A stretch of DNA of 50,791 nucleotides from assembly GCA_017397925.1 (NCBI GenBank), contig JAFQHO010000038.1, positions 1 to 50,791 of the forward strand, written 5' to 3'. The position numbers and the translations under genes are program-made. The notes below the pieces were generated by a model. The model was not told the origin of the DNA. It did no database searches and saw only the letters and a list, made by a program, of their open reading frames with translations. Numbering within the stretch: position 1 is the stretch's first letter; each line of letters opens with the position of its first letter. Positions 1 through 50,791 of this stretch are shown in pieces. This DNA comes from Ruminococcus sp. (GTDB lineage Bacteria > Bacillota > Clostridia > Oscillospirales > Ruminococcaceae).

Positions 1-516
1 AATCAGACCGCCTGAGCCTGCGCCGATAAGCGCGCCAAGGGCTGCCGCGCCGAGGATGCCTCCAACGCCTGTGCATATAAGGGCAATTGCTGCGATACAT
101 ATCACCACAGTTACAACAAGCTTCCAATGCTCCTTGCACCATTCGCTGGCATCATCGCAAAACTTCTCCCAATCGGATTTTTCGCTGTCGGGTTTGAGGT
201 AGTCGTACTCCTTGTAAAACTCCTTTTTAGCTTTTGAAACGGCATCTGCTGCGGCGTTGTCGCGATTTATAGTCAAATCTATAAAATCGTTGACTTCTTT
301 CTGAGTGGCTTCAAGGCCTGCTATCTGCTGCTCCTGTGTCTGCGACGATGTGGATATCTTGCTGATTATCCCGTCACATACGCTGCTGTTTATGCCGAGT
401 ATCTTCGTTTTAAGTGCGGTCAAATCCACACAGAAATCGCTTACTGCGGACTTTGCCTGCTCTATGTAATTGGACATACTGTTTATTTTGTCCTTGTATA
501 ATTCTATTGTTGCCAT
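1..516 (-). CDS. N-terminal part of a putative LXG/T7SS polymorphic toxin (runs off left edge)
   Basis: An open frame starts at ATG 516 and stays open to base 1, so 172 residues are visible and the C-terminus is missing. A GGAG site lies just upstream of the start. The first 120 or so residues are helical and polar with no enzyme motif. A motif rich in Trp and Cys (WCKEHWK) follows at about 128-134, then a hydrophobic Gly/Ala-rich segment from about 135 to 172. This plan (helical WXG/LXG-like head, then a glycine-rich hydrophobic pretoxin segment) is typical of type VII secreted polymorphic toxins, whose toxin domain is at the C-terminus, here outside the window. The order coiled-coil protein, small genes, long toxin supports this. 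The toxin activity cannot be predicted. Confidence 0.6.
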   Translation of the reverse strand, partial: MATIELYKDKINSMSNYIEQAKSAVSDFCVDLTALKTKILGINSSVCDGIISKISTSSQTQEQQIAGLEATQKEVNDFIDLTINRDNAAADAVSKAKKEFYKEYDYLKPDSEKSDWEKFCDDASEWCKEHWKLVVTVVICIAAIALICTGVGGILGAAALGALIGAGSGGLI

Positions 517-534
517 TTTTCACGCTCCATTTTT

Positions 535-969
535 TCAGATAAAAGTGTTCTTTTTTCCATCATAATATATTTTATCTTCGTTAGTTACCCACGTACATAT
601 CGTATCGCATATATTTTTTTTCAGAAGATAATTTGTACCATTAATTTTAATATTCCTGAGCAAATTGGAAATATCATAATCCTGATTTATTAAATTGGAT
701 ATTGTAATTAGCTCGCAGTCAATATTAAGCAGATTGTCAGCAATCTTTTTAAAATCATCAATCGAAATCGTAAAGGCTGCATTTATGAAATCGCCATCAT
801 AATCAATAATTTTGGGGAAAGGAATTAAAGAACCTATTTGTTCATTATATTCGGTTGAAAGATTTAAAATTGTAATCATAATTTTATCATTGAATAACTT
901 ATTCAATAGTATTGATAAAGAATTTGTATTTATATTGAATTTGATCTCTTTATGGATATAATGTTTCAT
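535..969 (-). CDS. small AT-rich protein of unknown function in T7SS toxin module
   Basis: A 144-residue protein; no family recognised. I place the start at ATG 969 because a GAGGAGA ribosome site sits about 9 bases upstream; the longer frame to 996 would need a TTG codon and includes that site. It is rich in Ile, Asn, Lys and Leu and has no signal peptide or membrane segment. Its base composition is clearly more AT-rich than the housekeeping genes nearby. It lies 18 bases upstream of the toxin start in the same direction. Small cytoplasmic AT-rich proteins next to polymorphic toxins are often immunity proteins, but they usually follow the toxin, so that role is only a guess. Confidence 0.6.
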   Translation of the reverse strand: MKHYIHKEIKFNINTNSLSILLNKLFNDKIMITILNLSTEYNEQIGSLIPFPKIIDYDGDFINAAFTISIDDFKKIADNLLNIDCELITISNLINQDYDISNLLRNIKINGTNYLLKKNICDTICTWVTNEDKIYYDGKKNTFI

Positions 970-1038
970 TTGATTCGTTCTCCTCTTTATTGCCAAAGTC
1001 TCTAATAAAACCCATAAGTCATAATATATGCATTACTA

Positions 1039-1404
1039 TCATTGATTCATTTCTGCTGCACTTTCATTTATCATTTCCATAATATCACAAGGTATTTCTT
1101 GCTTTAGATTTAGTAAATATTCAATCACACCTTTCAGCGCCATATTTACAGTAATAAACAGAATTATATCTATCATTTTGTAATCTCTGTAGTCTATTAT
1201 TCCAATCAAATAATCGGTTATTAATGATTTAAGTTCTTCATCTAATTGATAAAATGCACATTGTTCCGCAATATTTGAAAGCATTTCTAATGAGTAAAAA
1301 AGAGAATTTTTTGCTGTAAGTTCATCTTTTTCATTTAAAAAAGACGAAAGATAATTTTTGACGGTTAAGAGATCTGCACCGTCAGGAATACGACTGTAAT
1401 CCAT
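1039..1404 (-). CDS. small helical protein of unknown function in T7SS toxin module
   Basis: A 121-residue, probably all-helical, acidic protein that I do not recognise. ATG 1404 is preceded by a GGTGGTGAT ribosome site. A hydrophobic stretch near residues 79-93 (IDIILFITVNMALKG) could be a buried helix or a weak membrane segment. It is transcribed with its neighbours in the module and ends 69 bases before the 144-residue gene. By context it could be a chaperone or immunity protein for a type VII toxin; nothing in the residues proves it. Confidence 0.6.
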   Translation of the reverse strand: MDYSRIPDGADLLTVKNYLSSFLNEKDELTAKNSLFYSLEMLSNIAEQCAFYQLDEELKSLITDYLIGIIDYRDYKMIDIILFITVNMALKGVIEYLLNLKQEIPCDIMEMINESAAEMNQ

Positions 1405-1887
1405 AATATCACCACCAATGCCATGGGATTATTGGGATATGAACAATATTTTGTCTGTTGTTTCGTACCATTGTTCCGAGTGTAGTCATAAATTTGTTGC
1501 CATTTTTCACCTCTGCTGAAATTGTGTGATGTAAACATACCCCTCTATATAAGGGCAAAAATGCGCCTTTTTTCAACCATTTTTGGTTGATTGTCTGGTA
1601 CATCACCACGCAAAGCTTGCACGAAATCTGCTTGCATATTTTCCGTCAGCCTGCCCAGAACTTCCTTGCCATACATCAAGTATGCCTGCGGAATTTCTGA
1701 ACAAGCTGGCGAAAAATATGGCTTCGCATCTTCCGCACAAACTTCGTGTGTTGCTGTACCGAAAAATATTTTTTATTTTCTCTGTTTTAACTAATCATCA
1801 ACAGATGAAATTGTGGGTATACAACAAAATTTGCTGTTATATATTGCGACGTTTGCGGTAATTTATTTTAAAGAATACGGGCAATTT
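1405..1887. other. 483-base gap without a convincing gene, inside the toxin module
   Basis: No frame here has a ribosome site together with believable protein composition. The stretch from about 1600 to 1790 is more GC-rich than the flanks and could be decayed coding DNA. At 1553-1590 there is a 38-base palindrome-bearing element that recurs inverted just upstream of the prophage terminase gene. The gap separates the coiled-coil gene from the rest of the module. Confidence 0.5.
1553..1590. repeat. 38-base palindrome-bearing element, copy 1
   Basis: It contains the hairpin CAACCA-TTTT-TGGTTG preceded by a T-run and by GGGCAAAAATGCGCC. The same element occurs in inverted orientation at 28271-28308. 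The two differ at one base outside the hairpin loop, and the 4-base loop is TTTT in one and AAAA in the other when read in the same direction. Confidence 0.75.
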
Positions 1888-2460
1888 TTATTCAGCCGCT
1901 GTCATAAATTTCTTATAATATGCCATATTGACAAGGCAGCCCTGCTTTGCTGATTCATACTGGCTTATCATTGCCTGCGCCTTTGATATTTCTGAATCAA
2001 GCTCGTCAATTCGGCTGTTTAATGTATGCAATTCCTGGGTGAGTCCGTCTATAATGCCCGAAATTGTGCTTTTTCCACCGCTGATAAGGTCGAATACCCC
2101 GTTAAGCTCTGAATTGGCACTCGTTGCATTCTCTCCGAACTTATTGTTCAAATCAAAGGCATTTATTGTATCTGAGCTTACCATATTCTTGAAATTTGCA
2201 GCGGCTTCCTCTACCTTTCCGTTTATCTTTGTAAGGTGGGAGAAAAGTCCGTCGCGGCTTGTTGTAGTGTTGTTGATTGCGTCGAACAAATCCTGATTTT
2301 TTCTGATTTCTTCTCTTTTACCATCAGCTGCTACGTTCTTGTTCTGGCGTTCTGAGCGGTATTGTGCGATTTTACCTTCATAGGAGCGGATATATCCGCA
2401 GTATTCGCCGTATTTTCTCTGCTCCTGGTTATAAAGCTGTGTTGCTTCTTCTACGGTCAT
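1888..2460 (-). CDS. coiled-coil T7SS-associated protein (DUF5082/YwqH-like)
   Basis: A 190-residue soluble protein. The start is ATG 2460, since GGAGGAAATAACT lies immediately before it; the upstream ATG at 2475 would overlap that site. Nearly the whole chain is predicted helical with heptad-like patterning (residues about 1-60 and 110-185) and a Gly/Ser-rich hinge at about 120-132 (DLISGGKSTISG). Proteins of this type (DUF5082, as in B. subtilis YwqH) are encoded just upstream of LXG toxins and act as secretion partners or targeting factors. It is the first gene of the module and is driven by a consensus promoter at 2552-2580. DUF5082 members are usually shorter, so the family call is tentative, but the coiled-coil nature is clear. 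Confidence 0.7.
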   Translation of the reverse strand: MTVEEATQLYNQEQRKYGEYCGYIRSYEGKIAQYRSERQNKNVAADGKREEIRKNQDLFDAINNTTTSRDGLFSHLTKINGKVEEAAANFKNMVSSDTINAFDLNNKFGENATSANSELNGVFDLISGGKSTISGIIDGLTQELHTLNSRIDELDSEISKAQAMISQYESAKQGCLVNMAYYKKFMTAAE

Positions 2461-2551
2461 AGTTATTTCCTCCATCAGTTAGATTTGGATGAATTTTCAG
2501 CCTATTTTATGGTCATCAGCAAGGTTTTCTTGCGTGAATACACCTAATTTA

Positions 2552-2580
2552 ATTATATCAAAAATGTTAATGATTGTCAA
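2552..2580 (-). promoter_or_regulatory. sigma-A-type promoter of the T7SS toxin module
   Basis: On the minus strand TTGACA (2575-2580) and TATAAT (2552-2557) are separated by exactly 17 bases, a perfect consensus. It reads toward the coiled-coil gene starting at 2460, giving a leader of about 85 bases. Confidence 0.75.
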
Positions 2581-2626
2581 TGAAAACAATATATAATTTG
2601 GTAAAAAAATAAGGATAAAATTAAAA

Positions 2627-2648
2627 GGGTTCACAACAAAGTGAACCC
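2627..2648. repeat. short inverted repeat (hairpin)
   Basis: GGGTTCAC and GTGAACCC flank a 6-base loop. It lies between the toxin promoter and the htrA terminator, at the edge of the dispersed element at 2653-2712. Confidence 0.5.
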
Positions 2649-2652
2649 CGGA

Positions 2653-2712
2653 TATTGTCGAAAAACTTGAATTTCGTTCCGAAATTGCGGGCGAGCATTG
2701 CTCGCCCTTAAA
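2653..2712 (-). repeat. dispersed palindromic element (near-identical copy at 27742-27800)
   Basis: It starts with TGTCGAAAAACT and ends with the palindrome GGGCGAGCATTGCTCGCCC. The reverse complement of 27742-27800 matches almost base for base over about 55 bases. A diverged relative is at 6773-6830. It is non-coding and sits in the 307-base gap between the toxin module and htrA. Confidence 0.8.
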
Positions 2713-2730
2713 TATGCCTTTTTATACAGA

Positions 2731-2759
2731 CTGAGGGCTTACATTTTGTAAGCCCTCAG
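2731..2759. terminator. hairpin terminator after htrA
   Basis: A perfect 13-bp stem (CTGAGGGCTTACA / TGTAAGCCCTCAG) with a 3-base loop, 9 bases past the htrA stop. The U-tract on the minus strand is weak, so termination may be partial. Confidence 0.7.
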
Positions 2760-2767
2760 TTATTATA

Positions 2768-4303
2768 TCAGTAATCGCCGCTGGTGTCTTCCATCAGCTT
2801 GAATTCTATTTCGTATTCCTCGATATTTCCGTCTTTGTCAACCTTTGCACAGGTTGCAGGGACGGTATCTCCTGCGCCATAGCTTGCGCTTATTGTGTCG
2901 TACAGCTCGTCGTAAGTATCAACGTGTGTACCGTCAATCTTTGTTATGAAATCGCCTTTTTCAAGTGCTGTATTGGCTATATCACAATCCTGGCTGATAT
3001 CGCTGATATATATTCCCTTGAATTCCTTGGGAAGCTCAAATCCCAGTTCATCTTCAATTGAGGCTGTATTTGCCTCGCTGCTCATATCAATCAGCGTTAT
3101 ACCTATGCGGAAACGTCCGCCTATAAAGCCGTTGCTGATAAGCTCCTCGATAATTGGCTTAGCTTCGTTTATTGTAATTGCAAATCCAAGTCCTTCGTAA
3201 AATCCGCTTACGTATTTTGAGGATGTGATACCGATAACCTGACCGAACATATTTACAAGAGCACCGCCTGAATTTCCGGGGGAAATAGCTGCGTTTGTCT
3301 GTATGCAATTCATCTCGAAACCTGTGGAATCACTGCGTATTTCGCGGTTTACAGCCGATACAATGCCGTTTGTAACTGTTCCCGTAAGACCTGCGGGATT
3401 ACCGATAGCGATAACTTCTTCGCCTACAACGACTTCATCTGAATTGCCTAAAATAGCAGGAACAAGTCCCGATGCGTTGATTTTCAGCACAGCTATATCC
3501 GTTTTGGAGTCCCTGCCCACAATGGATGCAGAGTGTATTTTTCCGTCTGCGGTGTGGACATCGTGATATCCATCGGCTTTCAGTACGTGGGCATTTGTCA
3601 CAATATAGCCTTCTTCGTTGAGTACAACTCCCGAGCCTGTACCTTCAAGTCTGTTTTGGAAAGCGTCGTCATATGTGTAAATTTCAACAATTGATTCTCT
3701 TACTGCGGCTGCTGCGCCCTCTGTTGAGTATCTGCCGTATTCGTCAAGCTCCTCTGCGATTTTATCGGCACCTTCAGGCTTTTCACTCTGATATATAACT
3801 ATTTTGTCGGATGTGTTGAGGATCTTTATACGTTTTTCGCTGGTGACAATATCGTATACTATGCCGAAAACTCCCATAACAGCTGCAATAATCACAAGCA
3901 TAAAGAAAAGAACAACTATTGTTTTTTCGCGTCTGCTGCGATTTTTAGCTTCTTTTGCCTCTGCTGCCGCTTTCTGGTCGGGTGTCATTACGGGGACATA
4001 GTCGTAATTATTGGGATAGTTTGCAGGATATCTCTGCTGATTTGGGTTGTATTGTCTGTAATATGGATTATTTTGCGGATTTTGATTATATTGCTGCGGA
4101 TTGTCGTAATGTTGCTGTGGATTGGTATTTTGTTGCTGCTGAGTCTGATTATATTGCTGTCTGTTATAATCGTTTCGGGGGGGATTTTGTCCGTAGCCTG
4201 GGGGAGGGGACTGATATCCCTGTGTTTGCTGCTCTCCTGCAGGTGCAGACTGCTGAGTCTGCTCTCGCTGGAGTTCGTTGAATAAGTTTTCTCTGCGGTC
4301 CAT
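2768..4303 (-). CDS. htrA: membrane-anchored HtrA/DegP-type serine protease
   Basis: A 511-residue envelope protease with AAGGAG upstream of ATG 4303. Residues 1-115 form a cytoplasmic tail rich in Gln, Asn, Pro and Tyr; one membrane helix lies at about 128-152. The trypsin-like domain (about 195-385) carries the triad His239 (TNAHV), Asp269 (SKTDIAVLK) and Ser345 (PGNSGGALV). A single PDZ domain (about 408-495) follows. HtrA proteins degrade or refold damaged proteins outside the membrane. The gene starts 25 bases after the sensor kinase gene in the same direction, so it is probably co-transcribed and controlled by that two-component system, as CssRS controls htrA genes in Bacillus. The long Q/N-rich tail is the odd part. 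Confidence 0.95.
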   Translation of the reverse strand: MDRRENLFNELQREQTQQSAPAGEQQTQGYQSPPPGYGQNPPRNDYNRQQYNQTQQQQNTNPQQHYDNPQQYNQNPQNNPYYRQYNPNQQRYPANYPNNYDYVPVMTPDQKAAAEAKEAKNRSRREKTIVVLFFMLVIIAAVMGVFGIVYDIVTSEKRIKILNTSDKIVIYQSEKPEGADKIAEELDEYGRYSTEGAAAAVRESIVEIYTYDDAFQNRLEGTGSGVVLNEEGYIVTNAHVLKADGYHDVHTADGKIHSASIVGRDSKTDIAVLKINASGLVPAILGNSDEVVVGEEVIAIGNPAGLTGTVTNGIVSAVNREIRSDSTGFEMNCIQTNAAISPGNSGGALVNMFGQVIGITSSKYVSGFYEGLGFAITINEAKPIIEELISNGFIGGRFRIGITLIDMSSEANTASIEDELGFELPKEFKGIYISDISQDCDIANTALEKGDFITKIDGTHVDTYDELYDTISASYGAGDTVPATCAKVDKDGNIEEYEIEFKLMEDTSGDY

Positions 4304-4328
4304 ATTTGCTCCTTAGTTCTTTTTAGTT

Positions 4329-5780
4329 CTATTTGTCTTTTTCTGTTTTGGTGCAGTCTCTTGGTATCTGCACTAAAAATTCCGTATACTCGCCATATAC
4401 GCTCTTTACAACGATGTGACCATTGTGAAGATGCACGATTTTACGTGATATGGACAAGCCAAGTCCAAGACCTGTTGTATCTTTTCCTCTGGAGGAATCG
4501 GTTTTGTAAAAACGGTTGAAAACCTGCTCGATTTCGCTGTCCTTTAAGCCCTCGCCTGTATTTTTTATGCCTATGGTGCATATATCGTCCTTTTCCTCGA
4601 AGGTGAAGGAGAGTGTTCCGTTTTCGTTTACGAATTTTACGGCATTTTCCACAAGGTTATACACAACCTGCTGCATAAGGTCAGGGTCGGCAACGGCGAA
4701 AAGTCTGCTGCTGTCAAGCTCCTCGACCTGGAGATTTTTCTCCTCTATACGCTTTTCAAACATCAGTACAACCTTTATAACAAGGTCTGTAAGGTTTGTT
4801 TCCTGGAAATTCGGACGGAGTGTACCTGCCTCAAATCGGCTCATATTGAGCATTGAGCTTATGAGTATACGAAGTCGCTGAATTTCCTGTGAAACAAGTA
4901 TAAGATATTCCTGCTGACGGCTTTTCTTTATTGTGCCGTCAAGAATACCGTCTACAAAGCCGCCTATGGTCGTCATAGGGGTGCGAAGCTCATGGGAAAC
5001 GTTGGAAATAAAGGTACGGCTTGTTTCCTCGCTTTTTTCAACATTTGAAGCGAGAGTGTTGACAAGGTCGCATATACGCTTGAAATTCGGGGATATATCC
5101 GTTGAAAGCTTTTCTGTAAAGTTATCCTTTGAATATTCCTCAACAATACGGAGGAATTCCTCCTCAAAGCGGATTGTGGCGTTGATTTTTCTTCTGAATA
5201 CAATAAAGCATCCTGCAAAAAACAGAAGGGCAAGGGATACATATGATATAAGGATTATCATTGTAAACATTTCTGCCTGTTCTGTTGTGCCTGCCGCGAG
5301 TATATAACGTGGAACGTACTTTCCGTCGCTTTCACGGAAAAAGAATTTTGTGATATACATAAAGGACGGAACGCTCTGTGAAAGATATTCAGAGTTAAGG
5401 TTGAGGATATCATCCTTTTCAAGCTGTTTGATCGTTGATTTTGAGAGATTTTTCGTAAGATTTCCGTCGGGAGAAGCAATACATTTGCCCTCAGCGTCAA
5501 ATAAATACAGGCGAACTTCCTGTTCGCAGGCAAATTTATTGCTGAAATATGCCGCTTTCTGAATATAGTTGTTCTTATCCTGTGTGTATTCATCGGTAAT
5601 GCAGCTGATATACAGATCTCCGGCGGATTTTACCTTATCAAGCTGTCCCTTGCGGAACATATCGGTGCTTATATTTATAATCAGCACACCAAGTATAATA
5701 AGTATACTTGCAATTACAATAATAATAAGTCTCAGCATCTGATAATAAGAGCTGTTTTTTGCTTTCAAGTCAATCACCAC
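4329..5780 (-). CDS. sensor histidine kinase (CssS-like)
   Basis: A 483-residue membrane kinase. Membrane helices at about 16-38 and 171-195 frame a sensor region of roughly 130 residues; a HAMP-like linker follows. The HisKA box holds His263 (SHELRTP), and the ATPase domain shows the N box (LVENAVKFV) and a glycine-rich lid (GLGLGLSISRKIV). It would phosphorylate the adjacent OmpR-type regulator. The start is uncertain: GTG 5780 is used here, with a weak ribosome site, and GTG 5777 or a nearby TTG are possible. A near-perfect hairpin lies in the 96-base gap before it. Its place between the regulator and htrA suggests it senses envelope protein stress. Confidence 0.92.
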   Translation of the reverse strand: MVIDLKAKNSSYYQMLRLIIIVIASILIILGVLIINISTDMFRKGQLDKVKSAGDLYISCITDEYTQDKNNYIQKAAYFSNKFACEQEVRLYLFDAEGKCIASPDGNLTKNLSKSTIKQLEKDDILNLNSEYLSQSVPSFMYITKFFFRESDGKYVPRYILAAGTTEQAEMFTMIILISYVSLALLFFAGCFIVFRRKINATIRFEEEFLRIVEEYSKDNFTEKLSTDISPNFKRICDLVNTLASNVEKSEETSRTFISNVSHELRTPMTTIGGFVDGILDGTIKKSRQQEYLILVSQEIQRLRILISSMLNMSRFEAGTLRPNFQETNLTDLVIKVVLMFEKRIEEKNLQVEELDSSRLFAVADPDLMQQVVYNLVENAVKFVNENGTLSFTFEEKDDICTIGIKNTGEGLKDSEIEQVFNRFYKTDSSRGKDTTGLGLGLSISRKIVHLHNGHIVVKSVYGEYTEFLVQIPRDCTKTEKDK

Positions 5781-5832
5781 TTTCGTCGGGGATTATTGTG
5801 TATTTATGAGTATGAACCCTATTGCACAAATA

Positions 5833-5861
5833 CAGGGGACAGTAACAGTTACTGCCCCCTG
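5833..5861 (-). promoter_or_regulatory. intercistronic hairpin between response regulator and kinase
   Basis: Two 14-base arms (CAGGGGACAGTAAC and GTTACTGCCCCCTG) pair with one mismatch and almost no loop. There is no strong U-tract, so it may be a leaky terminator or an RNA-stability element that makes more regulator than kinase. Confidence 0.55.
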
Positions 5862-5876
5862 GTAAGAAGCAGGGAA

Positions 5877-6584
5877 TTATTCTTCCTCTTCTGCCTCAAA
5901 TTTATAGCCTACGCCCCATACTGTCTTGAGCGCCCATTTTTCAGAAATGCCTTCAAGCTTTTCACGTAGTCTTTTGATATGAACGTCAATTGTTCTGGAA
6001 TCGCCGTAGTATTCAAATCCCCATACCTCGTCGAGAAGCTGATCTCTTGTATATACTCTGTTGGGATTTGCTGCGAGATAGTAGAGAAGCTCCAGCTCCT
6101 TTGGGGGTGTATCGATGATTTTGCCGTTGACTTTAAGTTCATAGCGTGTCATATTGACAGAAAGCTTTTCATAGCGAACTTCTTTTACTTCAGGCTCAAC
6201 ATTGATATTGCCTACGCGGCGTGTAACTGCGTTGATACGGGCAATAACTTCTTTTGCATCGAAAGGCTTTACAATATAGTCATCAGCGCCCAGCTCAAGG
6301 CCGATTACCTTATCGATTGTTTCGCCCTTAGCTGTAATCATAATAATTGGAACATTTGATTTTTTGCGGATTTCGCGGCATACCTGCCAGCCGTCGATAC
6401 CGGGGAGCATAATGTCGAGAAGTACCATATCAGGTTTCAGCGCGTTGAATTTTACAACAGCCTCCTCACCGTCGTGAGAGAGAATAACACTGTAGCCGTC
6501 CTTTTCCAGATAAAGTCGGAGCAGGTCGCATATATTTTTATCATCGTCAACGATTAAGATTTTCAGACTTTTTTCATTTGCCAT
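5877..6584 (-). CDS. OmpR/PhoB-family response regulator (CssR-like)
   Basis: A 235-residue regulator. ATG 6584 is chosen because GAAGGAAGG lies upstream and the receiver domain begins right after it; the frame extends further but without a ribosome site. The receiver domain (about 7-118) has the acidic pair (IVDDD), the phospho-acceptor Asp in VLLDIMLPG and the conserved Lys in DYIVKPF. The C-terminal winged helix (about 138-232) has the usual ELELLYYL and VDVHIKRLREK-like motifs (here DVHIKRLREK). It is the first gene of the operon with the kinase and htrA. An upstream tandem 11-bp repeat may be its own binding site. Confidence 0.94.
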   Translation of the reverse strand: MANEKSLKILIVDDDKNICDLLRLYLEKDGYSVILSHDGEEAVVKFNALKPDMVLLDIMLPGIDGWQVCREIRKKSNVPIIMITAKGETIDKVIGLELGADDYIVKPFDAKEVIARINAVTRRVGNINVEPEVKEVRYEKLSVNMTRYELKVNGKIIDTPPKELELLYYLAANPNRVYTRDQLLDEVWGFEYYGDSRTIDVHIKRLREKLEGISEKWALKTVWGVGYKFEAEEEE

Positions 6585-6672
6585 TTTACATACCTTCCTT
6601 CTTGTGAAATAAGTTAATATTTTAAGTATATCAGAAATGCAATTCTGATGATATATTTTTATAATATATTCT

Positions 6673-6701
6673 ATTATACCGCAAATTAACAAAAAAGTCA
6701 A
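6673..6701 (-). promoter_or_regulatory. promoter of the regulator-kinase-htrA operon
   Basis: TTGACT (6696-6701) and TATAAT (6673-6678) on the minus strand with a 17-base spacer. The leader contains a small inverted repeat (ATCAGAA/TTCTGAT, 6630-6649). Confidence 0.7.
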
Positions 6702-6724
6702 TTGATTTCTGAAAAAATATTATG

Positions 6725-6746
6725 AGAATTTGAATAGAATTTGAAT
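6725..6746 (-). promoter_or_regulatory. tandem 11-bp direct repeat, candidate response-regulator box
   Basis: Two exact head-to-tail copies of AGAATTTGAAT (6725-6735 and 6736-6746), starting 24 bases upstream of the -35 box. OmpR-family dimers bind direct repeats with about one helical turn between half-sites, so this is a good candidate for autoregulation by the adjacent regulator. Confidence 0.55.
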
Positions 6747-6772
6747 AGTCTGTAGAAAAAGGTGTTTCGTAT

Positions 6773-6830
6773 AACGGACACGGCATGCCGTGTCTCTGAT
6801 TTTGGTGCGAAATTCAGTTTTTTCAACAAG
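6773..6830 (+). repeat. diverged copy of the dispersed palindromic element
   Basis: It contains an 18-base perfect palindrome (GACACGGCATGCCGTGTC, 6777-6794) followed by a GAATTTCG-like and GAAAAACT-like tail on the opposite strand. The order of blocks matches the elements at 2653-2712 and 27742-27800, although the palindrome sequence differs. Confidence 0.5.
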
Positions 6831-6833
6831 CAC

Positions 6834-6860
6834 AACAGCCGAGGAGAATCCTCGGCTGTT
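6834..6860 (-). terminator. terminator after the TPR-like gene
   Basis: A perfect 12-bp stem (AACAGCCGAGGA / TCCTCGGCTGTT) with a 3-base loop lies 5 bases past the stop of the TPR-like gene. Confidence 0.7.
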
Positions 6861-6864
6861 ATAA

Positions 6865-7959
6865 TCAGTTTTTAGTTATATTTCCTCTGTTTGCTGCAGC
6901 TTCTTCAGCTGATGCCGCACCGTTGGATGCTTCCTGAGGTCTGAGCATAGGGGAGTTGGGGTCAATTTTCAGTATAAGGTTCTTGATGTTTTCATCTCTT
7001 GTGAGATTATATGTTATTTTAAGTGCATTAAGTGCGTTAGGATAGTCCTTCACTGTAAGATAATGTGAAGAAAGCTGAGCAGCAGTTTCGATAACCTGCT
7101 TGTTAGGACCGAAATCGAGGTCATATTTCTTCATTGTATTGATAATCTGCTGCTGTGTAGGTCTTATAATGGGTGAACCTTTAAGATCTGAAAGGTGCTT
7201 CATCTCCATTGGAATAGCAGGATTTGGTGCAAACATCATACTTGCTGTGTAGAATACGCCTGCATCCTCAAAATCAGCAAAGGATGTGAGAATATAGCCT
7301 ACGTTTGCATAACATCTTGCGATTGCAATAGGTGAGGAGGCAATTTTCAGTGTATCTCTTGTAACTTCAATAACCATTTTCTTGTTGCGTATAAGCTTGT
7401 AAACTTCACAAAGCTCAAATCTGGGTGCAACGTCAACGGGATTATATTCGATAGCTGTTTCAAGAATCGGGATAGCGTCAATATTAGCGCCTGTTTCAAC
7501 GAGAAGATAAGCGTAAGTTGTGATATACTGAGAGAAATCGAAGGGGCTTCTGTTCAGTATTCTATCGTCCTTGAAAAGAACCTGACAGAGATTATCCTCA
7601 AAGGGATTGCGGAGAGAAACAAACTTTGCATTTTCTGTATGAGCATAGTCAACAGTGATTTTCTTGTAGAGCTTTTCTGCAAGGGGAAGTGCTTTTACAG
7701 TCTGTTTTGCCTCAAGAAGCTCAACAATCTTCTGGTGGTACTGGTCAAGTCTTAAACCATCAAGATGTGTGAGATGCTCAATTTCCTTTCTTCTGCTTTC
7801 GGGCATATTTTCAAGGAGAAGTTCGCCGACAGCGTTAATTCCGTCAGTATTTCCCTCGTTTGCGAATTTTTCGCCTTCAGCTCTGAGAATTTTGTCATTT
7901 TCTTCCGGAGAATCTCCGAGCTTTGCACGGAGTTCCTTGATGATATCATTTTTATCCAT
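6865..7959 (-). CDS. TPR-like repeat protein
   Basis: A 364-residue soluble protein with a GAGGT ribosome site before ATG 7959. From about residue 75 to 340 it is built of amphipathic helix pairs resembling tetratricopeptide repeats (for example around ALPLAEKLYKKI, AIPILETAIEYNP and ALNALKITYNL), a fold used for protein-protein contact. There is no signal peptide, membrane segment or catalytic motif. It follows the long Pro/Ala-rich gene with a hairpin in the 59-base gap, so the two are probably one transcript. The biological role is unknown. Confidence 0.7.
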   Translation of the reverse strand: MDKNDIIKELRAKLGDSPEENDKILRAEGEKFANEGNTDGINAVGELLLENMPESRRKEIEHLTHLDGLRLDQYHQKIVELLEAKQTVKALPLAEKLYKKITVDYAHTENAKFVSLRNPFEDNLCQVLFKDDRILNRSPFDFSQYITTYAYLLVETGANIDAIPILETAIEYNPVDVAPRFELCEVYKLIRNKKMVIEVTRDTLKIASSPIAIARCYANVGYILTSFADFEDAGVFYTASMMFAPNPAIPMEMKHLSDLKGSPIIRPTQQQIINTMKKYDLDFGPNKQVIETAAQLSSHYLTVKDYPNALNALKITYNLTRDENIKNLILKIDPNSPMLRPQEASNGAASAEEAAANRGNITKN

Positions 7960-7980
7960 ATTTTCAACCTCATTTTTGAA

Positions 7981-8007
7981 GTTACCCTGCCGTTATGGCA
8001 GGATAAC
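7981..8007 (-). promoter_or_regulatory. intercistronic hairpin between the Pro/Ala-rich and TPR-like genes
   Basis: 11-base arms (GTTACCCTGCC / GGCAGGATAAC) pair with one mismatch around a 5-base loop. It has no clear U-tract and may be a partial terminator or processing site. Confidence 0.5.
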
Positions 8008-8018
8008 TATTTATATTT

Positions 8019-10490
8019 TTATTTTCTCTTTGCCATTTCCTTCTGGAATTTAGCGTCAATTTTATCCTGTTTTTTCTTAGCCTTAAGTTCTGACTTTGTA
8101 AGGAATCTGTCATCGGGCTGTACAGGTCTTGGTACTGGTGCAGCAGCAGGTCTGGGAGAATATGTGCTTCTTGCAGTAGGTGCCTTATATTCCTGATATT
8201 CAGGAACGTTTGTCTGTGCTTTAGCTTCTGCCATTTTCTTTTCTTTAAGTGAATTATCGCCAAGCTGTGAGAGTACATCCTCAACGGAGTTGAGTACGCT
8301 TGTTCTCTGCTGTAAGCCTTGTGTTTCTGTCAGGCTCTGGTTAGCGTATTCCTTAGATTCGGAAATAGCTGAGATAAATGCCTGTGAAGTTGCCTTTGTA
8401 TGGGCATTTGTAGCGATTTTTGACACGTTTGCAGATATAGGTGTGCCCTTGGCAGCGTCAGCAGCGGCAATTCTCTGTCCGGGTGTCATATCCTTTGTGG
8501 ATGTTGGAATTTCCTGTGCAGCAGCAATAGCATCGCGGAGACGTGTATTCTGATTGAATCTCTGGCCGAATGTTGTTGCTGTTGGAATCGGAATATTCTG
8601 TCCCGGAAGTGGTACGAGAACAGGCTGGCCGTTCTGGTCGTATCCCTGAATCTGCATCTGGATATATGAATATATAGGCTGATTAAGGCTGTCATAGCCT
8701 GTAATCTGAGGTACTGAGATAACCTGACCTACGGCACCGGCAGGTGCAGCAGGATTTGGAGCTGTTGTCTGAACGGGTACAGGCTTTACTGTTACAGGTG
8801 TTGGCTGAACAGGAGCTGCAACAGGCTGTACGGGAGCAGGAGCAGGCTGAACAGGAGCTGCAACAGGCTGTACGGGAGCGGGAGTAGGCTGAACAGGTGC
8901 AGGAGCAGGCTGAACAGGAGCTGCAACAGGCTTTACAGGCACAGGGGTAGGATGTACAGGTGCAGACTGACTTGGAACGGCGCCCACTGGTGTAGGCTGT
9001 GCATTGAGTGCTGACAGAGCAGATGAAATATCGTCGAGAACAGGAGCTGCAGCTGCCTGAACAGGAGCAGGTGCAGGTGCCGCCTTGACAGGAGCAGGTG
9101 CTGCCGCAGGGATATTTATCGCTGAGATAGCCTCTGAAATATCATCGAGAACGGGAGCTTTTTCTTGCTTAGGCTCGAGGTCCGGTGAAATCAGCTCAAA
9201 TGCGTCATCATCGTCGTCATCGGATATATCCTCGAGAACGAGGTCATCGTTTATGGGAGCTGTCTTAGGTGCAGCAGGGATGTTCATTGCTGAAATAGCA
9301 GCTGAGATATCGTCTATAACAGGCTTTTCCTCAGCTACAGACTTTATTTCCTCAACAGGAGCAGGCTGAACAGGTGCTTTGATTTCAGGAATATCTCCGC
9401 CGATAGCGTCAAGTACAGGAGCTGTTATTTCTTCAACGGGAGCAGCCTGAACAGGAGCAGCTTCGGAAATATTTTCTCCGATATCTTCAAGAACGGGAGC
9501 CTTTATCTCTTCAACGGCAGGTTTAATTGCGTCAACGATAGGTTTAGTCGCCTCAACTGCAGGTTGAACTGCATCTTCTGCACCTGAGAAAAGCTGATTT
9601 GCAAGAGTATCCCAGTCGTTTTCGTAATTGCGTGCCTGTGCTTGAACAGGAGCGGGAGCTGTTTGAACGGGAGCAGGTGCAGGCTCGGGAGCCTTTGGCT
9701 GCTGTGGTATGTAAGAATTCTGCTCCATTGCCTGGAGAGCAGCTGAAATATCGTCAATTACAGGGGGAGCTGCAGGCTCTGCCGGTTCAGTCGGCTGTGT
9801 TGCCTCTGTTGCCGGACCTGATACTGCAAACTGAGCAAGGAAATCAGCTTCATCGTTCTGAGTTTCTTCCTGCTGAGGCTCATCGGGCTTCTGGATTGCA
9901 AACTGAGCAAGGAAATCGTCAACAGGAGGTGTTTCGGGCTGAGGAGTCGGAGCAGGTGCAGGCTCGCTTTCGAAAAGAGCCGGACGCTCTGCTTCAAAGT
10001 AGTTGTTTGCCTTTTCTTCCTCCTCAACAGGCTTCTGGATTGCGAATTGTGCCAGGTCATCGTTGAGGGCAGGAGCGCCGTTGGGCTGATAAGCAGGCTT
10101 TGGCGGCTCGGGAGCAGGAGCAGGCTGAACAGGTGTCGGAGCCTGTGTCTGTACAGGCTGAGGGGGCTGTACATTCTGAGCAGAAGTGATTTTAGCTGTT
10201 GTGTTTCCGAGTGGTATGATACCCTCGTCTTCAATGCCCTTCTTGGCTCTTAATCTCTCCTCTTTGAGGATTGCCTTCATTTCTTTCTGGTCTGATTTTA
10301 TCATTTCCTTGGCGATTCTTGCTTTGCATCTTTCGCAGGTAAGCTCGCCTAAATCTGTCATTTTTCCACCGCGGCGGTAGCGTGTTGCATTTTCGGGTCT
10401 GAGCATATTAATGCCGCAGCCTGTTCGCTTGTCATTAAAGGTTCCGTGGACTTCATCGTTGAATGAAGTTGTTACAAGAGTAATATTCAT
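8019..10490 (-). CDS. large Pro/Ala-rich low-complexity repeat protein with N-terminal CxxC motif
   Basis: An 823-residue protein starting at ATG 10490, with GGAGAAGG upstream; the longer frame would need TTG. The first 85 residues are globular and basic and contain a single Cys (TGCGIN) and a CERC pair, possibly a small metal site. Most of the rest is disordered and rich in Pro, Ala, Val and Gln. It carries spaced short motifs: DDLAQFAIQKP-type units (about residues 143-235, at least three) and DDISAAISAM-type units (at least five, to about 495), then a run of APVQP repeats (about 500-590). The acidic helical motifs look like docking peptides on a flexible chain. No signal peptide or membrane helix is seen. 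The function is unknown; the TPR-like protein encoded downstream is an obvious candidate partner. Confidence 0.75.
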   Translation of the reverse strand: MNITLVTTSFNDEVHGTFNDKRTGCGINMLRPENATRYRRGGKMTDLGELTCERCKARIAKEMIKSDQKEMKAILKEERLRAKKGIEDEGIIPLGNTTAKITSAQNVQPPQPVQTQAPTPVQPAPAPEPPKPAYQPNGAPALNDDLAQFAIQKPVEEEEKANNYFEAERPALFESEPAPAPTPQPETPPVDDFLAQFAIQKPDEPQQEETQNDEADFLAQFAVSGPATEATQPTEPAEPAAPPVIDDISAALQAMEQNSYIPQQPKAPEPAPAPVQTAPAPVQAQARNYENDWDTLANQLFSGAEDAVQPAVEATKPIVDAIKPAVEEIKAPVLEDIGENISEAAPVQAAPVEEITAPVLDAIGGDIPEIKAPVQPAPVEEIKSVAEEKPVIDDISAAISAMNIPAAPKTAPINDDLVLEDISDDDDDDAFELISPDLEPKQEKAPVLDDISEAISAINIPAAAPAPVKAAPAPAPVQAAAAPVLDDISSALSALNAQPTPVGAVPSQSAPVHPTPVPVKPVAAPVQPAPAPVQPTPAPVQPVAAPVQPAPAPVQPVAAPVQPTPVTVKPVPVQTTAPNPAAPAGAVGQVISVPQITGYDSLNQPIYSYIQMQIQGYDQNGQPVLVPLPGQNIPIPTATTFGQRFNQNTRLRDAIAAAQEIPTSTKDMTPGQRIAAADAAKGTPISANVSKIATNAHTKATSQAFISAISESKEYANQSLTETQGLQQRTSVLNSVEDVLSQLGDNSLKEKKMAEAKAQTNVPEYQEYKAPTARSTYSPRPAAAPVPRPVQPDDRFLTKSELKAKKKQDKIDAKFQKEMAKRK

Positions 10491-10644
10491 AACCTTCTCC
10501 AATCCTGCTATCTCCTATAAGGAACAGCAGCCCGCGCTTTACGGCAGCGAGGGAAGCCGTTTTTTCTGCAATGATGGCAGTGTCGTACAACGCTGTCAGC
10601 TGTGTACGGATTACCTGCGCATACTTTCCATTCTATTATGTTCT

Positions 10645-10673
10645 ATTATACCTCATTTCACAAAAAAAATCAA
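10645..10673 (-). promoter_or_regulatory. promoter of the Pro/Ala-rich protein gene
   Basis: TTGATT (10668-10673) and TATAAT (10645-10650) on the minus strand with 17 bases between them. The predicted start of transcription is near 10638. Confidence 0.65.
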
Positions 10674-10877
10674 CAGTTTTTTTATAATTAAGTGGTAAAA
10701 ATATACTAAAAATTAAATTTTCAGCGGAAATAACAAATTGTTATTGATTTTTTTGTCCATAATTTCACGCATTGTTACAAAATTTGTGAATGCTTTCAAC
10801 AACTCTGTTAGGATAATAGTCGCAAGTGGGTTCACTGTCGTATGGGTAAAATATATATGAAAATTTTCTTAAAGCTA

Positions 10878-10906
10878 TTGCATTTCTTTTTATAATGTAG
10901 TATAAT
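10878..10906 (+). promoter_or_regulatory. promoter of the glycosyltransferase operon
   Basis: TTGCAT (10878-10883), a 17-base spacer, and TATAAT (10901-10906), about 49 bases before the start codon of the next gene. Confidence 0.65.
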
Positions 10907-10954
10907 TAATAGTGTATTTATTTTTGTTGATACAATATTGAACGGAGGATTGTT

Positions 10955-11938
10955 ATGAAACTCATTTCTGTGGTTGTGCCCTGTTATAATGAGCAGGAAG
11001 TGCTTCCTATGTTTTACGATGAAATAATAAAAGTCAGCGATGCTATGAAAAAAGAGCATAACGATATTGACTTTGAATTCCTTTTTATAAATGACGGCTC
11101 CAAGGACAGAACGCTCGAAATCTTCCATGAGCTTGCCGATAAGGACAAGCGCGTGAGATATATCTCGTTTTCACGTAATTTCGGCAAGGAATCGGGTATG
11201 TATGCAGGTCTGAAAAACTGCAGGGGCGATTATGTCGTTGTTATGGACGCTGATTTGCAGCATCCTCCTGCTTTCCTGCCTCAGATGTACAACTATGTCA
11301 AGGACGGAGAGTTTGACTGCGCTACAACACGCAGAGTAAGCCGTACAGGTGAATCTCCTGTAAGGTCCTGGTTTGCAAAGCAGTTTTATAAAATTATGAA
11401 TAAGATATCCGATACCGAAATTGTTGACGGCGCTCAGGATTTCCGCTTTATGACAAGACAAATGGTAGACGCTATTCTTGATATGTCGGAATACAACCGT
11501 TTTTCAAAGGGTATTTTCAGCTGGGTTGGCTTTAAAACACAGTATATGCCTTATGAAAATGTTGAGCGTCCGGCAGGTACATCTTCCTGGTCTTTCTGGG
11601 GCTTATTCAGATACTCCCTTGAAGGAATTATGGCGTTTTCTACATTTCCTCTTGCTGTGTCGATTTTCTGCGGCATTATCAGTATTGTAATCGGCTTTAT
11701 TCTTTTCCTTATAGGTCTGATTATTACTATTGCAACCTATTATTCGGGTTCAACCTTCTATATTATGTCCGCAATATTCGGTATAGGCGGCGTTCAGCTT
11801 GGCTGCATCGGAATTATGGGTCAGTATCTTGGCAAGACCTACCTTGAAGTTAAAAAGCGTCCTATATATATAACAGGTGAAACTGACGAGGATTACCGCA
11901 ACAAAAAGAAGTCCGACAAAGTAAAGAGCGATGAATAA
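10955..11938 (+). CDS. GT2-family membrane glycosyltransferase (GtrB/DPM1-like)
   Basis: A 327-residue enzyme with CGGAGGA upstream of ATG 10955. The GT-A catalytic domain (about 1-225) shows the family N-terminus (VVVPCYNEQE), the first metal-binding region (DADLQHPP) and a later QDFRFM motif. Two membrane helices lie at about 230-290, followed by a basic tail. This layout is that of polyprenyl-phosphate sugar transferases such as GtrB, which load a sugar onto bactoprenol at the inner face of the membrane for cell-envelope polysaccharide modification. The sugar cannot be read from sequence. It overlaps the next gene by 8 bases. Confidence 0.9.
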   Translation: MKLISVVVPCYNEQEVLPMFYDEIIKVSDAMKKEHNDIDFEFLFINDGSKDRTLEIFHELADKDKRVRYISFSRNFGKESGMYAGLKNCRGDYVVVMDADLQHPPAFLPQMYNYVKDGEFDCATTRRVSRTGESPVRSWFAKQFYKIMNKISDTEIVDGAQDFRFMTRQMVDAILDMSEYNRFSKGIFSWVGFKTQYMPYENVERPAGTSSWSFWGLFRYSLEGIMAFSTFPLAVSIFCGIISIVIGFILFLIGLIITIATYYSGSTFYIMSAIFGIGGVQLGCIGIMGQYLGKTYLEVKKRPIYITGETDEDYRNKKKSDKVKSDE

Positions 11939-12992
11939 ACGGACAAGGCTCGTTGTTTCGCTGCTGTTCATTGTACTTATAATACTTGCGGTTGCAATCA
12001 CAAGGTTTTATTTAAATGCGGAAAATAACCCTGATATAAACGGCGGAAATGAAAGCATTGAAAAAATCCTTGATACAAATGAGGATGGATATTCCATTTT
12101 TTCCGACGAAAGCGGCAGCTGCGGCATATCCGAATCGGGACGTATTCTTGCAGTTCCCGAATGGGAAAGCCTCGCTTTTACGGGCGATAACATCTGCATT
12201 GCCTCAAAGAAAATCAATGGCACTGAAAAATACGGCTGCGTTGATTTTGAGGGAAATGTTATTGTACCTCTTATATACAGCAGTATTGAGCAAAAAACGG
12301 CGGCAGGGCAGATTTTCTATCTTGCAGAGTCGAAAGCGGATGAAAGCTGTGTCATTTATAATGAAAGCTTTGTCCCCTGCTTCGGCAACAGCTGGAAAAG
12401 CTGCACTTTCAGCGGTGATGAGCTGACGGTTGTCAATGACAGCGGCAAATATGTTTATAACATAAGCGAAAAAGGGAACCTTTTCAAAAGTGCAAATCTC
12501 TCGGGAAAAATTGCAGATTGTCCCTATGAGATTAATGTATACAGCCGTGTTCTTCTTTCAAAGCTCAATTCCGGTATGATTGAGAAAATGGCAGAGTTCA
12601 CGGAAAACTATGTGGCATATGCCTTTGGCGGCGATGATGCTGCACTGAAAAATACAGGTGTGGATTTACGCAGATTTACGGCAGTTTTTCCGAATTCATC
12701 GGAAATCCTTCGGAAAAGCCTTAAATCCATTCCCGAAATACATATTTATAATGTCGGTTCGGAGGACGGAACTGCTTCTTTTGATGTTTCTGTCTCAGCC
12801 GAAGCCGTAATATTATATACCACGGAGGAGGGTAATACTGAACGTTTTACCGATACCATAAAGGGATCGGTGAGATTCCGTGGAAGCTATGAAACTGGTC
12901 TGGAGGCTGTTTCAGGTTCTTTCGAACCGCAGACTCCCGATTATCCGCAGGAGGAAACTACTGCACAAGTAAATCAACAGATTGGAGAATAG
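11931..12992 (+). CDS. membrane-anchored WG-repeat-like protein
   Basis: A 353-residue protein whose ATG lies inside the end of the glycosyltransferase gene, so the two are translationally coupled. One N-terminal membrane helix (about 7-26) leaves the rest outside the cell. Residues about 45-190 hold beta-rich units with the pattern Tyr-Gly-Cys/Phe-x-Asp-x-x-Gly-x-x-x-Val-Pro (YGCVDFEGNVIVPLIY), as in WG repeats. The region from about 190 to 330 resembles no family I know. The purine gene purE starts 5 bases after its stop, so this gene may share the purine transcript. Confidence 0.65.
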   Translation: MNKRTRLVVSLLFIVLIILAVAITRFYLNAENNPDINGGNESIEKILDTNEDGYSIFSDESGSCGISESGRILAVPEWESLAFTGDNICIASKKINGTEKYGCVDFEGNVIVPLIYSSIEQKTAAGQIFYLAESKADESCVIYNESFVPCFGNSWKSCTFSGDELTVVNDSGKYVYNISEKGNLFKSANLSGKIADCPYEINVYSRVLLSKLNSGMIEKMAEFTENYVAYAFGGDDAALKNTGVDLRRFTAVFPNSSEILRKSLKSIPEIHIYNVGSEDGTASFDVSVSAEAVILYTTEEGNTERFTDTIKGSVRFRGSYETGLEAVSGSFEPQTPDYPQEETTAQVNQQIGE

Positions 12993-12997
12993 AAATT

Positions 12998-13513
12998 ATG
13001 TCTAAAAAAGTTGCAGTTATTATGGGCAGCGACAGCGATTTCCCCGTTGTAAAGTCTGCTCTTACAGAGCTTAAAAAGTACGGTGTTGAGTTTGAGTGCC
13101 GTGTTATGAGCGCCCACCGCACACCTGCCGAGGCTTGTGAGTTTGCTTCAAATGCAAAGGCTAACGGCTTCGGAGCTATTATCTGTGCTGCTGGTATGGC
13201 AGCTCACCTTGCCGGTGTTGTTGCAGGTCATACAACTCTTCCCGTAATTGGTATTCCTATGAAGTCCGCTGCACTGGAGGGTATGGATGCGCTTCTTGCT
13301 ACTGTTATGATGCCGCCCGGAGTTCCCGTTGCAACTGTTGGTATTAACTGTGCAAAGAATGCGGCAGTTCTTGCAGTTCAGATGCTTGCTGTATCTGACG
13401 AGGCTCTTGCTGAAAAGCTTGCTGCTGAGAAAAAGGCTATGGCTGAAGGCGTTATTGCAAAGGATAAGGCTTTGCAGAACGAAATTGCCAATATAATCAA
13501 GGGTGACTGCTGA
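12998..13513 (+). CDS. purE: N5-carboxyaminoimidazole ribonucleotide mutase, class I PurE
   Basis: A 171-residue cytosolic enzyme of de novo purine synthesis that converts N5-CAIR to CAIR. The family motifs are clear: GSDSDF near residue 10, SAHRTP with the catalytic His near 44, and the Gly/Ala-rich loop AAGMAAHLAGVVAGHT. The last strand has MPPGVPVATV. In place of the common AAHLPG it reads AAHLAG. The length is normal. It overlaps the purF-like gene by one base (TGATG). The partner ATPase purK is not in the window. Confidence 0.95.
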   Translation: MSKKVAVIMGSDSDFPVVKSALTELKKYGVEFECRVMSAHRTPAEACEFASNAKANGFGAIICAAGMAAHLAGVVAGHTTLPVIGIPMKSAALEGMDALLATVMMPPGVPVATVGINCAKNAAVLAVQMLAVSDEALAEKLAAEKKAMAEGVIAKDKALQNEIANIIKGDC

Positions 13514-14937
13514 TGGGTGGATTTTTTGGAGCAGCCTCAAAAAATGACTGCATAACCGATGTTTTCTTCGGTACGGATTATCATTCACATCTCGGTACAC
13601 GCCGCGGCGGTATGACTGCTTATTCCGAGGATAACGGTTTTCAGCGCTCAATTCACAGTATTGAAAATTCACCGTTCAGAACAAAGTTCGAGGATGATGT
13701 TGTAAATATGAGGGGTAAGCTTTGTATCGGATGTATCAGCGATACAGATCCCCAGCCCATTATGGTGCGTTCAAAGCTCGGTCTTTATGCTATATGTTCA
13801 ATCGGCGTCATCAGAAACGCTGAGGAGCTTACAGAGGAGCTTTTACAGAACGGCTGTGCAAACTTTGAAACAATGAGCAGCGGAAATATCAACTCAGGTG
13901 ATCTTATTGGTGCGCTTATTGCACAGAAGGACAATTTCGTTGAGGGTATCCGCTATGCACAGGAAAAAATTGAGGGTACAATGTCCCTTATCATACTCAC
14001 GAAGGAATGCATTATTGCTGCCCGTGACAAGTACGGCAGACTTCCTGTTGTAATTGGCAAGAGATGGGACGGTTACTGTCTGTCTACTGAGTCCTTTGCT
14101 TTTCAGAAGCTCGGATATGAGACATATAAAGAGCTTGCAGCAGGTGAGATTATTAAAATGACCTCCGACGGTATTGAAACTATTTCCGAGGGTGACCCTT
14201 CTCAGATGAAGATGTGTACCTTCCTCTGGACATACTACGGTTATCCCACAGCCTGTTATGAGGGTGTAAACGTTGAGGTTATGCGTACACGCAACGGCGA
14301 GATTATGGCGGAAAACGATATCGCTGCAGGCAGACTTCCCGATGTTGACTACATCTGCGGAGTTCCCGATTCAGGTACTCCCCACGCTATAGGCTATGCC
14401 AACAGAAGCGGCATACCCTTTGCGCGTCCTTTTATAAAGTATACTCCTACCTGGCCCAGAAGCTTTATGCCGGCAAGTCAGAGTATGAGAAATAAAGTCG
14501 CTAAAATGAAGCTTATTCCTGTTCACGAGCTTATCGATGGTAAAAAGCTGCTTTTCGTTGATGACAGTATCGTAAGAGGCACACAGATGCGTGAAACAGT
14601 TGAATTTCTCTACGCCAACGGTGCAAAGGAAGTTCATATGCGTTCTGCTTGTCCGCCTATTATGTACAGCTGCAAATACCTTAACTTCTCAAGAAGCCAT
14701 TCAGAGCTGGAGCTTATCGCACGTCAGATAATCCACGAGTTCGAGGGCGAGGAGGGCGTTAAGTATCTTGCGGAATACAGCGATTCATCAACTGAAAGAG
14801 GCGGAAAGCTCCGTGACGAGATATGCCGCAGATTAAAGCTTACATCTCTTGAATTTCAGACACTCCCGGGCAAGATAAATGCCGTGGGACTTCCCGAATG
14901 TAACCTTTGCACTTACTGCTGGAGCGGTAAGGAATAA
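13513..14937 (+). CDS. purF: amidophosphoribosyltransferase-like protein lacking the glutaminase cysteine
   Basis: A 474-residue PurF homologue. The phosphoribosyltransferase half is intact: VPDSGTP, then the PRPP loop LLFVDDSIVRGTQ near residues 350-362. Cysteines at the places where Bacillus PurF binds its 4Fe-4S cluster also appear present (KMCTF, near 237; SCKYL; and CNLC at the C-terminus). The glutaminase half is degenerate. The chain begins MGGFFGA, so the catalytic Cys2 is Gly. The usual HRGQES motif reads HLGTRRGG, and the AHNG oxyanion motif reads CSIGVI. No in-frame upstream start could restore the cysteine, because a stop lies three codons before the ATG. It may use free ammonia, a separate amidotransferase, or have another role. 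Confidence 0.9.
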   Translation: MGGFFGAASKNDCITDVFFGTDYHSHLGTRRGGMTAYSEDNGFQRSIHSIENSPFRTKFEDDVVNMRGKLCIGCISDTDPQPIMVRSKLGLYAICSIGVIRNAEELTEELLQNGCANFETMSSGNINSGDLIGALIAQKDNFVEGIRYAQEKIEGTMSLIILTKECIIAARDKYGRLPVVIGKRWDGYCLSTESFAFQKLGYETYKELAAGEIIKMTSDGIETISEGDPSQMKMCTFLWTYYGYPTACYEGVNVEVMRTRNGEIMAENDIAAGRLPDVDYICGVPDSGTPHAIGYANRSGIPFARPFIKYTPTWPRSFMPASQSMRNKVAKMKLIPVHELIDGKKLLFVDDSIVRGTQMRETVEFLYANGAKEVHMRSACPPIMYSCKYLNFSRSHSELELIARQIIHEFEGEEGVKYLAEYSDSSTERGGKLRDEICRRLKLTSLEFQTLPGKINAVGLPECNLCTYCWSGKE

Positions 14938-14958
14938 TATATAACTGGAGGATTTTTT

Positions 14959-15996
14959 ATGAATAACAGTTTTTCCGAAAGCTACAAGAAGGCAGGCGTT
15001 GACGTTACTGCCGGTTATAAGGCTGTTGAGCTTATGAAACAGCACATCGCAAGAACTATTCTCCCCGGATGTATTTCCGGAATAGGTGGTTTTGGCGGTC
15101 TTTTCGAGCTTGATATGACAGGTATTTCTAAGCCTGTACTTGTTTCTGGTACAGATGGCGTTGGTACAAAGATTAAGATTGCATTTATTATGGACAAGCA
15201 CGATACAGTTGGTATTGACTGTGTTGCTATGTGTGTAAACGATATTATCTGCTGCGGTGCAAAGCCTCAGTTCTTCCTTGATTATATCGCTTGCGGAAAG
15301 AATATTCCCGAAAAGATTGCTGAAATCGTTTCAGGTGTTGCTGAGGGCTGTGTACAGGCCGGCTGTGCACTTATCGGCGGTGAAACAGCTGAGCATCCCG
15401 GTCTTATGCCTGAGGAGGAATACGACCTTGCAGGCTTCTCTGTAGGTGTTGTTGACAAGGATAAGATTCTCCGTCCCGATACACAGAAGGCAGGGGATGT
15501 TCTCATCGCTATCAAGTCAAGCGGTGTACATTCAAACGGATTTTCTCTCGTAAGACGCGTATTCGATGTAAATGAGCAGAATCTCGCTATACACTTCGAT
15601 GATTTAGGCGCAACTCTCGGCGAAACTCTCCTTACGCCTACACGTATTTACGTAAAGGCTATTATGAACCTTATTGACACAGTAAACGTGAAGTCTGTTT
15701 CCCATATCACAGGCGGCGGCTTCTATGAGAATATTCCACGTTCACTTCCAAATAATCTTGCAGCTAAGATTGAGCGCAATGCAGTACAGGTTCTTCCTAT
15801 CTTTGACCTTATTGCAAGAAGCGGAAATATTCCTGAGCGTGATATGTTCAACACATTCAATATGGGTGTTGGTATGATTGCCTGCGTTGATAAGAACGAC
15901 GCTGACAAGGCAATTGCAGCTCTCAAGGCAGCAGGCGAGGACGCATATGTTCTCGGTGAGCTTGTTGAGTCAACAGAGGGCGTTATTATTTGTTAA
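14959..15996 (+). CDS. purM: phosphoribosylformylglycinamidine cyclo-ligase (AIR synthetase)
   Basis: A 345-residue cytosolic enzyme with CTGGAGGA before ATG 14959. It closes FGAM to AIR with ATP. Visible family motifs are GGFGGLFEL, the glycine-rich GTDGVGTK, the [10 protein letters not shown] segment that contributes to the active site, GGETAEHPG and [13 protein letters not shown]. The length is normal. It follows the purF-like gene by 21 bases in the same operon. Confidence 0.97.
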
Positions 15997-16034
15997 TAGG
16001 CTAATCCAAAATATAACGATTGGAGTGCAGGCAT

Positions 16035-16919
16035 ATGAAAAGATTTCTGACAGCATCCGCAGCGGCAGTTGTGACGGCTATAGGCATTTCTTCTGTGCCT
16101 GCATTTTCAGCAGGTGTACCTATGGACTTCACAGGTGACGAGCGTGTGGATGTCTTTGACCTTATATGCGCAAGAGAAAGCGGTCTTGAAGCTGAAAAGC
16201 TCCGACTTATGGCTGATTTTCTCCTTGGAGTTGGTGACGGCTACAGAGATGAAGATGTGGGAGATATTCCCAACGATTTTACCATTGACGAAAGCTGTAT
16301 CCTCGAACCAAAAGGCACCATACATACAGGTGACGGTACATACTACGGCGGCGGTTACGTGGGCGGCTGTGCAATGCTTGACCCTGTTTCCACCGATTAC
16401 TGGATAGTTGCTATGAATCTTGCGGACTACAACGACGCACAGCTTGCAGGGGCTTATCTTGAAGTAACTGGAGAGCTTGGCACTATAAATATGCTTGTTA
16501 CGGATTTGCTCCCTGAGGGCAAAAAAGGTGACCTTGACCTTTATGTTGATGCGTTTCCGCTCATTGCTCCTAAGGAAAAGGGCAGGGTACCCGTGTCCTG
16601 GAAGATTATCCCCCTTGATACAGCGGAAAATGCCCCTGTATGCTACAAGTGGAAAGAGGGTACAACGGAATTCTGGTGCGGAGTTCAGGTGAGAAATCAC
16701 CGCTATCCCATAACAAAGCTTGAATATCTCAACGAAAATGGCGAATTTGTGGAGATAAAACGTCGTCCGTATAATTATTTTGAGTCAATGGAAATGGGAA
16801 AGGGTCCCTTTACATTCAGAATTACCGACATTTACGGACAGGTGATAATAGACGAAAACATACCTTTGTCTACCGATGATACGGAAATAATACAGGGACA
16901 CGTTCAATTCCCGAAGTGA
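16035..16919 (+). CDS. secreted dockerin-expansin protein
   Basis: A 294-residue secreted protein. ATG 16035 follows GGAG; the longer frame needs TTG. A signal peptide (1-26) is followed by a dockerin-like segment at about 29-68: DFTGDERVDVFDL is a good calcium-loop repeat, but the second repeat is degenerate. From about 92 to 294 the chain reads like bacterial expansin EXLX1/YoaJ: GTIHTGDGTYYGG near the start, VTDLLPEG with the key Asp157, WCGVQVRNHRYP, FRITDIYG, and the typical GHVQFPK end. Expansins loosen cellulose networks without hydrolysis. The dockerin would attach it to a cellulosome, in keeping with the GH5-dockerin enzyme at 47813. Its place between purM and purN is unexpected. Confidence 0.88.
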   Translation: MKRFLTASAAAVVTAIGISSVPAFSAGVPMDFTGDERVDVFDLICARESGLEAEKLRLMADFLLGVGDGYRDEDVGDIPNDFTIDESCILEPKGTIHTGDGTYYGGGYVGGCAMLDPVSTDYWIVAMNLADYNDAQLAGAYLEVTGELGTINMLVTDLLPEGKKGDLDLYVDAFPLIAPKEKGRVPVSWKIIPLDTAENAPVCYKWKEGTTEFWCGVQVRNHRYPITKLEYLNENGEFVEIKRRPYNYFESMEMGKGPFTFRITDIYGQVIIDENIPLSTDDTEIIQGHVQFPK

Positions 16920-16929
16920 GGAGCAGCAT

Positions 16930-17403
16930 ATGAAAGTTGAAAAGGCTGATTATATATGGGCGGTAGTTTCGTTCATAGCCGTGGGAGTTACATATCATTT
17001 CGGTTATCTCCTTTATGGTTTACTGGGAATATATGCCGCAATGGTACTGCTTTTCCTTTATCATATCAAGAAAATAAAAAAACGAATTGAAAATACAGAA
17101 GCCGCATATGGTAAAATAACAGACTACCGTACAGAAAAGACGACTAAAGAATATTACTATCCCGTAGTTGAGTATGAAACGGCTGAAAACGAGCTTATTT
17201 CTGCCGCTTATACCTATCCCGACAAGGAAAAAAGGTATGAGATAGGGGACGAGGAGCTTGTAAGATATACTCCTGATGACCCGATGTTTTTCTATTTTGC
17301 AAACCGCGAAAATGAGCTTACGGAAGTTTACTACAGGAGCATATTTATTGGCGGCATAGCTGCGGCAGTCATTGTTATAGCAATTATTGCGCTTAGTTTA
17401 TAG
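16930..17403 (+). CDS. DUF3592-like membrane protein
   Basis: A 157-residue protein with GAGGAGC before ATG 16930. Two membrane helices at the N-terminus (about 8-45) and one at the C-terminus (about 134-156) flank a beta-rich region of about 85 residues (AYGKITDYR, YYPVVEYE, YEIGDEELVRYTPDDP). This plan matches DUF3592 proteins, which have no known function. It lies 10 bases after the expansin gene and 17 before purN. Confidence 0.72.
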   Translation: MKVEKADYIWAVVSFIAVGVTYHFGYLLYGLLGIYAAMVLLFLYHIKKIKKRIENTEAAYGKITDYRTEKTTKEYYYPVVEYETAENELISAAYTYPDKEKRYEIGDEELVRYTPDDPMFFYFANRENELTEVYYRSIFIGGIAAAVIVIAIIALSL

Positions 17404-17420
17404 TAAAAGGAGTGATACCG

Positions 17421-18047
17421 ATGAAAAATATAGTTGTTCTTGTTTCGGGCGGCGGTACAAATTTACAGGCACTTATTGACGCTGAAAAGTCAGGAGAGAT
17501 TATCGGCGGAAAGATTACCTGTGTTATATCCTCCAACTCCGAGGCATATGCTCTTGAAAGAGCAAAAAACAACGGTATATCCACAAGAGTAATTCCGAGA
17601 AAGGATTATTCAGACTCAAAATCCTACAGTATGGCAGTTCTTAACGCTCTTGATGAGGAGCAGGCAGACCTCGTGGTACTGGCAGGTTTTATGACAATTC
17701 TTGACGAATGCGTTACAAGTAAATACGCTTACAAAATTATCAATGTTCACCCAGCGCTTATTCCTTCATTCTGCGGAGAGGGCTATTACGGACTTAAAGT
17801 TCACGAGGCGGCTCTTGCTTACGGAGTAAAGGTCAGCGGTGCTACAATTCATTTTGTAAACGAGGAGGCGGACGCAGGAGCAATAATCCTGCAGGGCGTT
17901 GTAAACGTTGAAAAGGACGATACCCCCGAAATCCTCCAGAAGCGTATAATGGAGAACGTGGAATGGAAGCTTCTTCCTAAGGCGGCATCTCTTTTCTGTC
18001 AGGATAAAATTGAAATTATTGAAGGAAAGGCATACGTAAAGGAGTAA
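17421..18047 (+). CDS. purN: phosphoribosylglycinamide formyltransferase (GART)
   Basis: A 208-residue cytosolic enzyme that formylates GAR to FGAR with 10-formyl-tetrahydrofolate. ATG 17421 has AAAGGAG upstream; a GTG nine bases earlier overlaps that site. Family motifs are present: the phosphate-binding VSGGGTNLQALID at the N-terminus, the VHPALIPSF motif with the catalytic His near residue 109, and the VSGATIHFVNEEADAG stretch with the conserved Asp. The length is normal. Confidence 0.96.
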   Translation: MKNIVVLVSGGGTNLQALIDAEKSGEIIGGKITCVISSNSEAYALERAKNNGISTRVIPRKDYSDSKSYSMAVLNALDEEQADLVVLAGFMTILDECVTSKYAYKIINVHPALIPSFCGEGYYGLKVHEAALAYGVKVSGATIHFVNEEADAGAIILQGVVNVEKDDTPEILQKRIMENVEWKLLPKAASLFCQDKIEIIEGKAYVKE

Positions 18048-18051
18048 GCCT

Positions 18052-18615
18052 ATGAAGCTTTCGGTTATTACGGAAAATCAGCGTATACAAAAGCTTTTTC
18101 TTAGCTTTATGATGTATGCCTTTCTCGGCTGGTTTTATGAGGTTTTTCTTGAAGTTGTAGTTTATCGTTGGGGATATTCCGATAGGGGAGTATTATTCGG
18201 TCCCTATTGTCCTGTATACGGAGTAGGAGCAATTCTTTTCCTTGGTGCATTCAGACCGCTTATGAAGAAAAAAGAGCCTGAATGGTTCAGATTTTATGTA
18301 AAGCCGATTATCATATTTCTCGGCTGTATGGCAATTGCTACCTCGGTGGAGCTTCTTGCAAGCTATATGCTGGAATTATTCACGGGGGCGTGGCCGTGGC
18401 AGACATATGCGGATTATGAAATAAACTTTCAGGCGAGAATTGCACTCAGCCCGTCAATACGTTTCGGATTGGGCGGATTGCTTTTCCTCTACATAGTTCA
18501 GCCGTTCTATGACTGGCTGTTTTCAAAGGCAAAGGAAAAAACGCTGAATATAATTGCAGCGTGTGTTGCATTAATAGTCCTTGCGGACTGTATATATACA
18601 TTTATTATCAAGTGA
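18052..18615 (+). CDS. multi-pass membrane protein (putative ABC-transporter permease family, CmpB-type)
   Basis: A 187-residue protein with at least four hydrophobic segments. The N-terminal signature FLGWFYEV and the GVLFGPYCPVYGVGA motif are those of PF06541, often labelled putative ABC transporter permease although no transporter activity has been shown. GGAGTAAGCC precedes ATG 18052. It lies 4 bases after purN and 13 before purO, so it is part of the pur transcript. Its function in this setting is unknown. Confidence 0.75.
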   Translation: MKLSVITENQRIQKLFLSFMMYAFLGWFYEVFLEVVVYRWGYSDRGVLFGPYCPVYGVGAILFLGAFRPLMKKKEPEWFRFYVKPIIIFLGCMAIATSVELLASYMLELFTGAWPWQTYADYEINFQARIALSPSIRFGLGGLLFLYIVQPFYDWLFSKAKEKTLNIIAACVALIVLADCIYTFIIK

Positions 18616-18628
18616 GGAGTAAATTATT

Positions 18629-19342
18629 ATGATTAAACTGGATTTAGCAAAGGAATTAAGCACAAACGCATACCCCGGCAGAGGTATCGTTATCGGCAAG
18701 TCTGAGGACGGCAAATATGCTGTAACAGGCTATTTCATTATGGGAAGAAGCGAAAACAGCCGTAACCGTGTATTTGTAGAGGACGGCGAGGGAATCCGCA
18801 CACAGGCATTTGATCCCTCAAAGCTTACTGATCCCCACCTTATTATATACGCACCTGTAAGAGTTCTCGGCAATAAGCTTATCGTTACAAACGGCGACCA
18901 GACAGATACAATTTACGAGCTTATGGATAAGCAGTTCACATTTGAGCAGGCACTCCGTACACGTGAGTTCGAGGACGACGCTCCCAACTACACACCTCGT
19001 ATTTCAGGTATCCTCCGTTTTGACGAGGACGGCTTCAACTATGCTATGTCAATTCTCAAAAGTGCAAACGGCAACCCCGATTCATGCCAGAGATATACAT
19101 TCAGCTACAATGACCCAATCAACGGCGAGGGACGTTTCATTCACACATATATGGGTGACGGCAATCCACTCCCAAGCTTTGAGGGTGAGCCTAAGCTTGT
19201 AGGCATCAGCGGAAATATCGACGAGTTCACAGATATGCTCTGGAACAACCTCAACGAGGATAACAAGGTATCTCTCTTTGTTCGCTTTGTAAATCTTGAG
19301 GACGGTTCTGTTGAAACAAGAATTATCAATAAGAATAAGTAA
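18629..19342 (+). CDS. purO: IMP cyclohydrolase, archaeal PurO type
   Basis: A 237-residue cytosolic protein with GAGGAG before ATG 18629. It resembles the PurO-type IMP cyclohydrolase family: an N-terminal PGRGIVIG followed by a YAVTGYFIMGRSENSRNR strand-loop, then LIIYAPVRV and VTNGDQTDTI. This fold closes FAICAR to IMP, the last step of purine synthesis, and is unrelated to the IMPCH half of ordinary PurH. A stand-alone AICAR transformylase at 22161 supplies the other half of PurH, which supports this reading strongly. Assignment is by motif recognition without a search. Confidence 0.85.
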   Translation: MIKLDLAKELSTNAYPGRGIVIGKSEDGKYAVTGYFIMGRSENSRNRVFVEDGEGIRTQAFDPSKLTDPHLIIYAPVRVLGNKLIVTNGDQTDTIYELMDKQFTFEQALRTREFEDDAPNYTPRISGILRFDEDGFNYAMSILKSANGNPDSCQRYTFSYNDPINGEGRFIHTYMGDGNPLPSFEGEPKLVGISGNIDEFTDMLWNNLNEDNKVSLFVRFVNLEDGSVETRIINKNK

Positions 19343-19352
19343 GACTTTTTCG

Positions 19353-20366
19353 ATGAAAAGAATATATGCTATATTCTTTGCAACAGCAATGCTTGTGCCG
19401 CTTGTTTCTTGCAAAACAGACAAAGAATCTGCTGATGTGACAACATCTGAAATAACTGTGACCAGAACCGGACCGCCGGAAAAAAGTACAGATGATTATT
19501 ACGATCTGATCGCATCTTTTAAGTTCAATTATGATGATGTTCAGTTCAGTGATGGTTGTCTTTCCTCTGAAATTCCCGAAACGGCTGTAGTCAAAGAAAG
19601 TATATCATATTTTTCAAGAGACTATGAAAATATCAAAACCATAAACAATATTGAAATATACTGTGATGAATATGATAATGAACTGCTCAGACTGGAATCA
19701 GTAGATGGCGGAAATTTCTATGCTGTAAACAATTATAAATACGAGTATGATGAAAACGGCAATAAAATCACAGAGTATTATATTGATGAGAACAGCGAAG
19801 ACGTTACAAAATATCAGTATTATGATGACGGTAAAATTGTAGTGTCTGAAAGAAAAACCGCTGAAGGGAATTTCAGGGAACGTGATTATACGGAATATGA
19901 TGAATACGGAAATATAATTTTAAGTTGCCATTCGTCATATGATATATTTGAAAATGACACACTAAATGAACCTGTGGTTCGTGAATTACGAAATATACGC
20001 TATGACAGCAGTGGAAACATTTTATCATATGATTTTTATTCTTACGGCAATGAAAAGCCTACTTCCTCATTTGTCCTTACTTATGATGATAAAAATCGAC
20101 TGTTGACATCAGAAGAGTATTTTACGGAACACGACAAGTCAGATTACGATTATTGCGAAAAGCTTGAGTATTCATATGAAGCTGATTGTGATGAACCAAC
20201 TCTTTTCGTCAAAACCGAAATGGATACACCAGACCATATTGAAGGTACTGTTACTGAGGAAAGGGAATATGATGAAAAAGGGCGTGTTGTGTATTATAAA
20301 AGCTATAATTCAACATATGACAATGTTGTGAAAATTATAGAAACCGAATATGAAGAGTTAAAATAG
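19353..20366 (+). CDS. lipoprotein with YD-like repeats
   Basis: A 337-residue lipoprotein. ATG 19353 is chosen because the signal peptide starts there (MKRIYAIFF) and ends in the lipobox LVSC at Cys20; the ribosome site is weak. A Thr/Ser-rich linker follows. The body (about 90-330) is made of acidic, Tyr-rich units such as YEYDENGNKITEYY and TEYDEYGNIILS, which resemble YD repeats of RHS proteins. It sits 10 bases after purO. The next gene encodes an Imm51-like protein and a second lipoprotein of the same style follows, so these three may form a small accessory unit. Confidence 0.72.
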   Translation: MKRIYAIFFATAMLVPLVSCKTDKESADVTTSEITVTRTGPPEKSTDDYYDLIASFKFNYDDVQFSDGCLSSEIPETAVVKESISYFSRDYENIKTINNIEIYCDEYDNELLRLESVDGGNFYAVNNYKYEYDENGNKITEYYIDENSEDVTKYQYYDDGKIVVSERKTAEGNFRERDYTEYDEYGNIILSCHSSYDIFENDTLNEPVVRELRNIRYDSSGNILSYDFYSYGNEKPTSSFVLTYDDKNRLLTSEEYFTEHDKSDYDYCEKLEYSYEADCDEPTLFVKTEMDTPDHIEGTVTEEREYDEKGRVVYYKSYNSTYDNVVKIIETEYEELK

Positions 20367-20398
20367 CAATTACGAATTATAAAAAGGAGGACATTATT

Positions 20399-20740
20399 AT
20401 GCCTGAATATATATCAATAGAAGAATTTGAAGATAGTATATCCCTTGCTTTTTATATCGAAAACGACAAAGTAATGGCAATCGGCGAAAAAATACAGGAA
20501 ATCAATGAAAATGCCTATATGAACGGCTATAACTGGGAGGCTGTTCTCAATTGCTATATTGAGAATAAAGCACCTCAGCTTATGGGTTCCTACGAAGCTG
20601 ACCCCGAAGCAGGTATGTATGCTGCTTACTTTGAAAACAAAGAAGAAGCAGAGGCTATGGCTGATATTATTGAAAAGCTTGTTGAAAATGAGCTTATAGA
20701 ATTTGTTAGTTCGTATGGTGATGAAATAGAATGGGATTAA
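20399..20740 (+). CDS. Imm51-like immunity protein
   Basis: A 113-residue acidic cytosolic protein with a strong AAGGAGG site. The middle (GYNWEAVLNCYIE) and the pattern DPEAGMYAAYFENKEEA followed by a C-terminal GDEIEWD resemble the Imm51 family of immunity proteins, which neutralise secreted polymorphic toxins. No toxin gene adjoins it; the neighbours are lipoproteins with YD-like repeats. It may be an orphan immunity gene against toxins of competitors. The family call is from memory of the motif pattern. Confidence 0.68.
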   Translation: MPEYISIEEFEDSISLAFYIENDKVMAIGEKIQEINENAYMNGYNWEAVLNCYIENKAPQLMGSYEADPEAGMYAAYFENKEEAEAMADIIEKLVENELIEFVSSYGDEIEWD

Positions 20741-20891
20741 CAAAAAAATCGGAATTGCAGTTTTTCTGTCGAGAAATTTTCCTGCAAAAAAATTTTTCGA
20801 TTTCTGTAACACTTTGAAATTTTGAAGTGAGTATATGTTATGAGATGTGAAATACATCGGAAATATTTAATTACAGAAAGAGGAAATTATT

Positions 20892-22130
20892 ATGAACAAG
20901 AAGATTTTTGCAATTCTCGCAGTATGCGCAATGGTTATGACAGCTTGCGGTCCAGTAGTTGAGGAATCCGCACAGTTACCCGAAACATCCGAAAAGACAA
21001 CAACTGCCAATGTTGAAGCTGAAACAACAGTTGAGGTTGAAACAACAACGGCAGCAGATTCTGAAAAAACAGCAACAGCTGATTCTGCTGTTGAAAATGC
21101 AGCAGGCGGAAATAACAATTCAGCTGAAACAACAGCAGTTCAGACAACAGAAAAAGCTGACCCGAATAAAATGGCTGAGCTTGATTCTGCATCAATAAAC
21201 TATGTTCCGACATATACAAAAGAAGATACTGTATTTCCCGAGCTTTCTTATGAGCTTCAGGCAATCCCCGAAATCAATACTGATTTAAGCCAGTTTGATA
21301 TACCCGATTTTGTAGATGCAGAATATAAAGTAATTGAAGCCTGTTATTACGGAGCAGAGCTGAGTTCCTATCGTTTATGCCTTGCAAACAGCCATAACGA
21401 TGAGGTTTTCAGTGCGGTGTATTATTTGGATGAAGAATACTGGTCGGCTCCTTATTATAAAGATTATGAGTATGACGCAAAGGGAAATATGACATTAAAG
21501 CAGGAATACGATCAAGATAAAGTAAGTGATACATACACATGGGAATACGATGGAAATGGTCGTATAACAAGACAAACACAAGGCGAACCGGGAACAGACT
21601 TATTATATTACAGCAATAATACCTATGACCAGTATGGAAATCTGCTTGCTACAGAGGGCATAAGTGTTCTTAACGGTGAAGTCAAGGATACATATACATA
21701 CGAATATGATGCAAACGGCAACGCAGTTTACGGCAAGGGCGATGTTACAGATCCCTGGTTATTTAATGAATTCCGACAGAAATTTGATGACAGAGGAAAT
21801 GTAGTCGAATATGTGGGTAAATGTCGAAAAATATATGAAACCCACAGAGAATGTGCTTATGACAATAATAATAATTGTATCTACGAAAAGTATTTCACTT
21901 TAAATAATCCCGGTGAAAAGGAAACAAATTCAAGTGTAAGTGAAAGACTTTACGATGATAACAATAACTGTATATATGAAAAATGGTATACATTGGAAAA
22001 CGGTGAGATGAAAAATTCTGGTGAGAATTACACCCAGTATGATGAAAAGGGACGTATTCTTAAAGAACATGAGCATCAGGCAGGCGAAACAGACAGCACA
22101 ATCATATATTTCTATGAGGAGCTGTCATAA
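20892..22130 (+). CDS. lipoprotein with YD-like repeats and Thr-rich linker
   Basis: A 412-residue lipoprotein with AGAGGAAA before ATG 20892. The signal peptide ends at a lipobox with Cys19 (MTACG). Residues 25-85 are a Thr/Glu/Ala-rich linker. From about 185 to 405 there are at least eight Tyr/Asp/Gly/Asn-rich units (YEYDANGNAVYG, YDQYGNLLATEG, YDDNNNCIYEKWY), again like YD repeats. It is related in style to the lipoprotein at 19353 and was probably derived from a common ancestor. Its function is unknown; surface binding is a reasonable guess. Confidence 0.72.
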   Translation: MNKKIFAILAVCAMVMTACGPVVEESAQLPETSEKTTTANVEAETTVEVETTTAADSEKTATADSAVENAAGGNNNSAETTAVQTTEKADPNKMAELDSASINYVPTYTKEDTVFPELSYELQAIPEINTDLSQFDIPDFVDAEYKVIEACYYGAELSSYRLCLANSHNDEVFSAVYYLDEEYWSAPYYKDYEYDAKGNMTLKQEYDQDKVSDTYTWEYDGNGRITRQTQGEPGTDLLYYSNNTYDQYGNLLATEGISVLNGEVKDTYTYEYDANGNAVYGKGDVTDPWLFNEFRQKFDDRGNVVEYVGKCRKIYETHRECAYDNNNNCIYEKYFTLNNPGEKETNSSVSERLYDDNNNCIYEKWYTLENGEMKNSGENYTQYDEKGRILKEHEHQAGETDSTIIYFYEELS

Positions 22131-22160
22131 ATACAATTAAAATTCAAGGAGGACATTATT

Positions 22161-23342
22161 ATGTCAAATGAAATGCAGTTAAAATACGGTTGTAACCCAA
22201 ATCAGAAGCCTTCAAGAGTATATATGGCTGACGGCAGCGAGCTTCCTATCGAGGTTCTTTGCGGACGTCCGGGCTATATCAATCTTCTTGACGCACTTAA
22301 CGGCTGGCAGCTTGTAAAGGAGCTTAAAGCAGCTACAGGAGTATGTGCAGCAACATCATTCAAGCACGTTTCTCCCGCAGGTGCAGCAATCGGCAGACCT
22401 CTTTCTGACGATTTAAAGAAGATTTACTGGGTAGACGATTTAGGCGAGCTTTCACCCCTTGCAAGCGCATATGCAAGAGCAAGAGGCGCTGACAGAATGT
22501 CCTCATACGGCGATTTCATCGCTCTTTCCGACAAGGTTGACGTATGCACAGCTAAGATGATTCAGCGTGAGGTTTCCGACGGTGTAATCGCTCCCGATTA
22601 TGACCCAGAGGCTCTTGAAATCCTCAAATCCAAGAGAAAGGGTACATACTGCGTACTTAAAATTGACGAGAACTACAAGCCTGCACCAATCGAAACAAAA
22701 CAGGTTTACGGTGTATCTTTCGAGCAGGGCAGAAACGAACTTGACATCAATCGTGACCTTCTTGCAAATATCGTAACAGAGAACAAGGAAATTCCTGAGG
22801 ATAAGAAAGATGACCTCCTTATCTCTCTTATCACTCTCAAATACACACAGTCCAACTCTGTATGCTACGTTAAGGACGGACAGGCAATCGGTATCGGAGC
22901 AGGTCAGCAGTCAAGAATTCACTGCACACGTCTTGCAGGACAGAAGACTGATAACTGGTGGTTAAGACAGTCCCCACAGGTTATGGGACTCCAGTTTGTT
23001 GACGATATCCGTCGTGCAGACCGTGACAACGCTATTGATGTATACATCGGCGACGAGTACGAGGATGTACTTGCAGAGGGTACATGGCAGAATATCTTCA
23101 AGGTAAAGCCTGAGGTATTTACAGTTGAGGAGAAAAAGGCTTGGCTTGCAAAGAATACAGGCGTATGCCTTGGTTCTGACGCATTCTTCCCATTCGGCGA
23201 CAATATCGAGCGCGCTAAGAAGTCAGGCGTTGAATATATTGCAGAGCCCGGCGGTTCTATCCGTGACGATAATGTTATCGAAACCTGCAACAAGTACAAC
23301 ATTGCTATGGCATTCACAGGAATCAGACTTTTCCACCACTGA
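22161..23342 (+). CDS. purH: stand-alone AICAR transformylase (PurH C-terminal domain only)
   Basis: A 393-residue cytosolic enzyme with AAGGAGGACA before ATG 22161. It transfers a formyl group from 10-formyl-THF to AICAR, giving FAICAR. The family hallmark FKHVSPAGAA is near residue 70, and the SNSVCYVKDGQAIGIGAGQQSR and SDAFFPFGDNIE segments match the transformylase domain of PurH. The N-terminal IMP cyclohydrolase domain of bifunctional PurH (about 200 residues) is absent, so the protein begins directly with the transformylase. The PurO-type protein at 18629 would take over that step. Confidence 0.9.
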   Translation: MSNEMQLKYGCNPNQKPSRVYMADGSELPIEVLCGRPGYINLLDALNGWQLVKELKAATGVCAATSFKHVSPAGAAIGRPLSDDLKKIYWVDDLGELSPLASAYARARGADRMSSYGDFIALSDKVDVCTAKMIQREVSDGVIAPDYDPEALEILKSKRKGTYCVLKIDENYKPAPIETKQVYGVSFEQGRNELDINRDLLANIVTENKEIPEDKKDDLLISLITLKYTQSNSVCYVKDGQAIGIGAGQQSRIHCTRLAGQKTDNWWLRQSPQVMGLQFVDDIRRADRDNAIDVYIGDEYEDVLAEGTWQNIFKVKPEVFTVEEKKAWLAKNTGVCLGSDAFFPFGDNIERAKKSGVEYIAEPGGSIRDDNVIETCNKYNIAMAFTGIRLFHH

Positions 23343-23378
23343 TAAATTTTTGCAGATTTTTTTGCAACCTTTCCGTGT

Positions 23379-23420
23379 TCTGCGGTGTATTACATATGTA
23401 GGGGTGCATAGCACCGCAGA
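23379..23420. repeat. long-loop hairpin with TGTAGGGG motif
   Basis: Perfect 9-bp arms TCTGCGGTG and CACCGCAGA enclose a 24-base loop that includes TGTAGGGG and a smaller GGTGCATAGCACC palindrome. TGTAGGGG followed by a GCAT-centred palindrome is also the start of the dispersed element at 27740. It lies in the gap between purH and a lipoprotein gene. Confidence 0.5.
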
Positions 23421-23452
23421 CGCAAATTATTAATGATATAAGGAAATTTATT

Positions 23453-24526
23453 ATGAACAAAAAGATTTTATCAGTATTTACCGCTATGTCCGTATGCACA
23501 TTTGCAGGCTGTTCAGACCTTGACAAGGACGGCAATCTTAAAGAGGCTTTCAGCTATAAGACAGTGACAAATGAAGAACTTGGTATAAGCTATAAAGTAA
23601 GAAGCGACTTCCTTGATGCTGACAGGATTTTAAGCGATATTGAAGATGCAACTACTGGTGATATGTACGTCTATGATTTTCAAGGTGATGTGATTTTTTC
23701 AATTTCACCTTGGATGGCAGGAATTAAGATGAATACCCAGACAAAGATTGACTGGCGTAAGTATACATTTTCTGAATACGAGAACATTGCAACTGAAATA
23801 ATTGAGGATGAGGAATACGATATTATAATATTTGCAGCAGATCATCCACAAGAAGATTGCGAAAACAGCGAGGAAGAAACACCTACCAGGTTTATGGATT
23901 TCATTATAAGCAGCGAGGGGCATCCGCTTGATAATTTCGGGGTGCAAGCTACTTTTGCCAAGGACAAGGATGAAAAGCTTATGCGTGAGCTTGGACTTGA
24001 AATGCTCAGAAGTGTTGAGTATATCGGTGAAGAAGCAGCAACAGAGCCTGTTTTGAACTTTGATTGCGATTATTTTTCTATAGAACTTCCGTCTGATGAA
24101 TTTAAATTCAGGTATTCTGATTTTGACGAGCTTGAAAAGAATAAACAAATCATAAAATACTGTTACAGCGAGAATCTTGCTCAATATATGGGCAGTATTA
24201 CAATCGAAGCATTAACTGATTCAGAATATACATCAGCAGAGGAATATCTTAAAAATACCTGTGATGAGTTTATGAATAAAGAATCAGATGTTGAGCGTGA
24301 AATGATTGAAGAAGTATCTGAAACAGAAATACTCGGATACGACGGTTATCGTGCAATATATGAAAAAGATGCTTTTGGCAGTTTACCAATTTACAATTAT
24401 ACACATTATGCCTTTGACAAAGACGGGCTTATTTACAGCATTAAAATTGTTGTTGTTGATCTGGACGGTCAAGAAAAGGTACAAGCCGACTTTGAAAAGC
24501 TTATAGATTGCATAAAAATAAAATAA
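23453..24526 (+). CDS. lipoprotein, first of a tandem duplicated pair
   Basis: A 357-residue lipoprotein with ATAAGGAA before ATG 23453. The signal peptide ends in the lipobox FAGC at Cys19. The mature start SDLDKDGNLKEAFSY and the C-terminal VQADFEKLIDCIKIK are nearly the same in the next gene. Two similar lobes of about 150 residues each can be made out (starting near 35 and 200), both with alternating strands and acidic helices. No enzyme motif or known family was recognised. It is co-directional with purH and purD. Confidence 0.72.
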   Translation: MNKKILSVFTAMSVCTFAGCSDLDKDGNLKEAFSYKTVTNEELGISYKVRSDFLDADRILSDIEDATTGDMYVYDFQGDVIFSISPWMAGIKMNTQTKIDWRKYTFSEYENIATEIIEDEEYDIIIFAADHPQEDCENSEEETPTRFMDFIISSEGHPLDNFGVQATFAKDKDEKLMRELGLEMLRSVEYIGEEAATEPVLNFDCDYFSIELPSDEFKFRYSDFDELEKNKQIIKYCYSENLAQYMGSITIEALTDSEYTSAEEYLKNTCDEFMNKESDVEREMIEEVSETEILGYDGYRAIYEKDAFGSLPIYNYTHYAFDKDGLIYSIKIVVVDLDGQEKVQADFEKLIDCIKIK

Positions 24527-24555
24527 AGGGATTGTTATTAAAAAGGGGAATTATT

Positions 24556-25569
24556 ATGACTAAGAAATTTTTATCCGCAACTATGGCTTTATCTATGGCT
24601 GTATGCACATTCACAGGCTGTTCCGACCTTGACAAAGACGGTAATCTGAAAGAGGCTATAAGCTATGAAACGGTTGAAACAGACGAGGTGCGTTTTAAGG
24701 TCAGAAGCGATTTTAAGGATATTTCAGATTATGATGGCGGCTCCGAGGGTATGTATTCATATGAAAATGTGAATGTATTTTTTATAAATGCACCTAAATT
24801 TTATGATACAGAAAAATGCTCACCCGAAACCTACATTGAATATTTAAATCTGGTGCATTATAATGCAGAAGATTTAACATCTGATATAATATACGGCGAT
24901 GAATATGATATTGTGGAACACAGCGGTACCGAAGAAGGTTGCAGAATCACCACCTACACTATAAATCGTCAGGGACATGATTTGAGCGGATGTGAGATAA
25001 TGGTTACATATCCCGATCTCAAAGACGAGGAACTTATGCGTCAGCTTTCCTTGGAATTGATTGAAAATATGGAATATATCGGCGAGTCTCGTGAAATAGT
25101 AACAAGCTTTGACTGTGATTGTTTTTCTATGGAGCTGTCGGGGGATATGTTTGACTTTACGCCTAATTCTAATCCCGAAAAAAACAAAGCAGTTGCGAAA
25201 TATCAGTATTATGACAATTTCTGTAAGAGATTAAGTAAAATTGAAGTAACTGCATTGGCTGATTCCGAATACAGTTCCACGGAGGAATATCTCCAAAGTC
25301 AACTGGATAAAGCTGTTGGCGAAGATTCATCGAAAGAAGAAAGAATAATTGAGGATATAACGGAAGCGGAAATTCTCGGTTATGACGGCTATAGCATTGT
25401 TTATAGAATGAATTCTTTAGACGGATTTCCTACAAATACTTTTACGGAGTATGCCTTTGAAAAAGATGGCATAATTTACAGCGTTGAGCTGAAAGTTGCA
25501 GATAATGACGGAAATGAACAGGTACAAGCCGATTTTGAAAAGCTGATAGATTGCATAAAAATAAAATAA
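24556..25569 (+). CDS. lipoprotein, second of a tandem duplicated pair
   Basis: A 337-residue lipoprotein. ATG 24556 follows AAAGGGGAA; the longer frame starts inside the spacer. The lipobox FTGC is followed by SDLDKDGNLKEAISY, and the chain ends VQADFEKLIDCIKIK, matching the previous gene at both ends while the middle has diverged. This is a clear tandem duplication. purD starts 25 bases after its stop, so it is probably carried on the pur transcript. Confidence 0.72.
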   Translation: MTKKFLSATMALSMAVCTFTGCSDLDKDGNLKEAISYETVETDEVRFKVRSDFKDISDYDGGSEGMYSYENVNVFFINAPKFYDTEKCSPETYIEYLNLVHYNAEDLTSDIIYGDEYDIVEHSGTEEGCRITTYTINRQGHDLSGCEIMVTYPDLKDEELMRQLSLELIENMEYIGESREIVTSFDCDCFSMELSGDMFDFTPNSNPEKNKAVAKYQYYDNFCKRLSKIEVTALADSEYSSTEEYLQSQLDKAVGEDSSKEERIIEDITEAEILGYDGYSIVYRMNSLDGFPTNTFTEYAFEKDGIIYSVELKVADNDGNEQVQADFEKLIDCIKIK

Positions 25570-25594
25570 CCCCCATAAAAAAGGAGGAAAACCA

Positions 25595-26875
25595 ATGAAG
25601 AATGTACTCGTAATTGGCGGCGGCGGTCGTGAACACGCAATTATAATGAAGCTTGCAGAGAGCAAGCAGGTAGACAAGATTTATTGTGCCCCAGGCAACG
25701 GCGGTATATCCAAATATGCTGAGTGTTTCAACGTAGGTGCAACCGATATTGAGGGCGTAGTTGCTCTTGCTAAGGAGCTTAAACCCGATATGGTTGTAGT
25801 TGCTCCTGATGACCCTCTTGTTCTCGGAATGGTAGACGCATTGCAGGCTGAGGGCTTTATGACATTTGGTCCAAAGGCAAATGCGGCTATTATCGAGGGC
25901 TCAAAGGTATTCTCAAAGGAGCTTATGAAGAAGTACAATATCCCTACAGCCTTTTATGAAGTATTCACAGAGTCCGACAAGGCTATAGCATATCTCAAAG
26001 AGCAGAACAGCTACCCCGCAGTAATCAAGGCTGACGGACTTGCTCTCGGAAAGGGCGTTATTATCGCCCAGAACGAGGAGGAAGCTGTACAGGCTGTCCA
26101 CGATATGATTGACGATCTGAAATTCGGCAAAAGCTCCGCAAGAATTGTTATTGAGGAATATCTCACAGGCCCCGAGGTATCTGTACTCTCATTCACAGAC
26201 GGCAAGACAATGATTCCCATGATTTCCTCAATGGATCACAAGCGCGCATTAGACGGCGACAAGGGACTCAACACAGGCGGTATGGGTACAATTTCCCCCA
26301 ATCCCTGCTATACAGAGGAGCTTGCAAAGGAGTGTATGGAGAAGATTTTCATTCCTACAATGAACGCTATGAACTCCGAGGGACGCACATTCGAGGGCTG
26401 TCTTTACTTCGGACTTATGATAACACCAAAGGGACCAAAGGTAATCGAGTACAACTGCCGTTTCGGCGATCCCGAAACACAGGTAGTTCTTCCAATGCTT
26501 GATGCTGACCTCTACGAGATTTTCGAGGCTATCTACAACCACCAGCTTGACAAGGTTGATGTAAAGTGGCACGAGGGAGCTTGTGCTTGCGTAGTAATGG
26601 CAAGCGGCGGCTATCCTGAGAGCTATCCCAAGGGCATCGTAATGAACGGCTTTGACGATATGGGACAGGTTGAAAACTGCTTTGTATACCACGCAGGAAC
26701 AAAGCTTTCCGAAAGCGGAGAATTCCTCACCAACGGCGGCAGAGTTATTGGCGTAACTGCAAAGGGCAGCGACCTGAGAGAAGCTCTTGACATCGCATAC
26801 AAGGGCGTAGAGGGCATCAGCTTCGAGGGCGCACATTATCGTAAGGACATCGGACAGAAGGCTCTCAACAGCTAA
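25595..26875 (+). CDS. purD: phosphoribosylamine-glycine ligase (GAR synthetase)
   Basis: A 426-residue ATP-grasp enzyme with AAGGAGGA before ATG 25595. It joins glycine to phosphoribosylamine, the step right after PurF. Motifs: the N-terminal GGGGREHAII, APDDPLVLGM (the common APEDPL with a Glu to Asp change), IKADGLALGKGV of the ATP-grasp, TGGMGTISPNP and EYNCRFGDPETQ. The length is normal. It is the last recognisable purine gene in the run. Confidence 0.97.
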   Translation: MKNVLVIGGGGREHAIIMKLAESKQVDKIYCAPGNGGISKYAECFNVGATDIEGVVALAKELKPDMVVVAPDDPLVLGMVDALQAEGFMTFGPKANAAIIEGSKVFSKELMKKYNIPTAFYEVFTESDKAIAYLKEQNSYPAVIKADGLALGKGVIIAQNEEEAVQAVHDMIDDLKFGKSSARIVIEEYLTGPEVSVLSFTDGKTMIPMISSMDHKRALDGDKGLNTGGMGTISPNPCYTEELAKECMEKIFIPTMNAMNSEGRTFEGCLYFGLMITPKGPKVIEYNCRFGDPETQVVLPMLDADLYEIFEAIYNHQLDKVDVKWHEGACACVVMASGGYPESYPKGIVMNGFDDMGQVENCFVYHAGTKLSESGEFLTNGGRVIGVTAKGSDLREALDIAYKGVEGISFEGAHYRKDIGQKALNS

Positions 26876-26887
26876 AACGGAGGGCTT

Positions 26888-27637
26888 ATGCAGCAGGAAA
26901 AACTGACTAAAGGCATATTTTTCGGACTTATAGGCAATTTACTCTTTGTTGCCTTTGGTCTGGTATGTCTGTTGTACTATGTAACATATAAGAACGACAG
27001 CTTTTTTTCAAGAACATTGGAAGCTCTTGCATACAGCGTAGAGTTCTTAGGCTTCGGCTTGCTGCTATATGCAGACTGGCTGCTTATAAAGAGTATACGT
27101 TTAAGACGGCTGCTGAAAATCAGCTTTACTGCATATATAATACTTGAAGCTGTAATGATGCTGCTGGAGCTTAACTCCTACAGAGTGGAATTCTACGAGC
27201 CATATTCCCTGCCATTGGCTATGGCACACGCGGCAATATCGGGACTTGCCTGCTTTGCATTTTTGCAGCTTGACCCGAATAATTTAAAGTGGGAAATAGC
27301 CATAGGAGCCTGTTTTACTCTTATAGTAGCAGGAATGCTTGGAAATATACTGGGAGTTCGTATATATTTCAGTATTATCACCAACGCAGTAGGATTTTCC
27401 GTACTTTTCGGCGCAATGAAGTTTTTCCGTGACCGTGAGCAGATAGAAATTGACTGCTACGGCGACAGGGCCTCAGAAGCGGTATTCAGCGGCAGTACGC
27501 TGTTTGACGACGCTGAAAAGGTATTCACACAGGATGACCTTGAAAAAGCCAGAGCAGAGCAGGCAGCAGAGGATGCAGAAACCCTTGCTGAGTATGAGCG
27601 ATTAAAGCAAAAAGGCAAAATCAAGGATATTGAATAA
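26888..27637 (+). CDS. multi-pass membrane protein of unknown function
   Basis: A 249-residue protein with CGGAGGG before ATG 26888. Six or so hydrophobic segments fill residues 10-180; an acidic cytoplasmic tail of about 65 residues with a helical charged end (KARAEQAAEDAETLAEYERL) follows. I do not recognise the family. It begins 12 bases after purD and is followed by a strong terminator, so it closes the purine transcript. Confidence 0.7.
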   Translation: MQQEKLTKGIFFGLIGNLLFVAFGLVCLLYYVTYKNDSFFSRTLEALAYSVEFLGFGLLLYADWLLIKSIRLRRLLKISFTAYIILEAVMMLLELNSYRVEFYEPYSLPLAMAHAAISGLACFAFLQLDPNNLKWEIAIGACFTLIVAGMLGNILGVRIYFSIITNAVGFSVLFGAMKFFRDREQIEIDCYGDRASEAVFSGSTLFDDAEKVFTQDDLEKARAEQAAEDAETLAEYERLKQKGKIKDIE

Positions 27638-27642
27638 AACTT

Positions 27643-27667
27643 AAAGGACGGGATTTCCCGTCCTTTT
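27643..27667 (+). terminator. terminator at the end of the pur cluster
   Basis: An 11-bp stem AAAGGACGGGA / TCCCGTCCTTT with a 2-base loop followed by T, just after the stop of the membrane protein gene. Confidence 0.8.
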
Positions 27668-27741
27668 GTCGTATACAAGCGGATATTATCCGCCCAATTA
27701 TTATATTCACAGTAATTCCGCGATATACCGTGGGATTTTGT

Positions 27742-27800
27742 GTAGGGGCGAGCATTGCACGCCCGCAATTTCGGAACGAAATTCAAGTTTTTCGACAATC
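27742..27800 (+). repeat. dispersed palindromic element (inverted copy at 2653-2712)
   Basis: It contains GGGCGAGCATTGCACGCCC and ends with AGTTTTTCGACA. Its reverse complement matches 2653-2712 with only a few differences in the palindrome arm and at the very end. Confidence 0.8.
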
Positions 27801-28063
27801 TCCAATCCGCAGATTAATTTCTGCGGATTTGAGCGTGTCGAAAAACTATAATAGCCCAATTAAGGTGGGATTCCAAAGGGCACTGCCCTTTGGCGGAGTC
27901 CAGAGGTCGCGGGTGTCCAGTGGACACCTCTGCGAAGCAGAAGCAATGTCTGAGCCGACAGGCGAGTAAAGCCTCTGGCAGGGGGTGGGACAGCGTCCCC
28001 TATAAATATCTTGTTGTAACTTTTTCGACAGACTGCAATCCGCAGATTAATTTCTGCGGATTT
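27788..28063. repeat. 43-base direct repeat pair flanking a MITE-like element
   Basis: The copies at 27788-27830 and 28021-28063 share TTTTTCGACA, five variable bases, and a 28-base block containing the hairpin AATCCGCAGA-TTAATT-TCTGCGGATT. They enclose the MITE-like element. Confidence 0.75.
27836..28030 (+). mobile_element. MITE-like element with 10-bp terminal inverted repeats
   Basis: A 195-bp non-coding element bounded by TGTCGAAAAA and TTTTTCGACA. Inside are the hairpins CCAAAGGGCA/TGCCCTTTGG and GTGTCCA/TGGACAC. Its first 76 bases (with flank, from 27831) recur at 50702-50777 with three mismatches. It carries no transposase and would need one supplied in trans. Confidence 0.65.
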
Positions 28064-28270
28064 TTTTATTTTCCCCGATTTTTTATCGGGGATTTTTTTG
28101 TTGCAAAAATCACATTTTTACCTCTTGAAAATCACCCACAAAAAGCATATATAATTATAAAATATAATCAATAAGAATAAAATAAATAACAGTAAATTCT
28201 GTATACCATTCACATTTTTTGATGTTGAAAATTAGTGAAAAAGTAGAAAATAAAAATTATTTTTCAATAA

Positions 28271-28308
28271 TCAACCATTTTTGGTTGAAAAAAGGCCCAT
28301 TTTTGCCC
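28271..28308. repeat. 38-base palindrome-bearing element, copy 2
   Basis: The inverted counterpart of 1553-1590, with hairpin CAACCA-TTTT-TGGTTG followed by an A-run and GGCCCATTTTTGCCC. It ends 26 bases before the terminase small subunit gene. Confidence 0.75.
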
Positions 28309-28334
28309 ATTAGTGAGAGGAGGTGTAAAAATCA

Positions 28335-28829
28335 ATGACAGAAAAAAATGAAAAAAGAGAGAGAATGAAATACAATTTCTGTTGTCATTATGCCGTGCTG
28401 GGTAACCCGGAGGAAGCCGCAGTGAAAGCAGGCTACCCAAAGAGTACAGCACTGGCAGATGCAGCCGATTGTCTTAACGATGAAAACTGCCGAAATATAA
28501 TAACGGCACTGTCACAGGTGATATCGGACGAATCCCCTGCAAAAGTGGGATTAAGACGATTGGCATTCGGCAGCAGCAGGGATGCAGTAACCCTTGCATT
28601 CTCAGAGGAAGCCCCCACACAGGATTCAATCAGCGAACTTGACCTGTTCAACGTTTCCGAAATCAAGCGGGTAAAGGGCGGCGGAGTGGAGATAAAATTC
28701 TTCGACCGATTAAAGGCTCTTGAAAAGCTTTACGAGCTGGAAACCGAACAGCACAGCAGAGAAAACGCAGACGGTCTGCTTGAAGCACTGGCAGCGTCTG
28801 CGGGAAAGGAGGAAAATGAAAATACGTAA
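28335..28829 (+). CDS. terS: phage terminase small subunit
   Basis: A 164-residue DNA-binding protein with GAGAGGAGGTG upstream of ATG 28335. The N-terminal domain (about 10-60) shows the Terminase_2-type pattern in which cells accumulate helix-turn-helix residues (NPEEAAVKAGYPKSTA, then a second helix to about 56). It would recognise the phage genome start site for packaging. It overlaps the large subunit gene by 14 bases. It is the first gene of a remnant structural cassette. Confidence 0.85.
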   Translation: MTEKNEKRERMKYNFCCHYAVLGNPEEAAVKAGYPKSTALADAADCLNDENCRNIITALSQVISDESPAKVGLRRLAFGSSRDAVTLAFSEEAPTQDSISELDLFNVSEIKRVKGGGVEIKFFDRLKALEKLYELETEQHSRENADGLLEALAASAGKEENENT

Positions 28830-30060
28830 CATATCGAAAAAACAGCAGCTTACAATGAACTGGTGGCTTGACCGCCGATATTCGCAGCACGACGCAATAA
28901 TATGCGATGGCGCAGTGCGAAGCGGAAAAACAATGTCAATGTCCCTGGGCTTTGTAATATGGGCGATGAGCAGCTTCAACGGGGGAGCATTTGCAATCTG
29001 CGGTAAAACCGTGACCTCCCTGCGGCGAAACGTCATAGTGCCATTATTGCCGATGCTCCGTAATATGGGAATGGTCTGCGAGGAAAAAGTCAGCCGCAGC
29101 TATGTGGATATCACCTTCGGCGGCAGAAAAAACCGCTTTTACTTCTTTGGCGGCCGCGATGAAAGCTCCGCAGCGCTTATCCAGGGCATAACCCTATCGG
29201 GAGTATTCCTTGATGAAGTCGCACTTATGCCCCGTTCCTTCGTGGAACAGGCATTGGCACGATGCTCCGTAAACGGCTCTAAGATGTGGTTCAACTGCAA
29301 CCCCGACAATCCCTCCCACTGGTTTTACAGCGAGTGGATAAAGAAAGCAGAAAGCAAGAAAGCGCTGTATATCCACTTCACAATGGACGATAACCCGTCT
29401 TTGTCGGAGGAATTGAAAAATCGCTATAAAAGGCTGTATTCCGGAGTATTTTACGACCGCTACATACTGGGAAAATGGACAGTGTCCGAGGGTGTAGTAT
29501 ACCCTATGTTCTCACAGGAAAAGCACACAATTTCAATTATCCCTGAGTGTGAAAGGTACATAATTTCCTGCGATTACGGCACAGTCAACCCGTCCTCATT
29601 CGGCTTATGGGGATATCAGAAGGGCGTATGGTACCGAATACGGGAGTATTACTACGATTCGCGAAAGGAGGGGCAGTCACGGACAGACGAGGAGCATTAC
29701 AAGGCGCTTAAACGGCTTGCAAAGGGCTATAAAATCGAAAAGGTCATAATAGACCCCTCAGCGGCAAGCTTTATTGAGTGCATAAGGCGACACGGAAAAT
29801 TCCGCGTAGTAAAGGCGGATAACGACGTAGTGGCAGGCATCCGCAGAGTGGCGGCGGCACTCAAAGAGGGCAAGCTGAAATTTCACGACTCCTGCACGGA
29901 TATAATACGCGAATTCGGCTTATACCGCTGGTCAGCCAAAGCAGGCACAGATGCGCCAATCAAGGAAAACGACCACGCAATGGACGATATGCGTTATTTC
30001 GTATCGGAGGTGATGAAAGAGAACGCAGACAATTTCTTCGCAATGTCAATTACACGATAG
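28816..30060 (+). CDS. terL: phage terminase large subunit (PBSX-type)
   Basis: A 414-residue packaging motor. ATG 28816 with AAAGGAGGAAA upstream is preferred to the longer frame. The ATPase domain has a Walker A-like DGAVRSGKTMS near residue 35 and a Walker B in GVFLDEVALM near 133. The nuclease domain shows SCDYGTVNPSSFGLW near 253, DPSAASF and the closing DDMRYFV. All catalytic acids appear present, so the gene looks intact although the cassette as a whole is not. The length is normal for the Terminase_3 family. Confidence 0.93.
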   Translation: MKIRNISKKQQLTMNWWLDRRYSQHDAIICDGAVRSGKTMSMSLGFVIWAMSSFNGGAFAICGKTVTSLRRNVIVPLLPMLRNMGMVCEEKVSRSYVDITFGGRKNRFYFFGGRDESSAALIQGITLSGVFLDEVALMPRSFVEQALARCSVNGSKMWFNCNPDNPSHWFYSEWIKKAESKKALYIHFTMDDNPSLSEELKNRYKRLYSGVFYDRYILGKWTVSEGVVYPMFSQEKHTISIIPECERYIISCDYGTVNPSSFGLWGYQKGVWYRIREYYYDSRKEGQSRTDEEHYKALKRLAKGYKIEKVIIDPSAASFIECIRRHGKFRVVKADNDVVAGIRRVAAALKEGKLKFHDSCTDIIREFGLYRWSAKAGTDAPIKENDHAMDDMRYFVSEVMKENADNFFAMSITR

Positions 30061-30088
30061 ATGACAAACATCTCAAAATGGAGGAAAA

Positions 30089-31216
30089 ATGAAACTATTC
30101 AAGAAAAAAACACCAAGAGCCGCCCCCGAATTGTATCAGGCGGCAAGGGAACAAGGCTCAATGCTGACGCTTCCAAATGATTCGTCACCCTTTGAAAAGG
30201 AGCTGTTCGACAGGCTGAGGTATGCCGTACCCGTCATTGACGCAGCGATTATGAAAATCGTTAGGCTTACAGGTGGATTTCGCCTTATCAGCTCCGAAAA
30301 AAGGCATCAGGAGGAGCTGGAAAGCTTCTGCGAAACCGTCCCCGTAGGACTTCACGGCAAATCCATAAACTGTTTTGCAGATACCTTTTTAGACAGCCTG
30401 CTGACCTATGGAAACGCAGTAGGGGAGATAGTCCTCAACGAGAGGGAGAGGACAATAGCAGGCCTGTGGAACGGCGACAGCACGCGGCTTATCATAAGTC
30501 AGGGCATAACGCCCTTTGAAAGGCGATATGCCGTAAGATGCGCCGATAATACCTGCAAAGCCGTAAAACATCCCGAGCGCATTGTATACGCCGCACTTAC
30601 AGGTGGCAATTCCCTGCTGAGGGGACTGCCTGCAATGAGCAGTATACTTCTGCGGATATATCAGTGTATCGGGCAGAATTACGACCGCGTAGGCAATGTA
30701 CGCTATGCCGTAACATATAAGCCAACGGAAGGCACAGGTGAGTTCATCCACTCAAAAGAGCGGGCAATGCAGATAGCAAGGGAGTGGGCGGACGGTATGA
30801 ATTCCGCCAAATACGGGCAGGTAAAGGATTTTATCGCCGTAGGGGATGTAGATATAAAGGTAATAGGAGCTGAAAATCAGCTTATAGACACGGAAATCCC
30901 TGTCAGACAGCTGTTGGAGCAGATAGTTGCAAAGCTGTCAATACCGCCCTTTTTGTTGGGGCTTACCTGGAGCTCAACGGAGCGTATGTCGTCACAGCAG
31001 GCGGATATACTCACATCCGAGCTGGAGTATTACCGCCGCCTGCTGACCCCCGTATTATGCGATATAGGCAACGCCTATCTGAAATCACGGGGCTACAGCG
31101 GAAAATGTTCCGTTGAATGGGACACAATCAATTTACAGGATGAATCCGTCCTTGCGGAAACGAGATTAAACAACGCAAAGGCGGCAGAAATCGAAGCAAG
31201 ATTAAATATTAACTGA
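30089..31216 (+). CDS. phage portal protein
   Basis: A 375-residue protein with ATGGAGGAAAA before ATG 30089. The middle region (VGEIVLNERERTIAGLW, a LPAMSSILLRIYQCIGQNYDR stem-like helix broken here for length at LPAMSSILLRI) and the C-terminal PPFLLGLTWSSTERMSSQQAD fit the portal family, which forms the dodecameric gate through which DNA enters the capsid. It is somewhat shorter than many portals (usually 400-500). It directly follows the large terminase, the classic order. Confidence 0.85.
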   Translation: MKLFKKKTPRAAPELYQAAREQGSMLTLPNDSSPFEKELFDRLRYAVPVIDAAIMKIVRLTGGFRLISSEKRHQEELESFCETVPVGLHGKSINCFADTFLDSLLTYGNAVGEIVLNERERTIAGLWNGDSTRLIISQGITPFERRYAVRCADNTCKAVKHPERIVYAALTGGNSLLRGLPAMSSILLRIYQCIGQNYDRVGNVRYAVTYKPTEGTGEFIHSKERAMQIAREWADGMNSAKYGQVKDFIAVGDVDIKVIGAENQLIDTEIPVRQLLEQIVAKLSIPPFLLGLTWSSTERMSSQQADILTSELEYYRRLLTPVLCDIGNAYLKSRGYSGKCSVEWDTINLQDESVLAETRLNNAKAAEIEARLNIN

Positions 31217-31235
31217 ACTTATGGAGGAAAACAAT

Positions 31236-32055
31236 ATGTATAATGATGTAAGACTTGAAAAGGGTATGTACAATTTCAGCGGCAAGAGCTTCACAGCAGC
31301 TTTAGAGGAGCTTGACCCCTCCGCCGCATATATCGGTACAGAGCTTGAATCTCTGGACGCCTTTGAAAGACAGCTGAAACGCTTTAATATAAGGGTAAGC
31401 GGCACAGAATGCGACTGCGTGGAAAAATTCTTCACATCGGGAGAAACGGCAGTACTTTTCCCCGAATATGTCAAGAGATGTATTGCAAAGGGATTTGACG
31501 GTACAGTGCTTTCATCGGTGACAGCGGTAAAAACCGTATGCGAAAGCGGACAGTATTTAGGCTGTGTCCTTGATGACACAGCGGAATATGGGGCAACGGC
31601 ACAAACGGTAAAGCTGCCCGAATCAATCGTTACAGAGGGCGATACAGCGGTAGTACTGGAAAAGTACGGCAGACTTATCAATGCCTCATATGAAGCCGTG
31701 AGAAAGCAGCGCCTTGACGTATTCGGGGTAATGCTCAGGGGAATAGGTGTAAAGCTTGCGGTATCGGTAGTTAAAAAGGCAATGGCGGTAATTGCAGCGG
31801 ACGCGGCTGAAATTTCCGCAGCATCCCTCAGCTATGCTTCCCTTCGGCTCAGAATTGGTAAAAACCTCAGCACTGGCGCAGAATACAATACTGGGACTTG
31901 ACAAGAATTTCGCCCTTGAATTCATCACAAGCTCAGGACTTGTAATGGAAACGGACAAGCTTATCGACCGACAGCTTGACAGCATAACCGTATCAATCAC
32001 CTGCGGTTTCAGAAAGATAATGCCCGAAGCGGTAAAGAAAATTGTAGTTTCATAA
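31236..32055 (+). pseudogene. phage major capsid protein gene, broken by internal deletion and frameshift
   Basis: ATG 31236 follows GGAGGAAAACA. The first frame runs to a stop at 31901 (221 residues) and contains capsid-like RLINASYEAVRKQRLDVFGV (about 148-167) and LRGIGVKLAV. After about residue 200 it loses sense. A second frame, open from 31792 to 32055, carries the expected capsid C-terminus: GSELVKTSALAQNTILGLDK, then NFALEF and a DKLIDRQLD motif. The two halves meet around 31836-31860 in different frames. By comparison with the usual family plan, a few dozen residues between LSY and the GxxLxKTSA block are missing. A deletion whose length is not a multiple of three explains both facts. 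Confidence 0.8.
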
Positions 32056-32057
32056 CC

Positions 32058-32120
32058 AGCCATCAGCCATTAGCCGTTAGCACATAGCTAAAAGCTGAAA
32101 GCTAACGGCTAATGGCTCAA
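32058..32120 (+). repeat. nine-unit 7-bp periodic repeat forming a 17-bp hairpin
   Basis: Nine consecutive heptamers of the form AGCnnnn or GGCTnnn. Within them AGCCATTAGCCGTTAGC (32065-32081) and GCTAACGGCTAATGGCT (32101-32117) are perfect inverted repeats with a 19-base loop. It lies between the broken capsid gene and the protease gene. Confidence 0.85.
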
Positions 32121-32142
32121 ATTTTAAAAAAGGAGAAAAATT

Positions 32143-32967
32143 ATGAATACAACCACACTTGAAAAAATCAACAAATTCACACGCCGTCAGCTTACAGAGG
32201 ATGAATTATACACCTTTTCAGTAATCCTCTGCGATAACGAGATAGACCGCGATTGTGAACGCTTTTCCGACAAAGCCCTTGACACTCTCAGAGATATGTT
32301 CATCGGCAAAACGGGGATTTTCGACCACAAGCCCAGCACATCCAACCAGACTGCAAGAATATACGACGCTGAGCTTATCACCGATGACAGCCGCACAACG
32401 AAAAATGGGGAGCCGTACAAATATCTGAAAGCCTCCGCCTATATGGTGCGTACTGATGAAAACAAGAACCTCATAGCGGAAATTGACGGCGGCATTAAAA
32501 AGGAAGTCAGCATTTCCTGCTCAGCGGCAAAGAGGGTATGCTCCATTTGCGGCAGGGATAAATCACAGGGCAGCTGTGGCCATATCAGCGGCAAAAGCTA
32601 CGGCGGACGAATTTGCCACACCGTCCTTGACGGCATATCAGACGCCTACGAATGGAGTTTTGTGGCTGTCCCTGCACAGGTGAACGCAGGAGTTACAAAG
32701 AAATACAGCGAAAGAGCCGACGAAAAATCACCCACTTTCTTCAATGAACCCGACACAGAGGAGCTTTGCCGCGAAATCCGACAGCTTGCCTTTTTCAGCG
32801 GCGGAGTAAGGGCTGTAGAACGGGCAGAGGCTGCAATGAAAGGTAAGAGTATCATTGAGCTTGAAGCTGTTAAAAAGGGCTATGAGGCTGTATCAAGGCA
32901 AAGGGAAACGGAAATTCAGCTTTCGGGAGATATCCCCAAAGAGGATATGTCACGGTTCAGAATATAA
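32143..32967 (+). CDS. phage prohead protease-like protein
   Basis: A 274-residue protein with AAAAAGGAGA before ATG 32143. The N-terminal part (about 20-185) has the pattern NEIDRDCERFSDKALDTLRD, GIFDHKPST and AYEWSFVAVPAQVNAGV known from phage capsid-maturation proteases; a CSICGRDKSQGSCGH block looks like a small zinc site. The last 80 residues are charged and helical and may be a scaffold-like tail. It would process the prohead, but the capsid gene before it is broken. In most phages the protease precedes the capsid gene; here it follows. Confidence 0.72.
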   Translation: MNTTTLEKINKFTRRQLTEDELYTFSVILCDNEIDRDCERFSDKALDTLRDMFIGKTGIFDHKPSTSNQTARIYDAELITDDSRTTKNGEPYKYLKASAYMVRTDENKNLIAEIDGGIKKEVSISCSAAKRVCSICGRDKSQGSCGHISGKSYGGRICHTVLDGISDAYEWSFVAVPAQVNAGVTKKYSERADEKSPTFFNEPDTEELCREIRQLAFFSGGVRAVERAEAAMKGKSIIELEAVKKGYEAVSRQRETEIQLSGDIPKEDMSRFRI

Positions 32968-32979
32968 AGGGGGAAATAT

Positions 32980-33327
32980 ATGGATATCACAAAAATAAAG
33001 CAGTTGTTTACGCTGTTTTCGGGGGAATCCTGTACTGAGGAGCAGGAACCGCTGATTCAGCTTGCCCTTACGGAGGTTGAGGCAATGCTCACTGAAAATG
33101 CCGATAAATCCGATGAAAGGCTGAATTTCCTCTGCGCCGCCCTTGCAAATTTCCGCTATTATCAGGCGATTTCATCGCAGGACCGTTCAGAATACACCTA
33201 CGGCGGCAAGTTCATAAACGACAGCGAGAAAAAGAATCTCAGCTTTGCTGAGGGGCTTTTGAAAGGCTATTTTCAGCTTTGCAGCGATATAATAAAAGAC
33301 TCAGGTTTCATATTTATGGGAGCGTAA
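32980..33327 (+). CDS. phage head-tail connector-like protein
   Basis: A 115-residue protein with AAAGGGGGAAA before ATG 32980. It is mostly helical and of the right size and place (after capsid and protease genes) for a gp6-like head-tail adaptor, which closes the head after DNA packaging. The sequence alone does not identify it; context does. Confidence 0.62.
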   Translation: MDITKIKQLFTLFSGESCTEEQEPLIQLALTEVEAMLTENADKSDERLNFLCAALANFRYYQAISSQDRSEYTYGGKFINDSEKKNLSFAEGLLKGYFQLCSDIIKDSGFIFMGA

Positions 33328-33341
33328 TAAGGGGGATAAAA

Positions 33342-33737
33342 ATGGTAGAAATAATCACAAAGGTAAAACAGAAATTGGCAGAAAAGGGCGTTACGGACGT
33401 ATATTCCGCCTATGACGCAATTCCCGTCAGGGACAAGGGAAAATACTTCACCGTACTTGGTTTCAGCGGATATGAAGCGGAAACCCCCATACGCACAGGG
33501 GAAAAGATGTATATGCCCATAAAATGCGACCTTACAATGACGGTATATGCCCCGATGAACACAAGTCAGGAGGACATATACAACTATTACAGCTATAACC
33601 TTGAAACAACGGTAAACAGCATAGTAAACCTCAGCAGTCGACTGCGCAGCATATCAATATCCCCCGACAGCAAGCATGACAGAATGACTTTAAAGGCTGT
33701 AATAAAGCTTAGCTGTATGAAAACAATAAATCTGTAA
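33342..33737 (+). CDS. phage tail-terminator or head-tail joining protein, putative
   Basis: A 131-residue protein. ATG 33342 with GGGGGATAAA upstream is preferred to the frame start at 33279, which would overlap the previous gene by 49 bases. A mixed alpha/beta chain with an N-terminal helix (EIITKVKQKLAEKGV) and strands around PIKCDLTMTVYAP. Its place in the cassette suggests a tail-completion role; no family was recognised with certainty. Confidence 0.6.
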   Translation: MVEIITKVKQKLAEKGVTDVYSAYDAIPVRDKGKYFTVLGFSGYEAETPIRTGEKMYMPIKCDLTMTVYAPMNTSQEDIYNYYSYNLETTVNSIVNLSSRLRSISISPDSKHDRMTLKAVIKLSCMKTINL

Positions 33738-33751
33738 GGGAGGGGCAGAAT

Positions 33752-34141
33752 ATGACAGAAATAAGCGAAAAGAGGGCATTCCCCGTAAAAATAGGCACAG
33801 TTGAGCTTTACTGCGAGAAAATGACAATGACAGCGGAAACCATATTAAACGTCAATCCCACCATAAACGGGACAGCTGTAATGACGAATAAATGCCGCAG
33901 ACTGACAAAATTTTCCTTTACGGGCAGGGTATACAACAAAGAAAAACCGATGTTTCTTGCAGGCCTTGCAAATAATCTCAACGGAACTGAAAATGTGGAG
34001 ATTATCTATAAGGATTTACGCTTCGGAAGATGTACAATAACAGGATATTCCGCTATTGACAGCGGAGAGGACTACATTGAACTTACAATAAACGCGGCAA
34101 CAAGCAGCATTGCATATTTTCTTGAGGGGGTAACGGAATGA
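33752..34141 (+). CDS. putative phage tail protein
   Basis: A 129-residue, beta-rich protein with AAGGGAGGGG before ATG 33752. The strands and the GRCTITGYSAIDSGEDYIEL stretch would fit a tail-tube or baseplate component. Its last four bases overlap the next gene (ATGA), so the two are translationally coupled. Confidence 0.6.
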   Translation: MTEISEKRAFPVKIGTVELYCEKMTMTAETILNVNPTINGTAVMTNKCRRLTKFSFTGRVYNKEKPMFLAGLANNLNGTENVEIIYKDLRFGRCTITGYSAIDSGEDYIELTINAATSSIAYFLEGVTE

Positions 34142-35046
34142 TTTACTGGCTTAAATACAGGACAAAGGACGGCATAGAGGGATATTTCCGTGATTGTGTT
34201 ACATTCAGCTACATAAAAGAAGCATACACGCCCTATACCACATTCAAAGCTGTTGTATACGGCAATACCCTGCCCGACGACATAGCCGAAATTGACCTTA
34301 ATGTTGAGGGATATGACGTACATCTGGGATTTATAGACAGCTATAAGGTGATAAATCAGAACGGTGTAAGGCGAGGTATAATTTCATCAAGGGGATATAC
34401 GGCACTGCTTACAGAAAATCAGCTGCCGCCGGGGATGTATACCAATATGACATTTAACAGGCTTTTTGACGAATATTTCACCCTGCCCAATATTCAGCAC
34501 GAAAGCAATACCGAAAGCAGTTATATCTACGTCAATAAAGGCGCCTCAATGTGGGACGGGGCGGCAAACCTCACCTATAAGCTGACGGGGAATTATCCCT
34601 ATATAAAGGGGAATAATACGGTTATGATGACTATACCCGAAAAATCGCGGGAAATCACCGTAAAAACCGAAAATATCTATTCCTACGGCACAGATATATG
34701 CACAAGGCGAATGGTCAGCAATTACAATATGGCTGATATGGGCGGAGAGTACGGCACTTTCTCCGCTGTATCAGAGGAGGCAATTGCCAGAGGGCTTATA
34801 CGCAACCGCCATTTTGACCTTGACCAGCGATTTTTAAGCAATCCCGAAAGCGCCTGCGATTACCGCATTATGCTTGCGGAAAGGGGCTATAAGCGGCATT
34901 TCTTCACAGTAAACGGTTATTACGGCGAGGATCTGAATGATTACATTACAACCGATACACTGGGGAAAAGGCGTATAAACGGGGTAAGGGTAACGGGAAA
35001 TAAAAACGGCATATTTACAGAATTCAGCGTATACGACACCACATAA
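34138..35046 (+). CDS. phage tail hub/baseplate-like protein
   Basis: A 302-residue protein coupled to the previous gene by an ATGA overlap. It resembles the tail-hub (gpD-like, late control) proteins of contractile phages: an N-terminal beta domain, a central MWDGAANLTYKLTGNYPYI stretch and a C-terminal Arg-rich GKRRINGVRVTG segment. It is the last phage-like gene; no tape measure, tail fibre, lysis or integrase gene is present, so the tail operon is cut short. Confidence 0.62.
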   Translation: MIYWLKYRTKDGIEGYFRDCVTFSYIKEAYTPYTTFKAVVYGNTLPDDIAEIDLNVEGYDVHLGFIDSYKVINQNGVRRGIISSRGYTALLTENQLPPGMYTNMTFNRLFDEYFTLPNIQHESNTESSYIYVNKGASMWDGAANLTYKLTGNYPYIKGNNTVMMTIPEKSREITVKTENIYSYGTDICTRRMVSNYNMADMGGEYGTFSAVSEEAIARGLIRNRHFDLDQRFLSNPESACDYRIMLAERGYKRHFFTVNGYYGEDLNDYITTDTLGKRRINGVRVTGNKNGIFTEFSVYDTT

Positions 35047-35073
35047 GGCAATGGGGAATATAATATAATGCGG

Positions 35074-35126
35074 TATTGCTCCACCAAATAACTCTTGAAG
35101 AATTATATGAAGCTTGGTGAGCAATA
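35074..35126 (+). promoter_or_regulatory. hairpin leader upstream of the feoA-like gene
   Basis: TATTGCTCCACCAA (35074-35087) and TTGGTGAGCAATA (35114-35126) pair with one bulged base around a 26-base loop. It lies 30 bases before the start codon and could be a terminator remnant, a leader structure or a decayed mobile element. Confidence 0.5.
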
Positions 35127-35156
35127 TAATCCGCAGAAAACTCCGTGGAGGAAAAT

Positions 35157-35387
35157 ATGTATTCCGATAAAAATCTCAGCGACCTTAAAGAAGGGGAGCG
35201 CTGTACTATAACATCAGTGAAACCGTCGCCCATATCCGAAAGGCTGAAAGAGCTTGGATTTACAGCAGGCACATCCGTTGTCTGCCGCTGTCGGAGCTTT
35301 TCAGGGGACCCTGCCGCCTATTACGTCAAAGGCACGGTAATTGCCCTCAGAAAAGAGGACGCGGCGGCTATAAGCGTTGATTTCTGA
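35157..35387 (+). CDS. feoA: FeoA-domain protein
   Basis: A 76-residue SH3-like protein. ATG 35157 follows GTGGAGGAAAAT. The chain begins with LSDLKEGERCTITSV and the RLKELGFTAGTSVVC turn typical of FeoA, and ends with a VKGTVIALRKEDAAAISV strand pair. FeoA works with the ferrous-iron transporter FeoB at the membrane. No feoB is in the window, and the gene directly trails the phage tail gene and is followed by a terminator, so it is either an orphan or the start of something lost. Confidence 0.85.
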   Translation: MYSDKNLSDLKEGERCTITSVKPSPISERLKELGFTAGTSVVCRCRSFSGDPAAYYVKGTVIALRKEDAAAISVDF

Positions 35388-35403
35388 TACAGCCGAAAAC
35401 AAA

Positions 35404-35427
35404 GGGGCTGATGCCCGCATCAGCCCC
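35404..35427. terminator. bidirectional terminator between the feoA-like gene and the minus-strand lipoprotein
   Basis: A perfect 10-bp stem GGGGCTGATG / CATCAGCCCC with a 4-base loop, placed between two converging genes. Confidence 0.75.
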
Positions 35428-35451
35428 ATATAATAAAGGAAACTCCTAAAA

Positions 35452-36936
35452 CTATTCGCTTAAAATAATAACCTTGCTTATACAATCCATATTCTCGCCT
35501 ATATACTCCGATTCATCGGGGATATTTGCCGATATATCGCCATTGATATAATGTACTCTGTTTATATTATTTTCTTCTGTTATGGCAATTTTACCATTTG
35601 CACTGTAAATACAATAAGAGGTATCTATTTCACCGTTGTTTATATCATATGTTGTTGTTAATTCGCCTTTGAAAAGCTCGAATGCGGCACCAAGCTCGGG
35701 GATTATGTACATACCGTAATCTCCTGTTGTCTGATGCAGAATAATATTATCCCCTGCTGAATAATAGGCATAATATTGTCCGAATGAGGTCAGGTCGATG
35801 ATATATCGCTCCATTTTTTCAAAATCATAAGTGTAAAGTATGGTGGACAGGCTGTCAGTTACCATATATGTCGCCCTTTTGTCGGATATAGCCACAACGT
35901 GGCTTACAGAATAACGAAGTCCCGTGTCAAGGCTAAAACGGCTGCATTCCGTGAAAAGCGTCTTGTTCTTTTCATAGCTTGTCACAAACTCGCCATTGTA
36001 AGGGATTGAAATGCCATATTTCTTATACTCACCTTTCTCCCACGAATTGCCGTTATATTCATAAAACCAAATTTCCGAATTTTCACCTGTATATTGTACA
36101 TATGATGTAACCAATCTGTTATCGTCAGTCCGATAAAATCCCTGTATGTGCCAGCTGTCATCAGGCGGAGAAAATGAAAGTTCAAGGGTATTTGTTTCTT
36201 TATCTGCCCTGAAAATGCCCTCCAAAGGCTCCTCAGAGCTTTCTTCGGACTTGTTGTGGCCTTCTACCGATATTCCACTGCTATTGACTGTCACGTAATC
36301 ACTTGGTTTGCCGTATTCCCCCATAATCCATAATTCATCGTTAAAATATGCCATATCATATACCGTAAAGCTCATATCAGGGTCGGAATAGGAGAATATA
36401 CATTCATTTTCCTTTGTTTCGGGATTACAGCGGTATATTTCAAAATCGTGATAGTTAATGTAGCAGCATTTATCGTATTTTACCACGTAGTATATATACT
36501 CACCGTCAAAGGCTGTCTTCTCTATGGAGGGGTAGACAGGCTTATCAAGGAGCGGCTCGTACAGCTTCATAAACTCCTCTGTATATTCCTCGGGGGTCAT
36601 ATCATAATTTGCTGCATCGCTGATGTAATATGGAACTATTTTCGATATATCCCTGTTTTCGGGGAGCGCGCATACTGAAACTCTCGGCTCAAGCTCAATC
36701 CAGGAAAGGTCGTATTCTTTGAGTTCAACAGGGGGAGCTGTCTGCTGCTTGTTCAGTTTTACATTGATATCGGTGAAATCCTCCGCTTTGTACTCTCTGA
36801 ACGGCATTTCAGCCTCTGTTGTCTCCTCGGATTGAATAATTTCCGTGTTGCCTTTGCTGTCCTCATTTTTTTCCTCACAGGAAACAAGGCTGCATAAAGC
36901 TGCAAGGGCTGTTAAAATTGCAATTGTCTTTTTCAT
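35452..36936 (-). CDS. large lipoprotein of unknown function
   Basis: A 494-residue protein with AAAGGAGGA before ATG 36936. The signal peptide ends in the lipobox LVSC at Cys20, followed by a Glu/Thr-rich linker. From about residue 140 onward the chain reads as repeated beta strands separated by Tyr/Asp-rich turns (YIYYVVKYD, YNDELWIMGEYG, TYMVTDSLSTILYTYDFEKM), consistent with a beta-propeller, but no specific family is recognised. It is transcribed alone and faces the feoA-like gene. Confidence 0.72.
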   Translation of the reverse strand: MKKTIAILTALAALCSLVSCEEKNEDSKGNTEIIQSEETTEAEMPFREYKAEDFTDINVKLNKQQTAPPVELKEYDLSWIELEPRVSVCALPENRDISKIVPYYISDAANYDMTPEEYTEEFMKLYEPLLDKPVYPSIEKTAFDGEYIYYVVKYDKCCYINYHDFEIYRCNPETKENECIFSYSDPDMSFTVYDMAYFNDELWIMGEYGKPSDYVTVNSSGISVEGHNKSEESSEEPLEGIFRADKETNTLELSFSPPDDSWHIQGFYRTDDNRLVTSYVQYTGENSEIWFYEYNGNSWEKGEYKKYGISIPYNGEFVTSYEKNKTLFTECSRFSLDTGLRYSVSHVVAISDKRATYMVTDSLSTILYTYDFEKMERYIIDLTSFGQYYAYYSAGDNIILHQTTGDYGMYIIPELGAAFELFKGELTTTYDINNGEIDTSYCIYSANGKIAITEENNINRVHYINGDISANIPDESEYIGENMDCISKVIILSE

Positions 36937-37280
36937 TGTAAGTCCTCCTTTTTACATGGGCAATCTGCATAAAAATATCCGCAGATTTTAGATATAATCA
37001 ACAATCGAAAGGCTATAATTATACCCTTCTATATATAAGTGATTTTAAAAGGCAAAAAAGACAAAGTTTTTTAAGTTAAAAAATAAAAATTTCTCAAACA
37101 TAGAAAAATCATCACCATTTTTATTATAATCATTATATCATAAAATGTCAACACAGTGTACGGTATGTGAAAAACTCCCCTGAATATTGACATTCCCCCC
37201 TCATATATGCTATAATATTGAGGATAATAATTGGTATAGGATAGTTATCTTTTGTATCTATTGAAAGAAAGGAAATAGAA
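36937..37280. other. divergent intergenic region
   Basis: AT-rich gap between two divergently transcribed genes. A plus-strand promoter lies at 37187-37216. On the minus strand a TATAAT-like box is present near 37018-37023 without a good -35. No small gene seen. Confidence 0.5.
37187..37216 (+). promoter_or_regulatory. promoter of the CDP-glycerol transferase/TagGH-like operon
   Basis: TTGACA (37187-37192), an 18-base spacer and TATAAT (37211-37216), 64 bases before the start codon. Confidence 0.75.
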
Positions 37281-38990
37281 ATGATAAATAAGCTGAGAGA
37301 CAGTTTTTTCAGACGTTATATCGCTCACGAGTACGCAATGGCTATGCAGCTTGATACCGAGAGAAACAAGGTTATCTGCTGTGATTTCATCGTTGAGGCA
37401 GATACATCTCCACAGGATGAATTCGAGCTTTTCAAATATCTTTACAAAAACGGCAGAGAGCATTTTGAGCCCTATTATATAATCAACGAAAAATGTGCTG
37501 CATATGCCGAAATAAAGGCAGAATACGGCGATAATATCATTGCCTATTCACCCGAAAAAATCGAGGAATTTGCCTTTACGCTGAAAGAGCTGTTCAAAAC
37601 AGTGAAGTTTATCTGCGGCGGATTTCAGGTGCTTCATTCCCTCCGTCTTGGTATAACAGAGGCTGTAAAACGCAGTCAGTATGTGTATTCTATCTTCACT
37701 CAGCACGGTATTACTTTTTTCAAGGACGATTTCATTTCTCAGGCTTCATACAGCTCATTCCTCTTTGATAAGCTTATGATAAGCAATGACTTTGAAAAGG
37801 AAATCTTTATAAACCGCGGCTGCTATGCCGAGGAAAACCTCATAAAGAACGGTCTTTTCCGCTGGGATTTGCTCAGCGCTGACAATGCCGTTTCTGAAAA
37901 GTCAATTTTCATATATTTCACTCATCGCCGATATCTCAAAAATATCGAGGAATCAGAGCTTAAAAATACTGTTTATGTTAAAACCATTCTGGGACTTCTG
38001 GAAAATCCACGATTCAAGAAATTCGTGGAGGATAACGGCTATACTCTGAAAATTGCCCTTCACCACAGCGTATTGCAGGCTTGCGGCAGCGGACTTCTTG
38101 AAGGGGTGAAAATACTGGAAGATGAGGAAATTGCCGACGCTAAAAAGAATGCGGCTATACTCATTACCGACTATTCTTCTATGTGCTTTGAAATGTGGTT
38201 TCAGCATAAGCCCTCTATATTCCTCAATATCCCCGACGGTGAGGACTGTATAAAATATGGTCACAAGACAGACCTTGCAGACCCTTACGGTCCAAAGAGG
38301 GAGTATATCTTCAATATCGTTGACACTGTTGAGGAGTGTATGGATAAGCTGGAAGATTACCACAATACAGGCTATAAGCTGAAACCCGATGAAAAGAAAA
38401 AGCGTGATACTTTCTTCTATTACAACGGCGATTTCCGCAAGCGTTTTTATGAGTATCTCATATCTATGAAAAAGAGCGTGAAAAAGCTTTATCAGATGCC
38501 CATAAATACCACAGTAAGCTTTGCAAGATATCCCGAAATGGAGATATACAGTGTAGAGCTGCCTAACGAACAGGGGCGCTGGATTGTTCGTAAAAAGGCG
38601 TTTATTCGCTTCTTTGTGCCGAAATGGGACAAGGGGCTTGCTGTACAGCTTTACTTTGAGCCTATGCTTATAGGAAAACAGAATAATATCGGTGTAACTG
38701 TGCTTGCAAACGGTAAAAAGGTATACAGCGGAAATGTCACAAAGCCTGAAAAGGCGCATATTTCCTTTGATATTCCTGCGGAGTATATCGGATCTGACGG
38801 TAAGCTTGAAATAGGTTTCAGAATATCGGGAGTATATCCTTATAATAAGCTTGATGAGAAAAGACCTCATGACCCTCATTGCCGCTCACTGCGCCTTATT
38901 GATATGGATATCTACGAAAAATCGGACAAATCAGCTGATACGCTGAAAAAACTCTGCATTGCCCGTCAATCAGAAAACGAGTCGGAATAA
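37281..38990 (+). CDS. CDP-glycerol glycerophosphotransferase-like enzyme (TagF/TagB family)
   Basis: A 569-residue enzyme with GAAAGGAAA before ATG 37281. The core (about 70-390) has family features: FTQHGITFFKDDF near 137, a GLFRWDLL turn, and the late motif LITDYSSMCFEMWF near 295 followed by KPSIFLNIPD. It would build or prime a poly(glycerol-phosphate) polymer on a lipid carrier at the membrane. Beyond residue 415 is an extra beta-rich region of about 140 residues with an Arg/Asp-rich end, not part of the usual family. The TagG- and TagH-like exporter genes follow at once, supporting a cell-wall polymer role. Confidence 0.88.
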   Translation: MINKLRDSFFRRYIAHEYAMAMQLDTERNKVICCDFIVEADTSPQDEFELFKYLYKNGREHFEPYYIINEKCAAYAEIKAEYGDNIIAYSPEKIEEFAFTLKELFKTVKFICGGFQVLHSLRLGITEAVKRSQYVYSIFTQHGITFFKDDFISQASYSSFLFDKLMISNDFEKEIFINRGCYAEENLIKNGLFRWDLLSADNAVSEKSIFIYFTHRRYLKNIEESELKNTVYVKTILGLLENPRFKKFVEDNGYTLKIALHHSVLQACGSGLLEGVKILEDEEIADAKKNAAILITDYSSMCFEMWFQHKPSIFLNIPDGEDCIKYGHKTDLADPYGPKREYIFNIVDTVEECMDKLEDYHNTGYKLKPDEKKKRDTFFYYNGDFRKRFYEYLISMKKSVKKLYQMPINTTVSFARYPEMEIYSVELPNEQGRWIVRKKAFIRFFVPKWDKGLAVQLYFEPMLIGKQNNIGVTVLANGKKVYSGNVTKPEKAHISFDIPAEYIGSDGKLEIGFRISGVYPYNKLDEKRPHDPHCRSLRLIDMDIYEKSDKSADTLKKLCIARQSENESE

Positions 38991-39001
38991 GGGGTGCGCG
39001 G

Positions 39002-39790
39002 ATGTTTGAAAAAATAAAGGCTCAGATACAGCAGATTAAAAAGTATCAGTTCTTATTTTCAGAACTTGTAAAAAGAGATTTCAAGAAAAAATACAAGAGA
39101 ACTGTCCTCGGTATGGTGTGGAGTATACTTTCGCCCCTTATGCAGCTTGCTGTTATGGCGGTAGTATTTACCAAGTTTTTCGGCCACAATACGGAGCATT
39201 ATATCATATACCTCTTTTCGGGAAACCTTGTATTTTCATTCTTCAAGGACGCTACAAACGGCGGTATGCACGCCTTGATGCAGAACGCCAATATCATTAA
39301 GAATATCAACGTACCAAAGTATCTGTTTATGATATCCAAGGAAGTATCAGCCTGTATTAATTTCGGACTTACACTGATAATTTACTTCCTTTTCGTGGCA
39401 ATTGACGGCATACCGTTTTCGTTTAATTTTCTTACTCTAATCTATCCTATTGCCTGTCTGCTTGTGTTTAACATAGGAGTGGGATTTATATTGTCTGCAA
39501 TGTTTGTAGTGTTCAAGGATGTGCAGTATCTCTATGAAATATTCACACAGCTTCTTATGTATGTATCTGCAATATTCTATAATGTAAATGCATATCCCGA
39601 AAAAATACAGATGGTATTCTTTGTAAATCCTGTATACAGCTATATTGCATATTTCCGCAGTGTAGTCCTTGAAGGCGTTATACCGCCCCTGTGGCATCAT
39701 CTGCTCTGTCTTGGCTATGCGCTTGTTATGCTTATAACAGGTATGATTATTTACAAGAAAAACAACTATAAATTTATGTACTATATCTGA
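39002..39790 (+). CDS. ABC-2 type polysaccharide/teichoic acid export permease (TagG-like)
   Basis: A 262-residue membrane protein with six hydrophobic segments between about 35 and 255 and the family N-terminal motif (SELVKRDFKKKYKRTVLGM, then VWSILSPLMQLA). With the following ATPase it would move a finished lipid-linked polymer across the membrane. It starts 11 bases after the transferase gene and 13 before the ATPase gene. Confidence 0.92.
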   Translation: MFEKIKAQIQQIKKYQFLFSELVKRDFKKKYKRTVLGMVWSILSPLMQLAVMAVVFTKFFGHNTEHYIIYLFSGNLVFSFFKDATNGGMHALMQNANIIKNINVPKYLFMISKEVSACINFGLTLIIYFLFVAIDGIPFSFNFLTLIYPIACLLVFNIGVGFILSAMFVVFKDVQYLYEIFTQLLMYVSAIFYNVNAYPEKIQMVFFVNPVYSYIAYFRSVVLEGVIPPLWHHLLCLGYALVMLITGMIIYKKNNYKFMYYI

Positions 39791-39803
39791 TGCGGAGGAG
39801 AAA

Positions 39804-40559
39804 ATGAAGAAAATTGAACTTAATAACATCTCCGTATCATATATAACAGGAGATTTTTCCACTACAGGGCTTAAAGATGTAATAATCCAGAAGCTTAAGA
39901 GAACATATGTGAAAAAGGAATTCCTGGCTCTGCAGGGTATCACTTTTTCCCTTGAACAGGGGGAATTGCTTGGAATTATCGGCACAAACGGAGCAGGTAA
40001 ATCCACTCTTTGCAAGGTTATTTCGGGAATTATGCGTCCCACTGAGGGTACAATGTCGGTAAAGGGAAGCATTGCTTCTCTCCTTGAACTTGGCACGGGA
40101 TTTGACCCCGACCTTACAGTAAAGGAAAACGCTTTTCTCCGCGGTGCTTTGCTTGGATATACCCGCGATTTTATGAATAAGACCTATGACAGTATAATCG
40201 AATTTGCGGAGCTTAAAGAGTTTGAGGACAGAAAATTCAGCCATCTTTCATCAGGTATGAAATCAAGACTTGCTTTTTCCATTGCTTGTCTTGTAAATCC
40301 CGAAATACTTATACTTGATGAGGTGCTTTCTGTAGGCGACGGTGCATTCCGCAAAAAGAGCGAGGCGAAAATGCTTGAAGTAATTCAGGGTGGTGCAACG
40401 ACTATACTTGTATCTCACAGCCTTGCACAGATAAGACGAATGGCAACAAAAGTGCTGTGGATTGAAAAGGGAAAACAGATTGATTTCGGTGAAACGGAGG
40501 AAATCTGCGATAAGTACGAGGAATTTTTAAATAGCAGAAACTCAAAGAAAGGGAAGTAG
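39804..40559 (+). CDS. ABC-type polysaccharide/teichoic acid export ATPase (TagH-like)
   Basis: A 251-residue ATPase with GCGGAGGAGA before ATG 39804. Motifs in order: a short N-terminal strand region, Walker A GTNGAGKST near residue 60, the signature LSSGMKSRLAF near 150, Walker B ILILDEVL near 170 and the switch His in LVSHSL. It lacks the C-terminal extension found in some polysaccharide exporters. It pairs with the permease upstream. Confidence 0.93.
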   Translation: MKKIELNNISVSYITGDFSTTGLKDVIIQKLKRTYVKKEFLALQGITFSLEQGELLGIIGTNGAGKSTLCKVISGIMRPTEGTMSVKGSIASLLELGTGFDPDLTVKENAFLRGALLGYTRDFMNKTYDSIIEFAELKEFEDRKFSHLSSGMKSRLAFSIACLVNPEILILDEVLSVGDGAFRKKSEAKMLEVIQGGATTILVSHSLAQIRRMATKVLWIEKGKQIDFGETEEICDKYEEFLNSRNSKKGK

Positions 40560-40567
40560 GTGTGGAA

Positions 40568-40822
40568 ATGGATATTGAAATTACAGAAAAGTTTATTTGT
40601 CCCTGCTGCGGAAATCGTACCCTCGGCGAGGAGGGCAGCTATGACATATGCCCTGTATGCTTCTGGGAGGATGATAAGGCTATGTACCGTGACCCCGATT
40701 TAGTCGGCGGTGCAAATAAGGTGTCCCTTAATGAAGCAAGGGAGAATTACAGCAATTTCGGCGCGTGTATGGAGGAATTCCTGCCTTTTGTACGTGAGCC
40801 CTTTGAAGATGAAAAGGTATGA
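40568..40822 (+). CDS. CPCC-family small zinc-ribbon protein
   Basis: An 84-residue protein. I place the start at ATG 40568, although GTG 40562 is also possible. The two cysteine pairs ICPCCGNRTL and ICPVCFWEDD (about 12-36) make a zinc ribbon typical of the Cys-rich CPCC family, whose role is unknown. It sits 2-8 bases after the ATPase gene and is followed by a terminator. Confidence 0.82.
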   Translation: MDIEITEKFICPCCGNRTLGEEGSYDICPVCFWEDDKAMYRDPDLVGGANKVSLNEARENYSNFGACMEEFLPFVREPFEDEKV

Positions 40823-40825
40823 TAA

Positions 40826-40853
40826 AAGGGCGGCATTTCAATGTGCCGCCCTT
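40826..40853. terminator. bidirectional terminator between converging genes
   Basis: A perfect 10-bp stem AAGGGCGGCA / TGCCGCCCTT with an 8-base loop, placed after the CPCC gene and just beyond the stop of the minus-strand LRR gene. Confidence 0.8.
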
Positions 40854-40858
40854 GAATA

Positions 40859-42196
40859 TTAATCAATGATTTTTTTGTAATTTTCTTCCGCTTCCTTTGC
40901 CTTTTCAAGCTTTGCTGCTTTTTTTGCGGAATGGGGAGCGCCCTTGCGGCTTCTTGCCATAAGCACTATTGCAAATACAATCGCTGCAAGTATTAATCCG
41001 ACTGCAATTATAATGAATGCTGTGGATTTCAGGTTTCTGTCAACATAGGAATATTCAACCTTGCTGTCCTTGGCATATTCTGCGCCTGCTGTGCCTGAAA
41101 ATACGCTGAGGTTGAAATCTTCCTTTAATGCGTATTCACCTTCTGCGTTAATGATAAATCCGAATGCGTTTGCACCGATTTCAGTAACGCTCTTGGGGAT
41201 GCTCACATTATTCAGTGATGAACAGTCTGCAAATGCACCATCTCCCACTTTTACAGTTCCCTCAGGGATTATTGCACGGGTGAGGGATGTGCAGTAATAG
41301 AATGCACCTTCACCGATTTCCTGCAATGTTGTGGGGAAATCCAAAGTCTGTAAGGCTGCACAGTTTTTGAATGCTATGGGGGCTATGGTTCTAAGTCCCT
41401 CGGAAAAATCAATGCTTTTAAGCTTTACGCAGTAGCCGAAAGCGTCATCGCCGATATACTCTACAGAATTTGGAATATACAGATTTTCGATGCCGGCGCA
41501 TACGGAAAATGCACCTGCTTCAATTGTTGTTACTCCCTCGGGTATGCGTAAATCGCCTGTAAGGGTTGTTGCGCCGCGATAGACATTCTTTTTGCTCTTG
41601 TTGAAAAGCATACCGTCCTCAAATACATAGCTGCTGCACTCAGATGCGTCTATATTTTCAATGGAGCTGCACTCTGAAAATGCCATAGGCTCAATTGTGT
41701 TGAGTTGTCCGGGGAGTATGACCTCCTTGAGCATAGAGCAGTTGTAGAAAGCATATGAGCCGATTGTATCTACAGAATCAGGGATATCAACCTTTTCAAG
41801 CTTTATACAGCCTGCAAACATACCTTTGCTGATACTCTTTATCTTTGAGGGGAGTCTTATTTCCCTGAGTGCTTCACAGCTTGCAAAGGCATTGGCACCG
41901 ATAGATGTAACTGTATCGGGGATTGTAAGGGTTTTGATATTGCCGCAGTTTGTAAAAGCGTTGTCGTCTATGGCTGTGATTGCGTATCCGTTTCGCAGTT
42001 CGGGGATTTCTTCAACCATTGCGTCCACATTACAGCTTATAATGGTGTATGAGCCGTTGCGCAGCTCGTAGCCGAATGTACCGTCAGTAAGGGGTTCGCC
42101 GCCCTGTTCACTGTTGTATGCAAATCCGTTTATCGCGGAAAGGGAAAGCAAGGATGCTCCTGCAATAATTGCAGATAAAAGCTTACTTATTTTCAT
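40859..42196 (-). CDS. BspA-like leucine-rich-repeat surface protein with C-terminal membrane anchor
   Basis: A 445-residue surface protein with AAGGAGGAAA before ATG 42196. A signal peptide (about 1-26) is followed by roughly twelve LRR_5 repeats (about 75-375) such as IGANAFASCEALREIRLPS and IGSYAFYNCSMLKEVILP. One membrane helix (about 392-415) and a basic tail follow, which hold the protein in the membrane with the repeats outside. BspA-like LRR proteins of gut bacteria take part in adhesion. Its first 14 bases overlap the end of the larger LRR gene, and the end EENYKKIID resembles that gene's tail. Confidence 0.88.
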   Translation of the reverse strand: MKISKLLSAIIAGASLLSLSAINGFAYNSEQGGEPLTDGTFGYELRNGSYTIISCNVDAMVEEIPELRNGYAITAIDDNAFTNCGNIKTLTIPDTVTSIGANAFASCEALREIRLPSKIKSISKGMFAGCIKLEKVDIPDSVDTIGSYAFYNCSMLKEVILPGQLNTIEPMAFSECSSIENIDASECSSYVFEDGMLFNKSKKNVYRGATTLTGDLRIPEGVTTIEAGAFSVCAGIENLYIPNSVEYIGDDAFGYCVKLKSIDFSEGLRTIAPIAFKNCAALQTLDFPTTLQEIGEGAFYYCTSLTRAIIPEGTVKVGDGAFADCSSLNNVSIPKSVTEIGANAFGFIINAEGEYALKEDFNLSVFSGTAGAEYAKDSKVEYSYVDRNLKSTAFIIIAVGLILAAIVFAIVLMARSRKGAPHSAKKAAKLEKAKEAEENYKKIID

Positions 42197-44381
42197 CGGC
42201 AGTTTCCTCCTTGTCTATGATGTTTTCATATTCTTCGGAGCTTTCAGCCTTTTCAGCAGCTTCCTTTTTAGCCTTTATCTTCTCAGCGGCATCAGCCTTG
42301 CGCTTTTCAGCAGCCTTTTCCTTTTTGCTTGCCTTGATTTTCTTGCCTGTGAATATACCGATAATAAGGAGTATAACAGCGGCAACAGCGCCGATAACGG
42401 TATAGATAAAGCCCTGTGATACGTTTTTGCCGCCTACGGCAACAGTGTTGAGTACAACATCAATTCCGCAGTCCTGAGCGTATTTGTGAGCAAGGGAATT
42501 CTCCTCAACGTACATTTTAAAGCCTTCCATAACGGAATATGGCATAATAACGTCTTCGCCAAGCTCGGCGTATGATTCCATATTTGCCTGTATATCGTTG
42601 GCGAGAGCTTCATCGTAGTCATATCCGAAAGCGTATTGTGCAATTTCTTCCAGACTGTCGGGAACGCGTATACTCATCATACTCTGACAGCCGAGAAATG
42701 CATTTTTGTCAACCTTTTTCAGCGATTTGGTAAGCTTAACATTTTCAAGGTTAGTACAGCCCTCAAAGGCATATTCACCGATAGTTTCAACAGCTGTAAG
42801 CTCAACATTTTTGAGGTTGATATTATAGCAGAAACCCGATTTTGCGATTTCCTTTACTGTTTCGGGAGTTTTGAATTCCTCTCCTGTTTTCAGTGCGGGA
42901 TATGCAATAAGCAGGGATTTATCTTTGTTGTAGAGAATACCGTCCTCTGATGAGTATGCGGTGTTTCCCTCGTTAACTGTAATGCTCTGAAGATTGGGCA
43001 GCTGAAGGAAAGGCTCCTCGCCTGTGATTTCTGTACAGCTTGCAGGAATTGTAAGATGCTCCAGTGTTTCAGCGAATACATTTTCGTCAATTTTCTTTAT
43101 ACCTTCGGGGAGGATGATTGTCTTTGATGAACAGCTGAGAAATGCACCGTAGTAAATTGACGTAATCTTTGTGCCGTCGATTTCTGCAGGTACTTCCAGA
43201 ACATTTTCAACCTCGTTGCATATGGTAATCATACCTTCGCCGTCAACAATAGCGTATTCGTACATTCCGGAGTATTTTCTGTCGAGAGCGTTGTATTCCT
43301 GCTGCTTTTCGTATACTGCATATGTTACGAATGTGAATTCATTGGCTACATCGTAGTCAGCGTCGGTATCTGTTGCGTATGTTTCGGCAGCTGAGCCTAC
43401 AGCACCTACGATAACAGTGCCCGGTATCATTTCTTCGTTTTCATCGTAACCTATAGCGTTATAGTTGATTTTTGTAACTGATTCGGGGATAACAATTTCT
43501 TTTATAGCTGTACCCTGGAAAGCACTCTGACCGATATAATCAAGATTTTCGGGGAGAGTTACATTTTCAAGGGCGGAGCAGTTCATAAATGCACCTAAAT
43601 CAATATAAATTGTGCTTGATGAGAATGCCACGTCCGTAAGTTTTCTGCACTCTGCAAAGCACATAGGAGGAATATCCTCAATAGTGGTATCAGCCATACT
43701 GATTTTTGTAAGATTTTCATTGAAGCTGAAACAATGACGGCCGAGAGTTTTTACACTGGCAGGGATAATAATTTCCTCAAGCTTTGTGCTGTAAATGGAA
43801 GCGATGCCGAGAGTTTCAACGCCATCGGGAATTGTGTATGATGTACCTTTTCTCATCATAGGATAGCAGATAATCTTTTTCATATCCTTTGTGAAAAGAA
43901 CACCGTCAGAGGTTGTATAGCTCTTATTTCCCTCAGCTACAGTAATTTCTTCAAGGAAAAGGAGTGCAGCAAAGGGATTTTCCTCTGCTAAGCTGTTTAC
44001 CGTTGCAGGAAGTGCAATTTTTTTCAGGTTTTTCTGCATAAAAGCATTTGCACCGATACCTGTTACGGTTACACCGTCGATAGTTTCGGGTATTTCAACT
44101 TCTTCCCCCTGTGCATTGTACTTTATGATAGTAGCAGTACCGTCTTCGCCTACAATGTAGGTGAAATCTCCTGATTCAACCTCTACAGGTTCAGTATTTT
44201 CTGCCTCAGCAGCAGGTGTTTCGGATTCTTTGCTGACCTCGCCCTCATCTTCGATAGTCATAACCGCTGCATCACCGTTTTCATCCTCATTTTCGGCATA
44301 TGCCATAATGGCTGGGGCAACTGTTGAGGCTGCTATAAGCATACCCATAAGGGCAGCAGATATCTTTTTATAGTTTCTCAT
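42183..44381 (-). CDS. large BspA-like leucine-rich-repeat surface protein with C-terminal anchor
   Basis: A 732-residue protein starting at ATG 44381 with a weak ribosome site. After a signal peptide (about 1-29) there is an acidic Glu/Ala-rich linker, then two blocks of LRR_5 repeats (about 95-335 and 385-640) with units like VTGIGANAFMQKNLKKIALP and ENVTLPENLDYIGQSAF. A membrane helix (about 657-678) and a highly charged Lys/Glu/Ala-rich cytoplasmic tail follow. The tail end SSEEYENIID parallels that of the smaller LRR protein. The two genes form an operon driven by the promoter at 44429-44457. Confidence 0.88.
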   Translation of the reverse strand: MRNYKKISAALMGMLIAASTVAPAIMAYAENEDENGDAAVMTIEDEGEVSKESETPAAEAENTEPVEVESGDFTYIVGEDGTATIIKYNAQGEEVEIPETIDGVTVTGIGANAFMQKNLKKIALPATVNSLAEENPFAALLFLEEITVAEGNKSYTTSDGVLFTKDMKKIICYPMMRKGTSYTIPDGVETLGIASIYSTKLEEIIIPASVKTLGRHCFSFNENLTKISMADTTIEDIPPMCFAECRKLTDVAFSSSTIYIDLGAFMNCSALENVTLPENLDYIGQSAFQGTAIKEIVIPESVTKINYNAIGYDENEEMIPGTVIVGAVGSAAETYATDTDADYDVANEFTFVTYAVYEKQQEYNALDRKYSGMYEYAIVDGEGMITICNEVENVLEVPAEIDGTKITSIYYGAFLSCSSKTIILPEGIKKIDENVFAETLEHLTIPASCTEITGEEPFLQLPNLQSITVNEGNTAYSSEDGILYNKDKSLLIAYPALKTGEEFKTPETVKEIAKSGFCYNINLKNVELTAVETIGEYAFEGCTNLENVKLTKSLKKVDKNAFLGCQSMMSIRVPDSLEEIAQYAFGYDYDEALANDIQANMESYAELGEDVIMPYSVMEGFKMYVEENSLAHKYAQDCGIDVVLNTVAVGGKNVSQGFIYTVIGAVAAVILLIIGIFTGKKIKASKKEKAAEKRKADAAEKIKAKKEAAEKAESSEEYENIIDKEETADENK

Positions 44382-44428
44382 ATTTTCTTATTCCCTCGTT
44401 TCAGAGCATATAAGCTCATTTTTATAAT

Positions 44429-44457
44429 ATTATACCATATTCCTGCTGTAATTGCAA
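44429..44457 (-). promoter_or_regulatory. promoter of the LRR protein operon
   Basis: On the minus strand TTGCAA (44452-44457) and TATAAT (44429-44434) with 17 bases between. A short inverted repeat (GAGC/GCTC) lies in the leader. Confidence 0.65.
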
Positions 44458-44541
44458 TAAATTTCACTAATTTTTCAGCAAGAAATCACACGTTAATTAT
44501 TTTTAATATATATAATTAATGATGTAATGAGTGATTTGTGC

Positions 44542-44570
44542 TTGACAAAGTGATTATGATGTGGTATAAT
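44542..44570 (+). promoter_or_regulatory. perfect consensus promoter of ffs (and probably dnaX-recR)
   Basis: TTGACA (44542-44547), 17-base spacer, TATAAT (44565-44570), with TGG just before the -10 box. Such strength fits a stable RNA gene. Confidence 0.85.
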
Positions 44571-44610
44571 ATTATTCGGAGCGTTATCGCTCTTTGATTA
44601 TCTGAAAAAA

Positions 44611-44738
44611 TTCCGGAATATAGATGTGCGGGCCCTGTGCAACAAGACACCGTGAACCATGTCAGGCGGGAGACCGAGCAGCATTAAGCGGATCGTCTTG
44701 TGTGCCGCAGCAAGCCTGCACATCTATGTTCCGGATTT
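44611..44738 (+). ncRNA. ffs: small SRP RNA (4.5S-like)
   Basis: The ends TTCCGGAATATAGATGTGC and GCACATCTATGTTCCGG pair into a long outer stem. The core carries the SRP helix 8 signature: GTCAGGCG, a GAGA tetraloop and CGAGCAGC with the symmetric and asymmetric internal loops that bind Ffh. The conserved GGGCCCTGTGCAACA start and CCGTGAACC block are also present. The 3' stem followed by ATTTTTATTT also works as a terminator. Placement directly upstream of dnaX is the normal Firmicute order. Exact ends are estimated. Confidence 0.9.
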
Positions 44739-44771
44739 TTATTTGTGGCATTACGGAAAAGGGGGCATACT

Positions 44772-46397
44772 GTGTATAAAGCTTTGTACAGAAAATGGCG
44801 TCCGATGACCTTTGATGACGTTATTTCACAGCAGCATATCACCGATACGCTGAAAAATCAGCTGAAAAATGATAAAACTGCCCACGCCTACCTTTTTATG
44901 GGGTCAAGAGGTACAGGTAAGACCACCTGTGCAAGAATACTTGCCAAGGCGGTAAACTGCCCAAATATGAAAGACGGCTCACCCTGCCTTGAATGCGATA
45001 TATGCCGCGAGGCTGAGGAAGGCTCCCTTACCGATATTATTGAAATTGACGCTGCTTCCAACAACAGTGTTGAGGATATCCGTGATTTGAGGGACGGCGC
45101 TGTCTATACTCCCGAAAGATGCAGATATAAGATATATATCATTGACGAGGTTCATATGCTTTCTGCATCGGCTTTCAATGCCCTGCTGAAAATTATGGAA
45201 GAACCTCCGCCATATGTTAAATTTATCCTTGCTACAACGGAAATACATAAAGTACCTGCAACGGTGGCTTCACGCTGTCAGAGGTATGATTTCCGCCGTA
45301 TAAGGCAAAAAGATATAGCTGCAAGACTTCTGTATATCGCGGAACAGGAGCAGCTTTCACTGCGAGAGGACGCAGCGGCTCTTATAGCTAAAATCGCCGA
45401 TGGCGGTATGCGTGACGCTGTATCGCTCCTTGACCAATGCTCCGTATGCGCAGAGGATATAACCGCCGATGTGGTTTCAATGACCGCAGGAGTGGCAGGA
45501 AAGGACTTCCTTTACGATATTATGGAGGCTATAGCCGAAGCTGACGCTTCAAAGGCGCTTGCTGTAACGGCTCAGCTTTACGATATGTCAAAGGATTTAT
45601 CGCGGCTTTGCGAGGAGCTTATACTCCAGTACCGCAATATTATGCTGATTAAGGCTTCACCCTCAACAGTAGAAACGATTATAGCAGCGGCTCCCGATGA
45701 TATGGAAAGGCTCAAAAAGCTTGCAGAATCAGCGGAGCTTGATACCATAATGGACAGGCTTGTACAGTTACAGGGCTGTCACGAGCGTATGGGCAGAGTT
45801 ATGAATAAGCGTGTGGAATTTGAAATGGCGCTTATAAAGCTTTGCGGAGGTACAGTTTCGGGAGGCGGAGCAAATTCCGCTGAGGTTGCGGAGCTTAACG
45901 AGAAAATAAAGCTTCTTGAAAAGCGATTGTCAGCCGCACCTGCACCACAGCAGTATCAGCCGCAGAAACAGCAGAGAGAAATTCTCACAGCTACGGCTCC
46001 TGCAATGGAGAATGAACCACCTGCCAATGTAAAAGTTGACATAAAGACGGTGAAAGAGGACGAGCTTACCCCATGTACACGCTGGGAGGAAGTTATGGAG
46101 GAATTCCGCCGTATAAATCCTGCGGTGGCAGGAAGCCTTGACGGCTCAACAGCGGCATCAAAGGGGAATATTATGTGTATTTTCACTCCCAACCGCTTCT
46201 TCATAGATTTGTTCAAGAGCAACAAGGAAAACGCAATATCTCTCAGTAAAGCGATGTTCAACGTACTTGGAGAAAGGTACAGAATATCCGCAAGATGCAC
46301 CGCAACGGTTGAGGAAACGAAATCAATGGCGGAGCAGCTTGTTAAAAAAGCCATTAACAGCAGTATAGAAACTGCTGTTGAGAAGGGGAATTCCTGA
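44772..46397 (+). CDS. dnaX: DNA polymerase III subunit gamma/tau
   Basis: A 541-residue clamp-loader subunit. GTG 44772 begins the family N-terminus YKALYRKWRP and has AAAGGGGGC upstream; the longer frame would start inside ffs. The AAA+ domain shows Walker A MGSRGTGKTT near 45, the four-Cys zinc module (CPNMKDGSPCLECDIC) near 64-80, Walker B IIDEVHML near 118 and sensor SRCQRYDF near 170. Domain III follows; the C-terminal part after about 365 is Pro/Gln-rich and then ends with a globular segment that binds the polymerase. No obvious slippery site for a separate gamma form was seen. Confidence 0.95.
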   Translation: MYKALYRKWRPMTFDDVISQQHITDTLKNQLKNDKTAHAYLFMGSRGTGKTTCARILAKAVNCPNMKDGSPCLECDICREAEEGSLTDIIEIDAASNNSVEDIRDLRDGAVYTPERCRYKIYIIDEVHMLSASAFNALLKIMEEPPPYVKFILATTEIHKVPATVASRCQRYDFRRIRQKDIAARLLYIAEQEQLSLREDAAALIAKIADGGMRDAVSLLDQCSVCAEDITADVVSMTAGVAGKDFLYDIMEAIAEADASKALAVTAQLYDMSKDLSRLCEELILQYRNIMLIKASPSTVETIIAAAPDDMERLKKLAESAELDTIMDRLVQLQGCHERMGRVMNKRVEFEMALIKLCGGTVSGGGANSAEVAELNEKIKLLEKRLSAAPAPQQYQPQKQQREILTATAPAMENEPPANVKVDIKTVKEDELTPCTRWEEVMEEFRRINPAVAGSLDGSTAASKGNIMCIFTPNRFFIDLFKSNKENAISLSKAMFNVLGERYRISARCTATVEETKSMAEQLVKKAINSSIETAVEKGNS

Positions 46398-46486
46398 GTC
46401 AATACCGAGGGAAATCCCTGATAATAATAAATACCAATCAGAATTTATTCTACGGGATAAATTCCAATAAAAAGGAGAAATTTAAA

Positions 46487-46831
46487 ATGAAAGCAAGAAT
46501 ACCTAAGACTACAGGCGGCGCTCAGAATATGAATCAGATGATCAGACAGGCACAGAAGATGCAGGATCAGATCACAGAGCTTCAGGCTGATATCGAGGCA
46601 CGCGAGTTCACAGCTACAGCAGGCGGCGGAGTTGTTGAAGTAACACTCAGCGGCAAGAAGGAAATCAAGACACTCAATCTCAAGCCTGAGGTTGTAGATC
46701 CTGAGGATATCGAAACACTCCAGGATCTCATCATTGCAGCTATCAACGAGGCTGTAAACAACATTGAGGCTACAACTGAAACAGAGATGAGCAAGATTAC
46801 AGGGGGCGTATCTATCCCCGGAATGTTTTAA
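46487..46831 (+). CDS. ybaB: YbaB/EbfC family nucleoid-associated protein
   Basis: A 114-residue DNA-binding protein with AAAAGGAGAA before ATG 46487. The family pattern is plain: MNQMIRQAQKMQDQITELQ, TATAGGGVVEVTLSGKKEI and the DPEDIETLQDLIIAA block. It binds DNA as a dimer and is nearly always encoded between dnaX and recR. Its stop overlaps the recR start (TAATG). Confidence 0.95.
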   Translation: MKARIPKTTGGAQNMNQMIRQAQKMQDQITELQADIEAREFTATAGGGVVEVTLSGKKEIKTLNLKPEVVDPEDIETLQDLIIAAINEAVNNIEATTETEMSKITGGVSIPGMF

Positions 46832-47433
46832 TGGCAGACCATAACGCACTTCCCCTTGTAATACTGGCGGAGAAGTTCGCTTCACTTCCCGGTATAGGTA
46901 TGAAATCGGCACAGCGCCTTGCCTATCACGTAATGTCAATGGATATGAAGTCAGTGGAGGATTTTGCACAGGCTCTCATAGACGCAAAGCGTGAGGTGCG
47001 GTGCTGTACGCAGTGCCAGAACCTTACGGAAAGGGAGATATGTCCCATATGCGGCGATGAAAGCCGCGACCACAGCGTTATTTGCGTTGTAGAGTCCCCG
47101 AAGGATGTGACAGCCTTTGAGCGTACCCGTGAGTATAACGGTGTATATCACGTGCTTCACGGACTTCTTTCACCAATGGACGGCATAACACCCGATAAGC
47201 TTCGTATGCGTGAGCTTCTTTCAAGAATATCCGCAGGCGGAGTTGAGGAGGTAATTATGGCAACAAATCCAACGGTAGAGGGCGATGCAACGGCGTTATA
47301 CGGGGCAAATCTGCTGAAGCCGTTAGGTGTTAAGGTATCACGGCTTGCATTCGGACTTCCTGTTGGAGGTATGTTGGAATATGCCGATGAAGTAACTCTT
47401 TTCAAGGCGCTTGAAAACAGAAATAATATGTAG
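46831..47433 (+). CDS. recR: recombination protein RecR
   Basis: A 200-residue repair protein translationally coupled to ybaB. It has an N-terminal helix-hairpin-helix (ASLPGIGMKSAQRLAYH), a four-Cys zinc finger (CTQCQNLTEREICPIC), then a Toprim domain beginning ICVVESPKDV and the GDATALYGANLL end motif. With RecO it loads RecA at gaps. The length is normal and a strong terminator follows. Confidence 0.96.
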   Translation: MADHNALPLVILAEKFASLPGIGMKSAQRLAYHVMSMDMKSVEDFAQALIDAKREVRCCTQCQNLTEREICPICGDESRDHSVICVVESPKDVTAFERTREYNGVYHVLHGLLSPMDGITPDKLRMRELLSRISAGGVEEVIMATNPTVEGDATALYGANLLKPLGVKVSRLAFGLPVGGMLEYADEVTLFKALENRNNM

Positions 47434-47434
47434 C

Positions 47435-47460
47435 AAAGGGCGGATTTTTCCGCCCTTTTA
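47435..47460 (+). terminator. terminator of the dnaX-ybaB-recR operon
   Basis: A perfect 10-bp stem AAAGGGCGGA / TCCGCCCTTT with a 4-base loop, followed by a T-rich stretch. Confidence 0.85.
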
Positions 47461-47511
47461 TTTTTATCCCCCTTGTTATTAGGAATTGACATAGCATCAT
47501 TGAAATTTACT

Positions 47512-47673
47512 GGGGAAAACCTTTCTGAAGAAAGGTTCTTCCCCAGACCCCTTTCCAAAGACTTTCGATTTTAAATTTTATCTACAGGGATTTATCCCTG
47601 TAGATAAAATTAAGATGAAAGTTTTAGGGAGGGAGTTTGAGGGAGGACCCTTTTTCAAAAGGGTCTCCCTCAA
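47512..47673. repeat. three-hairpin intergenic repeat element
   Basis: Three strong inverted repeats in a row: 47512-47544 (GGGGAAAACC.../...GGTTCTTCCCC), 47575-47610 (perfect 16-bp arms with a TTTA loop), and 47637-47673 (TTGAGGGAG.../...CTCCCTCAA, one bulge). It occupies most of the 379-base gap between recR and the cellulase gene and codes for nothing. It has the look of a dispersed palindromic element. Confidence 0.7.
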
Positions 47674-47812
47674 TAAATCTCGATAATGTTCGTTAAATTC
47701 ATATTGACAAAACGGTTGAAAAATGTTAAGATTATAGTAACAGGTGCTGCTCTGCGAAAGGGATAATTTATGTTGCGGAGTAAATACTGCACCTCAGAGA
47801 GGGAAATTCATT

Positions 47813-49663
47813 ATGAAGAAATTTACAAAAGTCCTTGCGGCTATGGCTTCTGCGGCTGCCATAACGCTTACGGGAACAACATCAGCCGTAAATACGCTCC
47901 TGACAGCACCTCAGGACACAGCCAAAGCTGTAGATACAAACAACGATGACTGGCTTCATGCAAAGGGCAGCCGCCTTTATGATAAGGATGGCAACGAGGT
48001 ATGGCTCACAGGTGCAAACTGGTTTGGCTTCAACTGCTCTGAAAACTGTGCACACGGTCTGTATGCCTGTGATGTTGACGTTTTCCTTCAGGGCGTTGCA
48101 GACCACGGTATCAATGTTATCCGTTTCCCCATTTCCTCAGAGCTTATTCTCTCCTGGATGGAAGGTTCACCAAACCCCGTAAGCTCAGTACAGGCTTCCT
48201 ACAATCCTCCACAGGACGTTGTAGGTGAGGACGGTACTATCACTCCCGCAGGTAAATACGGTGATATCAACAGAGATTTCGTTCTTGAGGACGGAAAAAC
48301 TCTGAAAAACTCAATGGAAATCTTTGATATCATTATGCAGAAGTGCAAAAAGTACGGTATCAAGGCATTTATCGACATTCACAGCCCTGACGCCAACAAC
48401 TCAGGTCATAACTATGAAATATGGTACGGCAAGGCTGGTATTACTACTGATCTTTGGATTGAAACTCTTGTATGGCTTGCAGATAAATATAAGAATGACG
48501 ATACACTTATCGGCTACGACCTGAAAAATGAGCCCCACGGAAAGCGCGGATATACAGGCCCCTGTCCTGATAATATCGCAAAATGGGATGATTCCACAGA
48601 TGAAAACAACTGGAAGTATGCTGCAGAAACCTGCGCAAATGCTATTCTTGAAGTAAATCCCAATGCCCTTATCTTTATTGAGGGTATTGAGCAGTATCCT
48701 ATGCTTGACAAGGGCTATGACTGGGATACCCCCGACGTTTTCCAGCCAAAGCCGGGAGAGGAAAAATGGTACGGCGCTTGGTGGGGCGGAAATCTCCGCG
48801 GTGTAAGAGATTTACCCATTGTTCCCGAAAGCGGTACAAGCCAGATTGTTTACTCTCCCCACGATTACGGCCCCTCAGTATATGCTCAGACCTGGTTTGA
48901 CAAGGACTTCACAACACAGACTCTCCTTGATGACTATTGGTACGATACCTGGTCTTATATCGTAGAGGAGGATATCGCACCTCTGCTTATCGGCGAATGG
49001 GGTGGTCATATGGACGGCGACAAGAATCAGAAGTGGATGGAGCTTCTCCGTGATTATATGATTGATAATCATATCAGCCACACATTCTGGTGTCTCAACC
49101 CCAACTCAGGCGATACAGGCGGACTTATCGGCGTTGATTTCAAAACCTGGGATGACGAAAAGTACGGTCTTTTCGAGCCTTCACTGTGGCAGACACAGTC
49201 CAGCGGAAAGTATATCGGACTTGACCACGAGGTTGCTCTTGGTGCTAACGGTATATCCCTCAGCGATTACTACGCAAACTACGCTGCATCTGAGGGCAGC
49301 AATATCGACGGCGGCACAAAGGGCACAGGCAACACAGATCCCAAGCCTCCTGTGACAACAAAGCCTGTTGCTACAACAACAAAGCCTGCACCTACAACAG
49401 CTCCCCCTGTAGTTACAACTACACCTGTTGTTTCTGATGATATTTTATACGGCGATGCTAACTGTGATGGTGATGTAACTATGGCTGACGCCGCTTCCAT
49501 ATACCAGTCACTTGGAAATCCCGATAAGTACGGATTATCAGCAAAAGGTGCCGCAAATGCAGACTGTTCAAATGCAGGTGACGGAATTACCGCCGCTGAC
49601 GCTCTTGCTGTTCAGAAATTTGCAGCAAAAATAATCGACAAGCTTCCCGAAATAACGAAATAA
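47813..49663 (+). CDS. secreted GH5 cellulase with C-terminal dockerin
   Basis: A 616-residue cellulosomal enzyme. ATG 47813 with AGAGAGGG upstream begins the signal peptide (about 1-39); the longer frame adds only spacer-coded residues. The GH5 catalytic domain (about 45-505) has the acid/base Glu240 in GYDLKNEPHG and the nucleophile Glu395 in LLIGEWGG, and the early GANWFGFN strand. It would cut internal beta-1,4 links in cellulose or related glucans. A Thr/Pro-rich linker (about 508-542) leads to a type I dockerin (about 544-612) with two calcium repeats (GDANCDGDVTMADAASI and a second with DGITAADALAVQKF). The gene stands alone. Confidence 0.93.
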   Translation: MKKFTKVLAAMASAAAITLTGTTSAVNTLLTAPQDTAKAVDTNNDDWLHAKGSRLYDKDGNEVWLTGANWFGFNCSENCAHGLYACDVDVFLQGVADHGINVIRFPISSELILSWMEGSPNPVSSVQASYNPPQDVVGEDGTITPAGKYGDINRDFVLEDGKTLKNSMEIFDIIMQKCKKYGIKAFIDIHSPDANNSGHNYEIWYGKAGITTDLWIETLVWLADKYKNDDTLIGYDLKNEPHGKRGYTGPCPDNIAKWDDSTDENNWKYAAETCANAILEVNPNALIFIEGIEQYPMLDKGYDWDTPDVFQPKPGEEKWYGAWWGGNLRGVRDLPIVPESGTSQIVYSPHDYGPSVYAQTWFDKDFTTQTLLDDYWYDTWSYIVEEDIAPLLIGEWGGHMDGDKNQKWMELLRDYMIDNHISHTFWCLNPNSGDTGGLIGVDFKTWDDEKYGLFEPSLWQTQSSGKYIGLDHEVALGANGISLSDYYANYAASEGSNIDGGTKGTGNTDPKPPVTTKPVATTTKPAPTTAPPVVTTTPVVSDDILYGDANCDGDVTMADAASIYQSLGNPDKYGLSAKGAANADCSNAGDGITAADALAVQKFAAKIIDKLPEITK

Positions 49664-49670
49664 CAAACGA

Positions 49671-49701
49671 GCAATACCGTGCAGAATCTGTACGGTATTG
49701 C
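49671..49701 (+). terminator. hairpin after the GH5 gene
   Basis: A perfect 10-bp stem GCAATACCGT / ACGGTATTGC with an 11-base loop; only a weak T-tract follows. Confidence 0.6.
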
Positions 49702-49722
49702 ATTAAATAGGAGAATGATATA

Positions 49723-50664
49723 ATGCAAGTAAAATTTCATCTTCCCGATTTTACAAACCAGTTCAAATTCAATCTTGTTTTTGCAACTATGCTGAAAAAC
49801 TGTCCCCACTTCTTTCGTGAGGGTGTTGAAATAGCGTCAGTATACGGTACTTTTCCACAGTCGCTATGGAATGGCGGAAGAACAGTCCCCGGAGTATGTG
49901 ACCTGGAATTTGCAGGAATTGTAACAAGAACCTTTAACAAGAACGGCATCCCTCTGCGTTTTACATTTACCAATCCTATGATTGAAGAAAAACATCTCGG
50001 GGATAAATTCTGCAATGATATTTTAAAGCTTGCAGATAACGGTATGAACGAGGTTATTGTTAATTCTGCCTTGCTTGAAGACTATATCAGAACGACATAT
50101 CCCAATTATAAGATTACAAGCTCTACCTGCAAGCGTATAACAGAGCCGGATAAGCTTATTGATGAGATTGAAAAGGATTACAATATTGTTGTGCTTGACT
50201 ACGATTTCAACAACAGATTTGATATTCTTGAAACTCTTCCAAATAAGGAGAAAATGGAAATTCTCATCAATGCCTGTTGTGACCCTGCCTGTCCGAGAAG
50301 AACGGAGCATTACCGTGTTCTTGGTATGCAGCAGATTGCCCTGTGTGAGCATATGGCAAAAAAGACTTCAAAAAGATTTAGTTTAAGGGATTACGGAGTT
50401 CCGGATCTGGAGTGCAAATGTTCTGACAGAACTATTTTCGACGTTACAAAATTAAGGACATACGTTTCCCCCGAGGATATCTGGGAAAAATACGTGCCTA
50501 TGGGCTTTAACCAGTTCAAGATCGAGGGAAGGACTGCACCACGTCTTAATCTCATTGAAACATATATCCACTATATGATAAAACCCGAATACAAGGACGA
50601 AGCGCATTTTATGTTCCTCTTTAACCTTGAAAGGAACGGCGTTGTACGGATTGATGGTAAATAA
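49723..50664 (+). CDS. peptidase U32-like protein of unknown function
   Basis: A 313-residue cytosolic protein with AGGAGAATG-type site before ATG 49723. The N-terminal half looks like strands and helices of a TIM barrel. Cysteines cluster near 186-191 (NACCDPACPRR), with more near 208 and 229-231 (LECKC), a likely Fe-S or metal site. The C-terminal MGFNQFKIEGR turn is typical of the U32 family (peptidase/tRNA or ubiquinone hydroxylation proteins), which bind a 4Fe-4S cluster. It is shorter than usual U32 members. The assignment is by motif only. Confidence 0.6.
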   Translation: MQVKFHLPDFTNQFKFNLVFATMLKNCPHFFREGVEIASVYGTFPQSLWNGGRTVPGVCDLEFAGIVTRTFNKNGIPLRFTFTNPMIEEKHLGDKFCNDILKLADNGMNEVIVNSALLEDYIRTTYPNYKITSSTCKRITEPDKLIDEIEKDYNIVVLDYDFNNRFDILETLPNKEKMEILINACCDPACPRRTEHYRVLGMQQIALCEHMAKKTSKRFSLRDYGVPDLECKCSDRTIFDVTKLRTYVSPEDIWEKYVPMGFNQFKIEGRTAPRLNLIETYIHYMIKPEYKDEAHFMFLFNLERNGVVRIDGK

Positions 50665-50681
50665 CTGAATAAATGATAAGA

Positions 50682-50700
50682 GGCGGCAATTTTTGCCGCC
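50682..50700 (+). terminator. terminator after the U32-like gene
   Basis: A 7-bp GC stem GGCGGCA / TGCCGCC with a 5-base loop. The U-tract is missing because the MITE-like repeat follows directly. Confidence 0.55.
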
Positions 50701-50701
50701 A

Positions 50702-50791
50702 GAGCGTGTCGAAAAACTATAATAGCCTAATTAAGATGGGATTCCAAAGGGCACTGTCCTTTGGCGGAGTCCAGAGGCAGAGCCTCTGGCA
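50702..50791 (+). mobile_element. second copy of the MITE-like element, cut by the right edge
   Basis: Bases 50702-50777 match 27831-27906 with three mismatches. Then CAGA replaces a 64-base segment of the other copy (27907-27970), and GCCTCTGGCA (50782-50791) rejoins it at 27971-27980. TGTCGAAAAA, the terminal repeat, is at 50707-50716. The element continues past the window. Confidence 0.8.

Follow-up and report, generated by a model that had tools for sequence, protein, structure and literature searches.

The gene between purE and purM in the window (the whole stretch of 50,791 nucleotides of Ruminococcus sp. DNA that was analyzed) encodes a PurF-type protein without a glutaminase site. Judging from this missing glutamine site and from its recurrent presence as the sole copy in a genome, the protein is probably the ammonia-dependent phosphoribosylamine (PRA) synthase of the organism. 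In the standard teaching, glutamine supplies the nitrogen for the first committed step of purine synthesis. The open reading frame (positions 13513 to 14937, forward strand, 474 amino acids, beginning MGGFFGAASKNDC), here called PurF-variant, shares one base with the stop codon of purE. Its place in a purine cluster, already proposed in the first-pass annotation, was borne out by profiles above their cutoffs on either side, namely, purE (12998 to 13513; TIGR01162, 183 bits) and purM (14959 to 15996; TIGR00878, 438 bits). Farther along the same strand are purN (17412 to 18047; TIGR00639, 196 bits) and purD (25595 to 26875; TIGR00877, 531 bits), both also above the cutoff, the latter coding for the enzyme that consumes PRA. 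Between them, the window PurH (22161 to 23342, forward strand) is an AICAR formyltransferase alone (NF005492, 717 bits, likewise above the NCBIfam cutoff), without an IMP cyclohydrolase domain in the same protein, as TIGR00355 matched only from position 206. Downstream from purD, the region from 28335 to 35046 contains phage-type genes (a terminase large subunit and a portal match under the cutoff) and is likely a prophage or its remnant.

With the purF profile TIGR01134, PurF-variant reached 181 bits, below the cutoff of 350, while PurF chains of the PDB matched it in sequence searches with E values down to 2e-43. The AlphaFold2 model (mean pLDDT of 87.5, with low confidence at the loop formed by residues 312 to 320) retrieved PurF structures at ranks 1 to 17 of the PDB comparison, with TM scores of 0.80 to 0.83 normalized by the query and 1ao0 as the best match. 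It could be superimposed along its full length on the enzymes of Bacillus subtilis (1ao0 and 1gph), Arabidopsis (6lbp) and Escherichia coli (1ecf), and as modeled, PurF-variant has the complete PurF fold and domain order. By its glutaminase features it falls outside the PurF equivalog, but its fold, its PRPP site, its Fe-S cysteines and its genomic place make it appear to fill the same slot.

The residue tally was obtained from an alignment of 29 canonical PurF proteins from relatives with 58 variants, which comprised the window protein, those of Clostridia and other phylum-sample genomes, those of Bacteroidota and Peptoclostridium records and that of one viral contig. For the numbering, the roles of the residues and the list of glutamine-site positions (Arg73, Asn101, Gly102 and Asp127) we assumed those of B. 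subtilis PurF. The catalytic cysteine, reported as lost in the first-pass annotation on the basis of the N terminus MGGFFGA, is indeed missing: at this column, 54 of the 58 variants have Gly, the other 4 have Ser and none has Cys, against Cys in 29/29 canonical proteins. In the window, MGGFFG (13513 to 13530) stands in place of CG[VI]FG, and the nucleophile corresponds to Gly2. Three more relatives that were left out of this alignment (L148, L149 and L159) also lack the cysteine when inspected by eye. Since no member of the aligned family carries it, chance or sequencing error can be excluded.

An error in the start site does not hide the residue either, as had been anticipated: an in-frame TGA is found at 13504 to 13506, followed by two Leu codons (CTG CTG) before the Met, so that an earlier start could not add a cysteine. 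We also considered Cys13 as an alternative nucleophile and discarded it because it is Ala in L047, hence not universal, and is not N-terminal. Decay into a pseudogene was rejected as well, given the identities of 82 to 97% in the best 80 of 231 contig matches and the 106 invariant columns in an alignment of 41 variants reaching down to 54% identity.

The remaining glutamine-site positions changed in two ways. The motifs singled out in the first-pass annotation, HLGTRRGG opposite LQHRGQE and CSIGVI opposite AHNGN, are replaced in place rather than absent, with Leu27 at the R of QHRG, Ile97 at Asn101 (Val, Ile or Thr in 58/58) and Ser128 at Asp127 (Asp in only 3/58). The true deletion affects the glutamine loop (RYxTxG in canonical proteins), which is lost together with Arg73 and Tyr74 in 58/58 variants, leaving ISD (residues 75 to 77, 13735 to 13743) at that site. 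Gly102, in turn, is present in the window protein and in 56/58 variants.

The PRPP-binding loop (DDSIVRGTQ, residues 350 to 358, 14560 to 14586) retains D-S-x-V-R-G-T in 58/58 variants. The likely Fe-S ligands, which we take to be the four cysteines of the B. subtilis type, are Cys235 (14215 to 14217), Cys387 (14671 to 14673) and Cys466 and Cys469 in CTYC (14908 to 14919), each of them conserved in all 58 variants and all 29 canonical proteins, in agreement with what had been noted from the window alone. The flexible loop of the phosphoribosyltransferase (PRTase) domain was rewritten, from KNKYIGRTF in canonical proteins to KYTPTWxRSF in the variants (KYTPTWPRSF in the window, residues 309 to 318, 14437 to 14466).

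The N-terminal domain has acquired conserved residues of its own. Across the 41 variants, invariant positions include DYHSHLG (residues 22 to 28, 13576 to 13596, opposite the canonical LQHRGQE region), I47, H48, I50, N52, P54, F55, R56, K58 and F59, among others. Beyond this set some of these residues are relaxed; the Bacteroidota records, for example, have DYN instead of DYH, and L149 has HLA instead of HLG. Selection thus seems to act on the domain for a function other than glutamine hydrolysis. One reading would make it a new active or binding site of a still active phosphoribosyltransferase that uses another nitrogen donor or acceptor. The invariance of Tyr23, His26, Arg56, Lys58, Ser76 and Asp77 in the 41 sequences fits such a site, and a different amine acceptor is possible because the PRTase flexible loop was also rewritten. 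The gene neighborhood offers some further support, with pepT directly downstream from the variant in two phyla, in the records of Peptoclostridium (L162), Bacteroides finegoldii (L163) and Parabacteroides distasonis (L164). In the two Bacteroidota records the next gene is gcvT, which belongs to glycine cleavage, a reaction that frees ammonia. Among 164 loci, pepT was a neighbor only in the Peptoclostridium and these two Bacteroidota records and in none of the others. We nevertheless consider this reading quite unlikely, since the place of the variant in pur clusters, where relatives have purF, points to PRA as the product.

At the genus level, purM was found downstream in 78 of 80 loci (gap of at most 0.6 kb, median of 50 bases). 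Upstream, purE was found in 75 of 80 (gap of at most 2.6 kb, median of 1.4 kb), and all the loci missing one or the other are near contig ends. Direct adjacency to purE, as in the window, was seen in 1 of the 75, the two genes being mostly nonadjacent. Canonical purF occupies the position between purE and purM in four loci (L010, L011, L014 and L027), where purE is again followed by a gap the size of a gene, and both forms stand in tandem in L008, L013 and L009/L048. At the class level, with flanks of 1.5 kb, purE and purM were both beside the variant in 12 of 29 loci, and the many loci without them at this distance count against our main reading. Ten more variant neighbors were scanned and gave no purine gene, one of them being an amino acid ABC transporter binding protein.

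Far from being the single odd paralogue of the first-pass annotation, PurF-variant belongs to what is, by sequence, an old, deep, conserved and widespread clade. Variants and canonical PurF lie on opposite sides of one long branch (SH-aLRT of 100) in a quick tree without bootstrap built from 23 variant and 28 canonical rows. Among the 36 genomes of the genus sample, including that of the window, 27 have both forms, 8 only the variant and 1 (74% complete) neither. The class sample (118 genomes) contains the variant, at >300 bits, in 40 genomes, 22 with and 18 without a second canonical-like match, these second matches being 29 to 36% identical to the window protein and called canonical-like by the match alone. 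In the order sample (297 genomes, all at least 95% complete except the genome of the window), 171 genomes have the variant, 109 have only canonical-type matches and 17 have no PurF-like match. The phylum sample yielded it in 17 of 299 genomes at an E value of ≤1e-90. It is also found, at 50 to 52% identity, on a megaplasmid of Peptoclostridium acidaminophilum and on Bacteroides, Phocaeicola and Parabacteroides records of a plasmid collection. A PurF variant of 458 amino acids starting with MSGFFG is encoded by the viral contig IMGVR_UViG_3300005613_000033 (L161, 5001 to 6377). Two contigs titled Alistipes (L076 and L096) carry a Ruminococcus-like variant at 87 to 90% identity, so that these titles are probably wrong.

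The protein is named amidophosphoribosyltransferase in two of three annotated public records and hypothetical protein in the third. We found no description of a glutaminase-less PurF family in the titles and abstracts of the literature searched, a scope that did not extend to subscription papers. The locus tags BT0548 to BT0550, considered as a lead to the family, did not point to it; BT0548 is a diaminopimelate epimerase.

The sole-copy pattern is another line of evidence. In the genome of the window, a draft of 87 contigs and 90% completeness, no match exceeded the TIGR01134 cutoff, and thus no second, canonical purF was found there. Of the 171 order-level genomes with the variant, 64 (this one included) showed no second PurF-like match, and none of the other 63 had a hit over the cutoff when rescanned with TIGR01134. 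We removed one of them (G609) because one of its contigs ends with a fragment of a canonical N terminus, leaving 62 variant-only genomes. purD was over the cutoff in 60 of these 62, compared to 4 of the 17 genomes without any PurF-like match (Fisher P = 8e-10, too small a value because the genomes are related), and the class sample gave 16 of 18 variant-only genomes against 1 of 13 with neither PurF. When alone, the variant is therefore nearly always accompanied by the PRA-consuming enzyme. In Salmonella, PurF-independent routes are reported never to have provided enough PRA for purine needs (PMC3485032). Accordingly, genomes that have purD and no PurF other than the variant most likely rely on it.

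Some cases do not conform. Two variant-only genomes lack purD (G727 and G055), and purD was found without either PurF in four genomes of the order sample (G056, G486, G487 and G715) and in one of the relatives sample (G049), possibly due to assembly gaps or to another PRA source. These seven genomes indicate that absence calls on drafts are imperfect. All the variant-only genomes are drafts of at least 6 contigs (the fewest in G736, with 6), and the single-contig genomes with the variant (G519, G658 and G662) each have a second PurF-like match. Draft gaps alone are unlikely to have hidden a canonical purF across 62 genomes that are at least 95% complete, none of them in a single contig. Counting against our main reading, 107 of the 297 order-level genomes have at least one further PurF-like match beside the variant, which is thus not needed as the sole enzyme there.

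These coexisting copies speak for a noncatalytic role, with PurF-variant acting as a PRPP sensor or a regulatory subunit of purine synthesis, and both the canonical PurF present in 27 of the 36 genus-sample genomes and the tandem arrangements described above are compatible with it. However, the PRPP loop and the Fe-S cysteines are invariant, the viral variant comes without purE, purM, purN, purH or purD (no match in the 11 kb examined), and its occurrence as the sole PurF-type protein detected in 62 genomes, 60 of them with purD, is evidence against the variant being a pure regulator. Of the three roles put forward in the first-pass annotation, this one is very unlikely, and the ammonia-dependent PRA synthase is favored.

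What is known of altered PurF proteins agrees with the ammonia-dependent reading. Changing Cys1 of E. coli PurF to Ala or Ser is reported to abolish the use of glutamine, while ammonia still serves (PMC3261824), and from these mutants a PurF without the glutamine site would be expected to work as an ammonia enzyme. Compared to canonical PurF, PurF-variant keeps the full-length fold with the same domain order, the PRPP loop, the four Fe-S cysteines and the pur cluster, whereas it differs by the loss of Cys1, Arg73, Asn101 and the glutamine loop, by its rewritten flexible loop, by its score below the TIGR01134 cutoff and by its separate clade. The closest published case is the crenarchaeal PurF', described as a paralogue without the N-terminal Cys located near pur genes, for which the authors named ammonia-dependent amination as one possibility to test (Biol Direct 2011;6:63, PMC3261824). 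Going by that description, both families lack the N-terminal cysteine and accompany pur genes, but in every crenarchaeon a Cys-bearing PurF is present as well, whereas no canonical PurF exceeded the cutoff in the genome of the window and in 62 order-level drafts. Mlab_0150 of Methanocorpusculum, a PurF copy with Ser for Cys, is presented in the same article as the product of a relatively recent duplication in a genome that also has a normal PurF (PMC3261824). It shares the lack of Cys with PurF-variant and differs in age, as the variant clade is old.

A glutaminase encoded elsewhere is the remaining alternative. PurF-variant would then be one subunit of a two-subunit enzyme in which a separate glutaminase docks on the dead N-terminal domain and feeds it ammonia, as CarA does to CarB. 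A docking face would explain why this domain is retained and strongly conserved at new positions, and some amidation genes are close to variant loci. carB is immediately upstream of the variant in five loci of four genomes (L165 to L169), and one genome (G142) has the order glmS, variant, guaA (L066 and L170; guaA at 504 to 1541 and 1194 to 2231, respectively). Still, the annotated flanks of variant loci contain no recurrent glutaminase gene, and the carB genes next to the variant have no carA beside them. In the genome of the window, the two small amidotransferase-like open reading frames L004 and L005 adjoin, by eye, integrase-like and amidoligase-type genes rather than pur genes. We regard the separate amidotransferase, already suggested in the first-pass annotation, as unlikely, the partner having to be encoded away from the flanks examined.

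The ammonia-dependent reading has a possible parallel in carbamoyl phosphate synthesis. The genome of the window has one carB over the cutoff (G000:C17:124661-127804; L193, 4587 to 7811), complete and coding for 1,074 amino acids, and no carA match at an E value of ≤0.001 in the draft. This carB is flanked by xylanase and Na/Pi symporter genes. carA was counted in 12 genomes only. In G013 (98% complete), the hits over the cutoff comprised one carB and no carA, and G142 (91% complete, 8% contamination) gave a carB without any match to carA. A set of 11 CarB proteins without carA in the stretch examined, including the five linked to the variant, share one side of a branch (SH-aLRT of 100), subject to a long-branch warning; of the other five CarB in the tree, only three are neighbored by carA. 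CarB HMM scores, used to split the CarB types, overlapped between 40 variant-only and 40 canonical-only genomes, taken first in list order from 62 and 109, respectively. The guaA product of G142 seems to lack its glutaminase domain too, as the model matched only from position 190. We found no description of an orphan CarB in the titles and abstracts searched, again with subscription papers outside the scope. Glutamine use does not seem to have been lost in general, since other amidotransferases of the window genome, named by eye, keep the cysteine (GlmS-like, MCGIVG; AsnB-like, MCGITG and MCGIAG).

The glutaminase fold and the reaction of human CPS1 are unrelated to those of PurF. CPS1 is nonetheless described as an amidotransferase with a dead glutaminase-like domain that takes ammonia from the environment and needs N-acetylglutamate (PMC4655335). 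PurF-variant would work alike, through a dead glutaminase domain, the N-acetylglutamate requirement being a feature of CPS1.

Under the ammonia-dependent reading, the PRTase domain of PurF-variant would bind PRPP and, provided that the protein is catalytically active, as we infer, would convert PRPP and NH3 into 5-phosphoribosylamine and PPi, with free ammonia as the putative donor in place of that derived from glutamine. The redesigned flexible loop (KYTPTWxRSF), together with the site in the N-terminal domain, may let ammonia in, gate its entry or act as a ligand sensor, and the ammonia-rich gut could be the environment that selects for this form. More tentatively, gut bacteria might run an ammonia-fed nucleotide synthesis comprising the glutaminase-less PurF, the CarA-less CarB clade and, in one genome, a glutaminase-less GuaA, with the former glutaminase domain of PurF turned into a new ligand site or an ammonia gate; we lean somewhat against this broader scheme.

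As dozens of related genomes show only PurF-variant, they probably use free ammonia as well. What is new with respect to the published PurF' is a widespread bacterial clade that is the sole PurF found in dozens of species, and because in many cases the variant seems to function where a normal PurF is missing, the idea advanced for the archaeal protein in 2011 becomes testable. If the ammonia-dependent reading is true, purine synthesis in many gut anaerobes is coupled directly to free ammonia, which would have consequences for models of nitrogen in the rumen and gut and for the annotation of these genes.
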